DNA from: Fictibacillus solisalsi
GTDB lineage: Bacteria > Bacillota > Bacilli > Bacillales > Fictibacillaceae
DNA length: 64,000 nucleotides
Direction of reading: 5' to 3'
Assembly (NCBI RefSeq): GCF_900103485.1
Contig: NZ_FNHW01000001.1
Coordinates: 3,121,057-3,185,056 of the forward strand
Made by a program: the position numbers and the translations under genes. Below are positions 1 to 64,000 of the stretch, piece by piece. Position 1 is the first letter of the stretch; every line of letters begins with the position of its first letter. Under the pieces are notes generated by a model that did no database searches, had not been told where the DNA came from, and saw nothing but the letters and a program-made list of their open reading frames with translations.

Positions 1-800
1 TTTTTGATCAATGCGAGGTTTTCATCACCAGGCATCTCCCACAGTTCCTTGTTCATGATTTCAACCTCAATCGGCCCGTGGTAGCCGTTCTGTTCGACCG
101 CCTTACGGATTCGCGGGATATCAATTACTCCTTCTCCCATCAATGAACGGCCCATGAACAGATCGGTAATCGGCACCTTCCAGTCGGAAACATGAAATCC
201 AAGAATGTTCCCGCGGGCACGGTCGATTTCTTCATATAAATATGGATCCCACCAGACATGGAAAACATCCACAATTACGCCAACCTGATCTGATCCGATT
301 CTTCTTTTCAGGTCGTTCGCCTCAGCAAGTGTAGTGATCACCGACCGGTCCGCCGCAAACATTGGGTGCAGAGGCTCGATGCCAAGTTTTACTCCATGCT
401 GCTGTGCAAACGGCAGGATCGCTTCTATTCCTTCCTGCACCCATTTGCGGCTTTCTGAAAGATCTTTATGAGGAGAAGGACCGCAAACGAGGACAAGCAC
501 CTCAGTCCCGAGCTCTGCCGCTTCTACAACTGCCCGTTTGTTGTCTTCAAGCCGTTCACCACGTTCTGATTTCGACAGGGCAGGAAACATCCCGCCCCTG
601 CATACACTGGACACGTTCAGGCCGGATTCCCGGATCAACCGACTGCTTTCCTTCAAACCGATATCAGCGATTTTGTGCCGCCACACTGAAATCGTTTCAA
701 TCTCTTGCATCTGGCACCCTTCAATCGCCTCAGGCAATGACCAGTTTTCCGTCGTGATCTGGTTTAAGCTGAGCCTTTTTACATCCACACTTCCGCTCAT
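1..800 (-). CDS. Sugar phosphate isomerase/epimerase family protein (3' end outside window)
   Basis: This reading frame starts at the ATG complementary to 798-800 and runs off the left edge, so about 266 residues are visible and the C-terminus is missing. The N-terminal residues read MSGSVDVKRLSLNQIT. The translation has the pattern of the xylose-isomerase-like TIM barrel family (IolE/IolI/YcjR-like): a VEAAELGTEVLVLVCGPSP strand, then IEPLHP with a metal-ligand Glu, then a VIVDVFHVWWDP strand with Asp and His ligands, and a late IEVEIMN strand. Its start overlaps the stop of the DUF993 gene by four bases (ATGA), so the two are probably translationally coupled in one operon. The substrate is not readable. 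The context of dehydrogenases and a sugar importer suggests isomerisation, epimerisation or elimination of a ketosugar. Confidence 0.85.
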   Translation of the reverse strand, partial: MSGSVDVKRLSLNQITTENWSLPEAIEGCQMQEIETISVWRHKIADIGLKESSRLIRESGLNVSSVCRGGMFPALSKSERGERLEDNKRAVVEAAELGTEVLVLVCGPSPHKDLSESRKWVQEGIEAILPFAQQHGVKLGIEPLHPMFAADRSVITTLAEANDLKRRIGSDQVGVIVDVFHVWWDPYLYEEIDRARGNILGFHVSDWKVPITDLFMGRSLMGEGVIDIPRIRKAVEQNGYHGPIEVEIMNKELWEMPGDENLALIK

Positions 801-1969
801 TTGACCGCCTCCATCTGATGAACACCGGCCAGTTCAAGCACGGGCTTCATTCGTTCGATGGCGAGCTCCGGATCAGCGAGCACGTTTGCCTGGTCTGCGA
901 GCTGGAACACTTGAGAGAGATGCAGAATGGAACGCGCACTTTCCGCACCAGCCACCATTCGGAAATGAGGCTGATGTCCATTTAGATAAGCCAGGAACAC
1001 AATGCCGGTTTTGTAACAGTACGTCGGTTCTTGGAAAATATGACGGGAAAGGGGTACGGTGGCATTCATCTTCTTTCGGTAGCCCGCCAGGTTTCCACGG
1101 TCCAAATCCCCCAGAGCGGAGGAAGCAACAGCCGCAATTCCGTCAAAAATACCAAGCAGCGCGTGACTATAGCCAACATCGTCTCCTTCAATCAGAGAGG
1201 GATAATTAAAATCATCACCCGTATACATTTTCACCGCAGCTGGCAGCAGCCGGCGCATTTTGATTTCCTTTTGGTCATCAAGCAATGAGATCTTGATTCC
1301 GTCAATTTTATTTTCATAGTTTCGGATGATCTTCAGGCAATTTTCCATCGCGCCATCGAGATCGTTTGATCCCCAGTAGCCGGCAAGCTTCGGATCAAAC
1401 ATATCTCCCAGCCAGTGGAGGATGACCGGCTTTGAAACCTGGTTCAGGATTCTTCCGTACACATATTCATAGTCTTCAGGAGACCGGGCAGAGGAAGCAA
1501 GCGCGCGGCTGGCCATGAGAATCACCTTGCTCCCCGCCTGTTCAATATGAGCAACCTGTTCCTCGTACGCTTCACAAATCGCTTCAAGCGAAAAGTGCTC
1601 ACCATCACGAAGATGATCGGTCCCGGCGCCACAGGCAATCCCTCCGCCAACCGCCTTTGCCTCTTTTACAGAGCGGGAGATGAGTTCCTTTGCGTCTTCC
1701 CACGCAAGGCCCATGCCGCGCTGCGCGGTATCCATGGCTTCCGCCACCGACAAGCCAAGCGACCATAAATGGCGCCGATAGTGCAGGGTCAGCTCCCAGT
1801 CGATACCATCCTTTTTCCCTTGTGAAAAAGGATTAGCCACCACATGGGCTGCAGCATACGCAGTTCGGGAATGAAATGGGTTTGGCGCCTGCTTTGTCAG
1901 TGGTTCATGATTTGTAAGATGATAGTGGAACGCGGTGCCATCAGGTGCTGGAAGATAAATAGCGCTCAT
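797..1969 (-). CDS. DUF993 family protein (dihydrodipicolinate synthase-like)
   Basis: This is a 390-residue protein that I recognise as the DUF993 family, often annotated as dihydrodipicolinate synthase-like, with a predicted aldolase-type TIM barrel. Typical segments are IDGIKISLLDDQKE near residue 225, where the Lys could be the Schiff-base lysine, and YTGDDFNYPSLI shortly after. No biochemical function is established to my knowledge. A GGAGGG ribosome binding site precedes the ATG. Its start lies 29 bases inside the upstream dehydrogenase gene and its end overlaps the isomerase by four bases, so all three are one translationally coupled unit. By context it probably performs an aldol-type cleavage in a sugar or polyol pathway. 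Confidence 0.8.
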   Translation of the reverse strand: MSAIYLPAPDGTAFHYHLTNHEPLTKQAPNPFHSRTAYAAAHVVANPFSQGKKDGIDWELTLHYRRHLWSLGLSVAEAMDTAQRGMGLAWEDAKELISRSVKEAKAVGGGIACGAGTDHLRDGEHFSLEAICEAYEEQVAHIEQAGSKVILMASRALASSARSPEDYEYVYGRILNQVSKPVILHWLGDMFDPKLAGYWGSNDLDGAMENCLKIIRNYENKIDGIKISLLDDQKEIKMRRLLPAAVKMYTGDDFNYPSLIEGDDVGYSHALLGIFDGIAAVASSALGDLDRGNLAGYRKKMNATVPLSRHIFQEPTYCYKTGIVFLAYLNGHQPHFRMVAGAESARSILHLSQVFQLADQANVLADPELAIERMKPVLELAGVHQMEAVK

Positions 1970-3134
1970 CCTTCACCCTCCCTGCTGTGGTCAATTCCGG
2001 CACCTCAAGCCAGCGGCGTTCTTTGGCCGACCGCAACCCGAGATCGGCAAGCTGCGTACCTTTTGCTCCCTCTAAAAGATTCCACGGGAACGGATCATCC
2101 TGGAAGACATGCTTGAAAAACAACTCCCACTGCAACTTGAAAGCGTTGTCAAAAATCTGATTATCCGGAACCTCGCTCCACTGGCTTTGAAAATCGATGG
2201 TATTCTCAAGATCCGGGTTCCATACCGGTTTTGGCGTATTGATCCGGTGCTGTGCTTTGCACTTGCGAAGCCCTGCCACCGCACTTCCTTCTGTTCCGTC
2301 CACTTGAATGGTCATGAGATCATCCCGGTTGACCCGTACAGCCCAAGAAGAATTGACGCTCGCAATCACGCCGTTTTCCAGCTCAAAGGTGGCGTATGCT
2401 GCATCATCCGCTGTGGCATTGTATGTATTCCCTTCCTCATCCACCCGGGTCCCAATGTGTGTCGAAGCCATGGCCGACACGGCTTTTATCCCGCCAAACA
2501 GGTCATCCAGCACATAGCGCCAGTGAGGGAACATATCCACGATAATCCCTCCGCCAAGCTCCTTCTTATAGTTCCAGGACGGCCGCTGGCATTCTTGCCA
2601 GTCTCCCTCAAACACCCAGTAGCCAAACTCCATACGCACTGAGAGAATCTCACCAAAAAAGTTGGCATTCAGCAGCCGTTTGAGTTTCATAATGCCTGGA
2701 AGGAATAATTTGTCCTGCACCACACCGTTTTTGACGTGAGCCCCCTCTGCCAATCTCGCCAGCTGAAGTGAGCCCTCCATCGAGGTGGCTGTCGGCTTTT
2801 CACAATAGATGTGTTTTCCGGCAGCAATCGCCTGTTTAATCGCTTCCTGCCGAAGGTCGGTCGTTTGGGAATCAAAATAGATCACGTTGTACTCGTCTTG
2901 AAGCGCTTCTGAAAGATCGGTCGTCCATCTGCCGAGCGAATGAGCTTCGGCCAGAGCTGCCAGCTTTTTTTCATTTCGCCCCACCAATATTGGATCCGGC
3001 ATTACCACATCACCGTTATTCAGCTGTACACCGCCTTGTTCCCGAATGGCCAGAATGGAACGGATCAAGTGCTGGCGGGTTCCCATTCTTCCTGTTACTC
3101 CGTTTAAAATGACACCTGTATTATGTGTCGTCAT
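1941..3134 (-). CDS. Gfo/Idh/MocA family NAD(P)-dependent sugar oxidoreductase
   Basis: This 397-residue protein has an N-terminal Rossmann domain followed by the Gfo/Idh/MocA C-terminal alpha/beta domain. The N-terminal motif GVTGRMG is a GxxGxxG variant, and the EKPTA motif near residue 114 is the EKP catalytic signature of the family. It is one of three such dehydrogenases in the first 8 kb. It is first in the unit with the DUF993 protein and the truncated isomerase, and it lies 92 bases downstream of the AraC-type regulator. Members oxidise or reduce sugar hydroxyls such as those of inositol, glucose or glycosides. The substrate cannot be read from sequence. Confidence 0.88.
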   Translation of the reverse strand: MTTHNTGVILNGVTGRMGTRQHLIRSILAIREQGGVQLNNGDVVMPDPILVGRNEKKLAALAEAHSLGRWTTDLSEALQDEYNVIYFDSQTTDLRQEAIKQAIAAGKHIYCEKPTATSMEGSLQLARLAEGAHVKNGVVQDKLFLPGIMKLKRLLNANFFGEILSVRMEFGYWVFEGDWQECQRPSWNYKKELGGGIIVDMFPHWRYVLDDLFGGIKAVSAMASTHIGTRVDEEGNTYNATADDAAYATFELENGVIASVNSSWAVRVNRDDLMTIQVDGTEGSAVAGLRKCKAQHRINTPKPVWNPDLENTIDFQSQWSEVPDNQIFDNAFKLQWELFFKHVFQDDPFPWNLLEGAKGTQLADLGLRSAKERRWLEVPELTTAGRVKDERYLSSST

Positions 3135-3226
3135 GGCTCTAACCTCCTCACTGATTTATCGTCAGTTTAAAGGCACAAACTCCTCCTGTCTTACTAGATA
3201 GCGAATGAAATTCTCAATTTCGGAAC

Positions 3227-4036
3227 TCATTTTGATTTGTACGTCGTTCGGTAGACATTTGGAGAGACACCAACCATTTTTTTAAACAGCCGGTAAAATG
3301 TCGAAAGCGATTCAAAGCCCATCTCAAAACAAATCGATACAATGTCTTTTTCTGTTTCAAGCAGCTCTTTCTTTACCCGCCCAATGCGGACTTCGGTTAA
3401 ATAGTGAAGGGGGGTCATGTTGTAGTATTCTTTGAAGATTTGTTGAAGGTAACGTTTGCTGATGCCAAGCCGGTTCGCCAAATCCTCTGCACTCCGAATA
3501 TCAAAGTACCGGGTTTCGATGTACCGTTTCAGCTGCTCCACCCTCAGCGAATTCAGATCGGCCGCCTCCTGGGTATAGGAGCGGGAAATGATGATGAGCA
3601 TCTCGCTCAACGAGTTTTTTAGTGTCATTTGCCAAAAAAGATCACGGTGGGATTGTTCATACAGCTTTTTCCGCAGGAGCTGGCGGACATCACTGCTGTC
3701 GAATGTATTCAGCTGCAGCACACATGCTTTTTGAAAAACATAAGGAATGACCTCCTGCTGAATGTCCTCACCGAGACTGCCTGCATCAAACTCGAGAACA
3801 AGCACACTTGTTTTCGAATGGGAATGGATCGAGTGCTCCACTCCGGGCGGAATAATCATAAAACAATCCTTTTTGAGCGCTTGCTGCACCCCATTGAGCA
3901 TGCAGATCCCTTCCCCATCCAGTATGTAGAGAATCTGATGGTTTTGATGGTGATGGGGCTGGACCACGTCTTTTTCGTTGTGCTTGCTTTCATACAGGGA
4001 AATCAGAGGGGACCGATGTTGAGATTGCAGGTTCAA
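3227..4036 (-). CDS. AraC family transcriptional regulator with N-terminal cupin
   Basis: This 269-residue protein has an N-terminal cupin-like effector domain (HHHQNHQILYILDGEG near residues 27-42, with PPGVEHS completing the barrel). The C-terminal AraC domain (about 165-266) carries two helix-turn-helix motifs, the second being the conserved stretch SICFEMGFESLSTFYRLFKK. The start is a TTG at 4034-4036, preceded at seven bases by AAGGAGG. It is transcribed toward the dehydrogenase/DUF993/isomerase unit and probably activates it in response to a sugar ligand. The target site was not identified. Confidence 0.88.
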   Translation of the reverse strand: MNLQSQHRSPLISLYESKHNEKDVVQPHHHQNHQILYILDGEGICMLNGVQQALKKDCFMIIPPGVEHSIHSHSKTSVLVLEFDAGSLGEDIQQEVIPYVFQKACVLQLNTFDSSDVRQLLRKKLYEQSHRDLFWQMTLKNSLSEMLIIISRSYTQEAADLNSLRVEQLKRYIETRYFDIRSAEDLANRLGISKRYLQQIFKEYYNMTPLHYLTEVRIGRVKKELLETEKDIVSICFEMGFESLSTFYRLFKKMVGVSPNVYRTTYKSK

Positions 4037-4267
4037 TAAACGTCCTCCTTTTTGCGTAGTAATTGGCTTGCTTACACGTTAGCAGTTTTTCTTATGGAGG
4101 GGAAGGTTGGTTTTGTGGATTTACTGACCGTTTTGGCAGCTTTATTCACCAAACCTATCATTTTAAAAAAAGAAAAGGATGACGAAACGATGTTGCTAGT
4201 ATTAAATAACAATCACCTTCTAAACTATTGTAAGATGTATGTACACTAATTTTCAGGAGGGTTGTAC

Positions 4268-4771
4268 ATGTTAGTCGTTCGAACGGCAAAGGAATATGAA
4301 TTTGAATTCCTTCAAGAACAAAGGATCAAAGCCTATTCACAGTATGAACAAGATGTACCCGCAGCGCATTTGCAGGTATTATTAAAGGCCATTTCTGCTG
4401 ATGTGAGCACGGAGGAAGAAGTGGAGTATTTGGTCGCAGAATGGGACGGAGAGATTGCCGGAAGTATCGTAGTCTTCCCGCCTGAGACCGATGCCTACGA
4501 TGGATTGACTGGGATTTCATCTTTTCCAGAAATAAGAATGCTGGTGGTGGATCCTTCTTTCCGTAAGTGGGGAATCGGAAAAGCGCTCGTTGAAGAATGT
4601 ATTGTAAGAACAAAGGCTAAAGGATATCCTGCGGTCGGTCTCCATACGGCAGATTTTATGAAGAGTGCGGTTAAGCTTTATGAGCGGATGGGTTTCAAAC
4701 GGTTACCTCAACTTGACTTTTCTCCGCTTGACGATGGCATTGTAGTAAAGGCCTTTCAATATACCTTATAA
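4268..4771 (+). CDS. GNAT family N-acetyltransferase
   Basis: This 167-residue single-domain GNAT protein has the acetyl-CoA pyrophosphate-binding motif in RMLVVDPSFRKWGIGKALVEE (R-x-x-G-x-G/A), followed by the usual LYERMGFKR C-terminal strand. An in-frame TTG exists six bases upstream, but AGGAGG at 4255-4260 sits seven bases before the ATG at 4268, so I use the ATG. It stands alone on the plus strand between two carbohydrate units and converges with the PhzF gene. The acceptor substrate is unknown. Confidence 0.88.
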   Translation: MLVVRTAKEYEFEFLQEQRIKAYSQYEQDVPAAHLQVLLKAISADVSTEEEVEYLVAEWDGEIAGSIVVFPPETDAYDGLTGISSFPEIRMLVVDPSFRKWGIGKALVEECIVRTKAKGYPAVGLHTADFMKSAVKLYERMGFKRLPQLDFSPLDDGIVVKAFQYTL

Positions 4772-4778
4772 AGCCTCG

Positions 4779-4810
4779 CGCACTAAAACACTTAGCGTGT
4801 TTCTAGTGCG
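4779..4810. terminator. Convergent-gene hairpin between GNAT and PhzF genes
   Basis: The arms CGCACTAAAACAC (4779-4791) and GTGTTTCTAGTGCG (4797-4810) pair with one bulged base around a five-base loop. A short T-rich stretch follows on the plus strand. The hairpin overlaps the last codons of the PhzF gene and probably ends transcription from the GNAT side. The T-tract is weak. Confidence 0.55.
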
Positions 4811-5661
4811 TTTCCTGTAATCCGGGTGCGGATCACCTTACTTTCTTTGCTATATGTTTCAGAAACAATCATACTTGGCCGCCCCATAGCAACTCCCTGG
4901 ATCACTCGATAACTGTTCCAGCCATCCGTTAAAGATGAAAATACGTTATGTTCGGTTAAATAGGCACCTAAGGCACACGCAGCTACACCGGTTGCTGGAT
5001 CCTCGTTGTACCCTGCTCTTTTGGGAAATTGACGCGCTTGTACACTCTGCCCGCTTTTCTGTTCAATCGCAAAAGGGTAAAATCCGGTCGTATTGTATTC
5101 ATCACATAATTTCCAAAGGTATTCATAATCAGGTGTAAGACGATTAAGTGTTTCAACACTTTTTAATGGAATAATTAATTTATAACGAGACGCAGAAACA
5201 GATTGAACAGGAAAGTGATGGATGTCATTCCTGCCGATACCTAATGCTTTACATACTTCTTCCAATGAAGGATTTTCATCCTTAAATTCAGGGGAGAATT
5301 GTTCAACCGTAACATTTACATCCGATCCTTTTATTTCCCATTCCACTTGAACAGGTCCTAGCAGGGTCTCCACTAGAATCGGTGAATGTTTAATCAATCC
5401 CCGCTTCACAAGAACGGTAGTGCTTCCAATTGTCGCATGAATGCACATCTCCATCTCATGTAATGGAACAAAGAAACGAAATTTCACACCACAATCGGAA
5501 TGAGTGGGTTTTAACACAAAGGCTGTTTCATGGCCATAATTCTTTGTCATCCTTTGCATTTCCTCTGTTGTTAAACCATCGGCATTCAAAACCACAGGAC
5601 AAGGATTTCCTCCACCTTCTTCTAATGAAAAAACGTTGGTATGTACAACTTCATATGGCAA
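4792..5661 (-). CDS. PhzF family isomerase-like protein
   Basis: This 289-residue protein matches the PhzF/DapF-fold family in length and pattern. It has GGGNPCPVVL near the start, the NYGHETAFV segment carrying the conserved catalytic Glu, CIHATIGST in place of the usual GHAT strand, and PATGVAACALGAYL in the C-terminal half. Members range from phenazine biosynthesis isomerase to uncharacterised metabolic enzymes, and there is no phenazine cluster here. The start is a TTG at 5659-5661 behind GGGAGGGAAAG. It is monocistronic by position, with a terminator of the neighbouring operon immediately upstream. Confidence 0.85.
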   Translation of the reverse strand: MPYEVVHTNVFSLEEGGGNPCPVVLNADGLTTEEMQRMTKNYGHETAFVLKPTHSDCGVKFRFFVPLHEMEMCIHATIGSTTVLVKRGLIKHSPILVETLLGPVQVEWEIKGSDVNVTVEQFSPEFKDENPSLEEVCKALGIGRNDIHHFPVQSVSASRYKLIIPLKSVETLNRLTPDYEYLWKLCDEYNTTGFYPFAIEQKSGQSVQARQFPKRAGYNEDPATGVAACALGAYLTEHNVFSSLTDGWNSYRVIQGVAMGRPSMIVSETYSKESKVIRTRITGNALETR

Positions 5662-5713
5662 TTTACTTTCCCTCCCTCTACTTTGAGATCCATTATAGCA
5701 TCAGTTCCTTCCC

Positions 5714-5756
5714 TAAAAACAAAGATGACCACGGAACATACCGAGGTCATCTCTTT
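5714..5756 (-). terminator. Rho-independent terminator of the sugar importer/dehydrogenase operon
   Basis: On the minus strand the stem AGATGACC / GGTCATCT (5723-5730 with 5745-5752), extended by inner GG/CC pairs, is followed by TTTGTTTTT. It lies 16 bases after the stop of the 5772-6824 gene and closes the operon that starts at about 11.9 kb. Confidence 0.85.
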
Positions 5757-5771
5757 ATCATAACTATTCTG

Positions 5772-6824
5772 TTAATGAATGACGGCTTTCCCCTCACTCA
5801 CCCCAACCTTCACAATCTGTTTCATCTCGTTCGACTCGATGGCAGCGAGGATGACATCCAGGGACTTCATGCCTTCTTCACCCGTAATAAGCGGAGTTTT
5901 CCCATTCAGGACAGCGTCTGTGAAGTGGTCAATCACATGGGACTTTGTTTGGCCGCCTTTATCGTTGGACTGGATTCTTTCAAGCTCATAGTTGACGGTT
6001 TCACCGGTTTTGTATTGAGCGACTAATGAATAATTCGGATCATCCTCCAACCGGAGAATACCTTTCTCACCGTATATAACGGTTGAGTTGTCGCCGCCGG
6101 AAACATAGGACCAGCTGGCAGCCAGGGTACCGATAACGCCTTTTTCGGTCTTTAAAATGCAGACCGCGTTGTCATCCACTTCAGTGTTTTCCTTTGCGCT
6201 CGTATCGATGAACGAGCCAACTTCGGTGATTTCACCGAGGAGATAGCGCATGAGGTCGGTTTTATGTACGCCAAGGTCACCCATCGCGCCGATAAAAGCC
6301 TTTTCTTTGTCGAAGAACCAGCTGTTGCGGCCGTCGATGCTCCACCGCTCTGGTCCGGGATGCCCGAAAGTGGTGCGGAAGCTGTAGATTTTACCAAGCT
6401 CGCCGCTGTCGATCAGCTGCTTCGCCTTTTGGTGAGCGGCAACAAAGCGCTGGTTATGAGCGATCATCAATGTTTTTCCGCTTTCCTGAGCCGCTTTGTT
6501 CATCGCTTCAGCTTCTTCCTTCGATGTAGCCATTGGCTTCTCACAAAGCACGTGCTTGCCAGCATTTAATGCCGCAATGGTTACAGGAGCGTGAAGGTAG
6601 TTGGGCAGGCAAACGCTGACTGCCTCGACATCCGGATTTTTCAACAACTCCTCATACTCGGTATAGCTGGCAGCTCCATACTGCTCAGCGGTTTCCTGCA
6701 CCCGTTCCGGGAGAAGGTCACAAACTGCTACAATCTCTACGTTTTCATTTGCTTCATATTCCGGCAGGTGGCGTTTTCTTGCGATACTGCCGCAGCCGAT
6801 TACTCCAACTCGCAATGTACTCAT
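5772..6824 (-). CDS. Gfo/Idh/MocA family oxidoreductase (second of three)
   Basis: This 350-residue protein has the Rossmann motif GVIGCGSIARKRHLPEY at residues 7-23, the EKPMATSKEEA signature near 95-105, and the family's C-terminal domain. The conserved His of the GDLGVHKTDLMRYLLG segment is the likely catalytic histidine. Its ATG follows directly on the TAG of the upstream paralogue, with an AGGAGGG site inside that gene, so the two are coupled. It is last in the operon. The substrate is probably a sugar delivered by the importer encoded upstream. Confidence 0.9.
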   Translation of the reverse strand: MSTLRVGVIGCGSIARKRHLPEYEANENVEIVAVCDLLPERVQETAEQYGAASYTEYEELLKNPDVEAVSVCLPNYLHAPVTIAALNAGKHVLCEKPMATSKEEAEAMNKAAQESGKTLMIAHNQRFVAAHQKAKQLIDSGELGKIYSFRTTFGHPGPERWSIDGRNSWFFDKEKAFIGAMGDLGVHKTDLMRYLLGEITEVGSFIDTSAKENTEVDDNAVCILKTEKGVIGTLAASWSYVSGGDNSTVIYGEKGILRLEDDPNYSLVAQYKTGETVNYELERIQSNDKGGQTKSHVIDHFTDAVLNGKTPLITGEEGMKSLDVILAAIESNEMKQIVKVGVSEGKAVIH

Positions 6825-7925
6825 CTATTGGTTCCCTCCTGTTACTAACGTTTCATTTACGCCTGCAGGGCGGTTGTAGGTGCTCTGCATGTCATAATGC
6901 TTGCCAAGGGATGCCGCCTCGTGGAATCCGTGCATGATTTCCAGCACATGAAACGCCTGCTCACCAGAAGCACGGTGCGGCCGGTTTTCCAAAATGGCTT
7001 CTGCCATATCGGCGATTCCGATTCCTCTTGAATTTTCAACTGTGTCGGACACGAGCTCTTGCTCCACCCACTCATCCGATCCCTTTTGCTTCAGCACGAC
7101 AGGACCGCCGAATGTGTTTGGATCTGGTACAGAGATCGTTCCTTCCGTACCATAAATCTCGATAAAAGGAAGTTTGCTCGCCTGCACGTCAAAGCTTGTG
7201 ATAATCGTGCCGACGGCTCCGCTTTCAAACTCCACATTACCTGAAATGTGAGTCGGTGTATGAACAGGAATCTTCTTGCCTGCATCTTCTCCTGACATAA
7301 TCGTACGCTCCAAAAACGGCATGCCCGCTGAAGCGGTCACGCGTTTCACCGGTCCGAGCAGGGAAATAAAGGCGGTCAGATAGTAAGGGCCCATATCATA
7401 CATCGGGCCGCCGCCCGCCTGGTAAAAGAACGCCGGGCTCGGATGCCATTGCTCCGGTCCCCGCGACATCATGAAAGCTGTCGCTGCAACCGGCTGGCCG
7501 ATCGCTCCGTCCTCAATCAAGGCACGGCATGTCTGAAGTCCCGCTCCCAGGAATGTATCCGGTGCAGCACCGATCAAGAGTCCCTTTTCTTTTGCCGTAT
7601 CAATTAATTCCTGAGCCTCCGGAACAGAAACTGAAAGTGGCTTTTCCACATACACATGCTTACCGGCGTTCAGCGCCTGCAGGCAAAGCGCATAATGACC
7701 ACCCGGAGGTGTCAAATTCAGTACAATATCAATATCCTCATGATGGATCAGTTCATCCACTGTCAGCACAGACGGAATGCTGTACTGCTGAGCCTTCTCC
7801 TCTGCCCGCTTCTGATCCAGATCCGACACTGCCATTACTTCCAAATGCTCGTAACTATTGCAGTTTTTTAAGTAAATATCACTGATGACACCGCAGCCAA
7901 TCAGTCCTATGTTGATCTTTTTCAA
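6825..7925 (-). CDS. Gfo/Idh/MocA family oxidoreductase (third of three)
   Basis: This 366-residue protein has the N-terminal nucleotide-binding motif GLIGCGVISDIYLKN, VEKPLSVSVPEA as the EKP signature near residue 95, and YDMGPYYLTAFISLLGP as the substrate-domain helix. It is distinct in sequence from its downstream neighbour, so it likely catalyses a different step. Its stop and the neighbour's start are adjacent (TAG-ATG). It lies 19 bases downstream of the MalG-type permease gene in the importer operon. Confidence 0.9.
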   Translation of the reverse strand: MKKINIGLIGCGVISDIYLKNCNSYEHLEVMAVSDLDQKRAEEKAQQYSIPSVLTVDELIHHEDIDIVLNLTPPGGHYALCLQALNAGKHVYVEKPLSVSVPEAQELIDTAKEKGLLIGAAPDTFLGAGLQTCRALIEDGAIGQPVAATAFMMSRGPEQWHPSPAFFYQAGGGPMYDMGPYYLTAFISLLGPVKRVTASAGMPFLERTIMSGEDAGKKIPVHTPTHISGNVEFESGAVGTIITSFDVQASKLPFIEIYGTEGTISVPDPNTFGGPVVLKQKGSDEWVEQELVSDTVENSRGIGIADMAEAILENRPHRASGEQAFHVLEIMHGFHEAASLGKHYDMQSTYNRPAGVNETLVTGGNQ

Positions 7926-7944
7926 GGCATCTCTCTCCTGTCTA

Positions 7945-8766
7945 TTACTCTTTTACTGCTCCGCCGGCAAGTCCCTTGACCACTTTTTCCTGCGAGAAAA
8001 TATAGACAACAAGAATCGGCAGGCTGGCGAGGGTCAATGCGGCCATCAAGCCCGGTATGTTGACGGAAAATTCGCCTTTAAAATCCTGCAATCCAAGCGG
8101 CAAGGTCATGTTTTCAGGACTTGAAATGAGCACGAGAGCAAAGATAAATTCGTTCCATAGATGGATAAAGTTATAAATTAGAACGGTCATCAGCGCCGGA
8201 GTCAGCATCGGCAGAATGACGCGCCAGAAAATGCCGAAATGGTTGCAGCCATCAATCTTCGCCGCTTCCTCCAGTGAAGCCGGAATCTCCTGCATGAACT
8301 GCGTCAAAATAAAGATCGAAATCGGCAAACTGAATGCGATATACGGTCCAAGCAGCGCCCAAACGGTGTCATACAATCCCATGCTTTGGGAAAGCTTGAA
8401 GACCGGGATCAAGGTGGCGTGAATCGGAAGCATCATACCTGCAATAAAAAGCAGGAATACCACACGGTTCAGCTTGAATTTCATCCGGCTCAGCGGATAG
8501 CTGGCCAGTGCTGCAATCAGCATAACGGCAAACACAGCAATGACCGATACAAGAATACTGTTGAAAAAGTAACGGGACAGTCCCATTTCAAACACACTTT
8601 TGAAGTTTTCCAACGTAAAGGATGAAAAAAGGGAATACGGCTTTTCAAAGAACTGCGTACGGCTTTTTAAACTGGTGGAAATCATGTAAAGAAAAGGATA
8701 GCCTGTGAACACAAGCAGAATAAGGGCAATCACATACAAAGGGACTTTTTTAATCGCTACATTCAT
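7945..8766 (-). CDS. Carbohydrate ABC transporter permease, MalG type
   Basis: This 273-residue inner-membrane protein has about six transmembrane segments. The cytoplasmic EAA loop reads EEAAKIDGCNHFGIFWRVILPMLTPAL near residues 180-206, as expected for CUT1-family sugar importers. It overlaps the MalF-type permease gene by four bases (ATGA). With that partner and the binding protein it forms the membrane part of the importer. No ATP-binding subunit gene is present, so it probably uses a shared MsmX-like ATPase encoded elsewhere. Confidence 0.92.
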   Translation of the reverse strand: MNVAIKKVPLYVIALILLVFTGYPFLYMISTSLKSRTQFFEKPYSLFSSFTLENFKSVFEMGLSRYFFNSILVSVIAVFAVMLIAALASYPLSRMKFKLNRVVFLLFIAGMMLPIHATLIPVFKLSQSMGLYDTVWALLGPYIAFSLPISIFILTQFMQEIPASLEEAAKIDGCNHFGIFWRVILPMLTPALMTVLIYNFIHLWNEFIFALVLISSPENMTLPLGLQDFKGEFSVNIPGLMAALTLASLPILVVYIFSQEKVVKGLAGGAVKE

Positions 8767-9710
8767 ACATAGGCTCCTTTCTTTTTCCGGTAATAATCAA
8801 GCGCCTGAATGATGATGGTCACAATCATGGCCAGGAAGAACATGACAAACGCGATGGCACTGGCGTAGCCCATGTTAAAATTCACGAACGCCTGTTTGAA
8901 CATGTACGTTCCGAGAAGCTCCGTACTGTGGTTCGGCCCTCCGCCGGTCATGACGTAGAAAATATCAAACGCCTTCAGCGATCCGACAATCGCGAGGATG
9001 GATGAACTCACAATCGTTGGCATCAAGAGCGGCAAGGTGATGCGAAAAAACTTTGTGAACGCGCTCGCCCCGTCGATCTCCGCCGCTTCATACAGCTCTT
9101 CCGGAATACCGACGATCGCTGCCTTAAAGAGAATCATGTAAAACGGCGAAAACTGCCAGACGATAACGAGTAAAACCGCAAACATGGCCGTGTGGGTCTG
9201 GCTCAGCCATTCCACATTTTCAAAGCCAAACAAACTCACAAGCTGGTTAATGATCCCGTTTAATGGATCGAGCATCAATACCCATAGCAAACCGACTGCC
9301 ACAGTAGATATCAGGAACGGAAAAAAGTAAATTCCGCTGAACAGCCGGATGCCGCGAATCGGTGCCAGGAGCATGAGTGCCATGATCAGACCGAGCGGGA
9401 TCTGCACAAAGATCGACGTCAGGATCACCCACGTGTTGTTCGTAAGCGATGTCCAAAACACGTTGTCACTCAGCAGGTTAATATAGTTCTGCAGGCCAAC
9501 ATACTCACCGGCGCCCACCCCGTCCCACTTGTAAAAGCTGTAGAGCAGCGTCGTAAAGATCGGGTACAGCACATAAAGGATATAAACAATGATGGCCGGG
9601 GCCAGAAATAAGCTGATCGTAATGAATTTGTTCAATGACTTCTTCTTTGGCCGTGTTGCTGTTTGCGCCACGGGTGTTGCCGTTCGTACTCCTTTTAATT
9701 GCGTTTCCAC
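8763..9710 (-). CDS. Carbohydrate ABC transporter permease, MalF type
   Basis: This membrane protein of about 315 residues has an N-terminal cytoplasmic tail, six predicted transmembrane helices and the EAA motif EELYEAAEIDGASAFTKFF. The frame is open to a GTG at 9725, but AGGAGG lies just downstream of that codon, six bases before a second GTG at 9708-9710. I take the second as the start. It pairs with the MalG-type permease and is separated from the binding-protein gene by a stable hairpin. Confidence 0.9.
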   Translation of the reverse strand: METQLKGVRTATPVAQTATRPKKKSLNKFITISLFLAPAIIVYILYVLYPIFTTLLYSFYKWDGVGAGEYVGLQNYINLLSDNVFWTSLTNNTWVILTSIFVQIPLGLIMALMLLAPIRGIRLFSGIYFFPFLISTVAVGLLWVLMLDPLNGIINQLVSLFGFENVEWLSQTHTAMFAVLLVIVWQFSPFYMILFKAAIVGIPEELYEAAEIDGASAFTKFFRITLPLLMPTIVSSSILAIVGSLKAFDIFYVMTGGGPNHSTELLGTYMFKQAFVNFNMGYASAIAFVMFFLAMIVTIIIQALDYYRKKKGAYV

Positions 9711-9740
9711 GTCATCCCTCCTCACGTTTATGAAGGAAGA

Positions 9741-9767
9741 ATCAAAGGGGCTCTTTGCCCCTTTGAT
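9741..9767 (-). terminator. Intercistronic hairpin between binding protein and permease genes
   Basis: A perfect 10-bp stem (ATCAAAGGGG at 9741-9750 with CCCCTTTGAT at 9758-9767) closes a 7-base loop. The downstream T content is low, so it is more likely an mRNA-stabilising or partial-attenuation element. Such an element would favour expression of the binding protein over the permeases, as known for other importer operons. Confidence 0.6.
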
Positions 9768-9777
9768 CCTCCGCCAT

Positions 9778-11073
9778 TTACTCCTTCTTCAGGTCTTGCT
9801 TCGCTTTTTGCTCCATCTTTTTCGCTGCTTCCTGCGGTGTCATGTCGAGACCGAACACCGCTTGTGTAGTGTCTTTATGAAGCTCTGCAAGCTCTGGAGG
9901 AAGGGTCTGGTCGTAAGGCATTTGAAGGTGTGTCGCATTACTTACAGCTTCATAGAAGCGTTTGCCCATTTCATCTTTCGGAGCCACGCCATCCACTGAA
10001 GTTAAGGATCCTGTACGCTCCACATAGGCTTTTGCGGTTTCCGTACTAGTCATCTCTTTGGCAAGCTCAGTGGCCAGCTTCTGGTTTTTGCTGTTTTTCG
10101 CTACAGACCAAACCGGACTTGCAGATGCGCCAAGGTTTGTTTGGTCACCTTTGCCGCCTTTAACAGTCGGGAAGATGAAGAAATCAAGCTTGCTCGCAAA
10201 ATCAGGCGCTTCTTCTTTCATGTTGTTTACAAATGCAAGACTCATATCCATCATAGCGGCTTTGCCCGAATACATGAGCTGGCGACTTTGACCTTCATCA
10301 TAGGGGATGCCGTTAAAGCCAGAGTTAAAGGCTTTCTTCTTCACCATTTCCTGTATCAGCTCTCCTGCCTTCACATACGCAGGATCATCAAAGGTTTTGC
10401 CCGTACGGTGTAACGCACTGTCAAACAAGTCCGTTCCGCCAACACGGCTCGCGAAGTTCATGAAATAATAAGCACCTGGCCATTTCGTCTTGTTAGCCAG
10501 CGCAAGAGGAATAATGTCATTCTTATTCAGTGTATCGTTGACTTTCAGCCACTCATCATAGGTTTTCGGAGGGGTTAACCCGTATTTCTTGAAAATTTCT
10601 TTGTTGTAAAAGATCACGTCGACGGATAAGCCCAGCGGCAATCCGTATATTTTGTTGTCATACGTTGAATTGTCGAGCGCCAATTTGTTGAAATGCTCTT
10701 TATCGGTATCAGCTGTAATATCAAGCACCTTATCCTGGTCCACAAAGTTTTTGAGCCAGCCGCCGCCCCAGCTGGTAAACACGTCAGGCGCACGGTTGCC
10801 GGACATTGCAACAGAAAGCTTTTGCTTGTAAGCGTCGTTCGGAATCGTAAGGAATTTCACCTTTACATCTGGATGCTTTTTCTCAAAGCGTGCAACTGCT
10901 TCCTTATACACTTTCTCTTTTTCACCCGGATCAATCTGCCACAACTCCAGCGTCTTTTTCCCCTTGGAGCCTGAACCATCGGCAGATGATTCCTTCGATC
11001 CGCCGCCATTTAACCCACATGCTGATAACAACAGTGCTGCCACAAGACTTAACATCAACACGACTCTTTTCAC
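9778..11073 (-). CDS. Extracellular sugar-binding lipoprotein (family 1 solute-binding protein)
   Basis: This 431-residue protein starts with a lipoprotein signal peptide whose lipobox is LLSAC (Cys at residue 19), followed by a Gly/Ser/Lys-rich linker. The mature part is a family 1 sugar-binding protein with ELWQIDPGEKE near residue 43 and later SPVWSVAKNS. It would be tethered outside the membrane and deliver a sugar to the two permeases. It lies 33 bases downstream of the isomerase gene. Confidence 0.92.
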   Translation of the reverse strand: MKRVVLMLSLVAALLLSACGLNGGGSKESSADGSGSKGKKTLELWQIDPGEKEKVYKEAVARFEKKHPDVKVKFLTIPNDAYKQKLSVAMSGNRAPDVFTSWGGGWLKNFVDQDKVLDITADTDKEHFNKLALDNSTYDNKIYGLPLGLSVDVIFYNKEIFKKYGLTPPKTYDEWLKVNDTLNKNDIIPLALANKTKWPGAYYFMNFASRVGGTDLFDSALHRTGKTFDDPAYVKAGELIQEMVKKKAFNSGFNGIPYDEGQSRQLMYSGKAAMMDMSLAFVNNMKEEAPDFASKLDFFIFPTVKGGKGDQTNLGASASPVWSVAKNSKNQKLATELAKEMTSTETAKAYVERTGSLTSVDGVAPKDEMGKRFYEAVSNATHLQMPYDQTLPPELAELHKDTTQAVFGLDMTPQEAAKKMEQKAKQDLKKE

Positions 11074-11106
11074 AGCAATCCCCTCTTTTCTTGTTTTTAA
11101 ATAGGT

Positions 11107-11871
11107 TTAAGCCGTTATGTAGTTCTTGGTGAGGTATTGAAAACTGATTTCGATACTTTCAAGCGGTGTGCGGCGGCTTTGGTCCTGTTCGACGACCCAC
11201 CATTCGACCTGGGAAGCATCTCCTTTATTTAAAATCGCAGAAAGATCCACACCGCCGGTGCCAAGCTCCGCAAAGAATTTCTCACCGTCTGTGGTCATGT
11301 CCTTCAAGTGAACAAGCGGTGTGCGTCCTTGATACTTTTCAAGCCACTTCACAGGTTCTTCTCCCGCTTTCGTCAGCCAGTACACATCAAACTCTGCTTT
11401 TACCCAGTCGTGATTGGTTTCCTCGAGCAGCAGTTCAAGCGGCTTACGCCCGTCAGACAACGGCTGAAGTTCAAAATCATGGTTATGGTACGCGAAGGAC
11501 AAGCCTTCCTTGTGACAGGTTTCACCCACAGAATTCAGAATGGAAACCAGCTCGCGATAATCCTGTTCGCTTCTTCGCTCAGGGGGCAGGAACGGACAGA
11601 CAATGTGCTTGTTGCCAATCGCATGCTGATACTCAATAACAGAGCTCAGTTCAGATTCCAATGTCGTCAATGGCACATGGCTGGATGCAGCTTTTAATCC
11701 AAGGTCATCCAGGACCTTCTTCAATTCAGTAGCCTGAAGCCCCCCATATCCGGCAAACTCTACGCCTTCATAGCCGATATCTGCTACCTTTTTCAGCGTT
11801 CCGACAAAATCTTTTTCTGTTTCATTGCGCAGCGAGAACATCTGCAGCGCAACAGGAATGCGTTTGGGCAT
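11107..11871 (-). CDS. Sugar phosphate isomerase/epimerase family protein
   Basis: This 254-residue xylose-isomerase-like TIM-barrel protein opens with RIPVALQMFSLRNE and has YHNHDFEL carrying a metal-ligand His. A VKAEFDVYWLTKAG strand and VHLKDM with its conserved His follow. The frame is open 18 codons further upstream, but AAAGGAGAGG precedes the ATG at 11871, so that start is chosen. It is the first gene of the importer operon and is preceded by two LacI-type operators. Members include inositol-pathway isomerases and 3-keto-glycoside-processing enzymes. The exact reaction is not determined. Confidence 0.88.
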   Translation of the reverse strand: MPKRIPVALQMFSLRNETEKDFVGTLKKVADIGYEGVEFAGYGGLQATELKKVLDDLGLKAASSHVPLTTLESELSSVIEYQHAIGNKHIVCPFLPPERRSEQDYRELVSILNSVGETCHKEGLSFAYHNHDFELQPLSDGRKPLELLLEETNHDWVKAEFDVYWLTKAGEEPVKWLEKYQGRTPLVHLKDMTTDGEKFFAELGTGGVDLSAILNKGDASQVEWWVVEQDQSRRTPLESIEISFQYLTKNYITA

Positions 11872-11910
11872 AACAACCTCTCCTTTTTTATATAGCTCAT
11901 ATTTTATAAA

Positions 11911-11924
11911 TGTAATCGGTTTCA
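11911..11924. promoter_or_regulatory. LacI/CcpA-type operator in front of the isomerase/importer operon
   Basis: TGTAATCGGTTTCA fits the cre consensus TGWAANCGNTNWCA at every position and also resembles the operator at the lacI promoter. On the minus strand it lies just upstream of a TATAAA-like -10 element, 40 bases before the isomerase start codon. The cognate regulator could be the adjacent LacI protein, CcpA or both. Confidence 0.7.
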
Positions 11925-11939
11925 TTTTTCGTTGTTGCT

Positions 11940-11960
11940 AACCCTTATAAATTAAGGGTT
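11940..11960 (-). terminator. Possible terminator or attenuating hairpin after the LacI gene
   Basis: AACCCTTA (11940-11947) and TAAGGGTT (11953-11960) form a perfect 8-bp stem with a five-base loop between the lacI stop and the isomerase start. No T-run follows, so strong termination is doubtful. It may equally be an additional operator. Confidence 0.4.
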
Positions 11961-11975
11961 CATACGTCTGTAAAA

Positions 11976-11989
11976 TGTAACCCATTACA
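11976..11989. promoter_or_regulatory. Second LacI-type operator upstream of the importer operon
   Basis: TGTAACCCATTACA is a palindrome with the same TGTAA/TTACA arms as the lacI-promoter operator. It is centred 65 bp from the 11911-11924 site, a spacing that would allow repression by DNA looping. Confidence 0.6.
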
Positions 11990-11992
11990 TGA

Positions 11993-13003
11993 CTAACTAT
12001 TGTTTTTCCGCTTTGCTCCACAAGACTCTCGAATCACGAGTTCATTTTGCAGCACATATTGCTTTTTGCAGCTGTCATCTCCGTTGATCTGGTGAAGCAA
12101 AATCTCCATCGCCTTGTTCCCCATTTCAAACATCGGCTGGGCAATGGTTGTGATGCCAGGATCATAGATGGCGGAAAGCTTGACGTTATCAAATCCGACT
12201 ACCGCCAAATCTTCCGGTACCGAAAGCCCATGGTCTTTCGCCGCTTTAATAATGCCTGTCGCCATTTCATCGTTGGCCGAAAACACCGCAGTTGGCGGAT
12301 GTTCCAGCGCCAGCAGCTTGGTCATCTGGTTGTACCCTGATTCATGAGTAAAATCGCCCTCCTGAATCAGGATGTTGTCCACATCCAGGTCATTTTGCAA
12401 CAGCGCCTGGCGGTAACCTTTCAGGCGGTCCTGACTGACCAGCAGATGAAGCGGACCGGTGATATGGGCGATCCGGGAGTGCCCCAGCTTGATAAGATGC
12501 TCGGTTGCCGTCCGGCCACTGCTTACATTATCAATGGTAACGGTCGGAATGGGGATCCCTTCGAGATAGTCGGCAGTGAGAACCACAGGATACTGTTTCA
12601 TCACGTCATACAGCACACTTTTGTCCATCCTCGCCGACAGCAGAATCATACCATCCACCTGGCGCTGCTTCAGATGATCAAGGAATTCATACTCCTTTTC
12701 CACCTGCCTGTTCGTGTTGGCGAGCAACACGCGGTACCCGTGCTTCCCGGCTTCATGCTCAATACCGCCAAGAATATGGGAAAACACCGTATTCAGGATG
12801 TTCGGTATGACAACAAGGATGGTGTTGGTTTCACTGCGTCGAAAATGCCGCGCCAAAATATTCGGCTGGTAATTCAGCTGCTCAATAATCGCCAGCACCT
12901 TATCCCGCGTTGTCTTTTTCACCGTTTCCGGATTCCGCAAAACCCGCGAAACCGTCGCTTTAGAAACATTCGCCTTCTCTGCCACATCGCTCATTTTTAC
13001 CAT
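11993..13003 (-). CDS. LacI family transcriptional regulator
   Basis: This 336-residue protein has an N-terminal LacI helix-turn-helix (MSDVAEKANVSKATVSRVLRN, about residues 4-24), a hinge helix near NYQPNILARHFR, and a periplasmic-binding-protein-like sugar domain with the usual PTAVFSANDEMATG and VVGFDNVKLS segments. It starts at an ATG behind a GGGGAT ribosome binding site. The flanking operators indicate that it represses itself and the downstream sugar importer operon until its sugar effector appears. Confidence 0.92.
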   Translation of the reverse strand: MVKMSDVAEKANVSKATVSRVLRNPETVKKTTRDKVLAIIEQLNYQPNILARHFRRSETNTILVVIPNILNTVFSHILGGIEHEAGKHGYRVLLANTNRQVEKEYEFLDHLKQRQVDGMILLSARMDKSVLYDVMKQYPVVLTADYLEGIPIPTVTIDNVSSGRTATEHLIKLGHSRIAHITGPLHLLVSQDRLKGYRQALLQNDLDVDNILIQEGDFTHESGYNQMTKLLALEHPPTAVFSANDEMATGIIKAAKDHGLSVPEDLAVVGFDNVKLSAIYDPGITTIAQPMFEMGNKAMEILLHQINGDDSCKKQYVLQNELVIRESCGAKRKNNS

Positions 13004-13046
13004 TGGTGCATCCCCTATACTCCTGAAATGATTTCTGCTAGTTATA

Positions 13047-13094
13047 AAATGTAATCGGTTACATTTAGTATAACGGAAATTGTCAGAATTGCAA
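13047..13094 (-). promoter_or_regulatory. Autoregulated promoter of the LacI-type regulator
   Basis: On the minus strand TTGCAA (13089-13094) is followed after 16 bases by TATACT (13067-13072), a good sigma-A promoter. Directly downstream lies the perfect palindrome AAATGTAA-TCGG-TTACATTT (13047-13066), covering the expected transcription start. This is the geometry of an autorepressed regulator gene. The core also fits the cre consensus. Confidence 0.8.
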
Positions 13095-13111
13095 GAAAAA
13101 ATTTATAGAAA

Positions 13112-13144
13112 GCAAAAAAATCCAGAATCTAAAACTCTGGATTT
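13112..13144 (-). terminator. Rho-independent terminator of the exopolysaccharide operon
   Basis: On the minus strand the stem AAATCCAGA / TCTGGATTT (right arm 13136-13144, left arm 13118-13126) is followed by seven T residues. The stop codon of the acyltransferase-SinR gene lies inside the hairpin. This marks the 3' end of the EPS transcription unit. Confidence 0.85.
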
Positions 13145-13452
13145 AACGTTTTCTTTCGTTCCCATTCTAAATACTCTTCAAATTGCTCTTTTGTTAACCC
13201 AATTTCTATCGCTTTATTGATGAGGGAAATCCATTCATCATCGATTTGGTCCTGTGTATCTGGATGCATTAGCGCATAGGCAGGGATTTTAAGAGTATGT
13301 GCAATTTTATGCAATATTAAGATAGACGGATTTGATTTGGCATTTTGCTCTATAGAACTTAAATAGGATTTAGCTATGCCAGTTTTCTCTGCTAATTGAT
13401 TAATTGACATTTTACTCTTCATGCGGTATTTTTTCACACGTTCGCCGATCAA
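13129..13452 (-). CDS. Possible nested SinR-like regulator from an internal TTG start
   Basis: Codon 365 of the acyltransferase fusion is TTG (13450-13452), exactly where B. subtilis SinR begins: LIGERVKKYR here against MIGQRIKQYR in SinR. It is preceded by AAGGAAGGTGATGG, a good Shine-Dalgarno sequence about seven bases away. A 107-residue protein translated from it would match SinR (111 aa) over its full length. The alternative ATG at 13468-13470 has no ribosome binding site in front of it. I infer that an independent sinR-like gene was joined in frame to the acyltransferase gene and may keep its own translation start. Confidence 0.55.
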   Translation of the reverse strand: MIGERVKKYRMKSKMSINQLAEKTGIAKSYLSSIEQNAKSNPSILILHKIAHTLKIPAYALMHPDTQDQIDDEWISLINKAIEIGLTKEQFEEYLEWERKKTLNPEF

Positions 13453-14544
13453 ACCATCACCTTCCTTCATTGATGAAAATATTGTATGCATAGAAATCTT
13501 ATATTCTCTTTTTTTGATTTGAGGCCGCGTATTCAGGAATCTCTTAACTTGTCGGATCAGCGGCCTTTCAATAAATAGATAAACCAATAGGCAAGATGCT
13601 ACTGTACAGAAGAGAAGAAGAAGCAAAGATATAAAGTTACCAAAGATATTTGGCACGTTAATAAATATAAACACGTACAAATAGAATTGGATAAATGGCC
13701 CATGGGCAATGTAAATAGAGTAAGAGGCATCTCCTAAAAAAGATAAAAATGCTGGCACCTTAGTTTGTTTCTTTAAATCCACTATCGTGATACCCAGCAT
13801 CATCATAAAAGAAAAGAAGAAATAAAAATAAGGTTCGTAAATGGATACGACATGAAAGAGATTGTTTGACCAAACGAGATAATATCCAGCTAAACCTGAT
13901 AACATCCAAAACAAACCACTACTAAATTTTACATGAAGCACCAAATAAGAGATAAAACAGCCAGCAAGAATCTCTAAATTACTAAAGTTTAATAGAAATG
14001 TATTTTTGCCAGGAATTAAACCCATCTGTGCACTAAGCAAAATTACAGCCCAGCCTGCCAGGATATACTTGAATAGTTTCGGCCATATTAAGAACCCTGC
14101 AAAAACAAGATAAAAAACCATAATATACTGCAGAGACCATGTCACAGTAAGAACAGGGTCAACTGGAAGGAGAAAGAGCGATTTAAAAATGACTGCCATG
14201 TCCCTTTTATGACTCTCATCCTGCATTGGCAGTATAAATAAAATGGCAATGGCTGCAACAGTAAATAAAAAGTACAGTGGATATATCCGCATCCATCGTT
14301 TGACGAGGAATTGCTTTGCTGAGGTTAGGGAACCCGCTTTTGTGCTGTACAAATAAGAGATCATAAAACCAGTTACAACAAAAAAGAAGTCCACGCCCCC
14401 CATACGATTCCATTGGCTGATATGAAACCAGTCATACTGAAATCGTTGGTAAAACATGTGGTTTGCATGGCCCAACATAACAATAATAATTGCGATCGCT
14501 CTAAAGCTTTGGACTAATTGTAATTTATATCTTTCAGCCCCCAT
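13129..14544 (-). CDS. Membrane O-acyltransferase fused in frame to a SinR-like regulator
   Basis: This 471-residue protein has two parts. Residues 1 to about 335 form an acyltransferase-3 (OafA/YrhL) domain with about ten membrane helices and the R-x10-H motif (R15 to H26); this family acylates surface sugars. After a basic linker (about 336-364), residues 365-471 form a complete SinR homologue. It has an XRE-type helix-turn-helix (INQLAEKTGIAKSYLSSIEQN, with the KSYLSSIE recognition helix of SinR) and a C-terminal SinI/SinR dimerisation segment (DDEWISLINKAIEIGLTKEQ). It is the last gene of the EPS operon. The fusion would tether a repressor domain to the membrane. Internal initiation may also yield soluble repressor (next entry). 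A sequencing error that removed a stop codon cannot be excluded from one sequence. Confidence 0.85.
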   Translation of the reverse strand: MGAERYKLQLVQSFRAIAIIIVMLGHANHMFYQRFQYDWFHISQWNRMGGVDFFFVVTGFMISYLYSTKAGSLTSAKQFLVKRWMRIYPLYFLFTVAAIAILFILPMQDESHKRDMAVIFKSLFLLPVDPVLTVTWSLQYIMVFYLVFAGFLIWPKLFKYILAGWAVILLSAQMGLIPGKNTFLLNFSNLEILAGCFISYLVLHVKFSSGLFWMLSGLAGYYLVWSNNLFHVVSIYEPYFYFFFSFMMMLGITIVDLKKQTKVPAFLSFLGDASYSIYIAHGPFIQFYLYVFIFINVPNIFGNFISLLLLLFCTVASCLLVYLFIERPLIRQVKRFLNTRPQIKKREYKISMHTIFSSMKEGDGLIGERVKKYRMKSKMSINQLAEKTGIAKSYLSSIEQNAKSNPSILILHKIAHTLKIPAYALMHPDTQDQIDDEWISLINKAIEIGLTKEQFEEYLEWERKKTLNPEF

Positions 14545-14578
14545 GATTTCTACACCTTCTTCTCCGTTTAACCTACGA

Positions 14579-15940
14579 TCATTTGGTCCCTAACATTCTG
14601 AGCTGGTGTTTAGGCTGTTCAGTCTTTACACCTTGGGCCTGTTCCCGTTGCAGCACTACACGTATGGTTTGAAGCAGGATCTTTATATCCATGGTTAAAG
14701 AATAATTTCGTACATACATAAGATCATAACGGAGTTTATCTTCAACCGTTGTTGTGTAACTTCCCAGGACTTGTGCCAAACCGGTAATCCCCGGTTTAAC
14801 TGTTAATCGATATAAATAATTTGGAACCTGCCGAGTGAACTGGTGAATAAAGAACTCCCGCTCCGGTCTCGGACCGACAATGCTCATCTCCCCTTTTAGA
14901 ACATTAATAATTTGAGGCAGTTCGTCTATTCTTGTTGCACGGAGCAAATGTCCTACCTTGGTAATTCTCGGATCGTGGTCTGTCGCCAGGGTTGGACCTG
15001 TTAGTTTTTCCGCGTCCTGTTTCATACTTCTAAATTTGTAAATATTGTATCGTTGCCCCTTGAATCCTACACGCTCTTGTTTGTAGAATGCCGGACCCTT
15101 GGATGTGACAGGTATTAGAATAAAAAACAACAAGAAGACCGGACTGGTCAGGATAAGAATTGTTAAAGCAACTGCTATATCGAAAATCCTTTTAGCCAAC
15201 TGTGAACTTTTGCTCATCTTGGGTGGTTGAATGGAAAAAACGAGCATATCATCAATCTGCTGAGTTTGAGCAACGGAGAGAAATAGCTCATACATCTCAG
15301 GGACAATCAAAATCTCCTTTCCCTTTTCTGTACATAAACTCATAATGTCATCGGTTGTGGACTTTTCGAGCCCGGTCCCAATCACGACCGAATCAATATG
15401 GCGCAGGTGCTTCTCCAAATTCTCGATATGATCAACTGAAAGATAGCCCGCCAAGTTAAACCATCCCTTAGTATGATTCAGAAATTTATTGGCTAAATGA
15501 ATGCTTTCATTTTCATCCTTAGCAATTATCAACACATTCTTCTTACCAGTTATCAGCAGAGCCATATACCAGACGGAGAGACGAAATGCAGTAATTACAA
15601 TACATTGAACCACAAAGGCAACCAAAAGAAGCTCATGGTTCTGCAAAAAGAGAACACTCTTTTCAAAAGACCCGATTACTTGTAAAAAAACATGAAAAAT
15701 AAAAAGGGAAATCATTAATGGGTACAACAGGTGCTTAATTCTTTTTCTCCTATAATCACTGTACAAATCAAACAAATAAAAGGTTAATATCCCTGCCAGT
15801 GACACAAAGTAAATCAGGAAAGACTCATCAAATCTCGAACCTTGAAGTTTTAGCGTGAAAAGGAAACTTGCATGCATTAAAACAAAATCTCCTAATGTTA
15901 ATGCCCACTTACCCAACCGCCCATTATCGTTTTTTCCCAT
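14579..15940 (-). CDS. Exopolysaccharide priming glycosyl-1-phosphate transferase
   Basis: This 453-residue protein has an N-terminal bundle of about four membrane helices, a nucleotide-binding-like central domain (about 130-230), and a C-terminal bacterial sugar transferase domain (about 250-440). The last carries the signatures YNIYKFRSMKQDAE, RIDELPQIINVLKGEMSIVGPRPE and KPGITGLAQVLG. This is the WbaP/WcaJ/EpsL type, which moves a sugar-1-phosphate from a nucleotide sugar to undecaprenyl phosphate and so starts repeat-unit assembly. A SinR-like operator lies upstream of its start at 15977-15992. Confidence 0.92.
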   Translation of the reverse strand: MGKNDNGRLGKWALTLGDFVLMHASFLFTLKLQGSRFDESFLIYFVSLAGILTFYLFDLYSDYRRKRIKHLLYPLMISLFIFHVFLQVIGSFEKSVLFLQNHELLLVAFVVQCIVITAFRLSVWYMALLITGKKNVLIIAKDENESIHLANKFLNHTKGWFNLAGYLSVDHIENLEKHLRHIDSVVIGTGLEKSTTDDIMSLCTEKGKEILIVPEMYELFLSVAQTQQIDDMLVFSIQPPKMSKSSQLAKRIFDIAVALTILILTSPVFLLFFILIPVTSKGPAFYKQERVGFKGQRYNIYKFRSMKQDAEKLTGPTLATDHDPRITKVGHLLRATRIDELPQIINVLKGEMSIVGPRPEREFFIHQFTRQVPNYLYRLTVKPGITGLAQVLGSYTTTVEDKLRYDLMYVRNYSLTMDIKILLQTIRVVLQREQAQGVKTEQPKHQLRMLGTK

Positions 15941-15976
15941 CTTTACCCGACTCCTTATTATTAACTTATATGAAAT

Positions 15977-15992
15977 GTTCTTAATAAAGAAC
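15977..15992. promoter_or_regulatory. SinR-like palindrome before the priming transferase gene
   Basis: GTTCTTAATAAAGAAC is a 16-bp inverted repeat whose minus-strand half reads GTTCTTT, the SinR half-site (GTTCTYT). It lies between the glycosyltransferase stop (16009) and the sugar transferase start (15940). Confidence 0.6.
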
Positions 15993-16008
15993 GAACTTGC
16001 AAAAAAAT

Positions 16009-17064
16009 TTATGCCATGCTCAGGTATTCACGCAAGGTATGATTTACCATTTTATCTAAAGAAAACTCCTGTTCAACCTTTTTCCTCGCGGCAGAAATTA
16101 CTCTTTTTTTTATTTCCTGTTGAGATGTTACAGTTACTATTTTTTTAGAGAACTCCTGTACAATATAATCTTCTACAAGAAAACCCGTTTGACTATCCTG
16201 GATGGCCTCCTTTATTCCTCCTTTATCAATGGAGATGATTGGTGTGCCAATCGCCATCGCTTCAATGATTACCATTGGAAAGACTTCTCTTTTTGAGGTT
16301 AACAGGAGCATATCCATCTCCCTGATAAATGTTTCCGGCTGGCTTACATGACCGATCATCTTCACTTTTTCTGTAAGGCCAAGCCTGTGAATATGATCCA
16401 AAATCCGCTTTTCCTCCGGTCCTTCTCCTGCTATATAAAATTCCAAATTTGGCACGGTTCTCATTGAATGAGCTACCTCTAAAAAGAACTCATGATTTTT
16501 TTCTTCCGAGAGTCTTGCAAGTATTCCCACCTTCCAACGATTCGCAGTGTTAAGTTTCTCGCTGAAGGTAAACTGCTTTAAATCAACCCCATTATAAATA
16601 GTCTCTATTTTATTTCCAATAACCCCCAATCCTACGAGGCTTTGTTTTTCAAAGTCACTAACTGTAATAATCTTGTCTACATTACGATTTAAAAGCCCAG
16701 CAAACATTTTTCGATACTTTTGCTCCAAAATCGTAACATTATGTTTCGTATACAAAACTTTAAGTGGTTTTTTGCTAGATTGCTTTAACAAAATGGCATA
16801 TAGGACCAAACGTAAACTATTGGCATGAAGAATAGTAATGTCCTTCTCCTTAATTATGCTCTTGAGCCTGATTAAATTTATCATATGATTCTTCCGTGTC
16901 AGCTCTATAAATTGATATTTATTCTTAATCCGGGTTTGAAGGTCCCCAGTGGCTGCTGCCGTGAATAAGGTGAGCTCATCATGTTGCAATTCATTCTCAA
17001 GCTTGCAGAAATACATTTCGGCGCCACCGGTTATTAGCTTATCGGTCATTAAAAGGACATTCAC
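16009..17064 (-). CDS. Glycosyltransferase family 4 (GT-B fold)
   Basis: This 351-residue cytosolic protein opens with MTDKLITGGAEMYF, the N-terminal glycine loop of GT4 enzymes. Its C-terminal nucleotide-sugar domain has VGILARLSEEKNHEFFLEVA and the EX7E-type segment in SKREVFPMVIIEAMAIGTPII. It starts with GTG, and that codon overlaps the TGA of the polymerase gene (GTGA), so the two are coupled. It would add one sugar to the lipid-linked repeat unit. Donor and linkage are unknown. Confidence 0.9.
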   Translation of the reverse strand: MNVLLMTDKLITGGAEMYFCKLENELQHDELTLFTAAATGDLQTRIKNKYQFIELTRKNHMINLIRLKSIIKEKDITILHANSLRLVLYAILLKQSSKKPLKVLYTKHNVTILEQKYRKMFAGLLNRNVDKIITVSDFEKQSLVGLGVIGNKIETIYNGVDLKQFTFSEKLNTANRWKVGILARLSEEKNHEFFLEVAHSMRTVPNLEFYIAGEGPEEKRILDHIHRLGLTEKVKMIGHVSQPETFIREMDMLLLTSKREVFPMVIIEAMAIGTPIISIDKGGIKEAIQDSQTGFLVEDYIVQEFSKKIVTVTSQQEIKKRVISAARKKVEQEFSLDKMVNHTLREYLSMA

Positions 17065-18302
17065 AACGAGGCTGCCTCCTTTCCAGTCTTATAAAAATTC
17101 ATGGTTGGCGTTCTGTTTACCTCATACAAATAAACAGAAAGAATAGCCATAAACAAAAAGAACATATCGTTGATAATGACAGATAGGGATGCCATTTGAA
17201 GAATATAAGCGACAAATGTTAAAAACAAATACGGTTTATTACAGTGAACCCTATACTGAAACATTTGGATGAACACAAACAGAACAAAAAGCAAAAAGCA
17301 AAAGACCCCAACAACGCCTGATTCGGCTAAAATTTCTAAAAAGGTATTGTGAACGTGTAAGGTATCTCCAAATTGTGATTGGTTATAATCCAGAAAATTA
17401 TTTGCACCGATTCCTATCAAGGGATGAGAGACAAATACATCCCATGCCCTTTCCCAAAGATCCAACCTGCCGCTCCCTCCATCTTTGGAAAAATCATTCA
17501 TTCTGGCTTCCAAAATTCCATAAAGATCGAATTTCAGAAACGTTACTAAGATGTATGCTCCAAGAAGAACGGTAAACAAGGAACCCAATACGAGCTTTAG
17601 CTGCTTAATCGGCTGATGGTTAAGAAGAAAAATATAAAGGACAAAGATAAGTATTAGTACAAGCAAGCCACCTCTGGAAAATGTCAGAATGCTTGTTAAG
17701 ACAGCCAGAGCAAGACCAAACCTGTTTTTTCGTGACCCGGTATGGCACAAGTAATAGGCAAAGAAAATACTGTTATAAAAAACAAAATAATTCGGATCCT
17801 CCAACAAACCGATCAATCGAGGATAATCCCGGTCCATCAAAACACCGAAAGAGGTTAAGGAATCACCTGCAAGAACAAAATTCAGGCTTTTTAACCCCCA
17901 TACATATAGAGCCAAGCTTGCCAGATTAAATAAGATTCCAACAGTAGAGATACTTTTCTCAATCATTTCTCGTGAAGCATTCCCAATAATCGCCTTCATA
18001 AGGAAGTAACAAAGCAAGTACAGGGTGATTCCGATAATAATTCTTAAACTTGAGGCGGGGTACAAAGAAAAAGACCCGCTAAAGCTGTAAACAAGGTAAA
18101 AAAGCAGCATCCCGGTCTCCATTAAATGAAGCCGTTGAAGATAAAAGAATGAAAAATGGATGAAAAAAAATAAAACAAGAAACAGTATATATGGCTTTAA
18201 AGCAAAGCCAATATAGATATTGTATTTTCCCAAGGTAACCAGCAGAATCAGCACAAACAATGCCCAACGAGATTGATTGTCGGGATTTATCTTATAATCC
18301 AT
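17061..18302 (-). CDS. O-antigen ligase/Wzy-type polysaccharide polymerase
   Basis: This 413-residue membrane protein has about eleven transmembrane segments. It carries an O-antigen ligase-like loop with a HPLIGIGANNFLDYN stretch and VHNTFLEILAESGVVG, the conserved signature around the catalytic histidine in WaaL/Wzy proteins. It probably polymerises repeat units on the outer face of the membrane. It overlaps the flippase gene by 11 bases upstream and the glycosyltransferase by four downstream. Confidence 0.88.
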   Translation of the reverse strand: MDYKINPDNQSRWALFVLILLVTLGKYNIYIGFALKPYILFLVLFFFIHFSFFYLQRLHLMETGMLLFYLVYSFSGSFSLYPASSLRIIIGITLYLLCYFLMKAIIGNASREMIEKSISTVGILFNLASLALYVWGLKSLNFVLAGDSLTSFGVLMDRDYPRLIGLLEDPNYFVFYNSIFFAYYLCHTGSRKNRFGLALAVLTSILTFSRGGLLVLILIFVLYIFLLNHQPIKQLKLVLGSLFTVLLGAYILVTFLKFDLYGILEARMNDFSKDGGSGRLDLWERAWDVFVSHPLIGIGANNFLDYNQSQFGDTLHVHNTFLEILAESGVVGVFCFLLFVLFVFIQMFQYRVHCNKPYLFLTFVAYILQMASLSVIINDMFFLFMAILSVYLYEVNRTPTMNFYKTGKEAASL

Positions 18303-19761
18303 TTTCGATCCCTCTTTTCCTCCTTGTTTTCGATTTGATAGGACTCTTTTCCAGTCGTTTTGTCAGGGATCGGTAAAGGTCCCTGTCCAAGAAAACCATA
18401 CAGGCCAAAAGCAGAATATGAACTGTCGCCGCTAAATATGGCTTCGAGTGAAGAAGAACGTTCAAAATCCACAATCCTGCGAAAAAATAAATGAGGTACG
18501 GAACAATCACCTTATGGGCCATTCTCCACCGTCCAGGGAGGAATATCCAAAAACCAGCAAGTGCAAGCCCTTCAATAAGCAATCCAGCATAAGCAGCACC
18601 CACTACTCCGCTTTTAAAGCTTAAAAGAGAATAAAAAAGAACCGCTAGTACAACCGTGATAAACTGGACAAGTGTACGGAATTTTTGCAGCCCTCTCGTG
18701 GTAAGGCCATCAGCAAGAGCAATATTCATTGCTTGAAGGGTAAGCATGATAGATAGTATTTTTAAAGGCTCAGAGGCGAACAGCCATTCTGAACCAAACA
18801 ACCAAGTAATAACCATGTCTGAACAGTAGTAAAACGGTATCGTCATAATCATGCCAAACATACTCATCGTTTTCAGAAGCATCATGTTTTCCTCTGTGTG
18901 TTTATCGAGATTCTGTTGATGATAATGGCGGAACATAACCGGACGATATGCTCCAGCAACAATAAACGGAACCTGCTGCAGGGCCTGAGGAATTCGGTAC
19001 GCAACCGCAAACAGACCAACTTGTTTCAGTGACAATGTCTTTTCTAAAACAATCGGACCAAGCTGCGGAAGAACCATAAACAATAATCCGCTTAAGGTAA
19101 AAAATCCAAAGTGCTCCATCATCCCTTTGTGAAACGGAAGTCTCATTTTTAATTTGACTTGATTCATTACTAAGCAAAGAGCAAATATACCGGCAAGTAA
19201 ATAAGAACTACCATAAAGAACACACATTACCAGCGGCTCTGCTGAAAACAACATGCCAAGAGAGGTCATCCCAACGAGCAATAACGCGGACATCATTCGG
19301 ATCAAACCTATATACTGCATTTTTTCAGTCATTTGAAAAAATGTTGTCCCAATACTTTGCAGAGCAATGCCAATCACCATGGGTACGGATAAAAAGTGAG
19401 AGGTACGCAGTAACTCTCCCTGCCCCATATGCAAAAAGTGAATAATAATAAAACCGAACAGAAAAGTGGCCACCAGCAGGAGTAATCGAATCTTAATGTA
19501 AGAGATTATAATAACAGCAAGATTCGCTTCCTTTTTTGAACCTTCTCTCAAGGCGATCTCACTTAAGCCAGCGTCTGTAAAGAAACCCATAATCATAGTC
19601 AAAGCCAGTGACACGCTAAACAACCCGTAATGATACGAATGAAGATACGAAGCGAGAACGATCAGAGCCAGGGCATTTAATCCGCTTGATAAGGCTGTAC
19701 TATAGAAAAGATGAAAGATATTTTTTGCAATGGTATTCTGTCCCGAGATTTTCATAAACAT
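18292..19761 (-). CDS. Oligosaccharide flippase (Wzx-type, MOP superfamily)
   Basis: This 489-residue membrane protein has 12-14 predicted helices and the polysaccharide-biosynthesis (RfbX/Wzx) pattern, including the early motif YLHSYHYGLFSVSLALTMI and FTDAGLSEIALRE. It would move undecaprenyl-linked repeat units across the membrane. The C-terminus is strongly basic. Its stop overlaps the polymerase start. Confidence 0.88.
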   Translation of the reverse strand: MFMKISGQNTIAKNIFHLFYSTALSSGLNALALIVLASYLHSYHYGLFSVSLALTMIMGFFTDAGLSEIALREGSKKEANLAVIIISYIKIRLLLLVATFLFGFIIIHFLHMGQGELLRTSHFLSVPMVIGIALQSIGTTFFQMTEKMQYIGLIRMMSALLLVGMTSLGMLFSAEPLVMCVLYGSSYLLAGIFALCLVMNQVKLKMRLPFHKGMMEHFGFFTLSGLLFMVLPQLGPIVLEKTLSLKQVGLFAVAYRIPQALQQVPFIVAGAYRPVMFRHYHQQNLDKHTEENMMLLKTMSMFGMIMTIPFYYCSDMVITWLFGSEWLFASEPLKILSIMLTLQAMNIALADGLTTRGLQKFRTLVQFITVVLAVLFYSLLSFKSGVVGAAYAGLLIEGLALAGFWIFLPGRWRMAHKVIVPYLIYFFAGLWILNVLLHSKPYLAATVHILLLACMVFLDRDLYRSLTKRLEKSPIKSKTRRKRGIENGL

Positions 19762-19770
19762 CAGACCTTA

Positions 19771-20397
19771 TCACGTTTGATAGATGACACCTAAAATGTC
19801 GTTTTCCGCCTGCTGGAGCAATTTTTTCGCTGCATATAATTGTTCTCTTTTCGTTTGTTTTTCCTTGATGACCAGAAGTACACCATCACAGTAATCCGCC
19901 AGCAGCTGTGGATCGGACACCTTAAGCAACGGGGGAGCATCAAAAATCACAACATCGTAATTACTTCTTAATTCTTCTGTCCACTTCTTCAACCTTTCCG
20001 AACTCCAAACTTCAGTCAGATTGGGTACAGAAGGACCCGCTGGAAGGAGCGAAAGATGATCCAAATCGGCGACCCTGGCATAAAGCTTTGTGCTTTGTTC
20101 TTTAGTAAGCACATCTGATAGTCCTTTTGTATTATGGATACCCATCAACTGATGAAGAAAAGGATTTCGGATATTCGCATCGACTAAAAGCGTATTTTTT
20201 CCTTGTTCTGCGAAGCATACTGCAAGTTTAGCGGTTAATAAACTATGATCGAGCTGATCACTTGGCGAAGTTAACATTAGTAAATTGCCATTCATTTCTA
20301 ACTTCCGTTGGAGATTTGCATACATCATCCGAAAGGATTCGGCAGAAGGCCCTGCAAGCAGAACACCCTTGTTGAAACTGTCGCTAACCTTAAACAT
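19771..20397 (-). CDS. Degenerate CpsD/CapB-type BY-kinase lacking the Walker A lysine
   Basis: This 208-residue protein has the CpsD/YwqD fold and sits next to its usual YveK partner, but the catalytic motifs are broken. Where active kinases have an S-x-x-PGEGKST Walker A loop, it has TSPSDQLDHSLLT (about 43-55), without the P-loop glycines and lysine. The A' motif reads LLVDANIRNP (about 70-79), with Asn in place of the second Asp. Walker B (VVIFDAPPL, about 149-157) is kept. The C-terminal tyrosine cluster used for autophosphorylation is absent; the protein ends GVIYQT. It is therefore probably a pseudokinase that acts as a structural partner of YveK. It overlaps the YveK gene by eight bases. 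Confidence 0.85.
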   Translation of the reverse strand: MFKVSDSFNKGVLLAGPSAESFRMMYANLQRKLEMNGNLLMLTSPSDQLDHSLLTAKLAVCFAEQGKNTLLVDANIRNPFLHQLMGIHNTKGLSDVLTKEQSTKLYARVADLDHLSLLPAGPSVPNLTEVWSSERLKKWTEELRSNYDVVIFDAPPLLKVSDPQLLADYCDGVLLVIKEKQTKREQLYAAKKLLQQAENDILGVIYQT

Positions 20398-21124
20398 TGG
20401 CTTCCCTCCCTTTTCGAAGGCGCTTCACTGGCCGCTTACCAAATAAGATTAAACGCTCTTTTTTTTGTTTCATTTTGACTTGACCAATAACAGAAAGTCC
20501 AAATGTTCGTTCCACTTCATTTATGTCTTTGATTGAATCATCAAAGTATTCAACCAACATCGCTAAGCCAACTCCAATAAATAATCCGACAAACATGCCA
20601 ATAATGATGTTTAAATATGGATTGCCTATCTGTTTAACAGAAACCGCTTCTTCTGAATCGTTAAGCATTTTTACCTTCTTTATGTTCAGCAGGTCATTAA
20701 TTTCGGCAACAGAAGTCTTGGCAAGGGTATGAGCGAGTTGTTTAGCATAAGCAACGTCAGTTTCCTTAACCACAATATTAATAATTTGGGAATCTTTATT
20801 GTTTTGCAGAGCAATTTGCTCTTCCAGCTTTTTTAAATCAGTGTTTAAATTCATTTCATTTTTTACAAGGTCTAAGACAATCGGACTTTTCATTAAGTCC
20901 ATTGATGAGGCAAGAATTCTGCTAAATTCCTGGGTTTCAGTGTAGGCATCCTTGGTGTTTTGCTTTCCAATCATGATGTATTCCGTAGCTTCATACGTAG
21001 GCTTGATTAGGAACAGTGTGATAAAGGCAGTGAGAACAGAAACACCAATTGCCGTAAGTATGATGAGAAAAGCTCTCCGTTTAATAATTTGCAGGAACCT
21101 TTTTATATCTACTCTCTCGTCCAT
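20390..21124 (-). CDS. YveK/CpsC family chain-length and kinase-activator protein (Wzz domain)
   Basis: This 244-residue protein has an N-terminal helix (about 18-38), an extracytoplasmic Wzz domain, and a second helix (NPYLNIIIGMFVGLFIGVGLAMLVEYFDD, about 168-196) ending in a short basic cytoplasmic tail. Such proteins set polymer length and normally activate a CpsD-type kinase through the tail. An AGGAGG site precedes the ATG, with a SinR-like palindrome just upstream. Confidence 0.9.
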   Translation of the reverse strand: MDERVDIKRFLQIIKRRAFLIILTAIGVSVLTAFITLFLIKPTYEATEYIMIGKQNTKDAYTETQEFSRILASSMDLMKSPIVLDLVKNEMNLNTDLKKLEEQIALQNNKDSQIINIVVKETDVAYAKQLAHTLAKTSVAEINDLLNIKKVKMLNDSEEAVSVKQIGNPYLNIIIGMFVGLFIGVGLAMLVEYFDDSIKDINEVERTFGLSVIGQVKMKQKKERLILFGKRPVKRLRKGREANV

Positions 21125-21141
21125 GATTACCTCCTCTGATA

Positions 21142-21163
21142 TTCGTTCTTATTAAAGAACGAA
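21142..21163. promoter_or_regulatory. SinR-like palindrome before the YveK gene
   Basis: A perfect inverted repeat has 9-base arms TTCGTTCTT (21142-21150) and AAGAACGAA (21155-21163) around ATTA. The inner 16 bp (21145-21160) have the same GTTCT-N6-AGAAC layout as the other sites in this operon. It lies in the 54-base junction between the beta-helix gene and the YveK gene. Confidence 0.65.
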
Positions 21164-21178
21164 AAAGGCGAAAAAAGA

Positions 21179-22111
21179 TTAAAATTTGTTTTCAACTCCC
21201 CTATCCCTAACAAACTTCTTATCAATATTAAAGTTTAATTCGGTCTGAAAAGCATGGGGATGTAAATCAATCAGCGTTGATGCGTCTTTTAACAATGAGG
21301 TATCCCATATCATTCCTTCAAAAATGTTATGAGTTCCGTTTACCGAAAGTATTTGTTCCGTTTGTTTTGTGATCTGTACTTGAAGACCTGAAAACTGATT
21401 ACCTGAACTTTCATTCGGAATTGACCTTGAACTATTGATAACAATACATCTTATACAGTCATCAAAAGTAAAGTGGGTAAACCGATTCCCATTAATCCAG
21501 GCTGCATTTTTGTTCGGCTTTCGAACATTAATCTCCAGCCCCTTTTGAAATCCTGAAATTGAAATATCTTCGAAGTTCACAAAACTGATATAATGGTTGG
21601 CGCCTCCTGCAAAGAGTTTGATTCCTGTCCCATCATGGCCTCCGCTAGAATTGACAATGGTAAGATTACGTACCCGGGTTCTGGTATCCGACCAGAATTG
21701 TTCTTTGCCATCCAAGTAAATTACTTCCGCGTGAAAATGCTTGTCAGTAACCTCGATAATCCCGTTTGTAATGGATGAATTTTTATGTAAGGAAAAGGCT
21801 CGGAAATTACCGTTAACTAAAATTTTAGTGTTCTGACCCAGTTCCAATTCAACACCTCGTTTTACATTCAGCCCCGAGGTTAGAACATATTGCTTGTTAC
21901 CGGTAAGCCTTACTTTTCCTATCTCAGATGAGTAACTCTCATTAATTGCTTGCTGTATAGCCATCGTATCATCCTTCAAATCATCACCATTTGCTCCATA
22001 TTTCTCAGCATTAATGTAATCAGTGGTTGATTTGTCTGAGTGATAATAAAGGAAGGTTACAAGCAATCCTAAGCCAAAAAAGAAATAAATCCATTTCTTC
22101 CTTTTATGCAT
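21179..22111 (-). CDS. Signal-anchored right-handed beta-helix protein (pectate-lyase-3-like)
   Basis: This 310-residue protein has an uncleaved signal anchor (about residues 6-24) followed by the Pectate_lyase_3/GH28-like opening YINAEKYGANGDDLKDDTMAIQQAI. A repetitive beta-helix region follows, with alternating hydrophobic strands and Asn/Gly turns. It is clearly paralogous to the next gene upstream (shared patterns LTSGL, GNRFT and FxGMIWD versus LDGMAWD). In EPS clusters such proteins may be lyases, epimerases or hydrolases acting on the polymer. No catalytic residues could be assigned. Confidence 0.75.
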   Translation of the reverse strand: MHKRKKWIYFFFGLGLLVTFLYYHSDKSTTDYINAEKYGANGDDLKDDTMAIQQAINESYSSEIGKVRLTGNKQYVLTSGLNVKRGVELELGQNTKILVNGNFRAFSLHKNSSITNGIIEVTDKHFHAEVIYLDGKEQFWSDTRTRVRNLTIVNSSGGHDGTGIKLFAGGANHYISFVNFEDISISGFQKGLEINVRKPNKNAAWINGNRFTHFTFDDCIRCIVINSSRSIPNESSGNQFSGLQVQITKQTEQILSVNGTHNIFEGMIWDTSLLKDASTLIDLHPHAFQTELNFNIDKKFVRDRGVENKF

Positions 22112-22120
22112 TACACCCCT

Positions 22121-22921
22121 CTATTCTTTACTATTGAATCTCCCCCGATCAATCGTTCTTGAAGCAGGAATGGACCGAAATTTGACGGTGTTATAAGAAC
22201 TTGCAGCAACAAATTCAACCAAAGGGTTTGTTGAAATAATATTGAGGTCCCATGCCATGCCATCCAGCCGGTTATACTGTCCCGATATGGTAAAGAGCTT
22301 TGTGGTCTTGGTTGATGGCTGAATTTGCATGTTTGAAAAGATATTCCCAGTACATTCATTAGGAACACTTTCACCAGAGGTAATAGTAACCATATTTATA
22401 CAATCTTCCATTGAGAAGTTGATAAACCGGTTTCCATTCACCCAGCTTTTCCCGCTTGCCGGTTTTACCGCCTGCAATCGAACTCCTGTTTGAAAACCTG
22501 AGATTCTAATATTTTCGAAGTCAATAAAGGTAATTCCGTATTCTGTACCATTGGAATACAATTGAATAGCTGTTCCTTTGTTCGTTCCGGTCCAGTTAAT
22601 AATGTTGCAATTGCGAATAATGGTCCGTTCCCAGATGTTATAATATTTGTACTTTCCATCCAGATAGATGACATAAGAGTTAAAATTAGGATCGTCGATT
22701 GCGATATAAGCTCCCTCCAAAGATGCATCCTTTTGGAGCTCAAAGACTCTGAAATTTCCTTGAACGACTAATCTCGTGTTATAGCCTCCTACCAGTTTAA
22801 CTCCCTGCTTTATAATAATTCCTGATGTTAATAGATAATCTCTATTTTCCAACGTAACAACTTTATTTAAATTAACAGAAGCAGCATCTATTAATGATTG
22901 TATTACCGATGAATCACTCAT
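22121..22921 (-). CDS. Right-handed beta-helix protein, paralogue without signal sequence
   Basis: This 266-residue protein shares the beta-helix body of its downstream neighbour (YLLTSGIIIKQGVKL, then VNGNRFINFSMEDCINMV). It lacks the N-terminal membrane anchor and the opening GANGDD motif, so it is probably cytoplasmic unless exported by another route. The pair is a tandem duplication that has diverged, with a nine-base junction. The function is unknown. Polymer modification or trimming of repeat units is the likely range. Confidence 0.7.
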   Translation of the reverse strand: MSDSSVIQSLIDAASVNLNKVVTLENRDYLLTSGIIIKQGVKLVGGYNTRLVVQGNFRVFELQKDASLEGAYIAIDDPNFNSYVIYLDGKYKYYNIWERTIIRNCNIINWTGTNKGTAIQLYSNGTEYGITFIDFENIRISGFQTGVRLQAVKPASGKSWVNGNRFINFSMEDCINMVTITSGESVPNECTGNIFSNMQIQPSTKTTKLFTISGQYNRLDGMAWDLNIISTNPLVEFVAASSYNTVKFRSIPASRTIDRGRFNSKE

Positions 22922-22992
22922 TACACCTCTTGCCTTTCCAAAATACTGTGGTTATCTATTATATTCTGAGACAAGGTAATCGGTGCGCGCTG

Positions 22993-24354
22993 CTATTGAT
23001 AATTTGCGATTTTCATAGGAGATTCATATTCCTGAATTGCTTCCTCTGCTTTTATTTCAGAGGATAACTTTTGTGTACTGATCAACATCATGTTAGTTGA
23101 AGCCCGGAGTGTTAATAGGGAGTGTTGAGGAAGTTCAAGTACTGTTCCCGCTTCCAAGTCAATCACTTCTTTGTTTAGGATCAGTTCACCTTTTCCACTG
23201 ATTATTGTCCATACCTCACTCCGAGAAGGGGACAGTTGTTGCTCCCATAGTCCACCGGCATTGATTTTGAACTTTTTGGTTACTACGGTTTGGCCGTCTT
23301 CAGCAAGCGTGTCATCAAGCACCTTATAGGATCCCCAACTTCTTTCTTCATATCTGGGTGCCATTTCAAACGTTTGAACAAGATCCTTAATATGCGGACT
23401 TTGTTTTTTATCAGCTACAAGAATTCCATCGGGGCTCGCTGCAACGATAACATCACTTACTCCTATTACGGTCACTGGAATGTCCAATTCATTAATAAGG
23501 TGTGTATTATCACAGTTATGATGTAAAATCCCTTTTCCGATCTTTTGAATCCCCATCTCTTCTGTTAACGTATTCCATGTACCGAGGTCCTTCCAATATC
23601 CGTCATAGGAGAGGGCGGCTATTTGTTCTTCTTGCTCAACAACTTCATAATCAAAGCTGATTTTAGGCAAATCAGCGTACTTCTTTAGCATTTCCTGATA
23701 TTCAATGGGGAATCCCTTCTCCTCAAGCAGAGTTAGTAAGTATCCTAGTTTAAAGGCAAATACCCCACTGTTCCATAACGCGTTCTTCTCTATTAATGTT
23801 TCAGCAAGCTGCTTTTTCGGTTTTTCATAAAAGCTGTTAATCCTTATCCATTTGTTGCTCTCCTCTGGTTCAGGAACCATATATCCATACTTTTCGGAAG
23901 GATAGGTAGGCGTTATTCCGAGTAAAGCAAGATTTGCATCGGATTGCCGCAGAAGTAATTCCAAATCCTTTACTCTTTGAAAAAATTCCCGATCTACAAA
24001 AGGATCAACTGGAAGAATTGCAACCACTTCGTTTAAATTTGCCTCCATAACCGAAAACAGGTAAGTAGCAGACAGGGCCACAGCAGGAAAAGTATCTCTC
24101 CTTGCCGGTTCCACAATCAAAGGTACATCCAGGCCAACCTGATTTTGTATCATATCTACTTGTGAACCATTGGTGGCTATGAGTGAGGATTCAGATAGGT
24201 GAACAGCTTTTAGCTGACTCCAAACTCTCTGGATCATGGATTCATTTTCATTCGCCTTGTTATTGAGCACTTTCAAGAACTGTTTTGAGCGTGCATCATT
24301 AGAGAGAGGCCAAAGCCGCTTTCCTGATCCTCCTGACAACAGAACTAATTTCAT
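22993..24354 (-). CDS. manC: Mannose-1-phosphate guanylyltransferase (ManC-like) with degenerate isomerase domain
   Basis: This 453-residue protein has an N-terminal nucleotidyltransferase domain (LSGGSGKRLWPLS, residues 6-18; later FYEKPKKQLAETLI and NSGVFAF). It would make GDP-mannose from mannose-1-phosphate and GTP for the EPS. A C-terminal cupin follows (about 330-430), as in bifunctional mannose-6-phosphate isomerases. The usual metal-binding H-x-H-R-x-E-H pattern is replaced by SPSRSEVW, so isomerase activity is doubtful. It is the second gene of the EPS operon, after the glycosyltransferase. Confidence 0.85.
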   Translation of the reverse strand: MKLVLLSGGSGKRLWPLSNDARSKQFLKVLNNKANENESMIQRVWSQLKAVHLSESSLIATNGSQVDMIQNQVGLDVPLIVEPARRDTFPAVALSATYLFSVMEANLNEVVAILPVDPFVDREFFQRVKDLELLLRQSDANLALLGITPTYPSEKYGYMVPEPEESNKWIRINSFYEKPKKQLAETLIEKNALWNSGVFAFKLGYLLTLLEEKGFPIEYQEMLKKYADLPKISFDYEVVEQEEQIAALSYDGYWKDLGTWNTLTEEMGIQKIGKGILHHNCDNTHLINELDIPVTVIGVSDVIVAASPDGILVADKKQSPHIKDLVQTFEMAPRYEERSWGSYKVLDDTLAEDGQTVVTKKFKINAGGLWEQQLSPSRSEVWTIISGKGELILNKEVIDLEAGTVLELPQHSLLTLRASTNMMLISTQKLSSEIKAEEAIQEYESPMKIANYQ

Positions 24355-24381
24355 TATGCACCTCCAGGCAATCTCTTGAGA

Positions 24382-25593
24382 TTATCCATTTATAACTCTC
24401 TTACCGAACTCGCTATTCCTTCTTGAAATGGTATCCAGGTAGAATTGCTCAAGCTTTTTATTCAAGGAATCCCAATGATAATTCTCCTCTACAAATGCTC
24501 TTGCATTGATCCTTATCTCCTCCAATTTCTCCGTGTCAGAGAGTAAATTTACAACAGCATCAGCAAAATCCTGATCGCTATCACGAACAACGGCGGATCT
24601 TGAATCGACAGCACCAATGGGGTCATTCACAATGGAGGTGGTTAAAACAGGAACCCCTGCGGACATAGCTTCCAACACCTTATTTTGCACTCCAGCACCT
24701 GTTTTTAACGGACAGATGAACAGCCTTGATTGATGTAAATACTCACGAATATCATCGACCTCTCCTGTGACGATAATATCTTTTTTATCCTTACAAAGTT
24801 GGATTAATTCTTTAGTTGGCTCCCGCCCAACAACATAAAAGGTAAAATCCGTAATTTTCTGCTTGATGAGCGGGTAAATATGTTCAATAAAGTAATGAAC
24901 ACCATGCCGATTTGGTTCGTACGACATGTTGCCTACAAAGATGAGATTTCTATTTGCAGGAAGTTGGTGTTGATAATGAAAATAATCCAGATCAACTCCA
25001 TTACTTATGGAAATTACTTTAGGCGAACTCCTTTCCACATTGTTTTTATCTACATGGGAAATAAAGATTGAACCATCAAACTCTTGAACAGCTTTTTTCT
25101 CCATCCGTTGAATGGCCTTTGCTTCATAGGTAAGAAAAGGATTTATAATAGATTTCTTAAAAGCTTTTCTACGCGTAAGATTTAATGAAATAGAATCCAC
25201 AAAATCAATGACATTCGGCAATTCTTTAAGCTCATCAAAATAAGGAGATGTTCTCACAAGCTGGGTATGCAAAATATCATAATGGCAGGTTTGCACCGCT
25301 TCTTTGATCGTTTTTCTAAATTCCTCAGACAGGTAATAAGAGACCTGCAATGGACTATTGGCAGTCATTCCTGCCAGCATGCTTCTCATTGCGGATATCT
25401 TATTAAATTTCACCGGAAAAAACTTTGAACACAGCGAGCTTATTTCTGTTACAGGAACTGGTTGATCAGAATAACTGATCAAGTGAATATCATGTCCCAA
25501 CTGCTTCAATCCCTTTAGCTGATTAAAAGCTCTTAGCTGGTCTCCCTTTCTGGGAGGAAACGGAATTCTTGGTGTGATAAAAAGGATGCGCAT
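24382..25593 (-). CDS. Glycosyltransferase family 4, first gene of the EPS operon
   Basis: This 403-residue GT-B protein opens with ILFITPRIPFPPRKGDQLRAFNQLKGL, typical of the EpsF/Stp1-like branch of GT4. Its C-terminal half has LIFVGNMSYEPNRHG and the donor-binding PLKTGAGVQNKVLEAMSAGVPVL. A strong AAGGAAGGTG site precedes the ATG, and the mRNA leader is about 140 bases long. It likely transfers mannose or another sugar onto the lipid-linked intermediate. Confidence 0.9.
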   Translation of the reverse strand: MRILFITPRIPFPPRKGDQLRAFNQLKGLKQLGHDIHLISYSDQPVPVTEISSLCSKFFPVKFNKISAMRSMLAGMTANSPLQVSYYLSEEFRKTIKEAVQTCHYDILHTQLVRTSPYFDELKELPNVIDFVDSISLNLTRRKAFKKSIINPFLTYEAKAIQRMEKKAVQEFDGSIFISHVDKNNVERSSPKVISISNGVDLDYFHYQHQLPANRNLIFVGNMSYEPNRHGVHYFIEHIYPLIKQKITDFTFYVVGREPTKELIQLCKDKKDIIVTGEVDDIREYLHQSRLFICPLKTGAGVQNKVLEAMSAGVPVLTTSIVNDPIGAVDSRSAVVRDSDQDFADAVVNLLSDTEKLEEIRINARAFVEENYHWDSLNKKLEQFYLDTISRRNSEFGKRVING

Positions 25594-25624
25594 ATCTTCA
25601 CCTTCCTTATAGTAACTAAGCCTC

Positions 25625-25640
25625 GTTCTATTTAGAGAAC
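25625..25640. promoter_or_regulatory. SinR-like palindrome in the EPS operon leader (downstream copy)
   Basis: GTTCTATTTAGAGAAC reads on the minus strand as GTTCTCT-AA-ATAGAAC, one half being an exact SinR half-site GTTCTYT. It is 80 bp from a nearly identical second copy and 32 bases before the first start codon. Confidence 0.7.
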
Positions 25641-25704
25641 AGAATGAGTAAAAAAATAAAAATGCACCTAAACTATTATTTTACAATAACTATTACCAAT
25701 TTTT

Positions 25705-25720
25705 GTTCTATCTAGAGAAC
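25705..25720. promoter_or_regulatory. SinR-like palindrome in the EPS operon leader (promoter-proximal copy)
   Basis: GTTCTATCTAGAGAAC differs from the 25625 copy at one position. On the minus strand it begins 15 bases after the -10 element, at about +9 of the transcript, where a bound repressor would block initiation or early elongation. Confidence 0.75.
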
Positions 25721-25735
25721 AGTCCTTATGCCCTA

Positions 25736-25763
25736 ATTATATGTATATAATTAGCAAAGTCAA
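25736..25763 (-). promoter_or_regulatory. Sigma-A promoter of the exopolysaccharide operon
   Basis: On the minus strand TTGACT (25758-25763) and a perfect TATAAT (25736-25741) are separated by 16 bases. No other promoter of this quality is seen in the 264-base gap, and the galE terminator ends just upstream. Confidence 0.85.
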
Positions 25764-25784
25764 CCAATAAATGGTTAAATCAAG

Positions 25785-25825
25785 AAAAAAATAAATAAAA
25801 AAGACCTCGGACTCCTACCAAGGTC
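25785..25825 (-). terminator. Rho-independent terminator of galE
   Basis: On the minus strand a stem built from GACCT-GG and CC-AGGTC arms (25803-25825) is followed by a TTTTTTATTTATTTTTTT tract. It separates galE from the EPS operon promoter. Confidence 0.9.
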
Positions 25826-25857
25826 ATAATATGTCGATTTTAGTCTTAAAAAGATTA

Positions 25858-26883
25858 TTATTGTAACACCTTACCCCTGAAACCATTTACATTGTTCTTC
25901 TGCCATTTCCAGGCATCACGGCACATCTCATATATATCTTTCTCTGCCTTCCATCCCAATTTGCTTTGTGCCTTCGACGGGTCTGCATAACTGATCGCCA
26001 CATCTCCCGGCCGCCGATCACACACATCAAATGGGATTTTTACACCAATTACTTGTTCAAAGGCGTGCAGAACTTGAAGGACACTATAGCCAATACCGGT
26101 CCCAAGATTGTAAGCTTCAATACCTTTACTGTTTAAGACTTTAGCCAAAGCTTTTAAGTGGCCTTTCGCCAGATCTACGACATGGATGTAGTCTCTCACG
26201 CCCGTACCGTCCGCTGTCTCATAGTTATCGCCGAACACTTGGAGCTTAGGCAGTTTTCCAACTGCTACTTGAGTGATATAAGGAATTAAATTGTTGGGTA
26301 TTCCATTTGGATCTTCTCCGATTTTCCCACTTTCATGAGCGCCAATAGGGTTAAAATAACGCAACAATGAAATGCTCCATTCATTATCAGACACCCAAAG
26401 ATCTCGAAGAATTTCCTCGATCATTAATTTTGTGCGGCCATACGGATTGATAGCATCTAGTGGTGTCGTTTCTGTGATTGGGACCTTGTCGGTCAAACCA
26501 TAAACTGTGGCGGATGAACTGAACACCAGGTTCTTCACTCCAAATTGCTGCATGACTTCACAAAGCACCAACGTCCCGGCTACATTATTATGATAGTAGA
26601 AAAGCGGCTTAGAAACGGATTCACCAACGGCTTTTAGACCGGCGAAATGTATAACTGCTTCAATAGAGTAACTTGTGAATACCCTCATTACTTCATTTTT
26701 ATCTAATAAGTCTACGTGTTCGAAGATCAAAGACTTCCCTGTTATCTCACGAACCTGTTCTATTGATTCAACGTGGCTGTTCGATAAATTATCCAGTACA
26801 ATAATCTCATACCCTGCATTCAATAACTCAATACACGTATGGCTTCCGATAAAACCAGATCCACCGGTGACTAAAATGGCCAT
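25858..26883 (-). CDS. galE: UDP-glucose 4-epimerase
   Basis: This 341-residue extended SDR has the N-terminal NAD-binding motif GGSGFIGSH (residues 7-15), VIHFAGLKAVGES, the catalytic YGRTK (Y-x-x-x-K) and the FNPIGAHESG segment typical of GalE. It interconverts UDP-glucose and UDP-galactose, or the N-acetyl forms. It forms its own transcription unit upstream of the EPS operon and probably supplies its donor sugars. A SinR-type half-site lies next to its promoter, which suggests shared control. Confidence 0.95.
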   Translation of the reverse strand: MAILVTGGSGFIGSHTCIELLNAGYEIIVLDNLSNSHVESIEQVREITGKSLIFEHVDLLDKNEVMRVFTSYSIEAVIHFAGLKAVGESVSKPLFYYHNNVAGTLVLCEVMQQFGVKNLVFSSSATVYGLTDKVPITETTPLDAINPYGRTKLMIEEILRDLWVSDNEWSISLLRYFNPIGAHESGKIGEDPNGIPNNLIPYITQVAVGKLPKLQVFGDNYETADGTGVRDYIHVVDLAKGHLKALAKVLNSKGIEAYNLGTGIGYSVLQVLHAFEQVIGVKIPFDVCDRRPGDVAISYADPSKAQSKLGWKAEKDIYEMCRDAWKWQKNNVNGFRGKVLQ

Positions 26884-26933
26884 AATTCTCCCCCAATCCT
26901 ATTTTCAACGCGTTCGATAAAAGTAACGTTTTT

Positions 26934-26953
26934 GTTCTTTATAGTGAATTATA
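26934..26953 (-). promoter_or_regulatory. galE extended -10 promoter with SinR-type half-site
   Basis: On the minus strand TGTTATAAT, an extended -10 (hexamer at 26948-26953), has no clear -35. The plus-strand sequence GTTCTTT (26934-26940), an exact SinR half-site, lies over the expected transcription start. Only a single half-site is convincing here. Confidence 0.5.
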
Positions 26954-27025
26954 ACATTAATTTACAAATATACGCATTATGAAAATTCACTGGAGTGGAA
27001 TCAAAATGGCTGGTCCATAATAAGA

Positions 27026-27089
27026 AGCCTGAAGGTCTGTTATCCTTCAGGCTCACTAGGGGGTCTTGCTTGTCATGGGGTCAAGCAAG
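27026..27089. other. Two perfect hairpins in the galE-rrf2 gap (26884-27224)
   Basis: The first hairpin has 10-bp arms AGCCTGAAGG (27026-27035) and CCTTCAGGCT (27044-27053). The second has 8-bp arms CTTGCTTG (27065-27072) and CAAGCAAG (27082-27089). Neither has a proper T-run, though TTCTTATTAT follows the first on the minus strand. They may be the 3' end of the rrf2 transcript or a structured RNA. The rest of the 341-base gap holds the galE promoter and no convincing gene. Confidence 0.5.
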
Positions 27090-27224
27090 TAAAAGGGTTA
27101 TATATGTTATCCCCAAATTATGCAGGAAATAAACGGGTTAATTGGTGGCTCGATGCCACACACCTTAATAAGTTATTTTAAAGTACCTGCCTTTCCAATC
27201 ATCATAAAGTGCAATTAACGGCCA

Positions 27225-27653
27225 TCAATCACAGCCGCTATTTTGTTCTTGATTTACAAGATCGACAACTTCTTTAATGGTATAGTTCTTTAAAAACTCA
27301 CCCAAATGTTCTTCCGCACCTAAGAAAATTGTAAATAATACTCTTTTCATATTCGCGCCCACAATACAATTTTCATTTGAATCAGGACACTTAGGCTGCA
27401 GAGCACCTTCAGAGGTTATCCTATATATATCCCAAAGATTAACTTCACTAAGGTCTAGAGTAAAAATAAATCCGCCGCCGGTTCCTTCTTTTGATTTTAT
27501 AAATCCATGTTTTTTTAACAAGCTTAACACTTTACGAATGCGTACCGGGTGGACACCGGCACTCTCTGAGATAGCATCACTTGTTGACATCCTGTCCAGC
27601 TGCAACGCAAGAAAAGTTAAACTATGAATGGCAAGAGTAAAATCACTATTCAT
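27225..27653 (-). CDS. Rrf2 family transcriptional regulator, probable thiol/redox sensor
   Basis: This 142-residue protein has a winged helix-turn-helix (SDAISESAGVHPVRIRKVLS, about 25-44, then the wing around GTGGGF) and an Rrf2 dimerisation helix. It contains three cysteines: C89 and C96 in the PKCPDSNENC loop, where IscR and NsrR hold Fe-S ligands, and C141 at the end. The spacing differs from the Fe-S members, so a thiol switch is as likely as a cluster. Its promoter carries the same operator as the neighbouring genes, so it probably represses itself and the divergent thioredoxin/DJ-1 region. Confidence 0.9.
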   Translation of the reverse strand: MNSDFTLAIHSLTFLALQLDRMSTSDAISESAGVHPVRIRKVLSLLKKHGFIKSKEGTGGGFIFTLDLSEVNLWDIYRITSEGALQPKCPDSNENCIVGANMKRVLFTIFLGAEEHLGEFLKNYTIKEVVDLVNQEQNSGCD

Positions 27654-27728
27654 GGCCCTACCCCCTAAGAAATAAAAAAGCCCTTTAATATACAGTTACC
27701 TTTTCATCTTTTAATAATTATAATATAA

Positions 27729-27763
27729 TGTAATATTAAATATTACAGTTTGGCTTGTCAAGC
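27729..27763 (-). promoter_or_regulatory. rrf2 promoter with Rrf2-type operator
   Basis: On the minus strand a perfect TTGACA (27758-27763) and TAATAT (27735-27740) are 17 bases apart. The inverted repeat AATGTAA-N9-TTACAGT (27729-27751) covers the spacer and the -10 element. Its geometry is identical to that at the two promoters at 28.1 and 28.2 kb. Confidence 0.8.
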
Positions 27764-27836
27764 AATTATGGAAACCGTTGTCGCCACTTTTGCTGATGAA
27801 AAAGCAATTCGATGCCTTGTATAGGCAGTTCTTCAT

Positions 27837-27971
27837 TTAAATATCCCATTGTTTTTTAACTTGTTGTTCTGCTATTTTTTTTATTTTTTTCCATGTCATT
27901 TCTTTATTTACAATAACATTGGTTTGATAATTTCTATCTAAAAAATTAACTGTAACGAATACTTCAATCAT
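27837..27971 (-). CDS. 44-residue small protein, possible BA3454-type stress protein
   Basis: An open frame of 44 codons begins MIEVFVTVNFLDRNYQTN and ends EQQVKKQWDI. It is preceded by a very strong AAAGGAGGAAGG site and by a promoter carrying the Rrf2-type operator, so it is almost certainly a real gene. The protein is mixed beta-then-helix, without membrane segments or cysteines. From memory it resembles the short proteins annotated as BA3454 family stress response protein in bacilli, but I cannot verify this. Its role is unknown. It lies between rrf2 and the trxA side and is read in the rrf2 direction. Confidence 0.8.
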   Translation of the reverse strand: MIEVFVTVNFLDRNYQTNVIVNKEMTWKKIKKIAEQQVKKQWDI

Positions 27972-28074
27972 CGTTTTCCTTCCTCCTTTGAACGTTTTTC
28001 CACGTCCGAGTCATCATCTATAAAATTATTTAAGCGCATGTGATACAATATTTAAGCTCGTTCCCTCTAGCTAT

Positions 28075-28115
28075 ACTGTAAATTTAATCATTACAGTTTA
28101 TGAGGTCAACTGTAA
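28075..28115 (-). promoter_or_regulatory. Promoter and operators of the 44-residue gene
   Basis: On the minus strand TTGACC (28104-28109) and TAAATT (28081-28086) are 17 bases apart. A perfect ACTGTAA-N9-TTACAGT repeat (28075-28097) covers the -10 and spacer. An extra ACTGTAA half-site (28109-28115) touches the -35. Confidence 0.8.
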
Positions 28116-28244
28116 ATTAATGGAGTTATCGGCTTCTACTTCTTTGCTCATGGATTCGGCATCAAAAATCTGCTTCAGGTGAAAAACAAAAATAAGATGA
28201 GAACTTTTCATCGGTGTATACCCACTAAGGATGGTTAATTTTCC

Positions 28245-28279
28245 TTGACTTCACAAACTGTAAACATTAAAATTACAGT
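28245..28279 (+). promoter_or_regulatory. Promoter and operator reading toward trxA
   Basis: On the plus strand TTGACT (28245-28250) and TAAAAT (28268-28273) are 17 bases apart. A perfect ACTGTAA-N9-TTACAGT repeat (28257-28279) sits in the same phase as at the minus-strand promoters. The leader to trxA would be about 210 bases. Confidence 0.8.
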
Positions 28280-28382
28280 AATTCCTTTTGAACAGGAAGC
28301 AATCCATTTGGAAAGTGGCTTTTAAAATAGATTAGTTTGTTAGGGACATTTACCAGAGACCATTAACTGCAAACTATGCAAA

Positions 28383-28405
28383 CTGTAATTTTTTTAATTA
28401 CATTT
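28383..28405. promoter_or_regulatory. Fourth Rrf2-type operator before trxA
   Basis: ACTGTAA-N9-TTACATT matches the other operators except for one base in the second arm. No good -35/-10 pair accompanies it, so it may be an auxiliary site. The 518-base gap 27972-28489 otherwise holds only these regulatory elements. Confidence 0.65.
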
Positions 28406-28489
28406 AAAAAAAGGGGGGTAATTTTGTATTTTTTGTAAGCAAAAAAATACTTTCATTAAAATTATAAGAATGAATCGGAGGATATATTA

Positions 28490-28804
28490 ATGGCTATCTC
28501 ACACGTAACAGATCAAACATTTAGCAGTGAAATGAAAGAGGGATTAGTTTTAGTGGATTTTTGGGCACCATGGTGTGGTCCTTGTAAAATGATTGCACCT
28601 GTATTGGAGGAAATCGATGGTGAAATGGGTGACAACGTTAGTATTATCAAGCTTAATGTAGATGAAAACGCAGAAACCGCAGGGAAATTTGGAGTCATGA
28701 GCATTCCAACATTGATTCTTTTCAAAGACGGAGTGGCTGTAGATAAGGTTATTGGGTTCCATCCAAAAGAAGCTTTGACAGAAATAATTTCAAAGCATAT
28801 GTAA
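28490..28804 (+). CDS. trxA: Thioredoxin
   Basis: This 104-residue cytosolic thioredoxin has the active site WCGPC at residues 28-32 in [11 protein letters not shown], the buried Asp in VDFW, and the cis-proline segment MSIPTL. A CGGAGG site lies eight bases before the ATG. It restores protein disulfides to thiols. Its place under Rrf2-type operators and beside DJ-1 and reductase genes suggests a stress-induced paralogue rather than the housekeeping copy. Confidence 0.93.
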
Positions 28805-28837
28805 TACAGACTTTTTGAAAAGGGGATAAATCTATAT

Positions 28838-29239
28838 CTGAGCATACAAAATTTGATATACCGATCTCATTTCTAAACCTTTCACCGATTGTGCGTTGGA
28901 AGTTCTTCAGCTGATGCTTTTCGCAATCCACTAGAACTTGCACAGCTGGTACAAATGATCATCTATGGGGAAATCAAAAATTACAAGGCTTTTTGAAGCA
29001 AGCTTACAATGAGAAAGTTCTTGTAACAGGAATTTGTGCAGGGGCTGTTACCGTTGCTAAAACTTGCTTTCTGGAAGAGAAGCCACTTGCTATCCAGTAG
29101 ACGTTCAAAAGTACGAATTGATAGCTGTTGACGTTACCTATGTTGAACAACATGTTGCATACGATGATATTATTACTGGCGATGGTCCACAAGGGGCCAA
29201 AGAATTTGGAAAAGCCCTTGTTAAAGCATTACGTTAGTT
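28838..29239 (+). pseudogene. Decayed DJ-1/PfpI family gene
   Basis: The stretch between trxA and the intact PfpI gene encodes a DJ-1/PfpI protein only in pieces. One frame reads DHLWGNQKLQGFLKQAYNEK and then VLVTGICAGAVTVAKT, with the GICAG nucleophile elbow, and stops at a TAG after PLAIQ. A second frame continues ATCYPVDVQKYE through DDIITGDGPQGAKEFGKALV and ends at the TAG near 29239. A frameshift around 29080 and a lost start show it is broken. It is not a copy of its intact neighbour. Confidence 0.8.
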
Positions 29240-29350
29240 ACATTTTAGTTGGATAGAGAGTGGTTCGGAAGCAATTTCGAGCCCACCTCTTCCATTAATT
29301 ATAAGCATTTTTTTGAGAAAGTTTTTGCGATTACAAGGAGGGCTTTTAGA

Positions 29351-29863
29351 TTGGACAAAAAAATTGCTACACTTATCACCAATTTATTTGAGGATGTTGA
29401 ATTTACAGAACCTGCAGAAGCTTTCAAAGAAGCTGGTCATCAAGTAATTACAATTGATAAACATGCAGGAAAAGAAGTCACTGGTAAAAAAGGCGCAACC
29501 GTAAAAATTGATAAAGCCATTGATGAGGTTAATCCTGCAGACTTTGATGCTTTGCTTATTCCAGGTGGTTTCTCCCCTGATTTACTACGTGAAGATGACC
29601 GCTTTGGTCAATTCGCAAAAGAATTTATCCAAGAAGGCAAACCTGTTTTTGCCATTTGCCATGGACCACAAGTATTGATCGATACAGACCTGTTAAAAGG
29701 CATCAACATAACTGGTTTCAAATCTATTCGTAATGATTTAAAAAATGCAGGGGCTAACTACAAAGATGAAGAAGTTGTGGTAAGCAACAATATTGTGACT
29801 AGCCGTTTTCCAGATGATATCCCGGCATTCAATCGTGAAGCGCTAAAACTATTAGCAAAATAA
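29351..29863 (+). CDS. DJ-1/PfpI family protein (YraA/YfkM-like protease/deglycase)
   Basis: This 170-residue protein has the PfpI pattern: LITNLFEDVEFTEP near the start with the acidic residue, FDALLIPGG in the middle, and AICHGPQVL with the nucleophile Cys-His. Family members are implicated in repair or degradation of glycated or oxidatively damaged proteins. The frame is open to 29249, but AAGGAGGG at 29335-29342 sits eight bases before a TTG at 29351, which also matches the family's N-terminus. Confidence 0.88.
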   Translation: MDKKIATLITNLFEDVEFTEPAEAFKEAGHQVITIDKHAGKEVTGKKGATVKIDKAIDEVNPADFDALLIPGGFSPDLLREDDRFGQFAKEFIQEGKPVFAICHGPQVLIDTDLLKGINITGFKSIRNDLKNAGANYKDEEVVVSNNIVTSRFPDDIPAFNREALKLLAK

Positions 29864-29962
29864 AAGAATGTAGCGTTGGTTTATATTATTTTCACCATAA
29901 GTGGTATGTAATATTGTTGTCAGATACAACCTAAAAAGAATTTTTCAAGGAGGGTTCATACA

Positions 29963-30679
29963 ATGTCATTAATCGGAAAACGTGTAGTCGTAATAGGAGG
30001 TACTTCTGGTATCGGATTATCCGCAGCAAAGGCATTTCTTGATGAATCTGCTCAAGTCATTATTGCAAGTCGTTCTGAGGCAAAACTATCGGAGGCAAAG
30101 AATGTACTCGGTGGTAATGTGGAAGCATACAATATTGATTTTCGCAGTGAAGAAAAACTAGCTGACTTTTTTAAAATGGTAGGGAATTTTGATCACCTTG
30201 TCGTTACGGCAGGTGAAGGTGCAATGGGTCATTTTAGTGACTTACCTGTTGCGGATGTTAGAGAAGCGTTTGATAGTAAGTTTTGGGGGCAATACTCAAC
30301 CGTTCGTGCTGCTATTCCGTACTTAAATGATACCAGTTCTATCACATTGACCTCTGGTGTTTATGGAATCCGTCCTCCACAGGGGGCAACTACACTTGCC
30401 TCGATCAATTCAGCGATCGATGGATTGGTTAGAGGGCTTTCAGTAGACCTGGCCCCTATACGGGTAAATGTTGTTTCACCTGGTATCGTAGACACCCCAC
30501 TCTACGGAGGGATGCCTGACGAGCAAAGACAAAATTTATACAGCAACATTGCACAGCAGCTACCTGTTAATCGCGTGGCACAGCCTGAAGACATTGCTGA
30601 GGCCTACGTGTACTTAGTGAAAAATGGTTTTACAACCGGTACTGCTCTTCTTATTGATGGCGGAGCTCATTTGGTGTAA
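29963..30679 (+). CDS. SDR family protein lacking the catalytic Tyr-x-x-x-Lys
   Basis: This 238-residue short-chain dehydrogenase fold has the cofactor motif GGTSGIG (residues 12-18), a LVVTAGEG strand and the terminal TGTALLIDGG. The active-site Ser is kept (S131 in TLTSGVYG). At the place of Y-x-x-x-K the sequence is LASIN (L145 to N149), so both catalytic residues are missing. It may be a binding protein or use other chemistry. An AAGGAGG site precedes the ATG, and a strong terminator follows. Confidence 0.88.
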   Translation: MSLIGKRVVVIGGTSGIGLSAAKAFLDESAQVIIASRSEAKLSEAKNVLGGNVEAYNIDFRSEEKLADFFKMVGNFDHLVVTAGEGAMGHFSDLPVADVREAFDSKFWGQYSTVRAAIPYLNDTSSITLTSGVYGIRPPQGATTLASINSAIDGLVRGLSVDLAPIRVNVVSPGIVDTPLYGGMPDEQRQNLYSNIAQQLPVNRVAQPEDIAEAYVYLVKNGFTTGTALLIDGGAHLV

Positions 30680-30701
30680 GTGAGCATTAATATGTTATTT
30701 T

Positions 30702-30741
30702 TGTGGCTATACTACAACAATGTATAGCCACATTTTTTTTT
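30702..30741 (+). terminator. Rho-independent terminator after the SDR gene
   Basis: TGTGGCTATAC (30702-30712) pairs perfectly with GTATAGCCACA (30722-30732) over a nine-base loop, followed by nine or more T residues. It closes the trxA/DJ-1/SDR unit. Confidence 0.93.
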
Positions 30742-30811
30742 AAAAATAATAATCCAGTTTTTCAATAAATGGTAATAATGGAATTGTCGTTCAAGAAAAA
30801 CAAGGTGAGCT

Positions 30812-31729
30812 TTGAAAGGAATGATGAAATTGAGTGTACATGACCATGAAATAATATTGAGAATGAAGCATTCACTTGAAAAACGTATCGTAACTTTAGC
30901 TGATGGAACCTTTCTTCCAAGTATTGGTCAAGGAACATGGTACATGGGTGAAAATCCTCAATCGAAAAACAAAGAAATCAAAGCTTTGCAACTTGGAATA
31001 GAACTAGGCATGAAGCTAATCGATACGGCTGAAATGTACGGAAATGGCGATTCCGAACGTTTGGTTGGTGAGGTAATCAAGGGGCGTAGAGATAAAGTTT
31101 TTTTAGTATCGAAAGTATATCCTCATCATTCCGGGTTAGATTTGATTGAAAGCGCATGTGAAAATAGTCTAAAACGATTAGGAACAGATTATCTTGATTT
31201 GTACCTTTTACACTGGAGAGGCCGTGTTCCTTTGGCAGAAACGATTGAAGGAATGGAGAAACTGCGCAGGGATGGTAAAATTGCAAGATGGGGAGTTTCT
31301 AATTTTGATACGGAAGATATGATTGAATTGTGGAATACCCCTAACGGAAAAAAATGTGTGACAAATCAAGTGTTATATCATCTAGGTTCTAGAGGAATTG
31401 ATTATGATCTCCTCCCCTGGCATCATGAACATAACATGCCAATTATGGCCTATAGTCCCCTGGCCCAGGGAGGAAGCTTAAGAAGACAATTACTAAGCGA
31501 TCCAACCATCATTGAGATTGCGGAAAAATACAATATGCAACCATTACAAATTGCTCTTGCGTGGACCATTCGTTCGAACAACGTAATTGCTATCCCAAAA
31601 GCTGTTAAGGAAGAACATGTTTTAGCCAATGCTCAAGCTGCTACGATTCAATTGACCATAGAAGATCTGAACAGACTTGACGAGGTATTTCCAAAACCAA
31701 CAAGAAAAACACCTTTGGATATAATCTGA
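30812..31729 (+). CDS. Aldo/keto reductase
   Basis: This protein of about 305 residues has the AKR (alpha/beta)8 pattern and the full catalytic tetrad: Asp and Tyr in DTAEMYGNG, Lys in VSKVYP and His in LLHW. The C-terminal cofactor segment is RSNNVIAIPKAVKEEH. It reduces aldehydes or ketones with NADPH and fits a role against reactive carbonyls in this stress island. The start is uncertain: TTG 30812 with AAGGTGA close by, ATG 30821/30824, or ATG 30863 where the domain begins. Confidence 0.9.
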   Translation: MKGMMKLSVHDHEIILRMKHSLEKRIVTLADGTFLPSIGQGTWYMGENPQSKNKEIKALQLGIELGMKLIDTAEMYGNGDSERLVGEVIKGRRDKVFLVSKVYPHHSGLDLIESACENSLKRLGTDYLDLYLLHWRGRVPLAETIEGMEKLRRDGKIARWGVSNFDTEDMIELWNTPNGKKCVTNQVLYHLGSRGIDYDLLPWHHEHNMPIMAYSPLAQGGSLRRQLLSDPTIIEIAEKYNMQPLQIALAWTIRSNNVIAIPKAVKEEHVLANAQAATIQLTIEDLNRLDEVFPKPTRKTPLDII

Positions 31730-31820
31730 AATGAATTTGGTCTATCACCAAGAAGAACAACTGGTTTATTGTACCTTCTGCCTGAATTGGATGTTCCATT
31801 GAAATATAAGCAAAGAAAAT

Positions 31821-31848
31821 AGAAGGCCTGCAGTCACAGGCCTTCTTT
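31821..31848. terminator. Terminator after the aldo/keto reductase gene
   Basis: AGAAGGCCTG (31821-31830) pairs with CAGGCCTTCT (31837-31846) over a six-base loop, with T-rich sequence on both outer sides. It can act in both directions. Confidence 0.75.
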
Positions 31849-31866
31849 GAAAAACCGCTCTTATTC

Positions 31867-32061
31867 TTAGAGCTTTACACGATCCTCAATCTTTTGGTAG
31901 ACACTTTTGGTAAAGTCTTTGACTGGATCAACAAAATCAGTGTAAGGTTCGTCGTATGGATCTTTGATTCCCCACCCTCTTGCTTTGTTCTCGAGATGAG
32001 CGCACCAATGCCAGCCAAGGAACCATGGCTCATGAAGAACCGTGTTCAGTGAGGCGATATA
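31867..32061 (-). pseudogene. C-terminal remnant of an agarase-like glycoside hydrolase
   Basis: About 65 codons on the minus strand read YIASLNTVLHEPWFLGWHW, CAHLENKARGWGIKDP and YDEPYTDFVDPVKDF, ending at a TAA at 31867-31869. The GWHWCA and ARGWGIKDP segments resemble the end of beta-agarase-like glycoside hydrolases. There is no start and no upstream domain. The reading frame abuts the broken histidine kinase directly, which indicates a deletion that joined two unrelated genes. The family assignment is from memory of the motif. Confidence 0.55.
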
Positions 32062-32699
32062 GTCTTAACGAATTCCTGGAGAACCGTTAGAAGCTCAACT
32101 TCAGTAATGGCGATCTTCAAGTTGCCAGTTTCGATGCGTGACAGATCCAGTACCTCATTAACCAACTCCAGCAGGTGCCTTCCGCCATTTAGTATTTCCT
32201 GTACAAAATCATACTGGGTGTCCGTTAAGTCCTCTTCCAGTTTCTAAAGCTGGGCAAATCCCAATATGCCATTCAGCGGCGTCCGGAGCTCATGGCTCAC
32301 TTTTGATAGAAAGTCGGATCGCGCCATCGCCTGGGCCAACTTTCTTTCCTGCTCTTTTTGCAGTGTGATGTCCGTACAAATCCCCACCACTTGAGCTACT
32401 GTTCCTTGATGGGCCACAGGCCGGAGACTCGTGAGGTGCTCTTTGTCACGATAGTGAATTTCGTATTCCACATACTCTCCATTCCACGCCATTTCATAAT
32501 ATTCATGGATAACATGAGCCAGATCAGGAGCATCCTTATACATCTCAAAAACGGTTTTTCCGGTAATCTCCTGGCCCCGATGGATTTGGTCCAGCAAAGG
32601 CCCATGAGAATAGGAATAGACAAATTGTTGGTTTCTTTTCGAGAAGGTAAAAATCATTCCTTTGTCTTCACGATTTGCCTTAGATACATACTCTGCCAT
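32056..32699 (-). pseudogene. Truncated PAS-domain sensor histidine kinase with a nonsense codon
   Basis: Translation starts at ATG 32697-32699 behind GGGGAGGTG. A PAS domain with PAC segment (to about residue 115) is followed by the HisKA H-box SHELRTPLNGILGFAQL. There an in-frame TAG (32244-32246) interrupts the gene. The same frame resumes as KLEEDLTDTQYDFVQ and NEVLDLSRIETG up to about 32058, where it meets the agarase-like remnant. The ATPase domain is absent. Two separate lesions make it clearly non-functional as a kinase. Confidence 0.85.
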
Positions 32700-32917
32700 C
32701 GTGTACACCTCCCCTCGCCCGTTTTTAAGGTTTTTTTCTCTGTAAACGTTTTCTCTCTCATTATAAAATCGCTTCTCTGGTTCGTCTAATCCATATCTTG
32801 CCAAGGACCTTTTTCCTCATGGTCATTTCGAAGGCAACATATGATGGTAACAAAAAAGGAAAAACCTCACAGAAACTGAATATCTTTAAAATGAAGTTGA
32901 AACGGGGGCTTTTGAAG

Positions 32918-33496
32918 ATGAGGAAAAAATGGCTATTTACTGTACTTTGTTTAGGGATCATTGTGGTGATTTATCTCTTTGTATCATGGCCATTGAGCCC
33001 GGACAGCCCCGCTCCCCCTGACATTCCTGCCACATCCCTCGAAGAGCAGGTCTGCCAAAGAGTTGCGGCACAGGATGGTGACTGCAAAGGAATTCGTTTG
33101 TTTGATGCTGATTCCCACCTGGTTTTTGCGGAGAGCAGTGCAGGAATTACTCCTGCGCTGACTAACAATGAGTTTACTGAAATTAAGAAGTTCATTTACC
33201 CTATGCTGAATTACCAGGAATTTAACGAGGAGCGTGGCGACAGAGGTCCAATCATCTGGCAGGCGAAAAATAAGGTCCAAAAGAAGTTGTCCGTCATATA
33301 TGGATTTGCTGGAAATGAGGCAAAGACCATCGTTATTACCAGTGAAGGCAATGTACAGCCAAACCGCTTCTTCGTCCGGGATAACCTGTGGGTGTGGTAT
33401 GTAACCTTCCAGAAAGATAGCGTCAAGTTGCCGGTGAAGGTGACCGTATATGATGCAAAAGGAAACATTATTTCCAAAGGGGATGAAGAGGAATAA
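32918..33496 (+). CDS. Membrane-anchored hypothetical protein
   Basis: This 192-residue protein begins MRKKWLFTVL, with one N-terminal membrane segment (about 5-24), a Pro/Ser/Asp-rich linker and an extracytoplasmic domain of about 150 residues. I do not recognise the family. It contains two cysteines (in EEQVCQRV and DGDCKG) that could form a disulfide. The frame is open upstream, but GGGGG at 32905-32909 places the start at ATG 32918. It ends at a strong terminator. Confidence 0.75.
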   Translation: MRKKWLFTVLCLGIIVVIYLFVSWPLSPDSPAPPDIPATSLEEQVCQRVAAQDGDCKGIRLFDADSHLVFAESSAGITPALTNNEFTEIKKFIYPMLNYQEFNEERGDRGPIIWQAKNKVQKKLSVIYGFAGNEAKTIVITSEGNVQPNRFFVRDNLWVWYVTFQKDSVKLPVKVTVYDAKGNIISKGDEEE

Positions 33497-33513
33497 TACT
33501 TGTTGGAATACAG

Positions 33514-33531
33514 TTTAAACAATCGTTTAAA
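33514..33531. repeat. Palindrome TTTAAAC-N4-GTTTAAA, first of a pair
   Basis: TTTAAACAATCGTTTAAA is a perfect inverted repeat with 7-base arms. Its inner 16 bases are the exact reverse complement of the element at 34025-34040. It lies between a stop codon and a terminator. Confidence 0.6.
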
Positions 33532-33571
33532 AGCAGTGCGATTTTCTTACCAGAAATCGCACTGCTTTTTT
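33531..33571 (+). terminator. Rho-independent terminator after the anchored hypothetical gene
   Basis: A perfect 14-base stem (AAGCAGTGCGATTT at 33531-33544 with AAATCGCACTGCTT at 33554-33567) is followed by a T-run. Confidence 0.92.
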
Positions 33572-33732
33572 AGTATTACTTATTCTTCTGCAATTGAATG
33601 TGCTATTGGAGCAATCGTAAGATGGGTACACGGAAATTTGTTAAATAATTAACATTTGTATGAGATTAATTACACGCCAAGTGGAATATTTTGTTACAAT
33701 CTCATTGTGAATTTGGTTAGGGGGGAAATTGA

Positions 33733-33981
33733 TTGAATAAATATGGATGGCTTTCTATTTTCATGGTGATCATTAGCATTATTGTTTTTTTCGTTATGAG
33801 GGGGCCAAACGCCAGCATGTCTGCTGGAATAATTATTTTTACCACACTATCTGTTGCTGGAATTGCTTTCGCCATATTATCCAAACGGTGGGAGAGTATT
33901 ACGCTTGGGATTTTATTGAATATAGGTGTGCTGGTTTTTGCGTTCTTCTTATTACTAGCGGTTGGAATGGGAGAAGCATAG
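33733..33981 (+). CDS. Small three-helix membrane protein
   Basis: This 82-residue protein starts at TTG 33733, seven bases after AGGGGGG. It is made almost entirely of three hydrophobic helices (about 6-22, 29-49 and 56-78) with short polar turns, one being LSKRWES. I recognise no family. It is a single-gene unit between two terminators and two copies of a palindrome. Confidence 0.7.
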   Translation: MNKYGWLSIFMVIISIIVFFVMRGPNASMSAGIIIFTTLSVAGIAFAILSKRWESITLGILLNIGVLVFAFFLLLAVGMGEA

Positions 33982-34024
33982 AAGAGACAACAGGAGTTGC
34001 TTAAATGAGAATACTTGAGATAAG

Positions 34025-34040
34025 TTAAACGATTGTTTAA
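34025..34040. repeat. Palindrome TTAAAC-N4-GTTTAA, second of a pair
   Basis: TTAAACGATTGTTTAA is the exact reverse complement of the core of the 33514-33531 element, so the two flank the small membrane protein gene in inverted orientation about 495 bases apart. Confidence 0.6.
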
Positions 34041-34041
34041 G

Positions 34042-34073
34042 AAAAAGGCCCTTTAACTTCCAGGGCCTTTTTT
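34042..34073. terminator. Bidirectional terminator between the small membrane protein gene and catA
   Basis: AAGGCCCT (34045-34052) pairs with AGGGCCTT (34062-34069). A run of A on the left and T on the right makes it effective on both strands, serving the two convergent genes. Confidence 0.9.
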
Positions 34074-34082
34074 CTAGTTTCC

Positions 34083-34736
34083 TTAATTTAAATACATCCA
34101 TTCCTCGCAATGATCAGCCAGCTGCTGAACCTCATTAATAAACAAACTTGCATGATAGCCGTCGCATACCGCATGATGCATTTGTACGGCTAATGGAAAA
34201 AGTGTTTTACCGTCCTGGTTAAAATACTTTCCACCTGTCATGATGGGCAATAAATAGTTGTTATCCTCATTTATATTAAGGTTGAATCCTGTGAAACTGA
34301 CCCAAGGTACCATGGAGATCGGAAAGGTGTTTTGAGGTTCATTGCTCTTCGTGAAAAACCCCAAAACATCAGAATATCGCTTCAGATCTCCATTGTAGTT
34401 GTTGTAAAACTCATGATAATCATGGGAAAACTCCGTCCATATGCTGGAGAACGTCTTGGTTTCGTTGTGAAAGATCGTATAGCTCGGCAGCATGACTTCC
34501 CAATAGCCTAATACCCCGTCTTTAAAGCCCGTTCGAAATTCGATATGCGCATTCACAACCTTACTGACCATGTAAATAAAAGCAGGATAAAACTTCATTT
34601 TCTTGGCCTGAAGCCTTTCTGTCAACTTCGTAATCTCAATGTTCGCCGTTACGCTATAGCTGCACTTTTGGCTAAAATAATGCTCAAAATAGGGAGCCCG
34701 GTCCCAATTTTCCCGATCAATCCTATGAAATGTCAT
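34083..34736 (-). CDS. catA: Chloramphenicol O-acetyltransferase (type A)
   Basis: This 217-residue cytosolic enzyme is of the usual CAT length. It carries the active-site motif QMHHAVCDGYHAS (HHxxxDG, catalytic His near residue 189) and the N-terminal pattern RENWDRAPYFEHY. It transfers an acetyl group from acetyl-CoA to chloramphenicol and so inactivates it. Expression is controlled by a translational attenuator directly upstream (separate entries). A bidirectional terminator follows the gene. No mobile element flanks it, so it looks chromosomal, as cat-86 is in Bacillus pumilus. Confidence 0.95.
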   Translation of the reverse strand: MTFHRIDRENWDRAPYFEHYFSQKCSYSVTANIEITKLTERLQAKKMKFYPAFIYMVSKVVNAHIEFRTGFKDGVLGYWEVMLPSYTIFHNETKTFSSIWTEFSHDYHEFYNNYNGDLKRYSDVLGFFTKSNEPQNTFPISMVPWVSFTGFNLNINEDNNYLLPIMTGGKYFNQDGKTLFPLAVQMHHAVCDGYHASLFINEVQQLADHCEEWMYLN

Positions 34737-34743
34737 TTGATTC

Positions 34744-34778
34744 GCCTCCTAAAATGTCGTTTTGCAATTTTAGGAGGC
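34744..34778 (-). promoter_or_regulatory. catA translational attenuator hairpin
   Basis: GCCTCCTAAAAT (34744-34755) and ATTTTAGGAGGC (34767-34778) form a perfect 12-bp stem with an 11-base loop. The 3' arm of the mRNA hairpin contains the AGGAGG ribosome binding site of catA, eight bases from its ATG, so the site is hidden unless the stem is opened. The 5' arm overlaps the end of the leader peptide. In known cat genes a ribosome stalled on the leader by chloramphenicol opens this stem. Confidence 0.93.
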
Positions 34779-34799
34779 AAATTTATCTGCTTTGACCAT
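34770..34799 (-). CDS. catA leader peptide (9 aa)
   Basis: The codons read MVKADKFAS then TAA, behind a GAGGTGAGAG ribosome binding site. The cat-86 leader, which stalls ribosomes in the presence of chloramphenicol, is MVKTDKISS, so seven of nine residues are the same. The last codons run into the 5' arm of the attenuator hairpin. Confidence 0.92.
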   Translation of the reverse strand: MVKADKFAS

Positions 34800-34884
34800 T
34801 TCTCTCACCTCTATTATCTATGTTCAACATGAATTTCAGGATACCTTTTTTCCACTATGTCGGTAGGATTGCACCATACATTTC

Positions 34885-35796
34885 CTACTTCCTCCACTCT
34901 GTTCGCAAGTAATGAAACAAGGCTCCTATTAAGTTTGCATCGTTATCGAATTGGCATGCTTCCACCTCTATTTGGAGAGTCGAGGTATTATCCTTTAGTA
35001 AAGCCAATTCCTGGTTAATTCCTTCGATGACCTCACGGCGCTTGCTTATCCCGCCGCCAATGAGGATTTTTTGAGGATCCAACGCATACTTCAGATTATA
35101 GATGCCAATGGCGAGCTTTTTATAGAATTGGCTAATCATTTCTTGGGCGATGGGATCACCAGCCTTAGCCATACGGAATACTTCTTCTCCGTCCAATGAA
35201 CCTATTTCTAACGATTTTTTCCGCTCAACCGCTCTAACCAGGGCATTTGTCGAGGTGGATAAGCTCCATGTTGACTGAAGTGGATCCTTTCCCTCTATAT
35301 TCTCCCCGCCCATAATCATGTACCCGAACTCTCCGCCATGGAGTGATGCCCCGCGCAATATGGAACGGTTCAAGACAATGCTGCCGCCAATTCCAGTCCC
35401 AATCACAATGCATATGTAGTAATCCGCATCTTTCGCTGCCCCTCTCCAGCCTTCTGCTAAAGCCGCACAATTGGCATCGTTTTCAACGGAAACCGGCAGG
35501 CCGCTCATCTTCTTAAGATGGTCCGTCAAGGATTCTTCATTAATATAAGGAATAGCACTGGCGCCGCCAATGACTCCGGTCTTGATATCAACAGCTCCGG
35601 GGGAACTTAAGGCAATACCCTGAAGTTTATAGGTTTCGCTGTACTCTTCTACAATGGTGCATAGCCTTTTTAAAAAAGTCTCCAGCCCTTCCTTGGGAGT
35701 CGGAAATTTCCCGTTCGCCAGCTTGTTCGCCTCTTCATCCATAACCGCATATTTAATTGATGTCCCGCCAAAGTCAAACACCATATACGTTTTCAT
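34885..35796 (-). CDS. ROK family sugar kinase lacking the zinc motif
   Basis: This 303-residue protein has the ROK ATP-binding motif DFGGTSIKYAVMD near the start, ENDANCAALAEGW with the catalytic Asp near 105, and IGTGIGGSIVL. The usual C-x-C-G-x-x-G-C zinc site after the GEFGYM segment is missing; the sequence there is GGENIEGKDPLQSTWS. That points to a divergent specificity. As last gene of the N-glycan transporter unit it probably phosphorylates mannose, GlcNAc or a disaccharide released in the cytosol. An in-frame TTG lies one codon upstream of the ATG used. Confidence 0.85.
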   Translation of the reverse strand: MKTYMVFDFGGTSIKYAVMDEEANKLANGKFPTPKEGLETFLKRLCTIVEEYSETYKLQGIALSSPGAVDIKTGVIGGASAIPYINEESLTDHLKKMSGLPVSVENDANCAALAEGWRGAAKDADYYICIVIGTGIGGSIVLNRSILRGASLHGGEFGYMIMGGENIEGKDPLQSTWSLSTSTNALVRAVERKKSLEIGSLDGEEVFRMAKAGDPIAQEMISQFYKKLAIGIYNLKYALDPQKILIGGGISKRREVIEGINQELALLKDNTSTLQIEVEACQFDNDANLIGALFHYLRTEWRK

Positions 35797-35840
35797 CAAA
35801 ATCCCCTGCTCTAAACGATTTATTCTGATCAGGCATATTG

Positions 35841-37253
35841 TTAAAACCCATTATTCTCACTCAGTTGTTTATACCATCTTCCTGATTTCTTAATGGTTCG
35901 CTTCAAATGATTGTCCAAGTCTACTTCGACTAGTCCATAACGGTTCTTATAGGCATTTGTCCATGACCAGTTATCCATAAAAGTCCAGAGATGGTATCCC
36001 AGGCAATTCGCCCCTTCCAGAAGGCCCTTATGCACCCACTTAAGATGGTTTTGGATAAACTCAATCCGGTAATGATCTTCGATGTATCCTTCGGCATTGC
36101 GGAATTTTGCTTCTCCCTCTACGCCCATTCCATTTTCAGAGATAAAGAACGGAAGGTTTCCATAATTGTCTCGGAGGTCAATCATAATGTCGAAGATGAC
36201 TTCCTCACAGATTTCCCAGCCGCGGTGCGGATTGATTTTTCGGCCCGGCATGATATACGGATCAAAAAGATGCTCCGGCATAAAGGCGGCGCCTTCCGGT
36301 AAGATTTCTTCCTTTTTCTTCACACGGCGCGGCTGATAGTAGTTGACACCTAAAAGATCAATCGGATTTTCACGGATAGTCTCTAAATCTCCCGGTTCAA
36401 CTACGGGAAGGAGCTCTCTATCTCTTAAAATCTCAATCAACTCTTCCGGATATCGGCCTTTTGTAACCGGATCAAGAAAACTGCGGTTAAAGAAGAGGTC
36501 GGCGACCCGGGCAGCCTGCACATCCTCTGGATCCTGGCTTCTTGGATAGGATGGCGTCAAATTCAAAATAATGCCGATTTTACCGTCAATTCTTAAATTT
36601 TTAAAAACCTCCACCGCTTTTGCATGAGCCACAATCGTATGATGTGCCACCTGTGCTGCCCGCTTGAAATCTACTATTTTAGGATAATGAAGTTGATATA
36701 AATACCCTGCTTCGACCGGTACAATTGGCTCATTAAAGGTGAACCAATAGTTCACGCGATCCCCAAACAGTTGAAAACAAGTCTTGGCAAAATCCACATA
36801 GGCATCTACAACATCCCGGCATTCCCAGCCGCCTTTTTCCTGCATGGCCATTGGCATATCGAAATGATAGAGATTGATAAAGGGTTCAATATTATTGGCA
36901 ATCAGTTCATTGATTACTCGATTGTAAAAATTCACTGCCTCCGGATTGACTTCTCCTGCACCGTCCGGGATCAGCCGTGACCATTGTATCGATGTACGGA
37001 AGGAGTTATGGCCAGTCTCCTTCATTAATTGAATATCCTGCTTATATCGATGATAAAAATCAGAGGTATTTTCCGGTCCTATCCCCTTATGAAAACAATC
37101 CGGCTCAATCGTGTACCAATAATCCCAGATGCTTGGTTTCCTTCCTTCTCTATCTGCGGCGCCTTCGGTTTGCGGGCCCGATGCGGCACTGCCCCACCAA
37201 AAATGTTTTGGAAATTGATAGTTATGTCTAGTTTCCTGAGAAAATTTTTCCAT
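35841..37253 (-). CDS. Glycoside hydrolase family 1 (beta-glycosidase)
   Basis: This 470-residue cytosolic GH1 enzyme has the acid/base Glu in TFNEP (E175) and the nucleophile in SENGMG (E372). Near the C-terminus beta-glucosidases have a glycone-binding N-F-E-W, but this protein has NWSW, so the Glu is a Ser. Ordinary glucoside specificity is therefore less likely. In its setting it may cleave the Man-beta-1,4-GlcNAc unit left after endoglycosidase and alpha-mannosidase action. That role is inference. It lies between the response regulator and the ROK kinase. Confidence 0.88.
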   Translation of the reverse strand: MEKFSQETRHNYQFPKHFWWGSAASGPQTEGAADREGRKPSIWDYWYTIEPDCFHKGIGPENTSDFYHRYKQDIQLMKETGHNSFRTSIQWSRLIPDGAGEVNPEAVNFYNRVINELIANNIEPFINLYHFDMPMAMQEKGGWECRDVVDAYVDFAKTCFQLFGDRVNYWFTFNEPIVPVEAGYLYQLHYPKIVDFKRAAQVAHHTIVAHAKAVEVFKNLRIDGKIGIILNLTPSYPRSQDPEDVQAARVADLFFNRSFLDPVTKGRYPEELIEILRDRELLPVVEPGDLETIRENPIDLLGVNYYQPRRVKKKEEILPEGAAFMPEHLFDPYIMPGRKINPHRGWEICEEVIFDIMIDLRDNYGNLPFFISENGMGVEGEAKFRNAEGYIEDHYRIEFIQNHLKWVHKGLLEGANCLGYHLWTFMDNWSWTNAYKNRYGLVEVDLDNHLKRTIKKSGRWYKQLSENNGF

Positions 37254-37271
37254 CCTTCATCACCGTTTCCC

Positions 37272-38777
37272 TTAGATTTTCCGCCATTCATTAGGTGTCG
37301 TCCCGACGGTTTTCTTAAACTGCTTATAGAAGTAAGTCGTATCCGAATAGCCTACCTTTTTGCCAATTTCCCCAGCGCGGTAATGCGTGGTTTTTAGCAA
37401 TTCCTTGGCCTTTTCCAATCGATAGCGGTTAAGATACTCAGAAAACACGACCCCTAATTCCTTTTGAAACAGCTGACCCAAATAAATAACGTTCACATGG
37501 AACTGCTGACCCAGTGTTTTTAACGATATCCCCTGGTTATAGTGGGCATGGATATAATCCAGCACGTTCTGGACAATCGGACTTCGCTTATTCGCCTGCT
37601 GATGGATGGACAGCAGCAATTCCCGGCAGTACTCCTTCAGGATCTCTTTCAGCTGGTTGATGTCGTGACTATATGCCATTCTTTCTACATAGGCTGTATA
37701 ATAGGAAAGATCATCCGGCTGGAGCGAATAATGGATATAGGTAATGAAGTCAAACGTATATCTCCTGGCCACCTGCGGTGCGATATATTTGGAATGCTTC
37801 ATTAAATCCTCGAAAAATAAATTGATCACTTCCAAGGAATCTTTGTCCCCCTTCAGCAGCTTCTTGACGATATTCTCCTTCCTTTCATACTGCTTTTTCA
37901 ATTCCTCCTGCTTATCCACCACGAATCTTTCGAAGATAAGGACATTGGGACGGGAATATAATTGAAACAAACTTAACTCTCTCGCTGCCATAAAACTCTC
38001 TTCAAATTGGTCTACTGCCGCGACAGGCTTTCCCATAGATATGTAAAATAAACCGGCATTGCTTTCTCCTCCATTCAGATAGTCAGCCAGAGTTTGGTTG
38101 TATTCAAATAAGTCATTTTTCGTTTTTCCGCCAAAAATAACCAATAACTCCTGATTCGGACTGTTAAAACAAACGGCCGGATAATGGCCCTCAATATATT
38201 CAACAATGTCCTTTCCAATTTGCGTATTCTGGAAGTTTTCGAAGTTTAAAATAGAAACATTAAATAATGGCTGATCAAACTTGATGTTGTAAAAGCATAA
38301 TCTTTCTAAGCAATCGTTTTTGTCAATTTCCCCATTCAAAAACCGCCAAAGCGTATTATCCTTCAAGGTGGAAGGGGCCTGTGTTTGGGTGCCATCTGTC
38401 ATTGCATTCAGTTTTTTGGCTGCATTCTGTACCGTTGTGATTAATTCTTTTTCATCCACGGGTTTAACTAAATAATTTTCAATGCCTAATAGTAGCCCTT
38501 GTTTTATAAACTCGAACTCCTGGTATCCTGTTAATACAATACTCATTATTTTAGGATGGATTTTCTTCACTTCTTCAATTAAAGTTAAACCAGTCATTTC
38601 CCCCATTAAGATATCAGTAATCAGCAGGTCTATAGGGTTTTCCTTTAGGAAATCTATTGCCTCTTCTCCGCTTTCCGCTGTAGAAACGACCTCAAAACCA
38701 TAGTCCTCCCAGTCCAGCAATGCCTGAAGCCCCATCGTAATCAGTGGTTCATCATCAACAAGAAGGACCTTATACAT
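37272..38777 (-). CDS. YesN-type response regulator with AraC output domain
   Basis: This 501-residue protein has an N-terminal receiver domain (VDDE at 8-11, phospho-acceptor D55 in ITDILMG, Lys in LVKPVDE), a long middle region, and a C-terminal AraC-type DNA-binding domain (about 400-500, ending KKVGYSDTTYFYKQFKKTVGTTPNEW). With the overlapping sensor kinase it forms a YesMN-type pair that usually activates an adjacent sugar-uptake operon. Confidence 0.93.
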   Translation of the reverse strand: MYKVLLVDDEPLITMGLQALLDWEDYGFEVVSTAESGEEAIDFLKENPIDLLITDILMGEMTGLTLIEEVKKIHPKIMSIVLTGYQEFEFIKQGLLLGIENYLVKPVDEKELITTVQNAAKKLNAMTDGTQTQAPSTLKDNTLWRFLNGEIDKNDCLERLCFYNIKFDQPLFNVSILNFENFQNTQIGKDIVEYIEGHYPAVCFNSPNQELLVIFGGKTKNDLFEYNQTLADYLNGGESNAGLFYISMGKPVAAVDQFEESFMAARELSLFQLYSRPNVLIFERFVVDKQEELKKQYERKENIVKKLLKGDKDSLEVINLFFEDLMKHSKYIAPQVARRYTFDFITYIHYSLQPDDLSYYTAYVERMAYSHDINQLKEILKEYCRELLLSIHQQANKRSPIVQNVLDYIHAHYNQGISLKTLGQQFHVNVIYLGQLFQKELGVVFSEYLNRYRLEKAKELLKTTHYRAGEIGKKVGYSDTTYFYKQFKKTVGTTPNEWRKI

Positions 38778-40569
38778 GACTATTTCCTTTTAAAGGAATC
38801 AATAGTGTCACGATTGTCCCTTTGTCTTTTGTACTTTGCACTGAAAGCCAGGAGGATGGTCCATATTTCAGTTTTAATCGTTGGTGGATATTTCTTAATC
38901 CAATGGATCTCATTTCTTCACCCTCTTCACCGTTGATATACTGGAGAATCTTCGCAAGTTCTTCTTCTGTCATTCCTTTCCCATTATCCTTCACGCAAAT
39001 TTCTATTTTATCTCCATGGTGAGCGGCATAAATTGACAACTCATTATCAGAGCGTCCCTTTTTAAACCCATGAACAAAATAGTTTTCAATAATGGGCTGT
39101 AAAATCAGCTTCTGTACCAGTGTATTTTCCACATCATCAGGAATGTCCAGGTGAACTCGCAATTTATTTGGGTATTTATATTGCATTAAAATTAAGTATT
39201 GATTTACATACTCCATTTCAGTGTATAAAGGTACCGTATCTTTCGCTTCTAACGTGTAGCGAAATAGTTTGGATAGATGAAAAATCATTTCACCTGAAGT
39301 CTTTGATCCTTCCATAACAGCAACCATTCGTATCGCTTCAAGAGTATTAAATAAAAAATGGGGATCTATTTGCGCTTGTAGTGCTCTTAACTCCGCTTGC
39401 TGCTGCTGTAAATTTAACAGGTAAAACTCCTCAATATAGTTATTCAATTCATCTAACATGGAATTAATATTTACCGCAATCTTTGATAATTCATCTTCCC
39501 GTTTGGATAGTGGGATTCTCGCATTCAGGTTTCCCTTTTCCACCTGCCGGATAATCGTGATGATCTGATTGATTCTCCGCGAATAGTTGTGCGTAAAGGA
39601 ATACGTAATCAAAATCGAGATGGTCAGAAAAATGATGATTACGACCCACATGCTCCATCTGACTATGGAAAGCTTCTGCCAACCCCTGTCTGGAATTACA
39701 CTAATGTAGGTATAATCTCCCTTATTGGCAATCGTATTAATATAAAAGTGGCTATGATTCCACTTGATTTTCGTTTCATTTGTTTCCGGCTTAATTTTGT
39801 TGATCATATCTAATGGAACATGAGCCTTATTGACCGAATAAATAATGGAACCATCCGCATCCATTAAGAAAAAAGAGGTTGGCGTCCCATCATGCTTTTG
39901 AACAATTTTGTCCAGGCGGTTCGTTGAATAAAAAATTGAGATTTCGCCCATCTTTTTTAAGGTCCCCGGATTATTAATGACAATTTTCTTTATAATCGTA
40001 TCTTTATAATTTTGATTCTTTTCCTGGTTCTTACTTTGGATCCTTGGTAATTCTTCTGAAGGTAATGAGCCCGAATCAACCGGTTTCTCCAAGATGCTTT
40101 GATCCCATCGTAAACGATTGTATATTAACTTATATTCGATCATTGGTTTTTCTGTCGAACGTAAACGAATCGCATTGATATCGTCATCCTGGCCAAAATA
40201 GGCATTAAAATAGGTATTGATATTATTTGGGATGACCGAGTGACTCTCCGAGAATTTATCCAGACGGTATTCCAGATATTTCTCGTATCCGTTATGAAGC
40301 GCAAAGGTAACATCCTCCAGCACCTCGCCTTTCGTATAAAGGTCCCGCTTCGTCCGTTCAATATCCGCTTCTTTCGTGGAAAAGTAGTCCTCTACCCTCT
40401 CCAATGTCCTTGTATTAATATTGACTTCCTTTTGGATCAGTACATCGGAGTAGTAATTAGTGATGGTAACAATTAAGAAAATGACTGTTACAATAATGGT
40501 CAATGAGGAAATGAAGAATATTCGATTAAAAATGTCCTGTGTAAACCGTCTTCTTGGTCTCTTTTTCAT
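38770..40569 (-). CDS. YesM-type sensor histidine kinase
   Basis: This kinase of about 599 residues has two membrane helices flanking a large extracytoplasmic sensor domain (about 40-295), a HAMP domain, the His_kinase motif QAQIDPHFLFNTLEAIRM and a C-terminal ATPase domain with DNGKGM. GAGG eight bases before ATG 40569 sets the start, although the frame is open 11 codons further. It overlaps the response regulator gene by eight bases. It lies downstream of the importer genes, the reverse of the common order. Confidence 0.92.
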   Translation of the reverse strand: MKKRPRRRFTQDIFNRIFFISSLTIIVTVIFLIVTITNYYSDVLIQKEVNINTRTLERVEDYFSTKEADIERTKRDLYTKGEVLEDVTFALHNGYEKYLEYRLDKFSESHSVIPNNINTYFNAYFGQDDDINAIRLRSTEKPMIEYKLIYNRLRWDQSILEKPVDSGSLPSEELPRIQSKNQEKNQNYKDTIIKKIVINNPGTLKKMGEISIFYSTNRLDKIVQKHDGTPTSFFLMDADGSIIYSVNKAHVPLDMINKIKPETNETKIKWNHSHFYINTIANKGDYTYISVIPDRGWQKLSIVRWSMWVVIIIFLTISILITYSFTHNYSRRINQIITIIRQVEKGNLNARIPLSKREDELSKIAVNINSMLDELNNYIEEFYLLNLQQQQAELRALQAQIDPHFLFNTLEAIRMVAVMEGSKTSGEMIFHLSKLFRYTLEAKDTVPLYTEMEYVNQYLILMQYKYPNKLRVHLDIPDDVENTLVQKLILQPIIENYFVHGFKKGRSDNELSIYAAHHGDKIEICVKDNGKGMTEEELAKILQYINGEEGEEMRSIGLRNIHQRLKLKYGPSSWLSVQSTKDKGTIVTLLIPLKGNSHV

Positions 40570-40590
40570 CTGGATTTCCTCGTTCATGTG

Positions 40591-40626
40591 AAATAAAATC
40601 AAGCTGGAATGTTACACCCAGCTTGA
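40591..40626 (-). terminator. Intercistronic terminator-like hairpin after the binding-protein gene
   Basis: On the minus strand TCAAGCTGG / CCAGCTTGA arms (40599-40607 with 40618-40626) are followed by TTTTATTT. Lying between the abundant binding protein and the regulator genes, it probably lets only part of the transcripts continue into yesMN, GH1 and ROK. Confidence 0.75.
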
Positions 40627-40636
40627 CTTTTTACTA

Positions 40637-42091
40637 TTATTTTTGTGTGCTTTTCCATTTATCGAATTGCTTTTGTATTTCTTTCAACACTTTGTCGGCG
40701 CCAGCGTCTTTTAGCTTCTTATTCAATTTTGGCAAATATACCTCAGGGTCAACAGATCCTGTTGCTAAAGCAGGATAGAATTCTTTTGAAATATTCGTTA
40801 TCGCTGCAAGCTCAGATCTGACGGGATCGCTGTTAAAGTGGAATCCAAGGGTTGGTGCCGCTGTAGCAGATTCATTGAAATCCTTGAATTTTTCCCACTT
40901 ATCTTTTGGATCATTTTTGTATAGATACAAAATAAAATGGTTTCCTAAAGAATAGGTTGGCATATTATAATTGTCGATACGTGCCGGTAAATCTTCAATT
41001 TTTCCAGCTTTGTCCTTTTTGTAATGCACTCCTTCAATACCCTTATCAACCAGGTTGCGAAGGTATGGATCAGTATTAAGCAAAGTCAGGAATTCCATCG
41101 TTTTTTTAGGATTCTTTGAAGTGGCAGAAATGGCCTGAATAGACCCTGATACAGAATCATTAATGGTTACCGGCTTTTCAACAGGTACGGAAACAACATC
41201 ATATTTAGCTGAACGAGACCATAGTAAGTCTGCATATGGCTGGGAATCACCCATACGGACAAACCAATTTTCTACGTCCATTGGCCAGCTTTCTTTGCTT
41301 GTCGCAGCATCTTCCTTAAGATATCCAGCCTTATAATACGAATGCATGGTTTTATATGTTGACATGGCCAGATCAGATTCAAACTGGTTAACGACATGGT
41401 CCCTGTCTCCATTAAATGCAACAGCAAATGGCATTTCATTATTAAAGATATAGTCATATGGCAGATAAGCCTTGAATGTTGCAAGTGGTGTAATCTTTGG
41501 TTCTTTCTCTTTAATGACTTTTAACATAGGCTCAAGATCTTCCAGGCTCTTCACTTTTGAAAGATCAAAGTGGTATTTGTCTACCAGGCGTTTATTAAAG
41601 GTATAAACGGACTGTCTTGCAGCTTCTTTATTTGTAGGAACACCATATACTTTCCCATTGACCTTAATGCCTTCCAACAGCGCCGGGTCAATCACGTTCT
41701 TCAGATCTTTGCCTTCCTTATTTAACATATCGTCAATAGGAAGGAAAGCGCCCTTTTGAGCGTTTTGAACATAATCAGTGCCATTTGTAAAAATTATATC
41801 AAATGGTTCACCGGAGTTAATCATAACTTGTGATTTTTGCGCCCAATCACCCCAGTCAATCTGGGTCATTTTGACTGTTGCATTGATTTTTTTCTTAACA
41901 TACTTATTCACTTCAGCAAAAACTTTATCTGTATCTTTTTGCGGTGTTCCAATGGTGTACCATTTAATCTCGTATGGCTGCCCATTTTTGCCATCCTTTT
42001 CCGCTGAGGAACTATCTTTACTGCTGCAGGCAGAAAGGATGGTTCCGATTGAAAGGACTAATGCAAGTAAAACAACTAACTTTTTCTTCAT
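40637..42091 (-). CDS. Extracellular oligosaccharide-binding lipoprotein (LplA type, DUF3502)
   Basis: This 484-residue protein has a lipoprotein signal peptide with lipobox LSAC (Cys at residue 22), a family 1 binding-protein body and a C-terminal DUF3502-like region around GFHFNSDPVRSELAAI. The size and the LplB/LplC-type permeases are typical of importers for large oligosaccharides. Given the neighbouring glycosidases, the ligand is likely the mannose-rich oligosaccharide freed by GH85. Confidence 0.9.
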   Translation of the reverse strand: MKKKLVVLLALVLSIGTILSACSSKDSSSAEKDGKNGQPYEIKWYTIGTPQKDTDKVFAEVNKYVKKKINATVKMTQIDWGDWAQKSQVMINSGEPFDIIFTNGTDYVQNAQKGAFLPIDDMLNKEGKDLKNVIDPALLEGIKVNGKVYGVPTNKEAARQSVYTFNKRLVDKYHFDLSKVKSLEDLEPMLKVIKEKEPKITPLATFKAYLPYDYIFNNEMPFAVAFNGDRDHVVNQFESDLAMSTYKTMHSYYKAGYLKEDAATSKESWPMDVENWFVRMGDSQPYADLLWSRSAKYDVVSVPVEKPVTINDSVSGSIQAISATSKNPKKTMEFLTLLNTDPYLRNLVDKGIEGVHYKKDKAGKIEDLPARIDNYNMPTYSLGNHFILYLYKNDPKDKWEKFKDFNESATAAPTLGFHFNSDPVRSELAAITNISKEFYPALATGSVDPEVYLPKLNKKLKDAGADKVLKEIQKQFDKWKSTQK

Positions 42092-42112
42092 CCAACTCTC
42101 CTCTTTCTGTTG

Positions 42113-43102
42113 TTATTCTTTAACGCCGCCAATAGTCAATCCGCTGATAAAATACTTTTGGAAGAACGGGTACGAAACAGCTATTGGTAAAGTGGCGATT
42201 ACAACCATAGCCATTTTGGCTGACTCTTGTGGAATCGTGCTGAATATGCTTAGCTGCATGTTCGCAACATCCATATTTTGCCGTATAAATTCAAGGTTCG
42301 CTTCTATTTTCATTAACAAAGCTTGAAGCGGTACTAGATCTGGATTATTAATATAAAGCAACGCGGTAAACCAATCGTTCCAATAGCCCAGTGTACTAAA
42401 CAAGGCGATTGTGGCAATTCCCGGCAACGAAAGCGGGAAAATAATTTGGAAGAAAATCCGCAATTCACTTGCTCCGTCAATCCTTGCTGATTCTAAAATG
42501 GATTCAGAAACAGACTTTAGGAAGAATGTTCTCATAATGATGATATAAAAGGCGTTCATGGAAAGCGGTAAGATCAAGGCCCAAATTGTATCTTTCAAAT
42601 GCAGAAACTGGGTGACAACGATATATGTAGGAACCAGCCCGCCACTGAAAAGCAGGGTAAAGAATGCCAGGAATGTAAAGAATCTGCGATATTTGAATTG
42701 AGGCCTTGAAATCGCATACGCATAAAAGGTAATCATAAACACACTAATTACTGTGCCGACGATGGTGACAAAAATGGTCACACCGTAGGAACGGAAAAGC
42801 TGCTCTTTCATACTCCAGAGATAATGGTATGCATCCATACTCCAATTTTTTGGTATTATTTGGAACCCGTTCCTGACAATACTTTCTTCACTGGTAAAGG
42901 AAATGATAATGACGTAGATGAAAGGAAAAATACACGCAAACGCCAGAATCCCCAATAAAATAGTAATGATTGTATTAACGGCCGGACTCAAAGCCCGAGG
43001 GTCACGGTGCTTTTTCCTGCCTTTTTTCACCTTACTCCCTTTCATTACTTTTACCGTACTAGATAAATCAACTCCCAGCTGATTTTGTCCTAATTCAGGC
43101 AT
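42113..43102 (-). CDS. ABC transporter permease, LplC/YtcP type
   Basis: This 329-residue membrane protein has an unusually long basic cytoplasmic N-terminus (VKKGRKKHRDPR) and six predicted helices. The EAA loop reads ESILESARIDGASELRIFFQIIFPLSLPG. It partners the LplB-type permease upstream. No ATPase gene accompanies the set. Confidence 0.92.
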   Translation of the reverse strand: MPELGQNQLGVDLSSTVKVMKGSKVKKGRKKHRDPRALSPAVNTIITILLGILAFACIFPFIYVIIISFTSEESIVRNGFQIIPKNWSMDAYHYLWSMKEQLFRSYGVTIFVTIVGTVISVFMITFYAYAISRPQFKYRRFFTFLAFFTLLFSGGLVPTYIVVTQFLHLKDTIWALILPLSMNAFYIIIMRTFFLKSVSESILESARIDGASELRIFFQIIFPLSLPGIATIALFSTLGYWNDWFTALLYINNPDLVPLQALLMKIEANLEFIRQNMDVANMQLSIFSTIPQESAKMAMVVIATLPIAVSYPFFQKYFISGLTIGGVKE

Positions 43103-43137
43103 TTTGATAACGACCTCCCTCCGTAAGAAAATGATGA

Positions 43138-44067
43138 TTAAAACAAGGCGCTTTCTTCATCAACTTTTCTAACAATGTAGTTGGTAATGAGTACAAGGAT
43201 GAATCCTACAAATGACTGATAAAGGCCCGCCGCTGTGCTCATCCCGATATCTCCGAGATTCATCAGGCCGCGATACACGAATGTATCAATAACGTTTGTA
43301 ACCGAATACAATGCACCCGAATCCCTTGGCACTTGATAAAATAAGCCGAAATCGGAGTTGAAAATCCGGCCGATATTCATGATAGTCAAAATGATCATGA
43401 GCGGCTTGAGCATGGGTAAGGTCACGTGCTTAATCTGTTTCCATTTTGTCGCACCATCGATCATGGCTGCTTCGTAATAGGTCCGGTCAATTGCCACGAT
43501 CGAAGCCAGATAAACGATACTTCCGTACCCAACACCTTTCCATAGACTCATAAATACTAGAATGAAGGGCCAATATTTGGATTCGCTGTACCACGAAACA
43601 GCATCGATATGGAACCAGCCGAGGACATGGTTCAGCAGCCCGTGTTCCGTGCTTAAGAATGTGAAGACAAAATAGCTTCCAATAACCCAAGAGATAAAAT
43701 GTGGAAAGAGAATAGAAGTTTGATATACCTTGGATAACCTCTTATTCATCAGCTCACTAAGCAGGATTGCGGTTCCTACCGCTGCCAACAGCCCTACTAC
43801 AATAAAGATAATATTGTATACCAGGGTATTCCTCGTAATGACCCACGCATCATCCGTACTAAACAGATATTTAAAGTTACTCCAGCCGACCCATTCACTG
43901 TTCATGACACTGGCAAAAAAGCCGTCAGGATCAATCCGGAATTTCTTAAACGCCAAGACCTGTCCGAACATTGGCAAATAAGAGAATATTAATAACCAAA
44001 TAGTTCCTGGCAATACCATGAGGAGCCAGACGCGATTTTTATAGATATCACGTGCAAATTTCTTCAT
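43138..44067 (-). CDS. ABC transporter permease, LplB/YteP type
   Basis: This 309-residue membrane protein opens with the short basic KKFARDIYKNRVWLLMVLPG typical of LplB/YteP. It has six helices and an EAA loop around YYEAAMIDGATKWKQIKHVTLPMLKPL. It is the first gene of the importer unit. A cre-like site lies about 150 bases upstream. Confidence 0.92.
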   Translation of the reverse strand: MKKFARDIYKNRVWLLMVLPGTIWLLIFSYLPMFGQVLAFKKFRIDPDGFFASVMNSEWVGWSNFKYLFSTDDAWVITRNTLVYNIIFIVVGLLAAVGTAILLSELMNKRLSKVYQTSILFPHFISWVIGSYFVFTFLSTEHGLLNHVLGWFHIDAVSWYSESKYWPFILVFMSLWKGVGYGSIVYLASIVAIDRTYYEAAMIDGATKWKQIKHVTLPMLKPLMIILTIMNIGRIFNSDFGLFYQVPRDSGALYSVTNVIDTFVYRGLMNLGDIGMSTAAGLYQSFVGFILVLITNYIVRKVDEESALF

Positions 44068-44210
44068 GTTTTTCCTCCCCCCGCGTTATGTAAGCACTTC
44101 CATAACTATATTTTATAGGGAGAATAGGCCGATTTATAGTTGACTAATTTGGGATTCACTGCAAAAATCTTAGAAATTGACAGAACTCCACTTCTTTTTC
44201 CAGATACAAA

Positions 44211-44224
44211 TGTAACCGGATTCA
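44211..44224. promoter_or_regulatory. cre-like site upstream of the N-glycan importer
   Basis: TGTAACCGGATTCA, read on the minus strand as TGAATCCGGTTACA, fits the cre consensus at 13 of 14 positions. It lies in the 249-base gap before the LplB-type gene. I could not place a confident promoter there. Confidence 0.5.
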
Positions 44225-44281
44225 TTTGATGGAAGAAATGTACGCCTATCACTTTGATGCAGCTGCTTTGAAGGCAAGGTT

Positions 44282-44313
44282 AAACGACCGGCAGGAATAT
44301 CCACCGGTCGTTT
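44282..44313. terminator. Hairpin after the downstream GH38 gene
   Basis: AAACGACCGG (44282-44291) pairs perfectly with CCGGTCGTTT (44304-44313). T residues follow on both strands, more of them on the plus strand. It separates the glycosidase unit from the importer unit. Confidence 0.7.
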
Positions 44314-44316
44314 TTC

Positions 44317-47300
44317 TTATACCATTATTCTAATCGTTTTAATTTCATAAGGCTTTATTTCTAACTCAATCGGCACGTCAGATTCCGCTCCAATCGGTTC
44401 TTCCATCAAATTGGTTTCCACCCATGATGTGATTGCCTTTCGGATATTCAAAGAAACAGGGCCTCTGCGTCCCTCATATTCATGGAATCGGACAATGATG
44501 CCGTTTCCATCGTATGCCGGCTTAATCGCATCAAACCAAATATGGTTTGAATCCGTGTCGAGGAAGGATTCCTTCATCTTCCATTCTCCTTCCACCACAA
44601 GATTCGGTTCATTCAAATCCCAGGCTTTTTCCACCGTTTTCGCTGTCCGCCAATTGCCTGTATGCGGATAAAGCGAATACGTAAAGGTATGCTGCCCCTG
44701 GTCTGCCTCAGGATCAGGATGGATTGCCGATTTCAATAAAGTTAAACGGATGACGTTTTCCTTAATGTCATAGCCATATTTCGAATCATTGAGCAAACTG
44801 ACCCCGTAATCCGGTTCGGACAGGTCAGCCCACTGGTGGCCGACGGTTTCAAACTTCGCCATATCCCAGCTTGTATTCCAGTGTGTCGGGCGTTTCACAT
44901 TCCCATATTGAATATCATACGTCGCATCAGTTGCGCGAATATCCACAGGGAAAGACGCCTTTAGTAATTTCCGTTTCTCATGCCAGTCCACATGGGTTTC
45001 AAAGTCAATCCGGCGGTCATTTTGATAAAAGATCATCCGCTGCGAAATCTCTGAATGATGATACGTCCACGAAGCATGAATACTTACGTAAAGCGGGCCA
45101 TTTTCGACGACTTCGAATTTTGTGAGATTGCGGATTTCTTCCATCTTTTCCTGATAAAAAAGATCGATATCCCAAGCATCGTGGGCAAGTGGTTTGTCTT
45201 CAAAAATTTGCAGGACATTGCCGGTTCGGCAGTCTGCTAATACCTCACGCTGTGCTTCCTTGTCATAAATGCTTACCAGCTGGCCAAACTCATTCCACTC
45301 AACATGGTAAAACGGCGTTTCCAGCTTGCGGTCCTGATAGCTGAAATTTGCTGCTTTCGGTGCTGCTTCAGCCGGTTCGAAATACAAGGTGGCAGCACCA
45401 AAGGATGGAAGGCGGTTGACTTCTACAAGCCAGCCTTTTTCACATTTCTGGTGATTTAATACGTGTCCACTGCCATCTTTCCAAACTCCTGAGGAAAACT
45501 CGGCGAACTGCGGAAGAAACACATTTTTGCTTCCGGTAAGGTGCGTTGAATTAAAGACGATGACAGAATGGCCAGCTTTTTCGATTCCGATTTCAACCAT
45601 CTTGGCTTCTTCCCGCTGAACGATTTCGGTCGCCTCGGCGTACTCTCCCTTTGCATCCTCATACACCTCATGAATCGAGGAACCAGGAATGATATCATGA
45701 AACTGGTTTCGCAGGATAATCTTCCAGCCGTTCTTCAGTTCTTCGGCACTCATCCAGTCTCCCTTATCAGACAGCCATGAGGAGAGAATTTCAGCCCGGC
45801 GATATAAAAGCTCAAGTCGGCGGTTTATTTTTTTCATAAACGCCTGGCTCGTATAGGTACCGCGATGGTATTCCAGGTAAAGCTCGCCATCCCATTTATG
45901 GATATACCCCGAAGACTTCTCGACATTTTCATGCAATCTATCAAAAAATTCGCCGGCTTTAGACGTTTTCACATTTGGCATGCCTGGCAGTTGATCGAAC
46001 CTGCGGCGCATTTCAAGCATATGGCGGTTCACGCCGCCACCGCCATCCCCATAGCCGTAGGAAAGCAGGAGATCTTTGGATAAATCCTTATCGCGATAGC
46101 TGCTCCAGGCCCCTTTTACCGTCTTCGCTGTAATATAGCCATTATAGGTATAAAACCAGGAGTCCGGTCCGTTCCACGGTTCAGGGGTGGTGATAAAGTG
46201 TGTCAGAATCTCAGAGCCGTCAATCCCCTTCCAGTAAAATGTATCATGAGGCATCCGGTTATATTGGTTCCAGCTGATCTTTGTCGTCATCATCGTGTTG
46301 ATGCCGGATTTTTTTAAAATCTGCGGCAATGCCCAGCTGTAGCCGAAAACATCCGGCAGCCAGAGATAGTGGCAGTCAGCACCGAACTCTTCCTTGTAAA
46401 AGTTCTTTCCGTGCAGGATTTGCCGAACCAGCGACTCGCCGCTGGGGATGTTGCAGTCTGCTTCCAGCCACATTGCGCCGCCTGCTTCCCACTGGCCCTC
46501 CGCGATTTTGGCTTTTATCTGTTCGTAAATATCCGGATAGTCTGACTTGATGTAATCATAAAGCTGCGGCTGTGTCTGCAGGAACAGATACTCCGGAAAC
46601 TGCTTCATTAAATGCAGGACCGTCGAAAAGGAACGCGCCGACTTCTCCCTGGTATTCCTTAACCGCCATAGCCAGGCAACATCAATATGTGTATGGCCGA
46701 CCGTATGGATCGTAATATCCGATGTCTTTTGGAAAGACAGCAGCGCTGCTGTCAGGCTTTCCTCCGCTTCATAACACGAATCATAAAATTCAGTGCTTCC
46801 CGGTTCCGTCCAATTCAACTTTTCCAAGGCATTTTCAACCATTTGCTTCAAAATGATATAGTTTGAATCCGCTTCTTGTGTTTCCTTCAGCACTTCGTAA
46901 GCAGCTAAAAGGGTATAGTAAAGATTATCAACCCGGGTATCAAGCCAGCCGATTTTCGCAGTCTGCAGTTTAAATTCATTTTCAACAGGTACCCCGCCGC
47001 CCTCAAGACCGGACCAAAGCCTGAAATCCAGCCGGATCGGCCCTTTTGCTGTCTTTTCATCAAAGAGGACCTCTTCATGGTTGGAATCGACGCCCTGGTA
47101 TGGCTTGCCGTTGACAAACAATAAGGATTCAAAGCCGGAGTTATTGCCTCCTCCTGTCTTCCCGAATGAGAACAGTCCTATGACCTGCCGGCCGTCACTC
47201 GGCAAATGGGCAGCCACATCCGCACGAAGCCAGAGGTACCGGTCGCGCCCCTTCCAATAATCGCCGATTCTCATGGTGTTTTTTTCATCATAGTCAGCAG

Positions 47301-47427
47301 GAGGGAACGCACCAGCTTTCCCGTCATCATCATGTGTGAAAAATTGCTCTATTTCAATACAGTCCCGGTAGCGATACCCTTCTAATTCATGAATGCGCGC
47401 TTCAAACTTTCTTTCCGTTAAAAACAT
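44317..47427 (-). CDS. Alpha-mannosidase, glycoside hydrolase family 38 (first of two)
   Basis: This 1036-residue protein without signal peptide has the GH38 zinc site in VGHTHIDVAWLWRLRNT, the WLEADCNIPSGESLVRQ segment and WLPDVFGYSWALPQIL with the catalytic nucleophile Asp. Family-typical C-terminal beta domains follow. It removes terminal alpha-mannose residues inside the cell. The frame is open further upstream, but GAGGTGAG precedes ATG 47427. It is last in the glycosidase operon. It differs strongly from the GH38 at 51.4 kb, so the two probably prefer different linkages. Confidence 0.93.
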   Translation of the reverse strand: MFLTERKFEARIHELEGYRYRDCIEIEQFFTHDDDGKAGAFPPADYDEKNTMRIGDYWKGRDRYLWLRADVAAHLPSDGRQVIGLFSFGKTGGGNNSGFESLLFVNGKPYQGVDSNHEEVLFDEKTAKGPIRLDFRLWSGLEGGGVPVENEFKLQTAKIGWLDTRVDNLYYTLLAAYEVLKETQEADSNYIILKQMVENALEKLNWTEPGSTEFYDSCYEAEESLTAALLSFQKTSDITIHTVGHTHIDVAWLWRLRNTREKSARSFSTVLHLMKQFPEYLFLQTQPQLYDYIKSDYPDIYEQIKAKIAEGQWEAGGAMWLEADCNIPSGESLVRQILHGKNFYKEEFGADCHYLWLPDVFGYSWALPQILKKSGINTMMTTKISWNQYNRMPHDTFYWKGIDGSEILTHFITTPEPWNGPDSWFYTYNGYITAKTVKGAWSSYRDKDLSKDLLLSYGYGDGGGGVNRHMLEMRRRFDQLPGMPNVKTSKAGEFFDRLHENVEKSSGYIHKWDGELYLEYHRGTYTSQAFMKKINRRLELLYRRAEILSSWLSDKGDWMSAEELKNGWKIILRNQFHDIIPGSSIHEVYEDAKGEYAEATEIVQREEAKMVEIGIEKAGHSVIVFNSTHLTGSKNVFLPQFAEFSSGVWKDGSGHVLNHQKCEKGWLVEVNRLPSFGAATLYFEPAEAAPKAANFSYQDRKLETPFYHVEWNEFGQLVSIYDKEAQREVLADCRTGNVLQIFEDKPLAHDAWDIDLFYQEKMEEIRNLTKFEVVENGPLYVSIHASWTYHHSEISQRMIFYQNDRRIDFETHVDWHEKRKLLKASFPVDIRATDATYDIQYGNVKRPTHWNTSWDMAKFETVGHQWADLSEPDYGVSLLNDSKYGYDIKENVIRLTLLKSAIHPDPEADQGQHTFTYSLYPHTGNWRTAKTVEKAWDLNEPNLVVEGEWKMKESFLDTDSNHIWFDAIKPAYDGNGIIVRFHEYEGRRGPVSLNIRKAITSWVETNLMEEPIGAESDVPIELEIKPYEIKTIRIMV

Positions 47428-47444
47428 TTTCTCACCTCTGTATG

Positions 47445-49328
47445 TTAGAGAGAAAAACTGCCGGCAGTCACTATACGGTGATAGATATTGCCGCCAACTA
47501 ACCCCTCCACGGTTTCCCATGGTCCATCATGGCGCAAGCGCTGTTCTTCCAACTCTTCAATTCTGGCAAGCCGCCCCTCTAGCCACTCATTGATCCGGTA
47601 TTTTACGGAATCAATCCTGGTAATCACACCACCGTAACGAATATCGATGACTTCCCAGCCAAAAGGCTTATAGGCTGAAAACCAGATGTTCCGGTGCCTT
47701 TTCCGTAAATCGTCCACATTGGATTGAATCCAATCCAGCTTAGGCAAAATGGACCTGACTTCTTCGACATCGTTTTGGTCATATGCTTCCTTCAGCTGAA
47801 GGCCCAGCTCCGTCTTAACGCTTAGAACCCTGGCCATCTGCTCGTAAAAACCGAACAAATCCTCCCATTCCGGGTTGCGCAGCCTGGCCATTTCAAGCTC
47901 GGGAACTAGGTTTCTATAATGCTCGCCAAGTTCAAGGCCCCGGATATTTTCATCATATAATCCTATTAAAATATCTTGAAACAACGCCACTTTAGACGTC
48001 ATAGAAGTGTTCATATTATCCTTCATGACCCCTGGTGTTTCATCCAAAAGCTTCAACATCATAAAGTCATCAAAGTGTCCCCCACAGCAAAAGGCAAAGC
48101 GTTCAGCTGTTTGTTCAGGCATTACAACCGGGTGATACGTATGCTCGGCAAACAATTGCAGGATTGGGTAAGCCGCTGAAAAAGGCGTTTCAGCCCCATT
48201 ATCGCCCCATAGCGTAACAAACACCTCTTTGATCCCTTCTTTTTTACAGGCAGCCATCGCAGCTTCAGTAGTGGCAATGGCTTTGCCGTAGTTCGGGACC
48301 ATCCCGTTCCAGGTCCATGCCCCACCGGCGAAAATCGGCATCTTCCCAAGCTCTTTGTGATGCTGGAAGTCTTTCTCATACACTTCCTGCTCTTTGCGGT
48401 AATAATTCCAATACACAAGTTCGACATCTGCTGGAATGCCCGCAAGAATTTCTTCACGGATCTGGCCGGTTTCGTCCCGGAACGTACTGTCTTTTGGAAA
48501 CAATGGGAAATACATGTCGCTCCAAATCATTGGTTTATAACCGTACTTTTCGGTGATTTCCACGACCTTTTGCAAGTGGCGGTTCATGATCTGGATATGG
48601 TTCCGGTATCCGTGTTTGACCAGATATTGCCCGAGTCCAAGCTGAAATGTCTCATCCATCCCGATATGAATCCGTTTTGTCCCGTACGCTTCGGATGCAG
48701 CCCTGATACAGTTTTCCAGGAATTCATACGTCTCAGGCTCATCCACCAGCAAGATGTCATCGGTATCCCTGATGCCTGACGCATAGTTCCACTTGAGTGC
48801 TTCCCTGAGGTGGCCTAACGTCTGAATACATGGGATCATTTCAATTCCGAGCTGGCGCGCGTAGCGGTCACATGTCCTCAGCTCCTCCGTCGTATAGCGG
48901 CCGCGCATATACCCGAAATAAGGATGCTCTTTTACCTCGTATGTGTCTTCGGTATACAGCATCAAACTGTCCAAACCAATGACAGCCATTTTTTCCAGCA
49001 GCTTTTTGATCTCCCCTACCGTCGGGACGGCGTTTCTTGACGCATCCAACATTACACCGCTCATGCTGAACTGCGGGGATTCTGTTACAGCAAATTCACT
49101 GTTTTTCCGATTATTCTCCACCCAGAGTCCTAAAGCCCGAAAGAAGTGTATCGGTTTTTCAAACGTTATTTCCCCTTGGCCATTCTGATTGGCAGCTTTT
49201 AAAGGACCTGGTTGATTTTTGACCTGAATCGGGTAACCCTCCAGGGAAAGTTCAATATTCAAATTACGAGCGATCAACTTAAGCCCTTCTTCGACTGAGG
49301 AAATGTCCCCTTTTACATGTAGTTTCAT
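47445..49328 (-). CDS. Beta-N-acetylhexosaminidase, glycoside hydrolase family 20 (GcnA-like)
   Basis: This 627-residue cytosolic protein has a small N-terminal domain and a GH20 barrel opening with GVMLDASRNAVPT. The catalytic Asp-Glu pair sits in HIGMDETFQLG. Length and lack of a signal peptide match GcnA-type exo-beta-N-acetylglucosaminidases. It would remove GlcNAc from imported glycan fragments. Start chosen at ATG 49328 behind AGGGGG. An upstream ATG at 49361 overlaps the YesL stop but has no ribosome binding site. Confidence 0.88.
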   Translation of the reverse strand: MKLHVKGDISSVEEGLKLIARNLNIELSLEGYPIQVKNQPGPLKAANQNGQGEITFEKPIHFFRALGLWVENNRKNSEFAVTESPQFSMSGVMLDASRNAVPTVGEIKKLLEKMAVIGLDSLMLYTEDTYEVKEHPYFGYMRGRYTTEELRTCDRYARQLGIEMIPCIQTLGHLREALKWNYASGIRDTDDILLVDEPETYEFLENCIRAASEAYGTKRIHIGMDETFQLGLGQYLVKHGYRNHIQIMNRHLQKVVEITEKYGYKPMIWSDMYFPLFPKDSTFRDETGQIREEILAGIPADVELVYWNYYRKEQEVYEKDFQHHKELGKMPIFAGGAWTWNGMVPNYGKAIATTEAAMAACKKEGIKEVFVTLWGDNGAETPFSAAYPILQLFAEHTYHPVVMPEQTAERFAFCCGGHFDDFMMLKLLDETPGVMKDNMNTSMTSKVALFQDILIGLYDENIRGLELGEHYRNLVPELEMARLRNPEWEDLFGFYEQMARVLSVKTELGLQLKEAYDQNDVEEVRSILPKLDWIQSNVDDLRKRHRNIWFSAYKPFGWEVIDIRYGGVITRIDSVKYRINEWLEGRLARIEELEEQRLRHDGPWETVEGLVGGNIYHRIVTAGSFSL

Positions 49329-49360
49329 GATAATCCCCCTGTATTCCTTTTTGGCACCCA

Positions 49361-49990
49361 TTACGGTTGCAGGGCTTGCCCTTTTCTTCCTTCTAAAGCG
49401 TCAAACCGGCTGAGGCAGACCCTCATTATCCAAAACGCCGGTGCGACAGCAGAAATAAACGGGATCAGGCCTGGATACTGATTGATCACATAGCCGATGA
49501 AAGTAAGGCCGATTACGATGATAATCGTCGCTGGCAGGCTGGTCATCGCAAACAGAAACGACTGTTTGATATATCCCTTATTCGACATTTCATAGTGGGC
49601 GTATATGGCAAAGAAGTAGCCGATCGCCGCAATTAACACCAAAACAAGAACATACAAGAGAATGGAGAGGAAACTAGCCAAAAGACCCGTCATGACCTGG
49701 CCGACAATTCGAATATCGACAAAAAGGAAAAGGCCAATTCCGTAAAAAAACAGGCCGATTCCATTGCTCCGCTTCCATTCTTTAAAATAGATTTGCCTGA
49801 ACGCCTTCACGACAGGAAGATCAGTATCGTTCCTCATCCATTTCCGTACAACAGTGAATAGGGCCACAGACGCTGGAAAAAAGCCCAGAATCCCCAAGCC
49901 TATGGCCGTAAAGGCAAACCAGCACCAATTGGCCAGTATGGCTCTCCAAATCCATTCACAAACGACAATCATCCATGGCACTTTTTTCAT
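49361..49990 (-). CDS. YesL family membrane protein (DUF624)
   Basis: This 209-residue protein has about five membrane helices and the DUF624/YesL pattern: WICEW-like N-terminus, then GILGFFPASVALFTVVRKW and a WKRSNGIGLFF turn. YesL proteins are regularly encoded next to YesMN systems and Lpl-type importers. Their role is unknown, perhaps in transport or sensing. Its presence supports a functional link between this glycosidase unit and the importer unit. Confidence 0.88.
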   Translation of the reverse strand: MKKVPWMIVVCEWIWRAILANWCWFAFTAIGLGILGFFPASVALFTVVRKWMRNDTDLPVVKAFRQIYFKEWKRSNGIGLFFYGIGLFLFVDIRIVGQVMTGLLASFLSILLYVLVLVLIAAIGYFFAIYAHYEMSNKGYIKQSFLFAMTSLPATIIIVIGLTFIGYVINQYPGLIPFISAVAPAFWIMRVCLSRFDALEGRKGQALQP

Positions 49991-50015
49991 TGCGTCATCC
50001 CCTCAACCTATTTTC

Positions 50016-51344
50016 TTACGCCTTGATGCCGTCTTTCATTAATTGCTGATGAAGCGGACTGCCTTTCACCGCTTTTCCGGCCAGGCTTAAGATGAATTCA
50101 CTAAACATCGTGTTGGCCCAGGCAAACCAATCCCGGGTGAACTCTTCCGGACAATCAGCGTTAAAGCCTTCGTGCATATAGCCGGTTCCGCCATCCGTGT
50201 TTTTAAAATATCCCAAAATCCGCTGCTTTTCAGCTTCATTGGTTGTTGTCATCCCCTGGATGGCCAGAGCAATATGCCAAATGTAATGGTCGGGGGTATG
50301 CGGGCTTCCGATTCCATTTGCATACTTTCCTTCGTAATAATATGGATTATCCCTGCTCAACAAAAATTGCCGTGTATTGGCATAGGCTGGATCGTCAAAG
50401 GGCAGGTAGCCCAAATAAGGCGCAGCCATCAGGCTTGGCACATTGGCATCATCCATCAAATTAACCCGGCCCTCTCCGTCTGTTTCATACACGTACATAT
50501 CGCCATATACGGGATGATTAAGCTTGGCATATGCTTCAATCCCTTGCTTGATTTCCTCTCGAAGCTTCAGGCATTCCTCTTGCAAGGCTGGCTTTTGCAG
50601 CACATCGCCGCTCATTTCCGCCGCATATCCCAATACAACCACCACAAACATATTCGCCGGCACAAGGTAGCCATAGGTACAGGCATCATCACTGGGACGA
50701 AAGGCGCTCCAGGTCATCCCGGTGGGGACGACACGTCCCCCTTTTCCATTCCGGATTAACGTGTCAGAATGGCGGACGTCAACCCGTTCGAACAGGTATG
50801 GTGAAAGATTTTCATGGTCTTGCTCCGTCCGCCACACCTGCAGGATGGTTTCAATGACCTCCTGGAACATTTCTTCAAGTATTGCAGTCCGCCCGGTCGA
50901 CTTCCAGAATAAGTAGGCAAGCTGAACGGGATAGCATAAGGAGTCAATTTCATATTTTCGTTCCCAAATATGCGGTGTCATTGTTGTCAGGTCGGTTTGA
51001 TGCCCATTTCCATTCGCACTTTCATTGAACGCATTCGCATACGGATCGTGGAGAATGAATGCAAACTGCTGGCGAATCACTCCCTCAAGCAAATCCGCCA
51101 TTTCTTCGTCCTCTTCCGCGGCCAGTAAATATGGCCTTACCTGCGCGGCCGAATCCCGCAGCCACATGGCCGGTATATCACCGGTGATGACGAAAGTCTT
51201 GTTATCTTCCTTTTTCTGTAATGTTGTTGTATACGTGTTTACAAAACATTGCTCGAACATTTGCTGCAATTTTTCATCCTCGGGAAAGAATTCCTTCACA
51301 TGATTGATGAGCTTTTGCATGGATTCGGGAATCGCAACTGTCAT
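50016..51344 (-). CDS. Exo-alpha-1,6-mannosidase, glycoside hydrolase family 125
   Basis: This 442-residue protein matches GH125 (former DUF1237) through ITGDIPAMWLRDSAAQVRPYL, HDPYANAFNESANGNGH and WERKYEIDSLCYPVQLAY. Characterised members (SpGH125 of Streptococcus pneumoniae, CpGH125) are metal-independent exo-alpha-1,6-mannosidases that act on N-glycans. There is no signal peptide. TAGGAG seven bases before ATG 51344 fixes the start. Ten bases separate it from the upstream GH38 gene. Confidence 0.92.
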   Translation of the reverse strand: MTVAIPESMQKLINHVKEFFPEDEKLQQMFEQCFVNTYTTTLQKKEDNKTFVITGDIPAMWLRDSAAQVRPYLLAAEEDEEMADLLEGVIRQQFAFILHDPYANAFNESANGNGHQTDLTTMTPHIWERKYEIDSLCYPVQLAYLFWKSTGRTAILEEMFQEVIETILQVWRTEQDHENLSPYLFERVDVRHSDTLIRNGKGGRVVPTGMTWSAFRPSDDACTYGYLVPANMFVVVVLGYAAEMSGDVLQKPALQEECLKLREEIKQGIEAYAKLNHPVYGDMYVYETDGEGRVNLMDDANVPSLMAAPYLGYLPFDDPAYANTRQFLLSRDNPYYYEGKYANGIGSPHTPDHYIWHIALAIQGMTTTNEAEKQRILGYFKNTDGGTGYMHEGFNADCPEEFTRDWFAWANTMFSEFILSLAGKAVKGSPLHQQLMKDGIKA

Positions 51345-51354
51345 TTTCCTGCTC

Positions 51355-54060
51355 CTATCCTTTTTTATAAAAACCAAGTGTGATAATTTCGTATTTTCCT
51401 GCTTCATAGTGTTCTTTTTCCAGACCGGTCCGTTCTTCCAGAATTGTACTTTTATAGGATTGATAGTCCTCGATAGATGCGGTTAGGCTCACCGCTTCTT
51501 TGGCCGGATTGAACCAGCGGACCATTACATCCTTGCAGTCTTCAGCCACCTTCAGTGATGACCAGGCAAGCTTGTTTGCCTCGGTTTTGATGAATTGATG
51601 CGTTGTTGGCCAGGACCCTTTATGAATGCCTGGTTGAACCACAACGAGCGGTACTTTATATTGGTAAGCGTCAATATAGGCCTGTGACTGGACCACATCC
51701 TTTTCGTGCATCAAAACCTGCCACTCAGCTGTCTGAATCCCCAAGCATTGCGCTTCAGGCGTCGGAAAATAGCCCCAGTCGCCAAGTTCTGCTGTTGCGC
51801 GCAGCACGGTCACCGCAATCGTCCCGTCCTCTTTCAGGATTTCGTATTCCTGCAGGCCATCCGTCGCAACCGTTAAGCCCATATGCTCATCAGCCACACT
51901 GCTAAAGCGCTGCTGGTGATGGCAAAAGCTTGGATTTTCCCATTCCTGCTCCGGTGTATTCGGGCGGGTCACAATTTCAAAAATACTGTCGGCCTTATGG
52001 TTGTCTGTTTTCAGGCCGGTAGGGAACAGCACGCGCAAGCGGTGGTCTGTTGCCTGATTATCGATTGTCAGCTTGAAGGCCGGCCCCTTCATTCCCTTTG
52101 CCAGCGTGACAACAGTCCGCAGTGTGATTGACTTCATTTCTTTTGACCTGCCTGCTGTCCGCTCCTTATGCCAAATCAGTTGATTCCGTTCAACTTCCAG
52201 GCGGTCATCCGCGGAAGCAGGAATTTCCAGGGTGTGCGTATATTCAAGAACGGTCCTCAGCGGGCTTTTTTCCAGGTAATGAAATTCAGCTGCAGCACCT
52301 TTTGACGTAATCGCGGCCTGCCCTTTTGCTTCCTTGAACATATATTCATTCCCGACATCGCCAGTGTCCTCGTAAATGCCAAGATTGCGGAAGCACTTAC
52401 CGGTATCCTTTTGCAACAAATCAAAACTGCCATCTTCATGGAACTGGACGTACACAAATTCATTTTCCATATCAAAGATGCTTGTTTCTGTTATCATTTG
52501 GGCCGGGTCTACCTGTTTAACCGAAGACTCTGCCGGCATCAGATAGAACGTTTTGTACCCAAAGGCCGGAATTTCTTCCGCAAAAAAAGACAGCTGCGCC
52601 CGCTTGGCGAAATAAGGCTGGCGGAATTTATCATCCGGCAAGTCATAGCCGAATTCGATCTTCGGTTCATCCAACTGGTATACCATTGTCCGGCCTTGAT
52701 CATCGACCAGCTTATAACCCGGCGTTTCCCTTTCATGGAGATAATCCGGGATTTCTTCAAAATGCATTTTTGAGAAATACACTTTATCAAGGTCGACAGC
52801 TTCGGTGATTACATCATTTTTTTCCCATCCTGTTGTATTGATGACAACAATTGGAATGCCGCCTTCGGGTATTTCCGAAGTATCAATTCTGCGTGCAAGT
52901 TCAGCAGCCTGTTCCTTAACAAATACATCGCCCATTTGCGCAACCGTCTCAAAACGGGTGACCATTTCACGATGGACTTCATCAACACTGCAGCCGCAAA
53001 TGCTGTCATGCGGATGGTTCTTCATCAGTGACTTCCACATGAAGCGGATGTATTCACGCGGATAGCTGCCTCCCGCCAGCAGGTTGAGGGACGCAAGCGG
53101 TTCGGCAACCTTTTCAAGCAGGGTTTGGCAATGGTTGTTCCATTGCTTCAGGTATATCCGGCTCGATGCTGTGTTAACAAGTGTGGACCAGCCGTCCGTC
53201 CGCTGGTTGCGGAGCTCACCCTCAATCACTTGCAGGTTGTCTGGCTGCGATTCTTTTAACACTTCTGTATATTCATTAAAACTGGAATGCTTGAACGTAT
53301 AATCCGGGTACAGCACCGATGCCGTTTCAAGTGCCGCGGGAATTGCTTTCTGCAGGGGCTGATGGTCACAGCCATTCATGAACAGCAGCTGATTGGTTGA
53401 GGAGTATTTCTCCGCATCCTGCAGTTTTTTATCCCAGAACACTTTTGCCTCTTCCTCATCCACCGGGATCTCATTCCCGTTTGAATACCAGTTGGCAAAA
53501 AGGATACCCAGGACGCCGGAGCCGTCTGGCGATTTCCAAATCATTTCAGAATATGGCGATTCAAAGTTTGGTGTATCCGATACCGTATTATTGAAGCCGG
53601 TTGGTTTTACACCCCGTCCGAAGGCGGCCGTATCGATGCCCGCTTGTTTTAAAATTTGCGGCGCCTGGCCGTAAATGCCGAATGTATCAGGAAAATAGCC
53701 AATCTTAGCAGCCTGCCCGTAAGCTTTCGTATCATTTAAGCCAATCTGCAGGTTGCGGATATTCGCTTCCGAGCTGGTTAAAAAAGCATCCTGCAGCACA
53801 TACCAAGGGCCGATTTGAAGTTTTTTCTCTTCAATTAATTGTTTAATGATCTCACGGTTTTCCGGATGAACGGCGAAATAATCCTCCAACAGCACAGTTT
53901 GCCCGTCCAGGTGAAAGGATTGGAACGCATTCCCCTCCTTCTTGAACTGTTCAATCAAATCATTCATCAGTTTGATAAAGTAAAAACGGTGTTGTTCAAA
54001 AGGCAGATACCACTCTCTGTCCCAGTGGGAATGGGAGATAATATGGGCCGTCTTTTGCAT
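51355..54060 (-). CDS. Alpha-mannosidase, glycoside hydrolase family 38 (second of two)
   Basis: This 901-residue cytosolic protein begins with AHIISHSHWDREWYLPFEQHR, the zinc site at the N-terminus as in MngB/SpGH38-type enzymes. The nucleophile Asp is in GYFPDTFGIYGQAPQIL, and NHPHDSICGCSVDEVH carries a further metal His. A TAGGAGGG site sets ATG 54060. It likely trims alpha-1,2/1,3-mannose from the imported glycan, working with GH125. Confidence 0.94.
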   Translation of the reverse strand: MQKTAHIISHSHWDREWYLPFEQHRFYFIKLMNDLIEQFKKEGNAFQSFHLDGQTVLLEDYFAVHPENREIIKQLIEEKKLQIGPWYVLQDAFLTSSEANIRNLQIGLNDTKAYGQAAKIGYFPDTFGIYGQAPQILKQAGIDTAAFGRGVKPTGFNNTVSDTPNFESPYSEMIWKSPDGSGVLGILFANWYSNGNEIPVDEEEAKVFWDKKLQDAEKYSSTNQLLFMNGCDHQPLQKAIPAALETASVLYPDYTFKHSSFNEYTEVLKESQPDNLQVIEGELRNQRTDGWSTLVNTASSRIYLKQWNNHCQTLLEKVAEPLASLNLLAGGSYPREYIRFMWKSLMKNHPHDSICGCSVDEVHREMVTRFETVAQMGDVFVKEQAAELARRIDTSEIPEGGIPIVVINTTGWEKNDVITEAVDLDKVYFSKMHFEEIPDYLHERETPGYKLVDDQGRTMVYQLDEPKIEFGYDLPDDKFRQPYFAKRAQLSFFAEEIPAFGYKTFYLMPAESSVKQVDPAQMITETSIFDMENEFVYVQFHEDGSFDLLQKDTGKCFRNLGIYEDTGDVGNEYMFKEAKGQAAITSKGAAAEFHYLEKSPLRTVLEYTHTLEIPASADDRLEVERNQLIWHKERTAGRSKEMKSITLRTVVTLAKGMKGPAFKLTIDNQATDHRLRVLFPTGLKTDNHKADSIFEIVTRPNTPEQEWENPSFCHHQQRFSSVADEHMGLTVATDGLQEYEILKEDGTIAVTVLRATAELGDWGYFPTPEAQCLGIQTAEWQVLMHEKDVVQSQAYIDAYQYKVPLVVVQPGIHKGSWPTTHQFIKTEANKLAWSSLKVAEDCKDVMVRWFNPAKEAVSLTASIEDYQSYKSTILEERTGLEKEHYEAGKYEIITLGFYKKG

Positions 54061-54192
54061 AAGACATTCCCTCCTATAATCATGTATCCAGCGGCGAGAA
54101 AACGCTCTCATTTTTATGTAATGTGCTTTCTTCATTACCTACATTAAAAAAACCTGCCCTATGTAGCAATAGAATGGCGGCAAGTTATAAAG

Positions 54193-54221
54193 TTATTACA
54201 GTGTATATAAAATTAGTCCAA
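54193..54221 (-). promoter_or_regulatory. Possible promoter before the GH38-GH125-YesL-GH20-GH38 block
   Basis: On the minus strand TTGGAC (54216-54221) and TAATAA (54193-54198) are 17 bases apart, in the 259-base gap downstream of the GH85 gene. GC-rich inverted repeats at about 54228-54295 could end the GH85 transcript. Both assignments are tentative. Confidence 0.4.
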
Positions 54222-54319
54222 TGAAATGGGCGGCTGGGGTACTTTTGCCAAAAAGACAGGCCATTTAAAAGAGGCCAGCCCCATGCCGCCGAAAAGCTGC
54301 AGAGGGCTGCCCCTTAATC

Positions 54320-57313
54320 CTATGACTGTTTCTTCAATTCCTGCATACGCTCCATTGCTTTTGCTAAGCGATCATAGTTGGTCACTGTTTTCCTTAGTTT
54401 CGGATGTAACTTGTTGTATGCCACTTTGCAATCATTGACAATGTGCTTGTCAGCAAGCGTCAGGTCGTTAACATCCGGCAATTCGCTGATTTGCTGAATA
54501 ACCCCGGTCACCTTCTCATGAAGGTAGGGCGCACTAAACCTTAGGCTTTCCCGCTCATCTTCGGTTTGGACAGTATAATAGATTCTCCCGGCATCAGCAG
54601 TACCAAAGTCCAAGTGATCAAATGTAATTGCTCCATCCTTTTCAGCCTTCTTCTCTGCAAGAGCCTCCTTCGCGCCCAAGGATTGATATAAGCGAACGGT
54701 CTGTCCTTCCTTCACTCTTTCAATGGTAACTTTATCGTTTGCCCCAGCATGGTTTTCTGCTGACACAAAATGCATCATCATATTTTCTGTACGCGTAAGG
54801 GCCGCGCTTTCGAACATCTGCCATTCATAGATACGGATAGCGCCCCACGGAGAAGTCCCGCTATTATAAATCTGCAGTTTGAATTCCCTTGCGGTCACCG
54901 GCTGATCGAGGACAATGTCCGTCACTGCTTTCGTATTATCGGTAACCCTTTTCGCACTGACCCACTCACCTTTTTTATTTTTGTAAAGCAGTTCAAAATC
55001 GACGGTATTCATGTTGATCGCTTCCCCGCCATATTCGGCATGTTCCACGCGCCAGCGGCGGATCGTTTTTTCCTCGCCGATATCAATAGTCATGTAACCG
55101 GTTTTGGCATTGACCGCGCACCATTTACTGTTGGCCATGGCCGTTCCGTCCAAAGCTTTGGCTGCCGGCTCTGCAGCATTTTCAGCCGATACACCTGTTA
55201 CCTTCGCATGAAGGGCCACATTTGGAGATGTCGGATTGTTCTCTACCTCTGTAGCATCTGTTCCCATGCCCCAATCAAAGGCCAGTTCAGCCGCTTCTCC
55301 GCGCGCATAATCGCGATTTACCGGAACGACCTTCAGTGTGGTCATGTTATCAGCCGCTGCGTTTTCCACGGTCCTGGTAATATTCGGCGTATAGAAATAG
55401 TTGTTCGGTGTCACGCCCAAAAGCGTGTCCACACCGTCGGCATTCTTCTGGTAAACCTCATAATATAAGGCATTTTCGTTGTCAGCCCAGCTTAGGCGGG
55501 CCTCTGCCTCAAATGCATTCCGAAGCATCTTTTCCAAAATCTTCGTGTCTTTAGGTTTTGTTAAGATCGCTGCATTTTCATCGAAGACTGACAGCTGGCC
55601 TAAATAGATCGACTCGTTGTCCATTTCTGCCGCATTACTCACTTTTAAGCTTAACGCATAGGCCGTTTTTCCAGCATCCTTCCCAAGGTCAACAACCGCT
55701 GTCTGCCAGCCATCACCGGATTCAGGCAATGAATAATATTTCATCTTATCCTGTGTATAATCTTCACCGTATGCCACACCAAGCGACACATCCGCGCCAG
55801 TTGGATTTTGATAGACAACACGTACCTTTGTTGAATCCGTTATCGCCAATTTGGTGCTGTACAGCATGATATCATTGACAGAACCTGCTTTAGCGCCGCT
55901 AAATTTCAGTGAGTTGCCGCCGTTATAGGCTTTTTCAAAATCATATGAAACATTGATCCGGCTTCCTTCGTGGCGGATCCACCAACGCCAGGTCGGCATA
56001 AGGTCCTGGATGGAGCGATTGTTCCACTCCAGATTACTGGCAGCCTTCCCGTTTACAAAATATTGCTTCCCGTGTCCGCTATTAAAATTCGTTGTAAAAG
56101 GCATCTCCTCGATCACGGATGAATCCGTCACAAAGCGCGCCATTCCTTTCCAATCGGCGGAATCATCGGCAAGTGATGGATCTCCCTGAGGCCCTGTCCA
56201 CAGGGTTTTCTCCTTCTCATGGAAATCGGCCGGGTCTTTCGCTAATCCCATCGTCGAGTTCGGTGTATAAAGTGCGATGGAAACCTTCGGCTGCTTGTTC
56301 CCGTCCAGAAGGGCATCCGTGTTAATTTTGGTATTATACGAATTTCCCTGCAGTTCGAAACCTGCATAGGCATCAAAAGGGTTCCGATTATGGCCCTTCA
56401 TCGTCTCAACGGTTGTGTTGATTTTGCCCGTTGTCCAGTTATAGTTTAAAAAGAACTCATCAACGGCATAAACGCCATCTTCCGCTGGTTTTACATACAT
56501 GTCGTTCTTGCTGTTGATCGAGTCCTGGTAGTTGATGGCCCCGCTATTATCCTGGGCATCGTACCAGCTCACATTCAGCTGGGAGTTCCGCTTAATATAG
56601 CGCATCATTTCATTCATGCGTTCAGCCGTCGCCTTTGAGACACCGTATGTTTCCTGGTTAAAGAAATAGCCATCAAATCCAAAGTATTCCGCTGCCTCAA
56701 TCATCTTGTCCGCAACCGGGAAACTTCCGTCAGGCTCCTGCCTGGTAAATTTCTCGATTTCAGCAACCCCATCAGCTGACCTTCCCCATGGAAAACCAAG
56801 CGTGGCATAGACAGGCACGCCATTACGGTGAGCGGCATCAACGATATCCGGTGTTGGGATTGCAAAAATTCCTTCATTTGTCCCTGCCCAATAAATATAG
56901 GAATCTAGCAATTGCCAGTTGTCAAAAGCGTATACATTGAAATCATTGCTTCCGACAGAGCTTGCCTCATCGTGGTTCCAGTTGGTAATGGAAGCAGAAG
57001 TGATTCCTGCCTTTGGATTGGCCAGCGGGTTGACCTGGGCTCCTTTGAAGCGGTCTTTGTTCAGCGGTATGCTCGCGCGATTCAATTCAGCATCAGGATC
57101 ATTTTCTGGCGACCACTTCAGCAATGTGTCCACTCTAAATGCCGGAGCCAGCGGTTTTAGGCTGAGGCGATCCGCATAATTTTCATTCACGACGTCTGTA
57201 CCGTCGCCATTCACCTCTGCATGTGCTCCAGTGGCACCCACCGAACTTAACAACATGAAGGCGGCAGATACTGACAACATCCGGCGGTACAACTTATTCT
57301 GTATTCTCCCCAC
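54320..57313 (-). CDS. Secreted endo-beta-N-acetylglucosaminidase, GH85, with discoidin-type domain
   Basis: This 997-residue protein has a signal peptide ending AHA-EV near residue 33. The GH85 catalytic domain (about 100-430) contains the Asn/Glu pair in GYFFNQETYG. Beta-sandwich regions follow, with an F5/8 type C-like carbohydrate-binding domain around 715-860 (KWCAVNAKTGYMTIDIGEEK) and a helical tail. It cuts the GlcNAc-beta-1,4-GlcNAc core of N-glycans outside the cell. The start is GTG 57311-57313 behind AAGGAGG. No sorting motif is seen at the C-terminus, so it is probably released. Confidence 0.92.
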   Translation of the reverse strand: MGRIQNKLYRRMLSVSAAFMLLSSVGATGAHAEVNGDGTDVVNENYADRLSLKPLAPAFRVDTLLKWSPENDPDAELNRASIPLNKDRFKGAQVNPLANPKAGITSASITNWNHDEASSVGSNDFNVYAFDNWQLLDSYIYWAGTNEGIFAIPTPDIVDAAHRNGVPVYATLGFPWGRSADGVAEIEKFTRQEPDGSFPVADKMIEAAEYFGFDGYFFNQETYGVSKATAERMNEMMRYIKRNSQLNVSWYDAQDNSGAINYQDSINSKNDMYVKPAEDGVYAVDEFFLNYNWTTGKINTTVETMKGHNRNPFDAYAGFELQGNSYNTKINTDALLDGNKQPKVSIALYTPNSTMGLAKDPADFHEKEKTLWTGPQGDPSLADDSADWKGMARFVTDSSVIEEMPFTTNFNSGHGKQYFVNGKAASNLEWNNRSIQDLMPTWRWWIRHEGSRINVSYDFEKAYNGGNSLKFSGAKAGSVNDIMLYSTKLAITDSTKVRVVYQNPTGADVSLGVAYGEDYTQDKMKYYSLPESGDGWQTAVVDLGKDAGKTAYALSLKVSNAAEMDNESIYLGQLSVFDENAAILTKPKDTKILEKMLRNAFEAEARLSWADNENALYYEVYQKNADGVDTLLGVTPNNYFYTPNITRTVENAAADNMTTLKVVPVNRDYARGEAAELAFDWGMGTDATEVENNPTSPNVALHAKVTGVSAENAAEPAAKALDGTAMANSKWCAVNAKTGYMTIDIGEEKTIRRWRVEHAEYGGEAINMNTVDFELLYKNKKGEWVSAKRVTDNTKAVTDIVLDQPVTAREFKLQIYNSGTSPWGAIRIYEWQMFESAALTRTENMMMHFVSAENHAGANDKVTIERVKEGQTVRLYQSLGAKEALAEKKAEKDGAITFDHLDFGTADAGRIYYTVQTEDERESLRFSAPYLHEKVTGVIQQISELPDVNDLTLADKHIVNDCKVAYNKLHPKLRKTVTNYDRLAKAMERMQELKKQS

Positions 57314-57381
57314 AACATTCTTCCTCCTTTTTAAAAATTAGCTCTTGGAATTCTGTTTAGTGACTATTCAACAAAGAATTC

Positions 57382-60054
57382 CTATTGGGCCGGGAATCCA
57401 TAAACCTCAAATTCATAGATTCTCGCAGCCTGGTCCCCGCCCTGCGTAGGTTTATCCGTCCATAGCCGGACATAGCGGGCTGTTGCTAAGGAGATGCTGT
57501 GTTCTGAAACAGCTGCTGCGTTATCAGTCACCTTGACGGCCTCTGACCAGGTTTCACCGTCTGTACTTACCTCGATCCTGAATCCCCGGGTGTTAAAGGC
57601 CTGCGGTTCACCACCCGCTTCCGCATGATGGATGACGAACTTGGATATGCTGTATTGGCCGCCTAAGTCGACCTTTAACCAATGAGGAGCATCTCCGAGT
57701 GCGCACCATTTGCTTTTGAAAGTCCCGTCAAAAGCATATTGGGCCGCTTCTCCCGGTGCGCACTGGCCACTCGCAACCGCGGTCTTTTTCAACGCGACAT
57801 TTTGAATATCCTTGGCAGCTTCCGAAATCGTAATCATGCCTTTCTTTGTCAGGACACTCTCACCCTCGCTGTTTTTCGCAATCAGCGTGACAGCGTAGAC
57901 GCCTTCCTTATCATAGGTTACAACCGGATTATTCTCTGTGCTGACAGACGGGGTCCCGCCCTCAAACTGCCATTCCACTTCCTCCGTCACCTCGGAAGAA
58001 GTATTGAAAAAGTGAATTCCCTCCCCAGGCGCGGCAACCGTCTTATCCGCCCGGAAATCCGCTTCAGGCTTAGGATATGGCGGCCACTCAAACGTTACTG
58101 TTTCGGGTTCGCTTCGTTTGAACTCTTTGTTCACTGCAACAATCTCTAGCTCAGTGCTGCTTTCCTTACCGCTTCTTCTTAAATTGGAAAGGTAATAAAC
58201 ATGGTTAGGTGTGGCACCCACAAACTCTTTATCGTTGTTTGGAAGCTTCCGGTAAATTTCATAATGGCTCACATCGGAGTCTGCAACAGGTTCCCATCCA
58301 AGTGTTGCATCCGCATAAATTCCCTTGGCAAATTCAACCTTATCTATCTCGCCCTGCTTTGGAGCATGAATGTCGTTATGTTTCGATTGTTTGTTATAAA
58401 CCTTGATTTCACCGATATTTGCCGTGAAATCCTTCACATCGCGGTCACTTTCAATGAAAAGCGAGAGGGCTGCGATCCTTTTTCCGCTGTACTTTTTCAA
58501 TTTAAAGGAGTCTGTCATCCATTGCTGATGGCTGTGTTTTTTCACATCGAAAAAGACAAAGTCATCGGGATGGTCAGTAAAGCTGACGCCAAGCTTCATG
58601 TTCGGCTTTTTCAAATCTGTTTTATACGTCAGGGCGATTTCAGTGTCTTTTTGAACCGACAGGTTGGTTTTATACAGCTTAAGGTAGGTTGGGTTATCCT
58701 GCTCAATCGAGCCGGAAAGCTTTAATGAACTTCCCCCGTAGTAGGCTGTGTTCCAATCGAAATCAACATTCAAGCCTTGTCCGCCCTCTTTTAACCAGCG
58801 CCAGGTCGGCAGGATATCCTGAAGACTTCGGTTATTCCAGGATTGTTCCCTTACCGTTTGCCCATCAACTGCGAAGAACTTGCCGCTTCCCGTATTAAAA
58901 TGAGTCACAAAAGGCAGTTCCTCAATGGCTGTTTTGGCCGTGAAATAGTGTGCCATTCCTTTCCAACTTCCGTTCTCGTTTGTGGTCACAGGATTCCCGG
59001 ACTTTCCAACCCAGAATTCGTTTTCCTTTTGGTAAAACTGTTCCATGTTCTCCGCTGTTTTGAAGGCCCAGTCCGGACGATAAATGCCTAAGGAAGTTAA
59101 AGGAGATTTACCCTCAGGGAAGATCCCCTGCCAAGCTACATTTGTATCGGTCCCTTTGGCCTCCACATCAATTCCGGTAAACAAATCATAGGAGCTTCTG
59201 CCGAGTTCCTGCGCTTTAATGGAAGATGCCTGCTGGTCTCGCCACCAGAAGTTTAAAAACATACTGTCGGAAACACGGGTATTCCCGTTTTGCAAAAAGC
59301 TGCTGTTTTTATCAGTTAACGCATTTTGCCAATTAATACGTCCATCATTTGTCATGGAATCGTACCACATAATGTGCATATCCTTTTGCTTATGTTTCTG
59401 CAAGTACCCAAGGAATTGCTGCATTTTTTGCGCTGTTACAGCATTACCGCCTTCAGTTTCCTGGTTGATGAACCAGCCGTCAAACCCATAGTAATTGGCG
59501 ACGTCCAATAGCTTGTCGGCTGCCGGGAAGGAACCATCCTCACGCTGTGTCAGCATTTGGTTAACCCATTCCGTCTTTCCGCCATAAACAGTCGGGGGAA
59601 AGAAAATATTCCCTAAAATCGGCACACCGTTTTTATGAGCCGCATCAATCACGTCCGCGCTTGGTGGCACGATGATCCCCTCACCCGCAGAACCTGCCCA
59701 ATATACCATGAGGTCTACATATTGCCAGTAACTGAAGGTGTTTGCAAAAAAGTCCTTCCCTCCTTGAGAAGGGACACCGCTCGTGTTCGGATTCAGTGCG
59801 GACAATGCCACCAGCTTCGCGTCTGATTGGGCATGATCATTGACCTTGTATAACACTTCCCGCTTGGCTAATGGTAGTTGACTGCGGTTAAAACTGGCGT
59901 TGGGATCCTTTTCCGGTGTCCATTTTAACAGCTGTTCGGGATACCAGTAAGATGATTCCGGCTGTTTGGCAAAACCCGGATTCGGCAGTAACAGAAACAA
60001 AAACAAGCCGAAAATAGCGGCCAGCCACACATGGCTCTTTTTCGATGAAAACAT
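57382..60054 (-). CDS. Secreted endo-beta-N-acetylglucosaminidase, GH85, with PKD and discoidin-type domains
   Basis: This 890-residue paralogue of the neighbouring enzyme has a signal peptide ending GFA-KQ near residue 30 and a GH85 domain with GWFINQETEG. It also has a PKD-like domain (about 670-755, APGEGIHFFNTSSEVTEEVEW) absent from the first enzyme, and a C-terminal F5/8C domain (KWCALGDAPHWLKVDLGGQ). GGGAGAG precedes ATG 60054. It is the first gene of the glycosidase unit. A perfect cre site lies 83 bases upstream, so glucose repression is likely. Confidence 0.93.
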   Translation of the reverse strand: MFSSKKSHVWLAAIFGLFLFLLLPNPGFAKQPESSYWYPEQLLKWTPEKDPNASFNRSQLPLAKREVLYKVNDHAQSDAKLVALSALNPNTSGVPSQGGKDFFANTFSYWQYVDLMVYWAGSAGEGIIVPPSADVIDAAHKNGVPILGNIFFPPTVYGGKTEWVNQMLTQREDGSFPAADKLLDVANYYGFDGWFINQETEGGNAVTAQKMQQFLGYLQKHKQKDMHIMWYDSMTNDGRINWQNALTDKNSSFLQNGNTRVSDSMFLNFWWRDQQASSIKAQELGRSSYDLFTGIDVEAKGTDTNVAWQGIFPEGKSPLTSLGIYRPDWAFKTAENMEQFYQKENEFWVGKSGNPVTTNENGSWKGMAHYFTAKTAIEELPFVTHFNTGSGKFFAVDGQTVREQSWNNRSLQDILPTWRWLKEGGQGLNVDFDWNTAYYGGSSLKLSGSIEQDNPTYLKLYKTNLSVQKDTEIALTYKTDLKKPNMKLGVSFTDHPDDFVFFDVKKHSHQQWMTDSFKLKKYSGKRIAALSLFIESDRDVKDFTANIGEIKVYNKQSKHNDIHAPKQGEIDKVEFAKGIYADATLGWEPVADSDVSHYEIYRKLPNNDKEFVGATPNHVYYLSNLRRSGKESSTELEIVAVNKEFKRSEPETVTFEWPPYPKPEADFRADKTVAAPGEGIHFFNTSSEVTEEVEWQFEGGTPSVSTENNPVVTYDKEGVYAVTLIAKNSEGESVLTKKGMITISEAAKDIQNVALKKTAVASGQCAPGEAAQYAFDGTFKSKWCALGDAPHWLKVDLGGQYSISKFVIHHAEAGGEPQAFNTRGFRIEVSTDGETWSEAVKVTDNAAAVSEHSISLATARYVRLWTDKPTQGGDQAARIYEFEVYGFPAQ

Positions 60055-60136
60055 TTTCCCATCTCTCCCTTTTTCAATATTTATCGTGAAGCTTATAAAG
60101 CCGGCTTCCATTTACAAGAACCCTCTAGACAGAACT

Positions 60137-60150
60137 TGAAAGCGCTATCA
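60137..60150. promoter_or_regulatory. cre site upstream of the GH85 glycosidase unit
   Basis: TGAAAGCGCTATCA matches the CcpA consensus TGWAANCGNTNWCA at all 14 positions. A weak minus-strand promoter (TTGGCA, 16 bases, TAGTTT) lies just upstream of it, so CcpA would act as a block at or after the start site. Confidence 0.8.
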
Positions 60151-60435
60151 AAACTATGTATGTAATTTCTTCTGCCAATCATGTCTCTACCATATTTGCG
60201 TGCTATTCCAGCGTCAATAAACTTTCCGAATCTACTATAGTTTTTTAACCTTTTCTAAAATTAATTCATACTTTTCTCCAGTAACACAAAAGCAGACGGA
60301 ATGGCCAGGGCGAATGGCCAATTACATTCCAGCAACTTGAACTCCTCGAGTAACAGCAGGTCTGGGAGGATCATCCCAATCCGATATAGGCTTTCCTACC
60401 TGTTTCGTTTCCTTGCTAAAACATGTTAGACTGCT

Positions 60436-60449
60436 AGAAAGCGGTTACA
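60436..60449. promoter_or_regulatory. cre-like site upstream of eutA
   Basis: AGAAAGCGGTTACA matches the cre consensus at 13 of 14 positions (first base differs). It lies 145 bases before eutA. A TATGAT at 60551-60556 could be the eut -10 element but has no good -35. The 539-base gap 60055-60593 holds these sites and no gene that I can see. Confidence 0.55.
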
Positions 60450-60593
60450 CTTCGTTAAATCTCCCAACTTTTTATCTTTTGTAACCTTTTTCACATGAAA
60501 GTTTGTTAGATTTTGTGACACAGTTAGTGAAAGATGCCGAAAATCTGTACTATGATAGTCAACATATTCAAAAGGAGATGAAATATTGGTGAT

Positions 60594-62012
60594 ATGACCC
60601 GGCAATGGATGACGAGCATAGGATTAGATATTGGAACAAGCACAACCAAACTGATTGTCAGTGAGCTGTTGATTGCCCAATCACAGGATCAGTTCACGCT
60701 GCCAGGCTGTCAAATCATCGACCGCCGGGTAACGTATGCCAGTTCCATCTATACCACCCCTATGGTAAACGAGGTTGAAATTGATGTAGAGCCATTAACG
60801 CAGTTGCTACAGAAGGAGTATAAACAAGCCGGGGTTACCCTGGAACAAGTTCATGCAGGGGCGGTCATCATTACAGGCGAAAGTGCCCGCAAGCAAAATG
60901 CAGAGAAAATCGTTCATTACTTGGCTGAGCATGCCGGAAACTTTGTGGTGGCAACAGCAGGAGCCGATTTGGAAGGCGTGCTGGCCGCCAAGGGATCCGG
61001 AGCCATCGAATGCTCGACTCAAACCGAGCACATTATTGCAAATATCGATGTGGGCGGCGGCACGGCCAACATCGCTTTATGTCAGGACGGAAAAGTCATT
61101 GAAACGTTCACCCTTCATGTCGGCGGAAGACTGATTCGCCTGGATAAGAATGGCCAAGTGACCTATGTGTCTTCCCATTTGACTGAATTTTTAGAAAACA
61201 GTTCCAGCCCACTGAGGGAAGGAGGAAAAGCGAGCTTCGAACAACTCTCCACCATCTGCCAGCGGATGGCGGAAGAAACGGTCAACTACGTTAAAGGAAG
61301 CAGCATGGCCTCTTCCCTGCTCGTGTTGCCTCATACAAGATCCGCGGTTCAGCCCGATAGCCTTCTCGTATCCGGCGGCGTGGGCGCCATGATGAACGGG
61401 AAAAAGCCCGAAACGTTAGAGGAAGTGACCGTGCACGGAGATATCGGCCCGCTTCTCGCCTATCATTTTCAAGCCCTTGGTGTGTCGCAGGCGCCTGAAA
61501 CCGCACGGGCAACCGTCATTGGTGCCGGGATGCAAAATACAGAAGTGAGCGGATCAACCGTTTACATCAAGTCTGACCGGCTTCCGCTAAAAAACGTCCC
61601 AATTGTGAACATACCGGTGCAACAGGAAGAAGAGTGGGAACCGGTTCGCTTTCAGAAACGGGTGCAACAAGCATTAACACAGTCTTACACTTTGTTTAGC
61701 GAAGGCGACCCTCCGGTTGCTCTGGCGTTATCCCACTTTCCATACTGCAGCTATAAAATGCTGCAGCAGCTGACAAAAACGATTCTTGCTGAATTTACCG
61801 CCTGTTTTAAGGAAGCAAAGTGCCTTGTTGTCCTTTGTGAGCAGGATATCGCCAAAGCCTTGGGACAGGCCCTGGCCAAACAGAGCAAGACGCTCGATAT
61901 CATTTGTCTGGATCAGATTGATTTTACACATGGAGACTATATCGATTTAGGATTGCCAGTCGCAGGAGAAGCCATTTCCGTTTCGGTAAAAACACTGGCC
62001 TTTTCATCCTGA
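60594..62012 (+). CDS. eutA: Ethanolamine ammonia-lyase reactivating factor EutA
   Basis: This 472-residue ASKHA-fold protein has the phosphate-binding motif GLDIGTSTTKL near residue 9 and NIDVGGGTANIAL in the middle. It restores ethanolamine ammonia-lyase by exchanging damaged B12 cofactor at the cost of ATP. Its direct succession by eutB and eutC confirms the role. The start is awkward: AAAGGAG (60571-60577) is 16 bases before the ATG at 60594 but seven before an in-frame ATT at 60585. A four-codon ATG frame (MKYW) ending at 60592 overlaps this leader. Confidence 0.9.
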   Translation: MTRQWMTSIGLDIGTSTTKLIVSELLIAQSQDQFTLPGCQIIDRRVTYASSIYTTPMVNEVEIDVEPLTQLLQKEYKQAGVTLEQVHAGAVIITGESARKQNAEKIVHYLAEHAGNFVVATAGADLEGVLAAKGSGAIECSTQTEHIIANIDVGGGTANIALCQDGKVIETFTLHVGGRLIRLDKNGQVTYVSSHLTEFLENSSSPLREGGKASFEQLSTICQRMAEETVNYVKGSSMASSLLVLPHTRSAVQPDSLLVSGGVGAMMNGKKPETLEEVTVHGDIGPLLAYHFQALGVSQAPETARATVIGAGMQNTEVSGSTVYIKSDRLPLKNVPIVNIPVQQEEEWEPVRFQKRVQQALTQSYTLFSEGDPPVALALSHFPYCSYKMLQQLTKTILAEFTACFKEAKCLVVLCEQDIAKALGQALAKQSKTLDIICLDQIDFTHGDYIDLGLPVAGEAISVSVKTLAFSS

Positions 62013-62039
62013 TCCAAACCACTTTCAAGGAGACTGACC

Positions 62040-63410
62040 ATGTATAAAACGACGACCTTATTAGGAGAAACCTTTTCATTTCATAGTCTGAAAGAAATCA
62101 TGGCAAAAGCAAATGAAGAACGTTCCGGGGACGAACTGGCAGGGATCAGCGCCAGCTCCATGAAAGAACGGATGGCTGCCAAGCAGGTGCTGGCGGATCT
62201 TACCCTTTCGGAAATTCGGAACTACCCGCTGCTCAGTCCCGATGAAGACAACATATCTGAACTCATTGAAAATCAGCTCGAAGCTGCAGTCTATGAAATC
62301 ATTAAAAACTGGACCGTCGCCGAGCTGAGAGAATATATCCTGTCCGACCAGCACGTCAGCGATGATCTGTTAACACTTAGCCAAGGACTGAGCAGCGAAA
62401 TGATTGCCGCGACAGCCAAGATCATGTCCAATCTGGATTTGATTCAGGCGGCATCCAAAATTGAAGTGCAAACAACCTGCCAGACGACCATTGGGCAAAA
62501 AGGGGTTCTCGCTTCCAGAGCCCAGCCCAATCACCCGTCCGATAACATCAAGGGCATGAGAGCTTCTTTATATGAAGCGCTGAGCTATGGAATCGGTGAT
62601 GCGGTGATCGGAATCAACCCTGTCATCGACACGACCGATAACATCTATACCCTCCTTCATGAAACAAAAAATATGATCAATGAATGGTCAATTCCCACGC
62701 AAAACTGTGTGCTGTCCCATGTGACCAGCCAGATGAGAGCGATCGAAAAAGGAGCGCCTGCTGACCTGATTTTTCAAAGCCTGGCCGGAACTGAAGCCGG
62801 CAATGATTCATTCGGCATCTCCCTTCCCATGCTGGATGAAGCGACCGCTTTGATTCAGGAAAAAGGGACAGCAGCCGGACCGAACCGCTGGTATTTTGAA
62901 ACCGGCCAGGGCTCGGAGCTGTCATCTGAAGCTCACTATGGCATCGACCAGGTAACACTTGAAGCCCGGTGCTACGGGCTCGCCCGCCATTATCAGCCGT
63001 TCATCGTAAACACCGTGGTCGGTTTCATCGGCCCGGAATATTTGTATAACAGCAAACAGGTTCTCCGGGCAGGTCTTGAAGATCATTTTATGGGCAAAAT
63101 GCACGGACTGCCAATGGGTGTTGACGTCTGCTACACCAATCATATGGATGCCGACCAAAATGATATGGACAACCTGAGCATGCTGCTCGGTACCGCGGGA
63201 GTAAATTTTGTGATCGGCGTACCAATGGCCGATGACTGCATGCTGAATTACCAGTCCCTGAGCTATCATGACATCGCCACCGTCCGCCAGGTACTGGGCC
63301 AGACCCCCGCTCCCCTCTTTGCACAGTGGCTTGAAGAACAAGGCATCACGCAAAATGGACGGTTTACCTCCAAAGCTGGCGATCCGACGATTTTTATGAA
63401 TCTAACGTAA
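62040..63410 (+). CDS. eutB: Ethanolamine ammonia-lyase large subunit EutB
   Basis: This 456-residue protein is close to the usual 453. It has the EutB signatures FETGQGSELSSEAHYG, VNTVVGFIGPEYLYN and GLPMGVDVCYTNH in the TIM barrel that binds ethanolamine. With EutC and adenosylcobalamin it converts ethanolamine to acetaldehyde and ammonia. CAAGGAGAC precedes its ATG, 27 bases after the eutA stop. Confidence 0.96.
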   Translation: MYKTTTLLGETFSFHSLKEIMAKANEERSGDELAGISASSMKERMAAKQVLADLTLSEIRNYPLLSPDEDNISELIENQLEAAVYEIIKNWTVAELREYILSDQHVSDDLLTLSQGLSSEMIAATAKIMSNLDLIQAASKIEVQTTCQTTIGQKGVLASRAQPNHPSDNIKGMRASLYEALSYGIGDAVIGINPVIDTTDNIYTLLHETKNMINEWSIPTQNCVLSHVTSQMRAIEKGAPADLIFQSLAGTEAGNDSFGISLPMLDEATALIQEKGTAAGPNRWYFETGQGSELSSEAHYGIDQVTLEARCYGLARHYQPFIVNTVVGFIGPEYLYNSKQVLRAGLEDHFMGKMHGLPMGVDVCYTNHMDADQNDMDNLSMLLGTAGVNFVIGVPMADDCMLNYQSLSYHDIATVRQVLGQTPAPLFAQWLEEQGITQNGRFTSKAGDPTIFMNLT

Positions 63411-63425
63411 GGAGTGGCTTATCAG

Positions 63426-64000
63426 TTGGCAAATTCAAAACGAGATCCGCTTGAATCGCTCAAACAATTCACCCCTGCCCGCATTGGCGTCGGCCGGACA
63501 GGAACAAGGCCCTTAACAAAAGACGTGCTGCAGTTTCGGACAGATCATGCTGCAGCTGTCGATTCGGTATATGGTACCGTCCCGGAAAAAATCCTGTCTG
63601 AATTCAACCTATTCTCCGTTGCCACACAAGTGGAATCCATGGAACATTACTTAAAACGGCCTGACTATGGAAGATTACTAGCCGATGAAGCGAAGTCCAT
63701 CCTTCAGAAAAGCTGTCTGCAGGCACCTGATGTACAGGTCGTCGTGTCAGATGGATTAAGCGCAAAAGCCATTGAAGAAAACCTGAGCGACGTGTATCCG
63801 GCGTTGATCGATTCCCTGGACTCCTACAACCTTAAGATCGGAACCTCCTTTTTTGTCAAAGGTGGGCGCGTCGCCTGCATGGATGAAATTGGCGAGATCC
63901 TGAAACCTAAAGCCCTTGTCCTTTTGATCGGAGAACGGCCGGGACTGATGAGCGCCGAATCGATGAGTGCCTATATGTGCTACCAGCCAGGCAAAGGCAA
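63426..64000 (+). CDS. eutC: Ethanolamine ammonia-lyase small subunit EutC (3' end outside window)
   Basis: About 191 residues are visible before the window ends. The N-terminus reads SLKQFTPARIGVGRTGTRP and later segments include VVVSDGLSAKAIEENL and LIGERPGLMSAESMSAY, all typical of EutC, the B12-binding partner of EutB. The start is taken as TTG 63426, 11 bases after AAGGAG. An in-frame GTG at 63414 overlaps the ribosome binding site and is less likely. No microcompartment shell gene is visible in the part shown. Confidence 0.92.
   Translation, partial: MANSKRDPLESLKQFTPARIGVGRTGTRPLTKDVLQFRTDHAAAVDSVYGTVPEKILSEFNLFSVATQVESMEHYLKRPDYGRLLADEAKSILQKSCLQAPDVQVVVSDGLSAKAIEENLSDVYPALIDSLDSYNLKIGTSFFVKGGRVACMDEIGEILKPKALVLLIGERPGLMSAESMSAYMCYQPGKG

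Follow-up and report, generated by a model that had tools for sequence, protein, structure and literature searches.

The window analysed here, a stretch of 64,000 nucleotides from Fictibacillus solisalsi, carries an EPS operon whose genes run from a glycosyltransferase to an open frame in which an acyltransferase-3 (AT3) continues, without a stop, into a SinR homologue (Table 1). The AAA_31 ATPase of this operon is, judging by its position, presumably BY-kinase-like. A promoter-like site precedes the first gene and a terminator-like hairpin closes the operon; the number of such sites in the region shows no excess over shuffled sequence (33 promoter-like sites versus a shuffle mean of 37.5, and 7 terminator-like sites versus 9.2). 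The operon of Fictibacillus aquaticus (G007), whose genes apart from AT3 we matched by eye, has the same gene order as that of the window, starting at the first glycosyltransferase and ending at sinR; the differences are two ORFs and galE, which lies upstream of the operon in the window and after sinR in F. aquaticus. The two ORFs, an adjacent pair at 21179-22921 inside the window operon, have no counterpart in the F. aquaticus operon, and an ORF similar to them by eye is found near the operon of another relative, G219 (L133:15633-16481).

Table 1. Features of the EPS operon and of its last, fused gene in the window
Feature	Position	Strand	Remarks
Terminator-like hairpin	13118..13144	minus	operon end
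Fused ORF, acyltransferase-3 then SinR homologue in frame	13129..14544	minus	ATG start, 471 aa
SinR homologue from internal TTG (residue 365)	13129..13452	minus	107 aa, HTH and SinI-type dimerisation segment
Probable former intergenic stretch	13453..13491	minus	adjoins low-confidence linker 340-352 of the model
Shine-Dalgarno-like sequence	13456..13467	minus	AAGGAAGGTGAT, usual distance before internal TTG (13452-13450)
AT3 part, residues 1-348	13501..14544	minus	R15-x10-H26 motif; Pfam Acyl_transf_3 14-322
Sugar transferase (Bac_transf)	14579..15940	minus	Pfam
SinR-type palindrome just before sugar transferase gene	15977..15992		GTTCTTTATTAAGAAC on minus strand
Glycosyltransferase	16009..17064	minus	Pfam
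Polymerase/ligase type (Wzy_C)	17061..18302	minus	Pfam
Flippase type (Polysacc_synt)	18292..19761	minus	Pfam
AAA_31 ATPase	19771..20397	minus	Pfam
Wzz	20390..21124	minus	Pfam
SinR-type palindrome before Wzz gene	21145..21160
Pectate-lyase-like ORF	21179..22111	minus	weak Pfam match
ORF resembling the preceding one by eye	22121..22921	minus	no Pfam match
Nucleotidyl transferase, ManC type	22993..24354	minus	Pfam
Glycosyltransferase, first gene of the operon	24382..25593	minus	Pfam
SinR-type palindrome in operon leader	25625..25640		GTTCTCTAAATAGAAC on minus strand
SinR-type palindrome just downstream of promoter-like site	25705..25720
Promoter-like TTGACT-16-TATAAT before first gene	25736..25763	minus	11/12 consensus bases

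Read on the plus strand in its first frame, the region 13129-14544 is interrupted by stops throughout; the open frame is that of the minus strand, from 14544 to 13129. Both halves of its product are covered by Pfam domains above their cut-offs, i.e., Acyl_transf_3 at residues 14-322 (E 2.4e-23), HTH_19 and HTH_3 at residues 367-427 (E 1e-13 and 3.1e-12) and the SinI domain (PF08671) at residues 434-460 (E 5.6e-10; 39.3 bits versus a cut-off of 31.4). The AT3 part scores 83.2 bits with PF01757 (cut-off 31) and carries in helix 1 the R/K-x10-H motif, in which R15 and H26 are invariant across the four aligned AT3 sequences (the window and three relatives). The preliminary description of this DNA had reported such a motif and a complete acyltransferase joined to a complete SinR, at the end of an EPS operon with SinR-type sites in its leader; the ORF list, the domains, the terminator-like hairpin and two leader palindromes bear it out on these points. 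The predicted structure of the fusion (15 sequences; mean pLDDT 83.9, pTM 0.70) has AT3 helices up to residue 339, a stretch at 340-352 with pLDDT below 50, and SinR helices from residue 366.

We searched for the same fusion elsewhere. With the full-length protein as query, the one-frame form was found in the window only, among 7 genomes of the genus, 34 of the family and, in the matches listed, 397 of the order (each set including the genome itself, and the sets overlapping; four candidates per genome were scored in the order search). A conserved fusion was thus rejected, and the window is the only place, among the genomes searched, where the arrangement that would mark a membrane-tethered transcription factor occurs. 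The co-linear homologues with both domains that had been proposed as a check turned out to be adjacent genes, with no second fusion. Indeed, AT3 and sinR are separate neighbouring genes in four relatives, G007, G114 (Peribacillus frigoritolerans), G219 and G346, with gaps of 47, 39, 28 and 19 nt, respectively, between the AT3 stop and the sinR start, and with frame relations of 2, 0, 1 and 1. The P. frigoritolerans match spans residues 7-460 of the fusion with two TAA inside, and several further matches, beginning in sinR, get as far as the AT3 region only across many stops. The acyltransferase of G346 is a different PF01757 protein, missed by the AT3 query at E 1e-40, which suggests that the repressor kept its place at the operon end while the enzyme was exchanged; since the AT3 query misses such distant acyltransferases, the adjacency is undercounted.

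Queries with AT3 only gave no further fusion, either in 398 genomes of the class (E 1e-60; 3 matches including that of the window) or in 80 genomes of the family of P. frigoritolerans (E 1e-40; 2 matches). Against genome contigs, a single-protein query returned no relative and an AT3-alignment query returned 15 loci. A sinR-like gene follows AT3 in two of them (L092 and L094, which exact 500-base matches assign to the genomes G007 and G114, respectively, and from which the species names of these two derive), a weaker XRE gene that lacks a SinI match follows it in one (L097:5082-5513, Bacillus sp. FJAT-27251), and the remaining 12 have no sinR-like gene after AT3. At L104, a SinR-like gene lies upstream of AT3. 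Among 18 loci of the order search inspected with 1.5 kb flanks (L056-L073), sinR comes after AT3 in two (L056 and L065), and L063 has a sinR on the upstream side. In plasmid searches, no record covered 80% of the fusion query. The literature searched, outside which most subscription papers lie, contained no SinR-acyltransferase fusion, EPS-operon SinR or comparable tethered factor, which is no proof that such a system is absent from print.

The comparison with these relatives would place a former gene boundary inside the fused frame. Residue 1 of B. subtilis SinR (1b0n) aligns with residue 365 of the fusion, encoded by the internal TTG that follows the Shine-Dalgarno-like sequence, and translation of a free SinR would start at this codon (13452). 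G114 and G219 have a TTG at the same sinR codon, with a similar Shine-Dalgarno sequence, and F. aquaticus has a CTG there or, three codons upstream, a GTG. Most other SinR genes listed start with ATG or GTG, the latter being the start of the canonical sinR of the genome itself. On the AT3 side, if the count starts two residues past the invariant E326, the tail of the window enzyme has 24 residues to S351, as in F. aquaticus. There, a TAG comes after the tail; in the window, by ungapped count, this stop position is taken by ATG codon 352 (13491-13489), and the sinR TTG comes 36 nt on. The AT3 tails of G114 and G219, with 27 residues, are three longer and would leave 27 nt before the window TTG. 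Hence, the position of the lost stop is approximate, 36 nt or 27 nt before the TTG depending on the relative taken as reference. The extra codons are as long as the gaps of the relatives and are best read as the former ribosome-binding stretch.

The palindromes of the operon point to control by a SinR-type protein. According to PMC3163267, B. subtilis SinR has a Kd of 300 nM for the inverted repeat GTTCTCTAAAGAGAAC, which it holds about 10 times more tightly than tandem or single sites. The leader site GTTCTCTAAATAGAAC is one base off this repeat, and the pattern GTTCT-N6-AGAAC has its spacing. The window contains four such palindromes, all within the EPS operon, against 0.08 expected, and 0 of 100 shuffles reach four; as the pattern was written after the two leader sites had been seen, only the two inner sites are independent. 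Single GTTCTYT boxes (26 in the window, a number reached by 7 of 100 shuffles) are uninformative, the palindrome being more informative. SinR operators at matrix operons are of the GTTCTYT type, with the inverted repeat as their best form; the four sites may be such operators, for which the genome encodes more than one candidate SinR protein.

The whole genome has 11 exact palindromes, versus 5 for a control pattern. Besides the four of the EPS operon, two lie before a TasA-like gene and one before tapA/sipW/tasA-like genes; a further one stands some 300 nt ahead of a Wzz-like ORF, and three are elsewhere. The names TapA and SipW are presumptive, and the TapA-like protein has no Pfam match. 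The palindromes at 1331287 and 2137581 are inside coding frames, and that at 2444285 is in a repeat-rich open frame. The two before the second TasA-like (Peptidase_M73) gene (G000:C4:1389011-1389167, L108) are far from the tapA/sipW/tasA-like genes. The one near the Wzz-like ORF, which was named by eye and perhaps belongs to a second polysaccharide operon, also falls where a small ORF of the opposite strand starts (G000:C4:3228984-3228999, L113).

Among the relatives, the site immediately ahead of the sugar transferase is nearly alike in four operons: GTTCTTTATTAAGAAC in the window, GTTCTTTATCAAGAAC in F. aquaticus, where it is exact, and GTTCTTTATTAAGAAT in G114 and G219, with one mismatch. 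Each of the four also has sites ahead of the first operon gene; those of the window and F. aquaticus are exact, and those of G114 and G219 have one mismatch. With one mismatch allowed, L087 and L133 hold 6 and 5 palindromes, against 0.54 and 0.65 expected, some of them not between genes. Exact palindromes are in no excess over the control pattern in the whole genomes of these relatives (5 versus 9 in G007, 4 versus 14 in G114, 3 versus 4 in G219); two of those of F. aquaticus are near its canonical sinR.

The SinR part itself belongs to the SinR family by its XRE-type HTH (HTH_19 and HTH_3 above cut-off), a match to 1b0n at query 2-102 and a SinI-type two-helix dimerisation segment. Members of this family are soluble and repress matrix operons; in the window, the internal Shine-Dalgarno sequence and TTG would allow a soluble product, within a frame that is open from AT3 onwards. 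In a tree of 59 SinR-like sequences, built without duplicates, partial hits or hits above E 1e-10, the paralogues of the window, G007, G114, G219 and G346 group together, apart from the canonical SinR of the genome itself, with a support of 96/79 that is just below the star rule (95 and 80); the alignment has few columns (109), and the branches are long. The sequences thus suggest, just short of that rule, an operon-tail SinR group distinct from canonical SinR. The EPS label needed two changes on this tree, as G346 did not yet carry it at the time of tree building. Within the group, the F. aquaticus paralogue is not a clean match, owing to its start codon and to a Phe at SinR position 33, where the window has Ser. 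In the genome of the window, a sinI-like frame stands right before the canonical sinR, which is followed by a more distant SinR-like gene on the other strand. Eight SinI-domain stretches of this genome score above the Pfam cut-off, including that of the window and those of two other SinR-like genes; four are small frames of 59-74 aa that may encode SinI-like proteins.

We consider it probable, on the grounds of sequence, that the EPS operon is under SinR-type control and that the SinR paralogue of the EPS-linked group encoded by its last cistron is still made as a free protein and feeds back on the operon, the AT3 stop having been lost here. Indeed, the separate genes of four relatives and the TTG with its strong Shine-Dalgarno sequence point to a loss of the AT3 stop in this lineage (or to an assembly error), by which acyltransferase and sinR would have come to share a frame, with sinR still started internally. 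Because the repressor keeps its own ribosome site and the genes are separate in the relatives, a free feedback regulator is most likely still made, probably as a 107-aa protein; besides it, the cell may produce some of the full-length fusion, with its HTH on the cytoplasmic side. The free paralogue, alone or with canonical SinR, would bind the leader palindromes and those that precede the tail genes. Made last, it would limit the operon once this is running; the negative sign of the feedback is one that we infer.

The preliminary description had instead proposed a membrane-tethered repressor, the 471-aa fusion being the working product that links acylation, repressor supply and operon expression. 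The single uninterrupted frame with its two intact domains is consistent with it, and so is the model, in which two folded parts are joined by a low-confidence stretch; moreover, the AT3 end would be cytoplasmic if there are ten helices, the usual number according to PMC9558356, and the HTH could then reach DNA. However, the genus, family and order searches gave no second genome with the fusion among the matches listed, the frames of the separate genes vary in the four relatives, the sinR part has an intact Shine-Dalgarno sequence and start codon of its own, and the extra codons, as long as the relatives' gaps, adjoin the low-confidence linker. We thus regard a repressor that is normally tethered as improbable, and that proposal is not supported. 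It is also quite unlikely that the single gene gives two regulators, a membrane-held, acyltransferase-tethered SinR and a free SinR from the internal TTG, with the amount of EPS acyltransferase setting the self-repression; with the dimerisation segment present in both, tethered chains could sequester free SinR.

A wrong base count, for instance in the seven-T run at 13509-13515 (plus strand), could also hide a stop between two genes. The absence of this stop is known from one assembly, both other frames hit a stop within about 20 codons after the run, and all four relatives have a stop between AT3 and sinR. On the other hand, the genome is in 14 contigs, 100% complete and 0.12% contaminated, the site bears no direct sign of error and both domains lie in intact frames without any correction; we regard an error as unlikely. 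Somewhat less doubtful is another role for the free protein, as a partner or antagonist of canonical SinR that relieves or redirects repression. The paralogue carries the SinI-type dimerisation segment, and a precedent exists in SlrR, which, according to PMC3163267 and PMC5733473, binds to SinR and thereby alters both the activity and the targets of the latter. Against it, the paralogue has Ser at SinR position 33, in the recognition helix, as in SinR, and not Lys, as in SlrR; it also scores 65 bits with the SlrR model versus a cut-off of 250, yet the canonical SinR of the same genome scores just 79, so that this model hardly separates SinR from SlrR.

If the paralogue binds its own operon, it would add to the SinI/SinR switch of B. 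subtilis a built-in feedback loop with an intra-operon site, and the arrangement of AT3 and sinR at the operon tail occurs in three genera. The fusion itself would be of importance only if a functional tethered form is produced; it offers a cheap test case of an operon regulator losing its gene boundary. The window AT3 shares with the AT3 acyltransferases of polysaccharide clusters (PF01757) the domain, the R-x10-H motif and the polysaccharide operon setting, and differs from them in its C-terminal DNA-binding part. In the text of the AT3 review (PMC9558356), SGNH and alanine racemase are the two commonest C-terminal fusions, and the words "transcription" and "helix-turn-helix" are absent. The SinR part is collinear with B. 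subtilis SinR (PDB 1b0n, 3zkc) over SinR residues 1-105 (E 3.1e-23), with an identical recognition segment, AKSYLSSIE, and a SinI-type C-terminal segment in both. Unlike B. subtilis SinR, it is a second SinR-like protein beside the sinI-like and sinR genes of its own genome, and its coding sequence closes an EPS operon, in one frame with an acyltransferase. SlrR is likewise a SinR paralogue with the same two-part build; the window paralogue, unlike SlrR, is encoded by the last gene of an operon.
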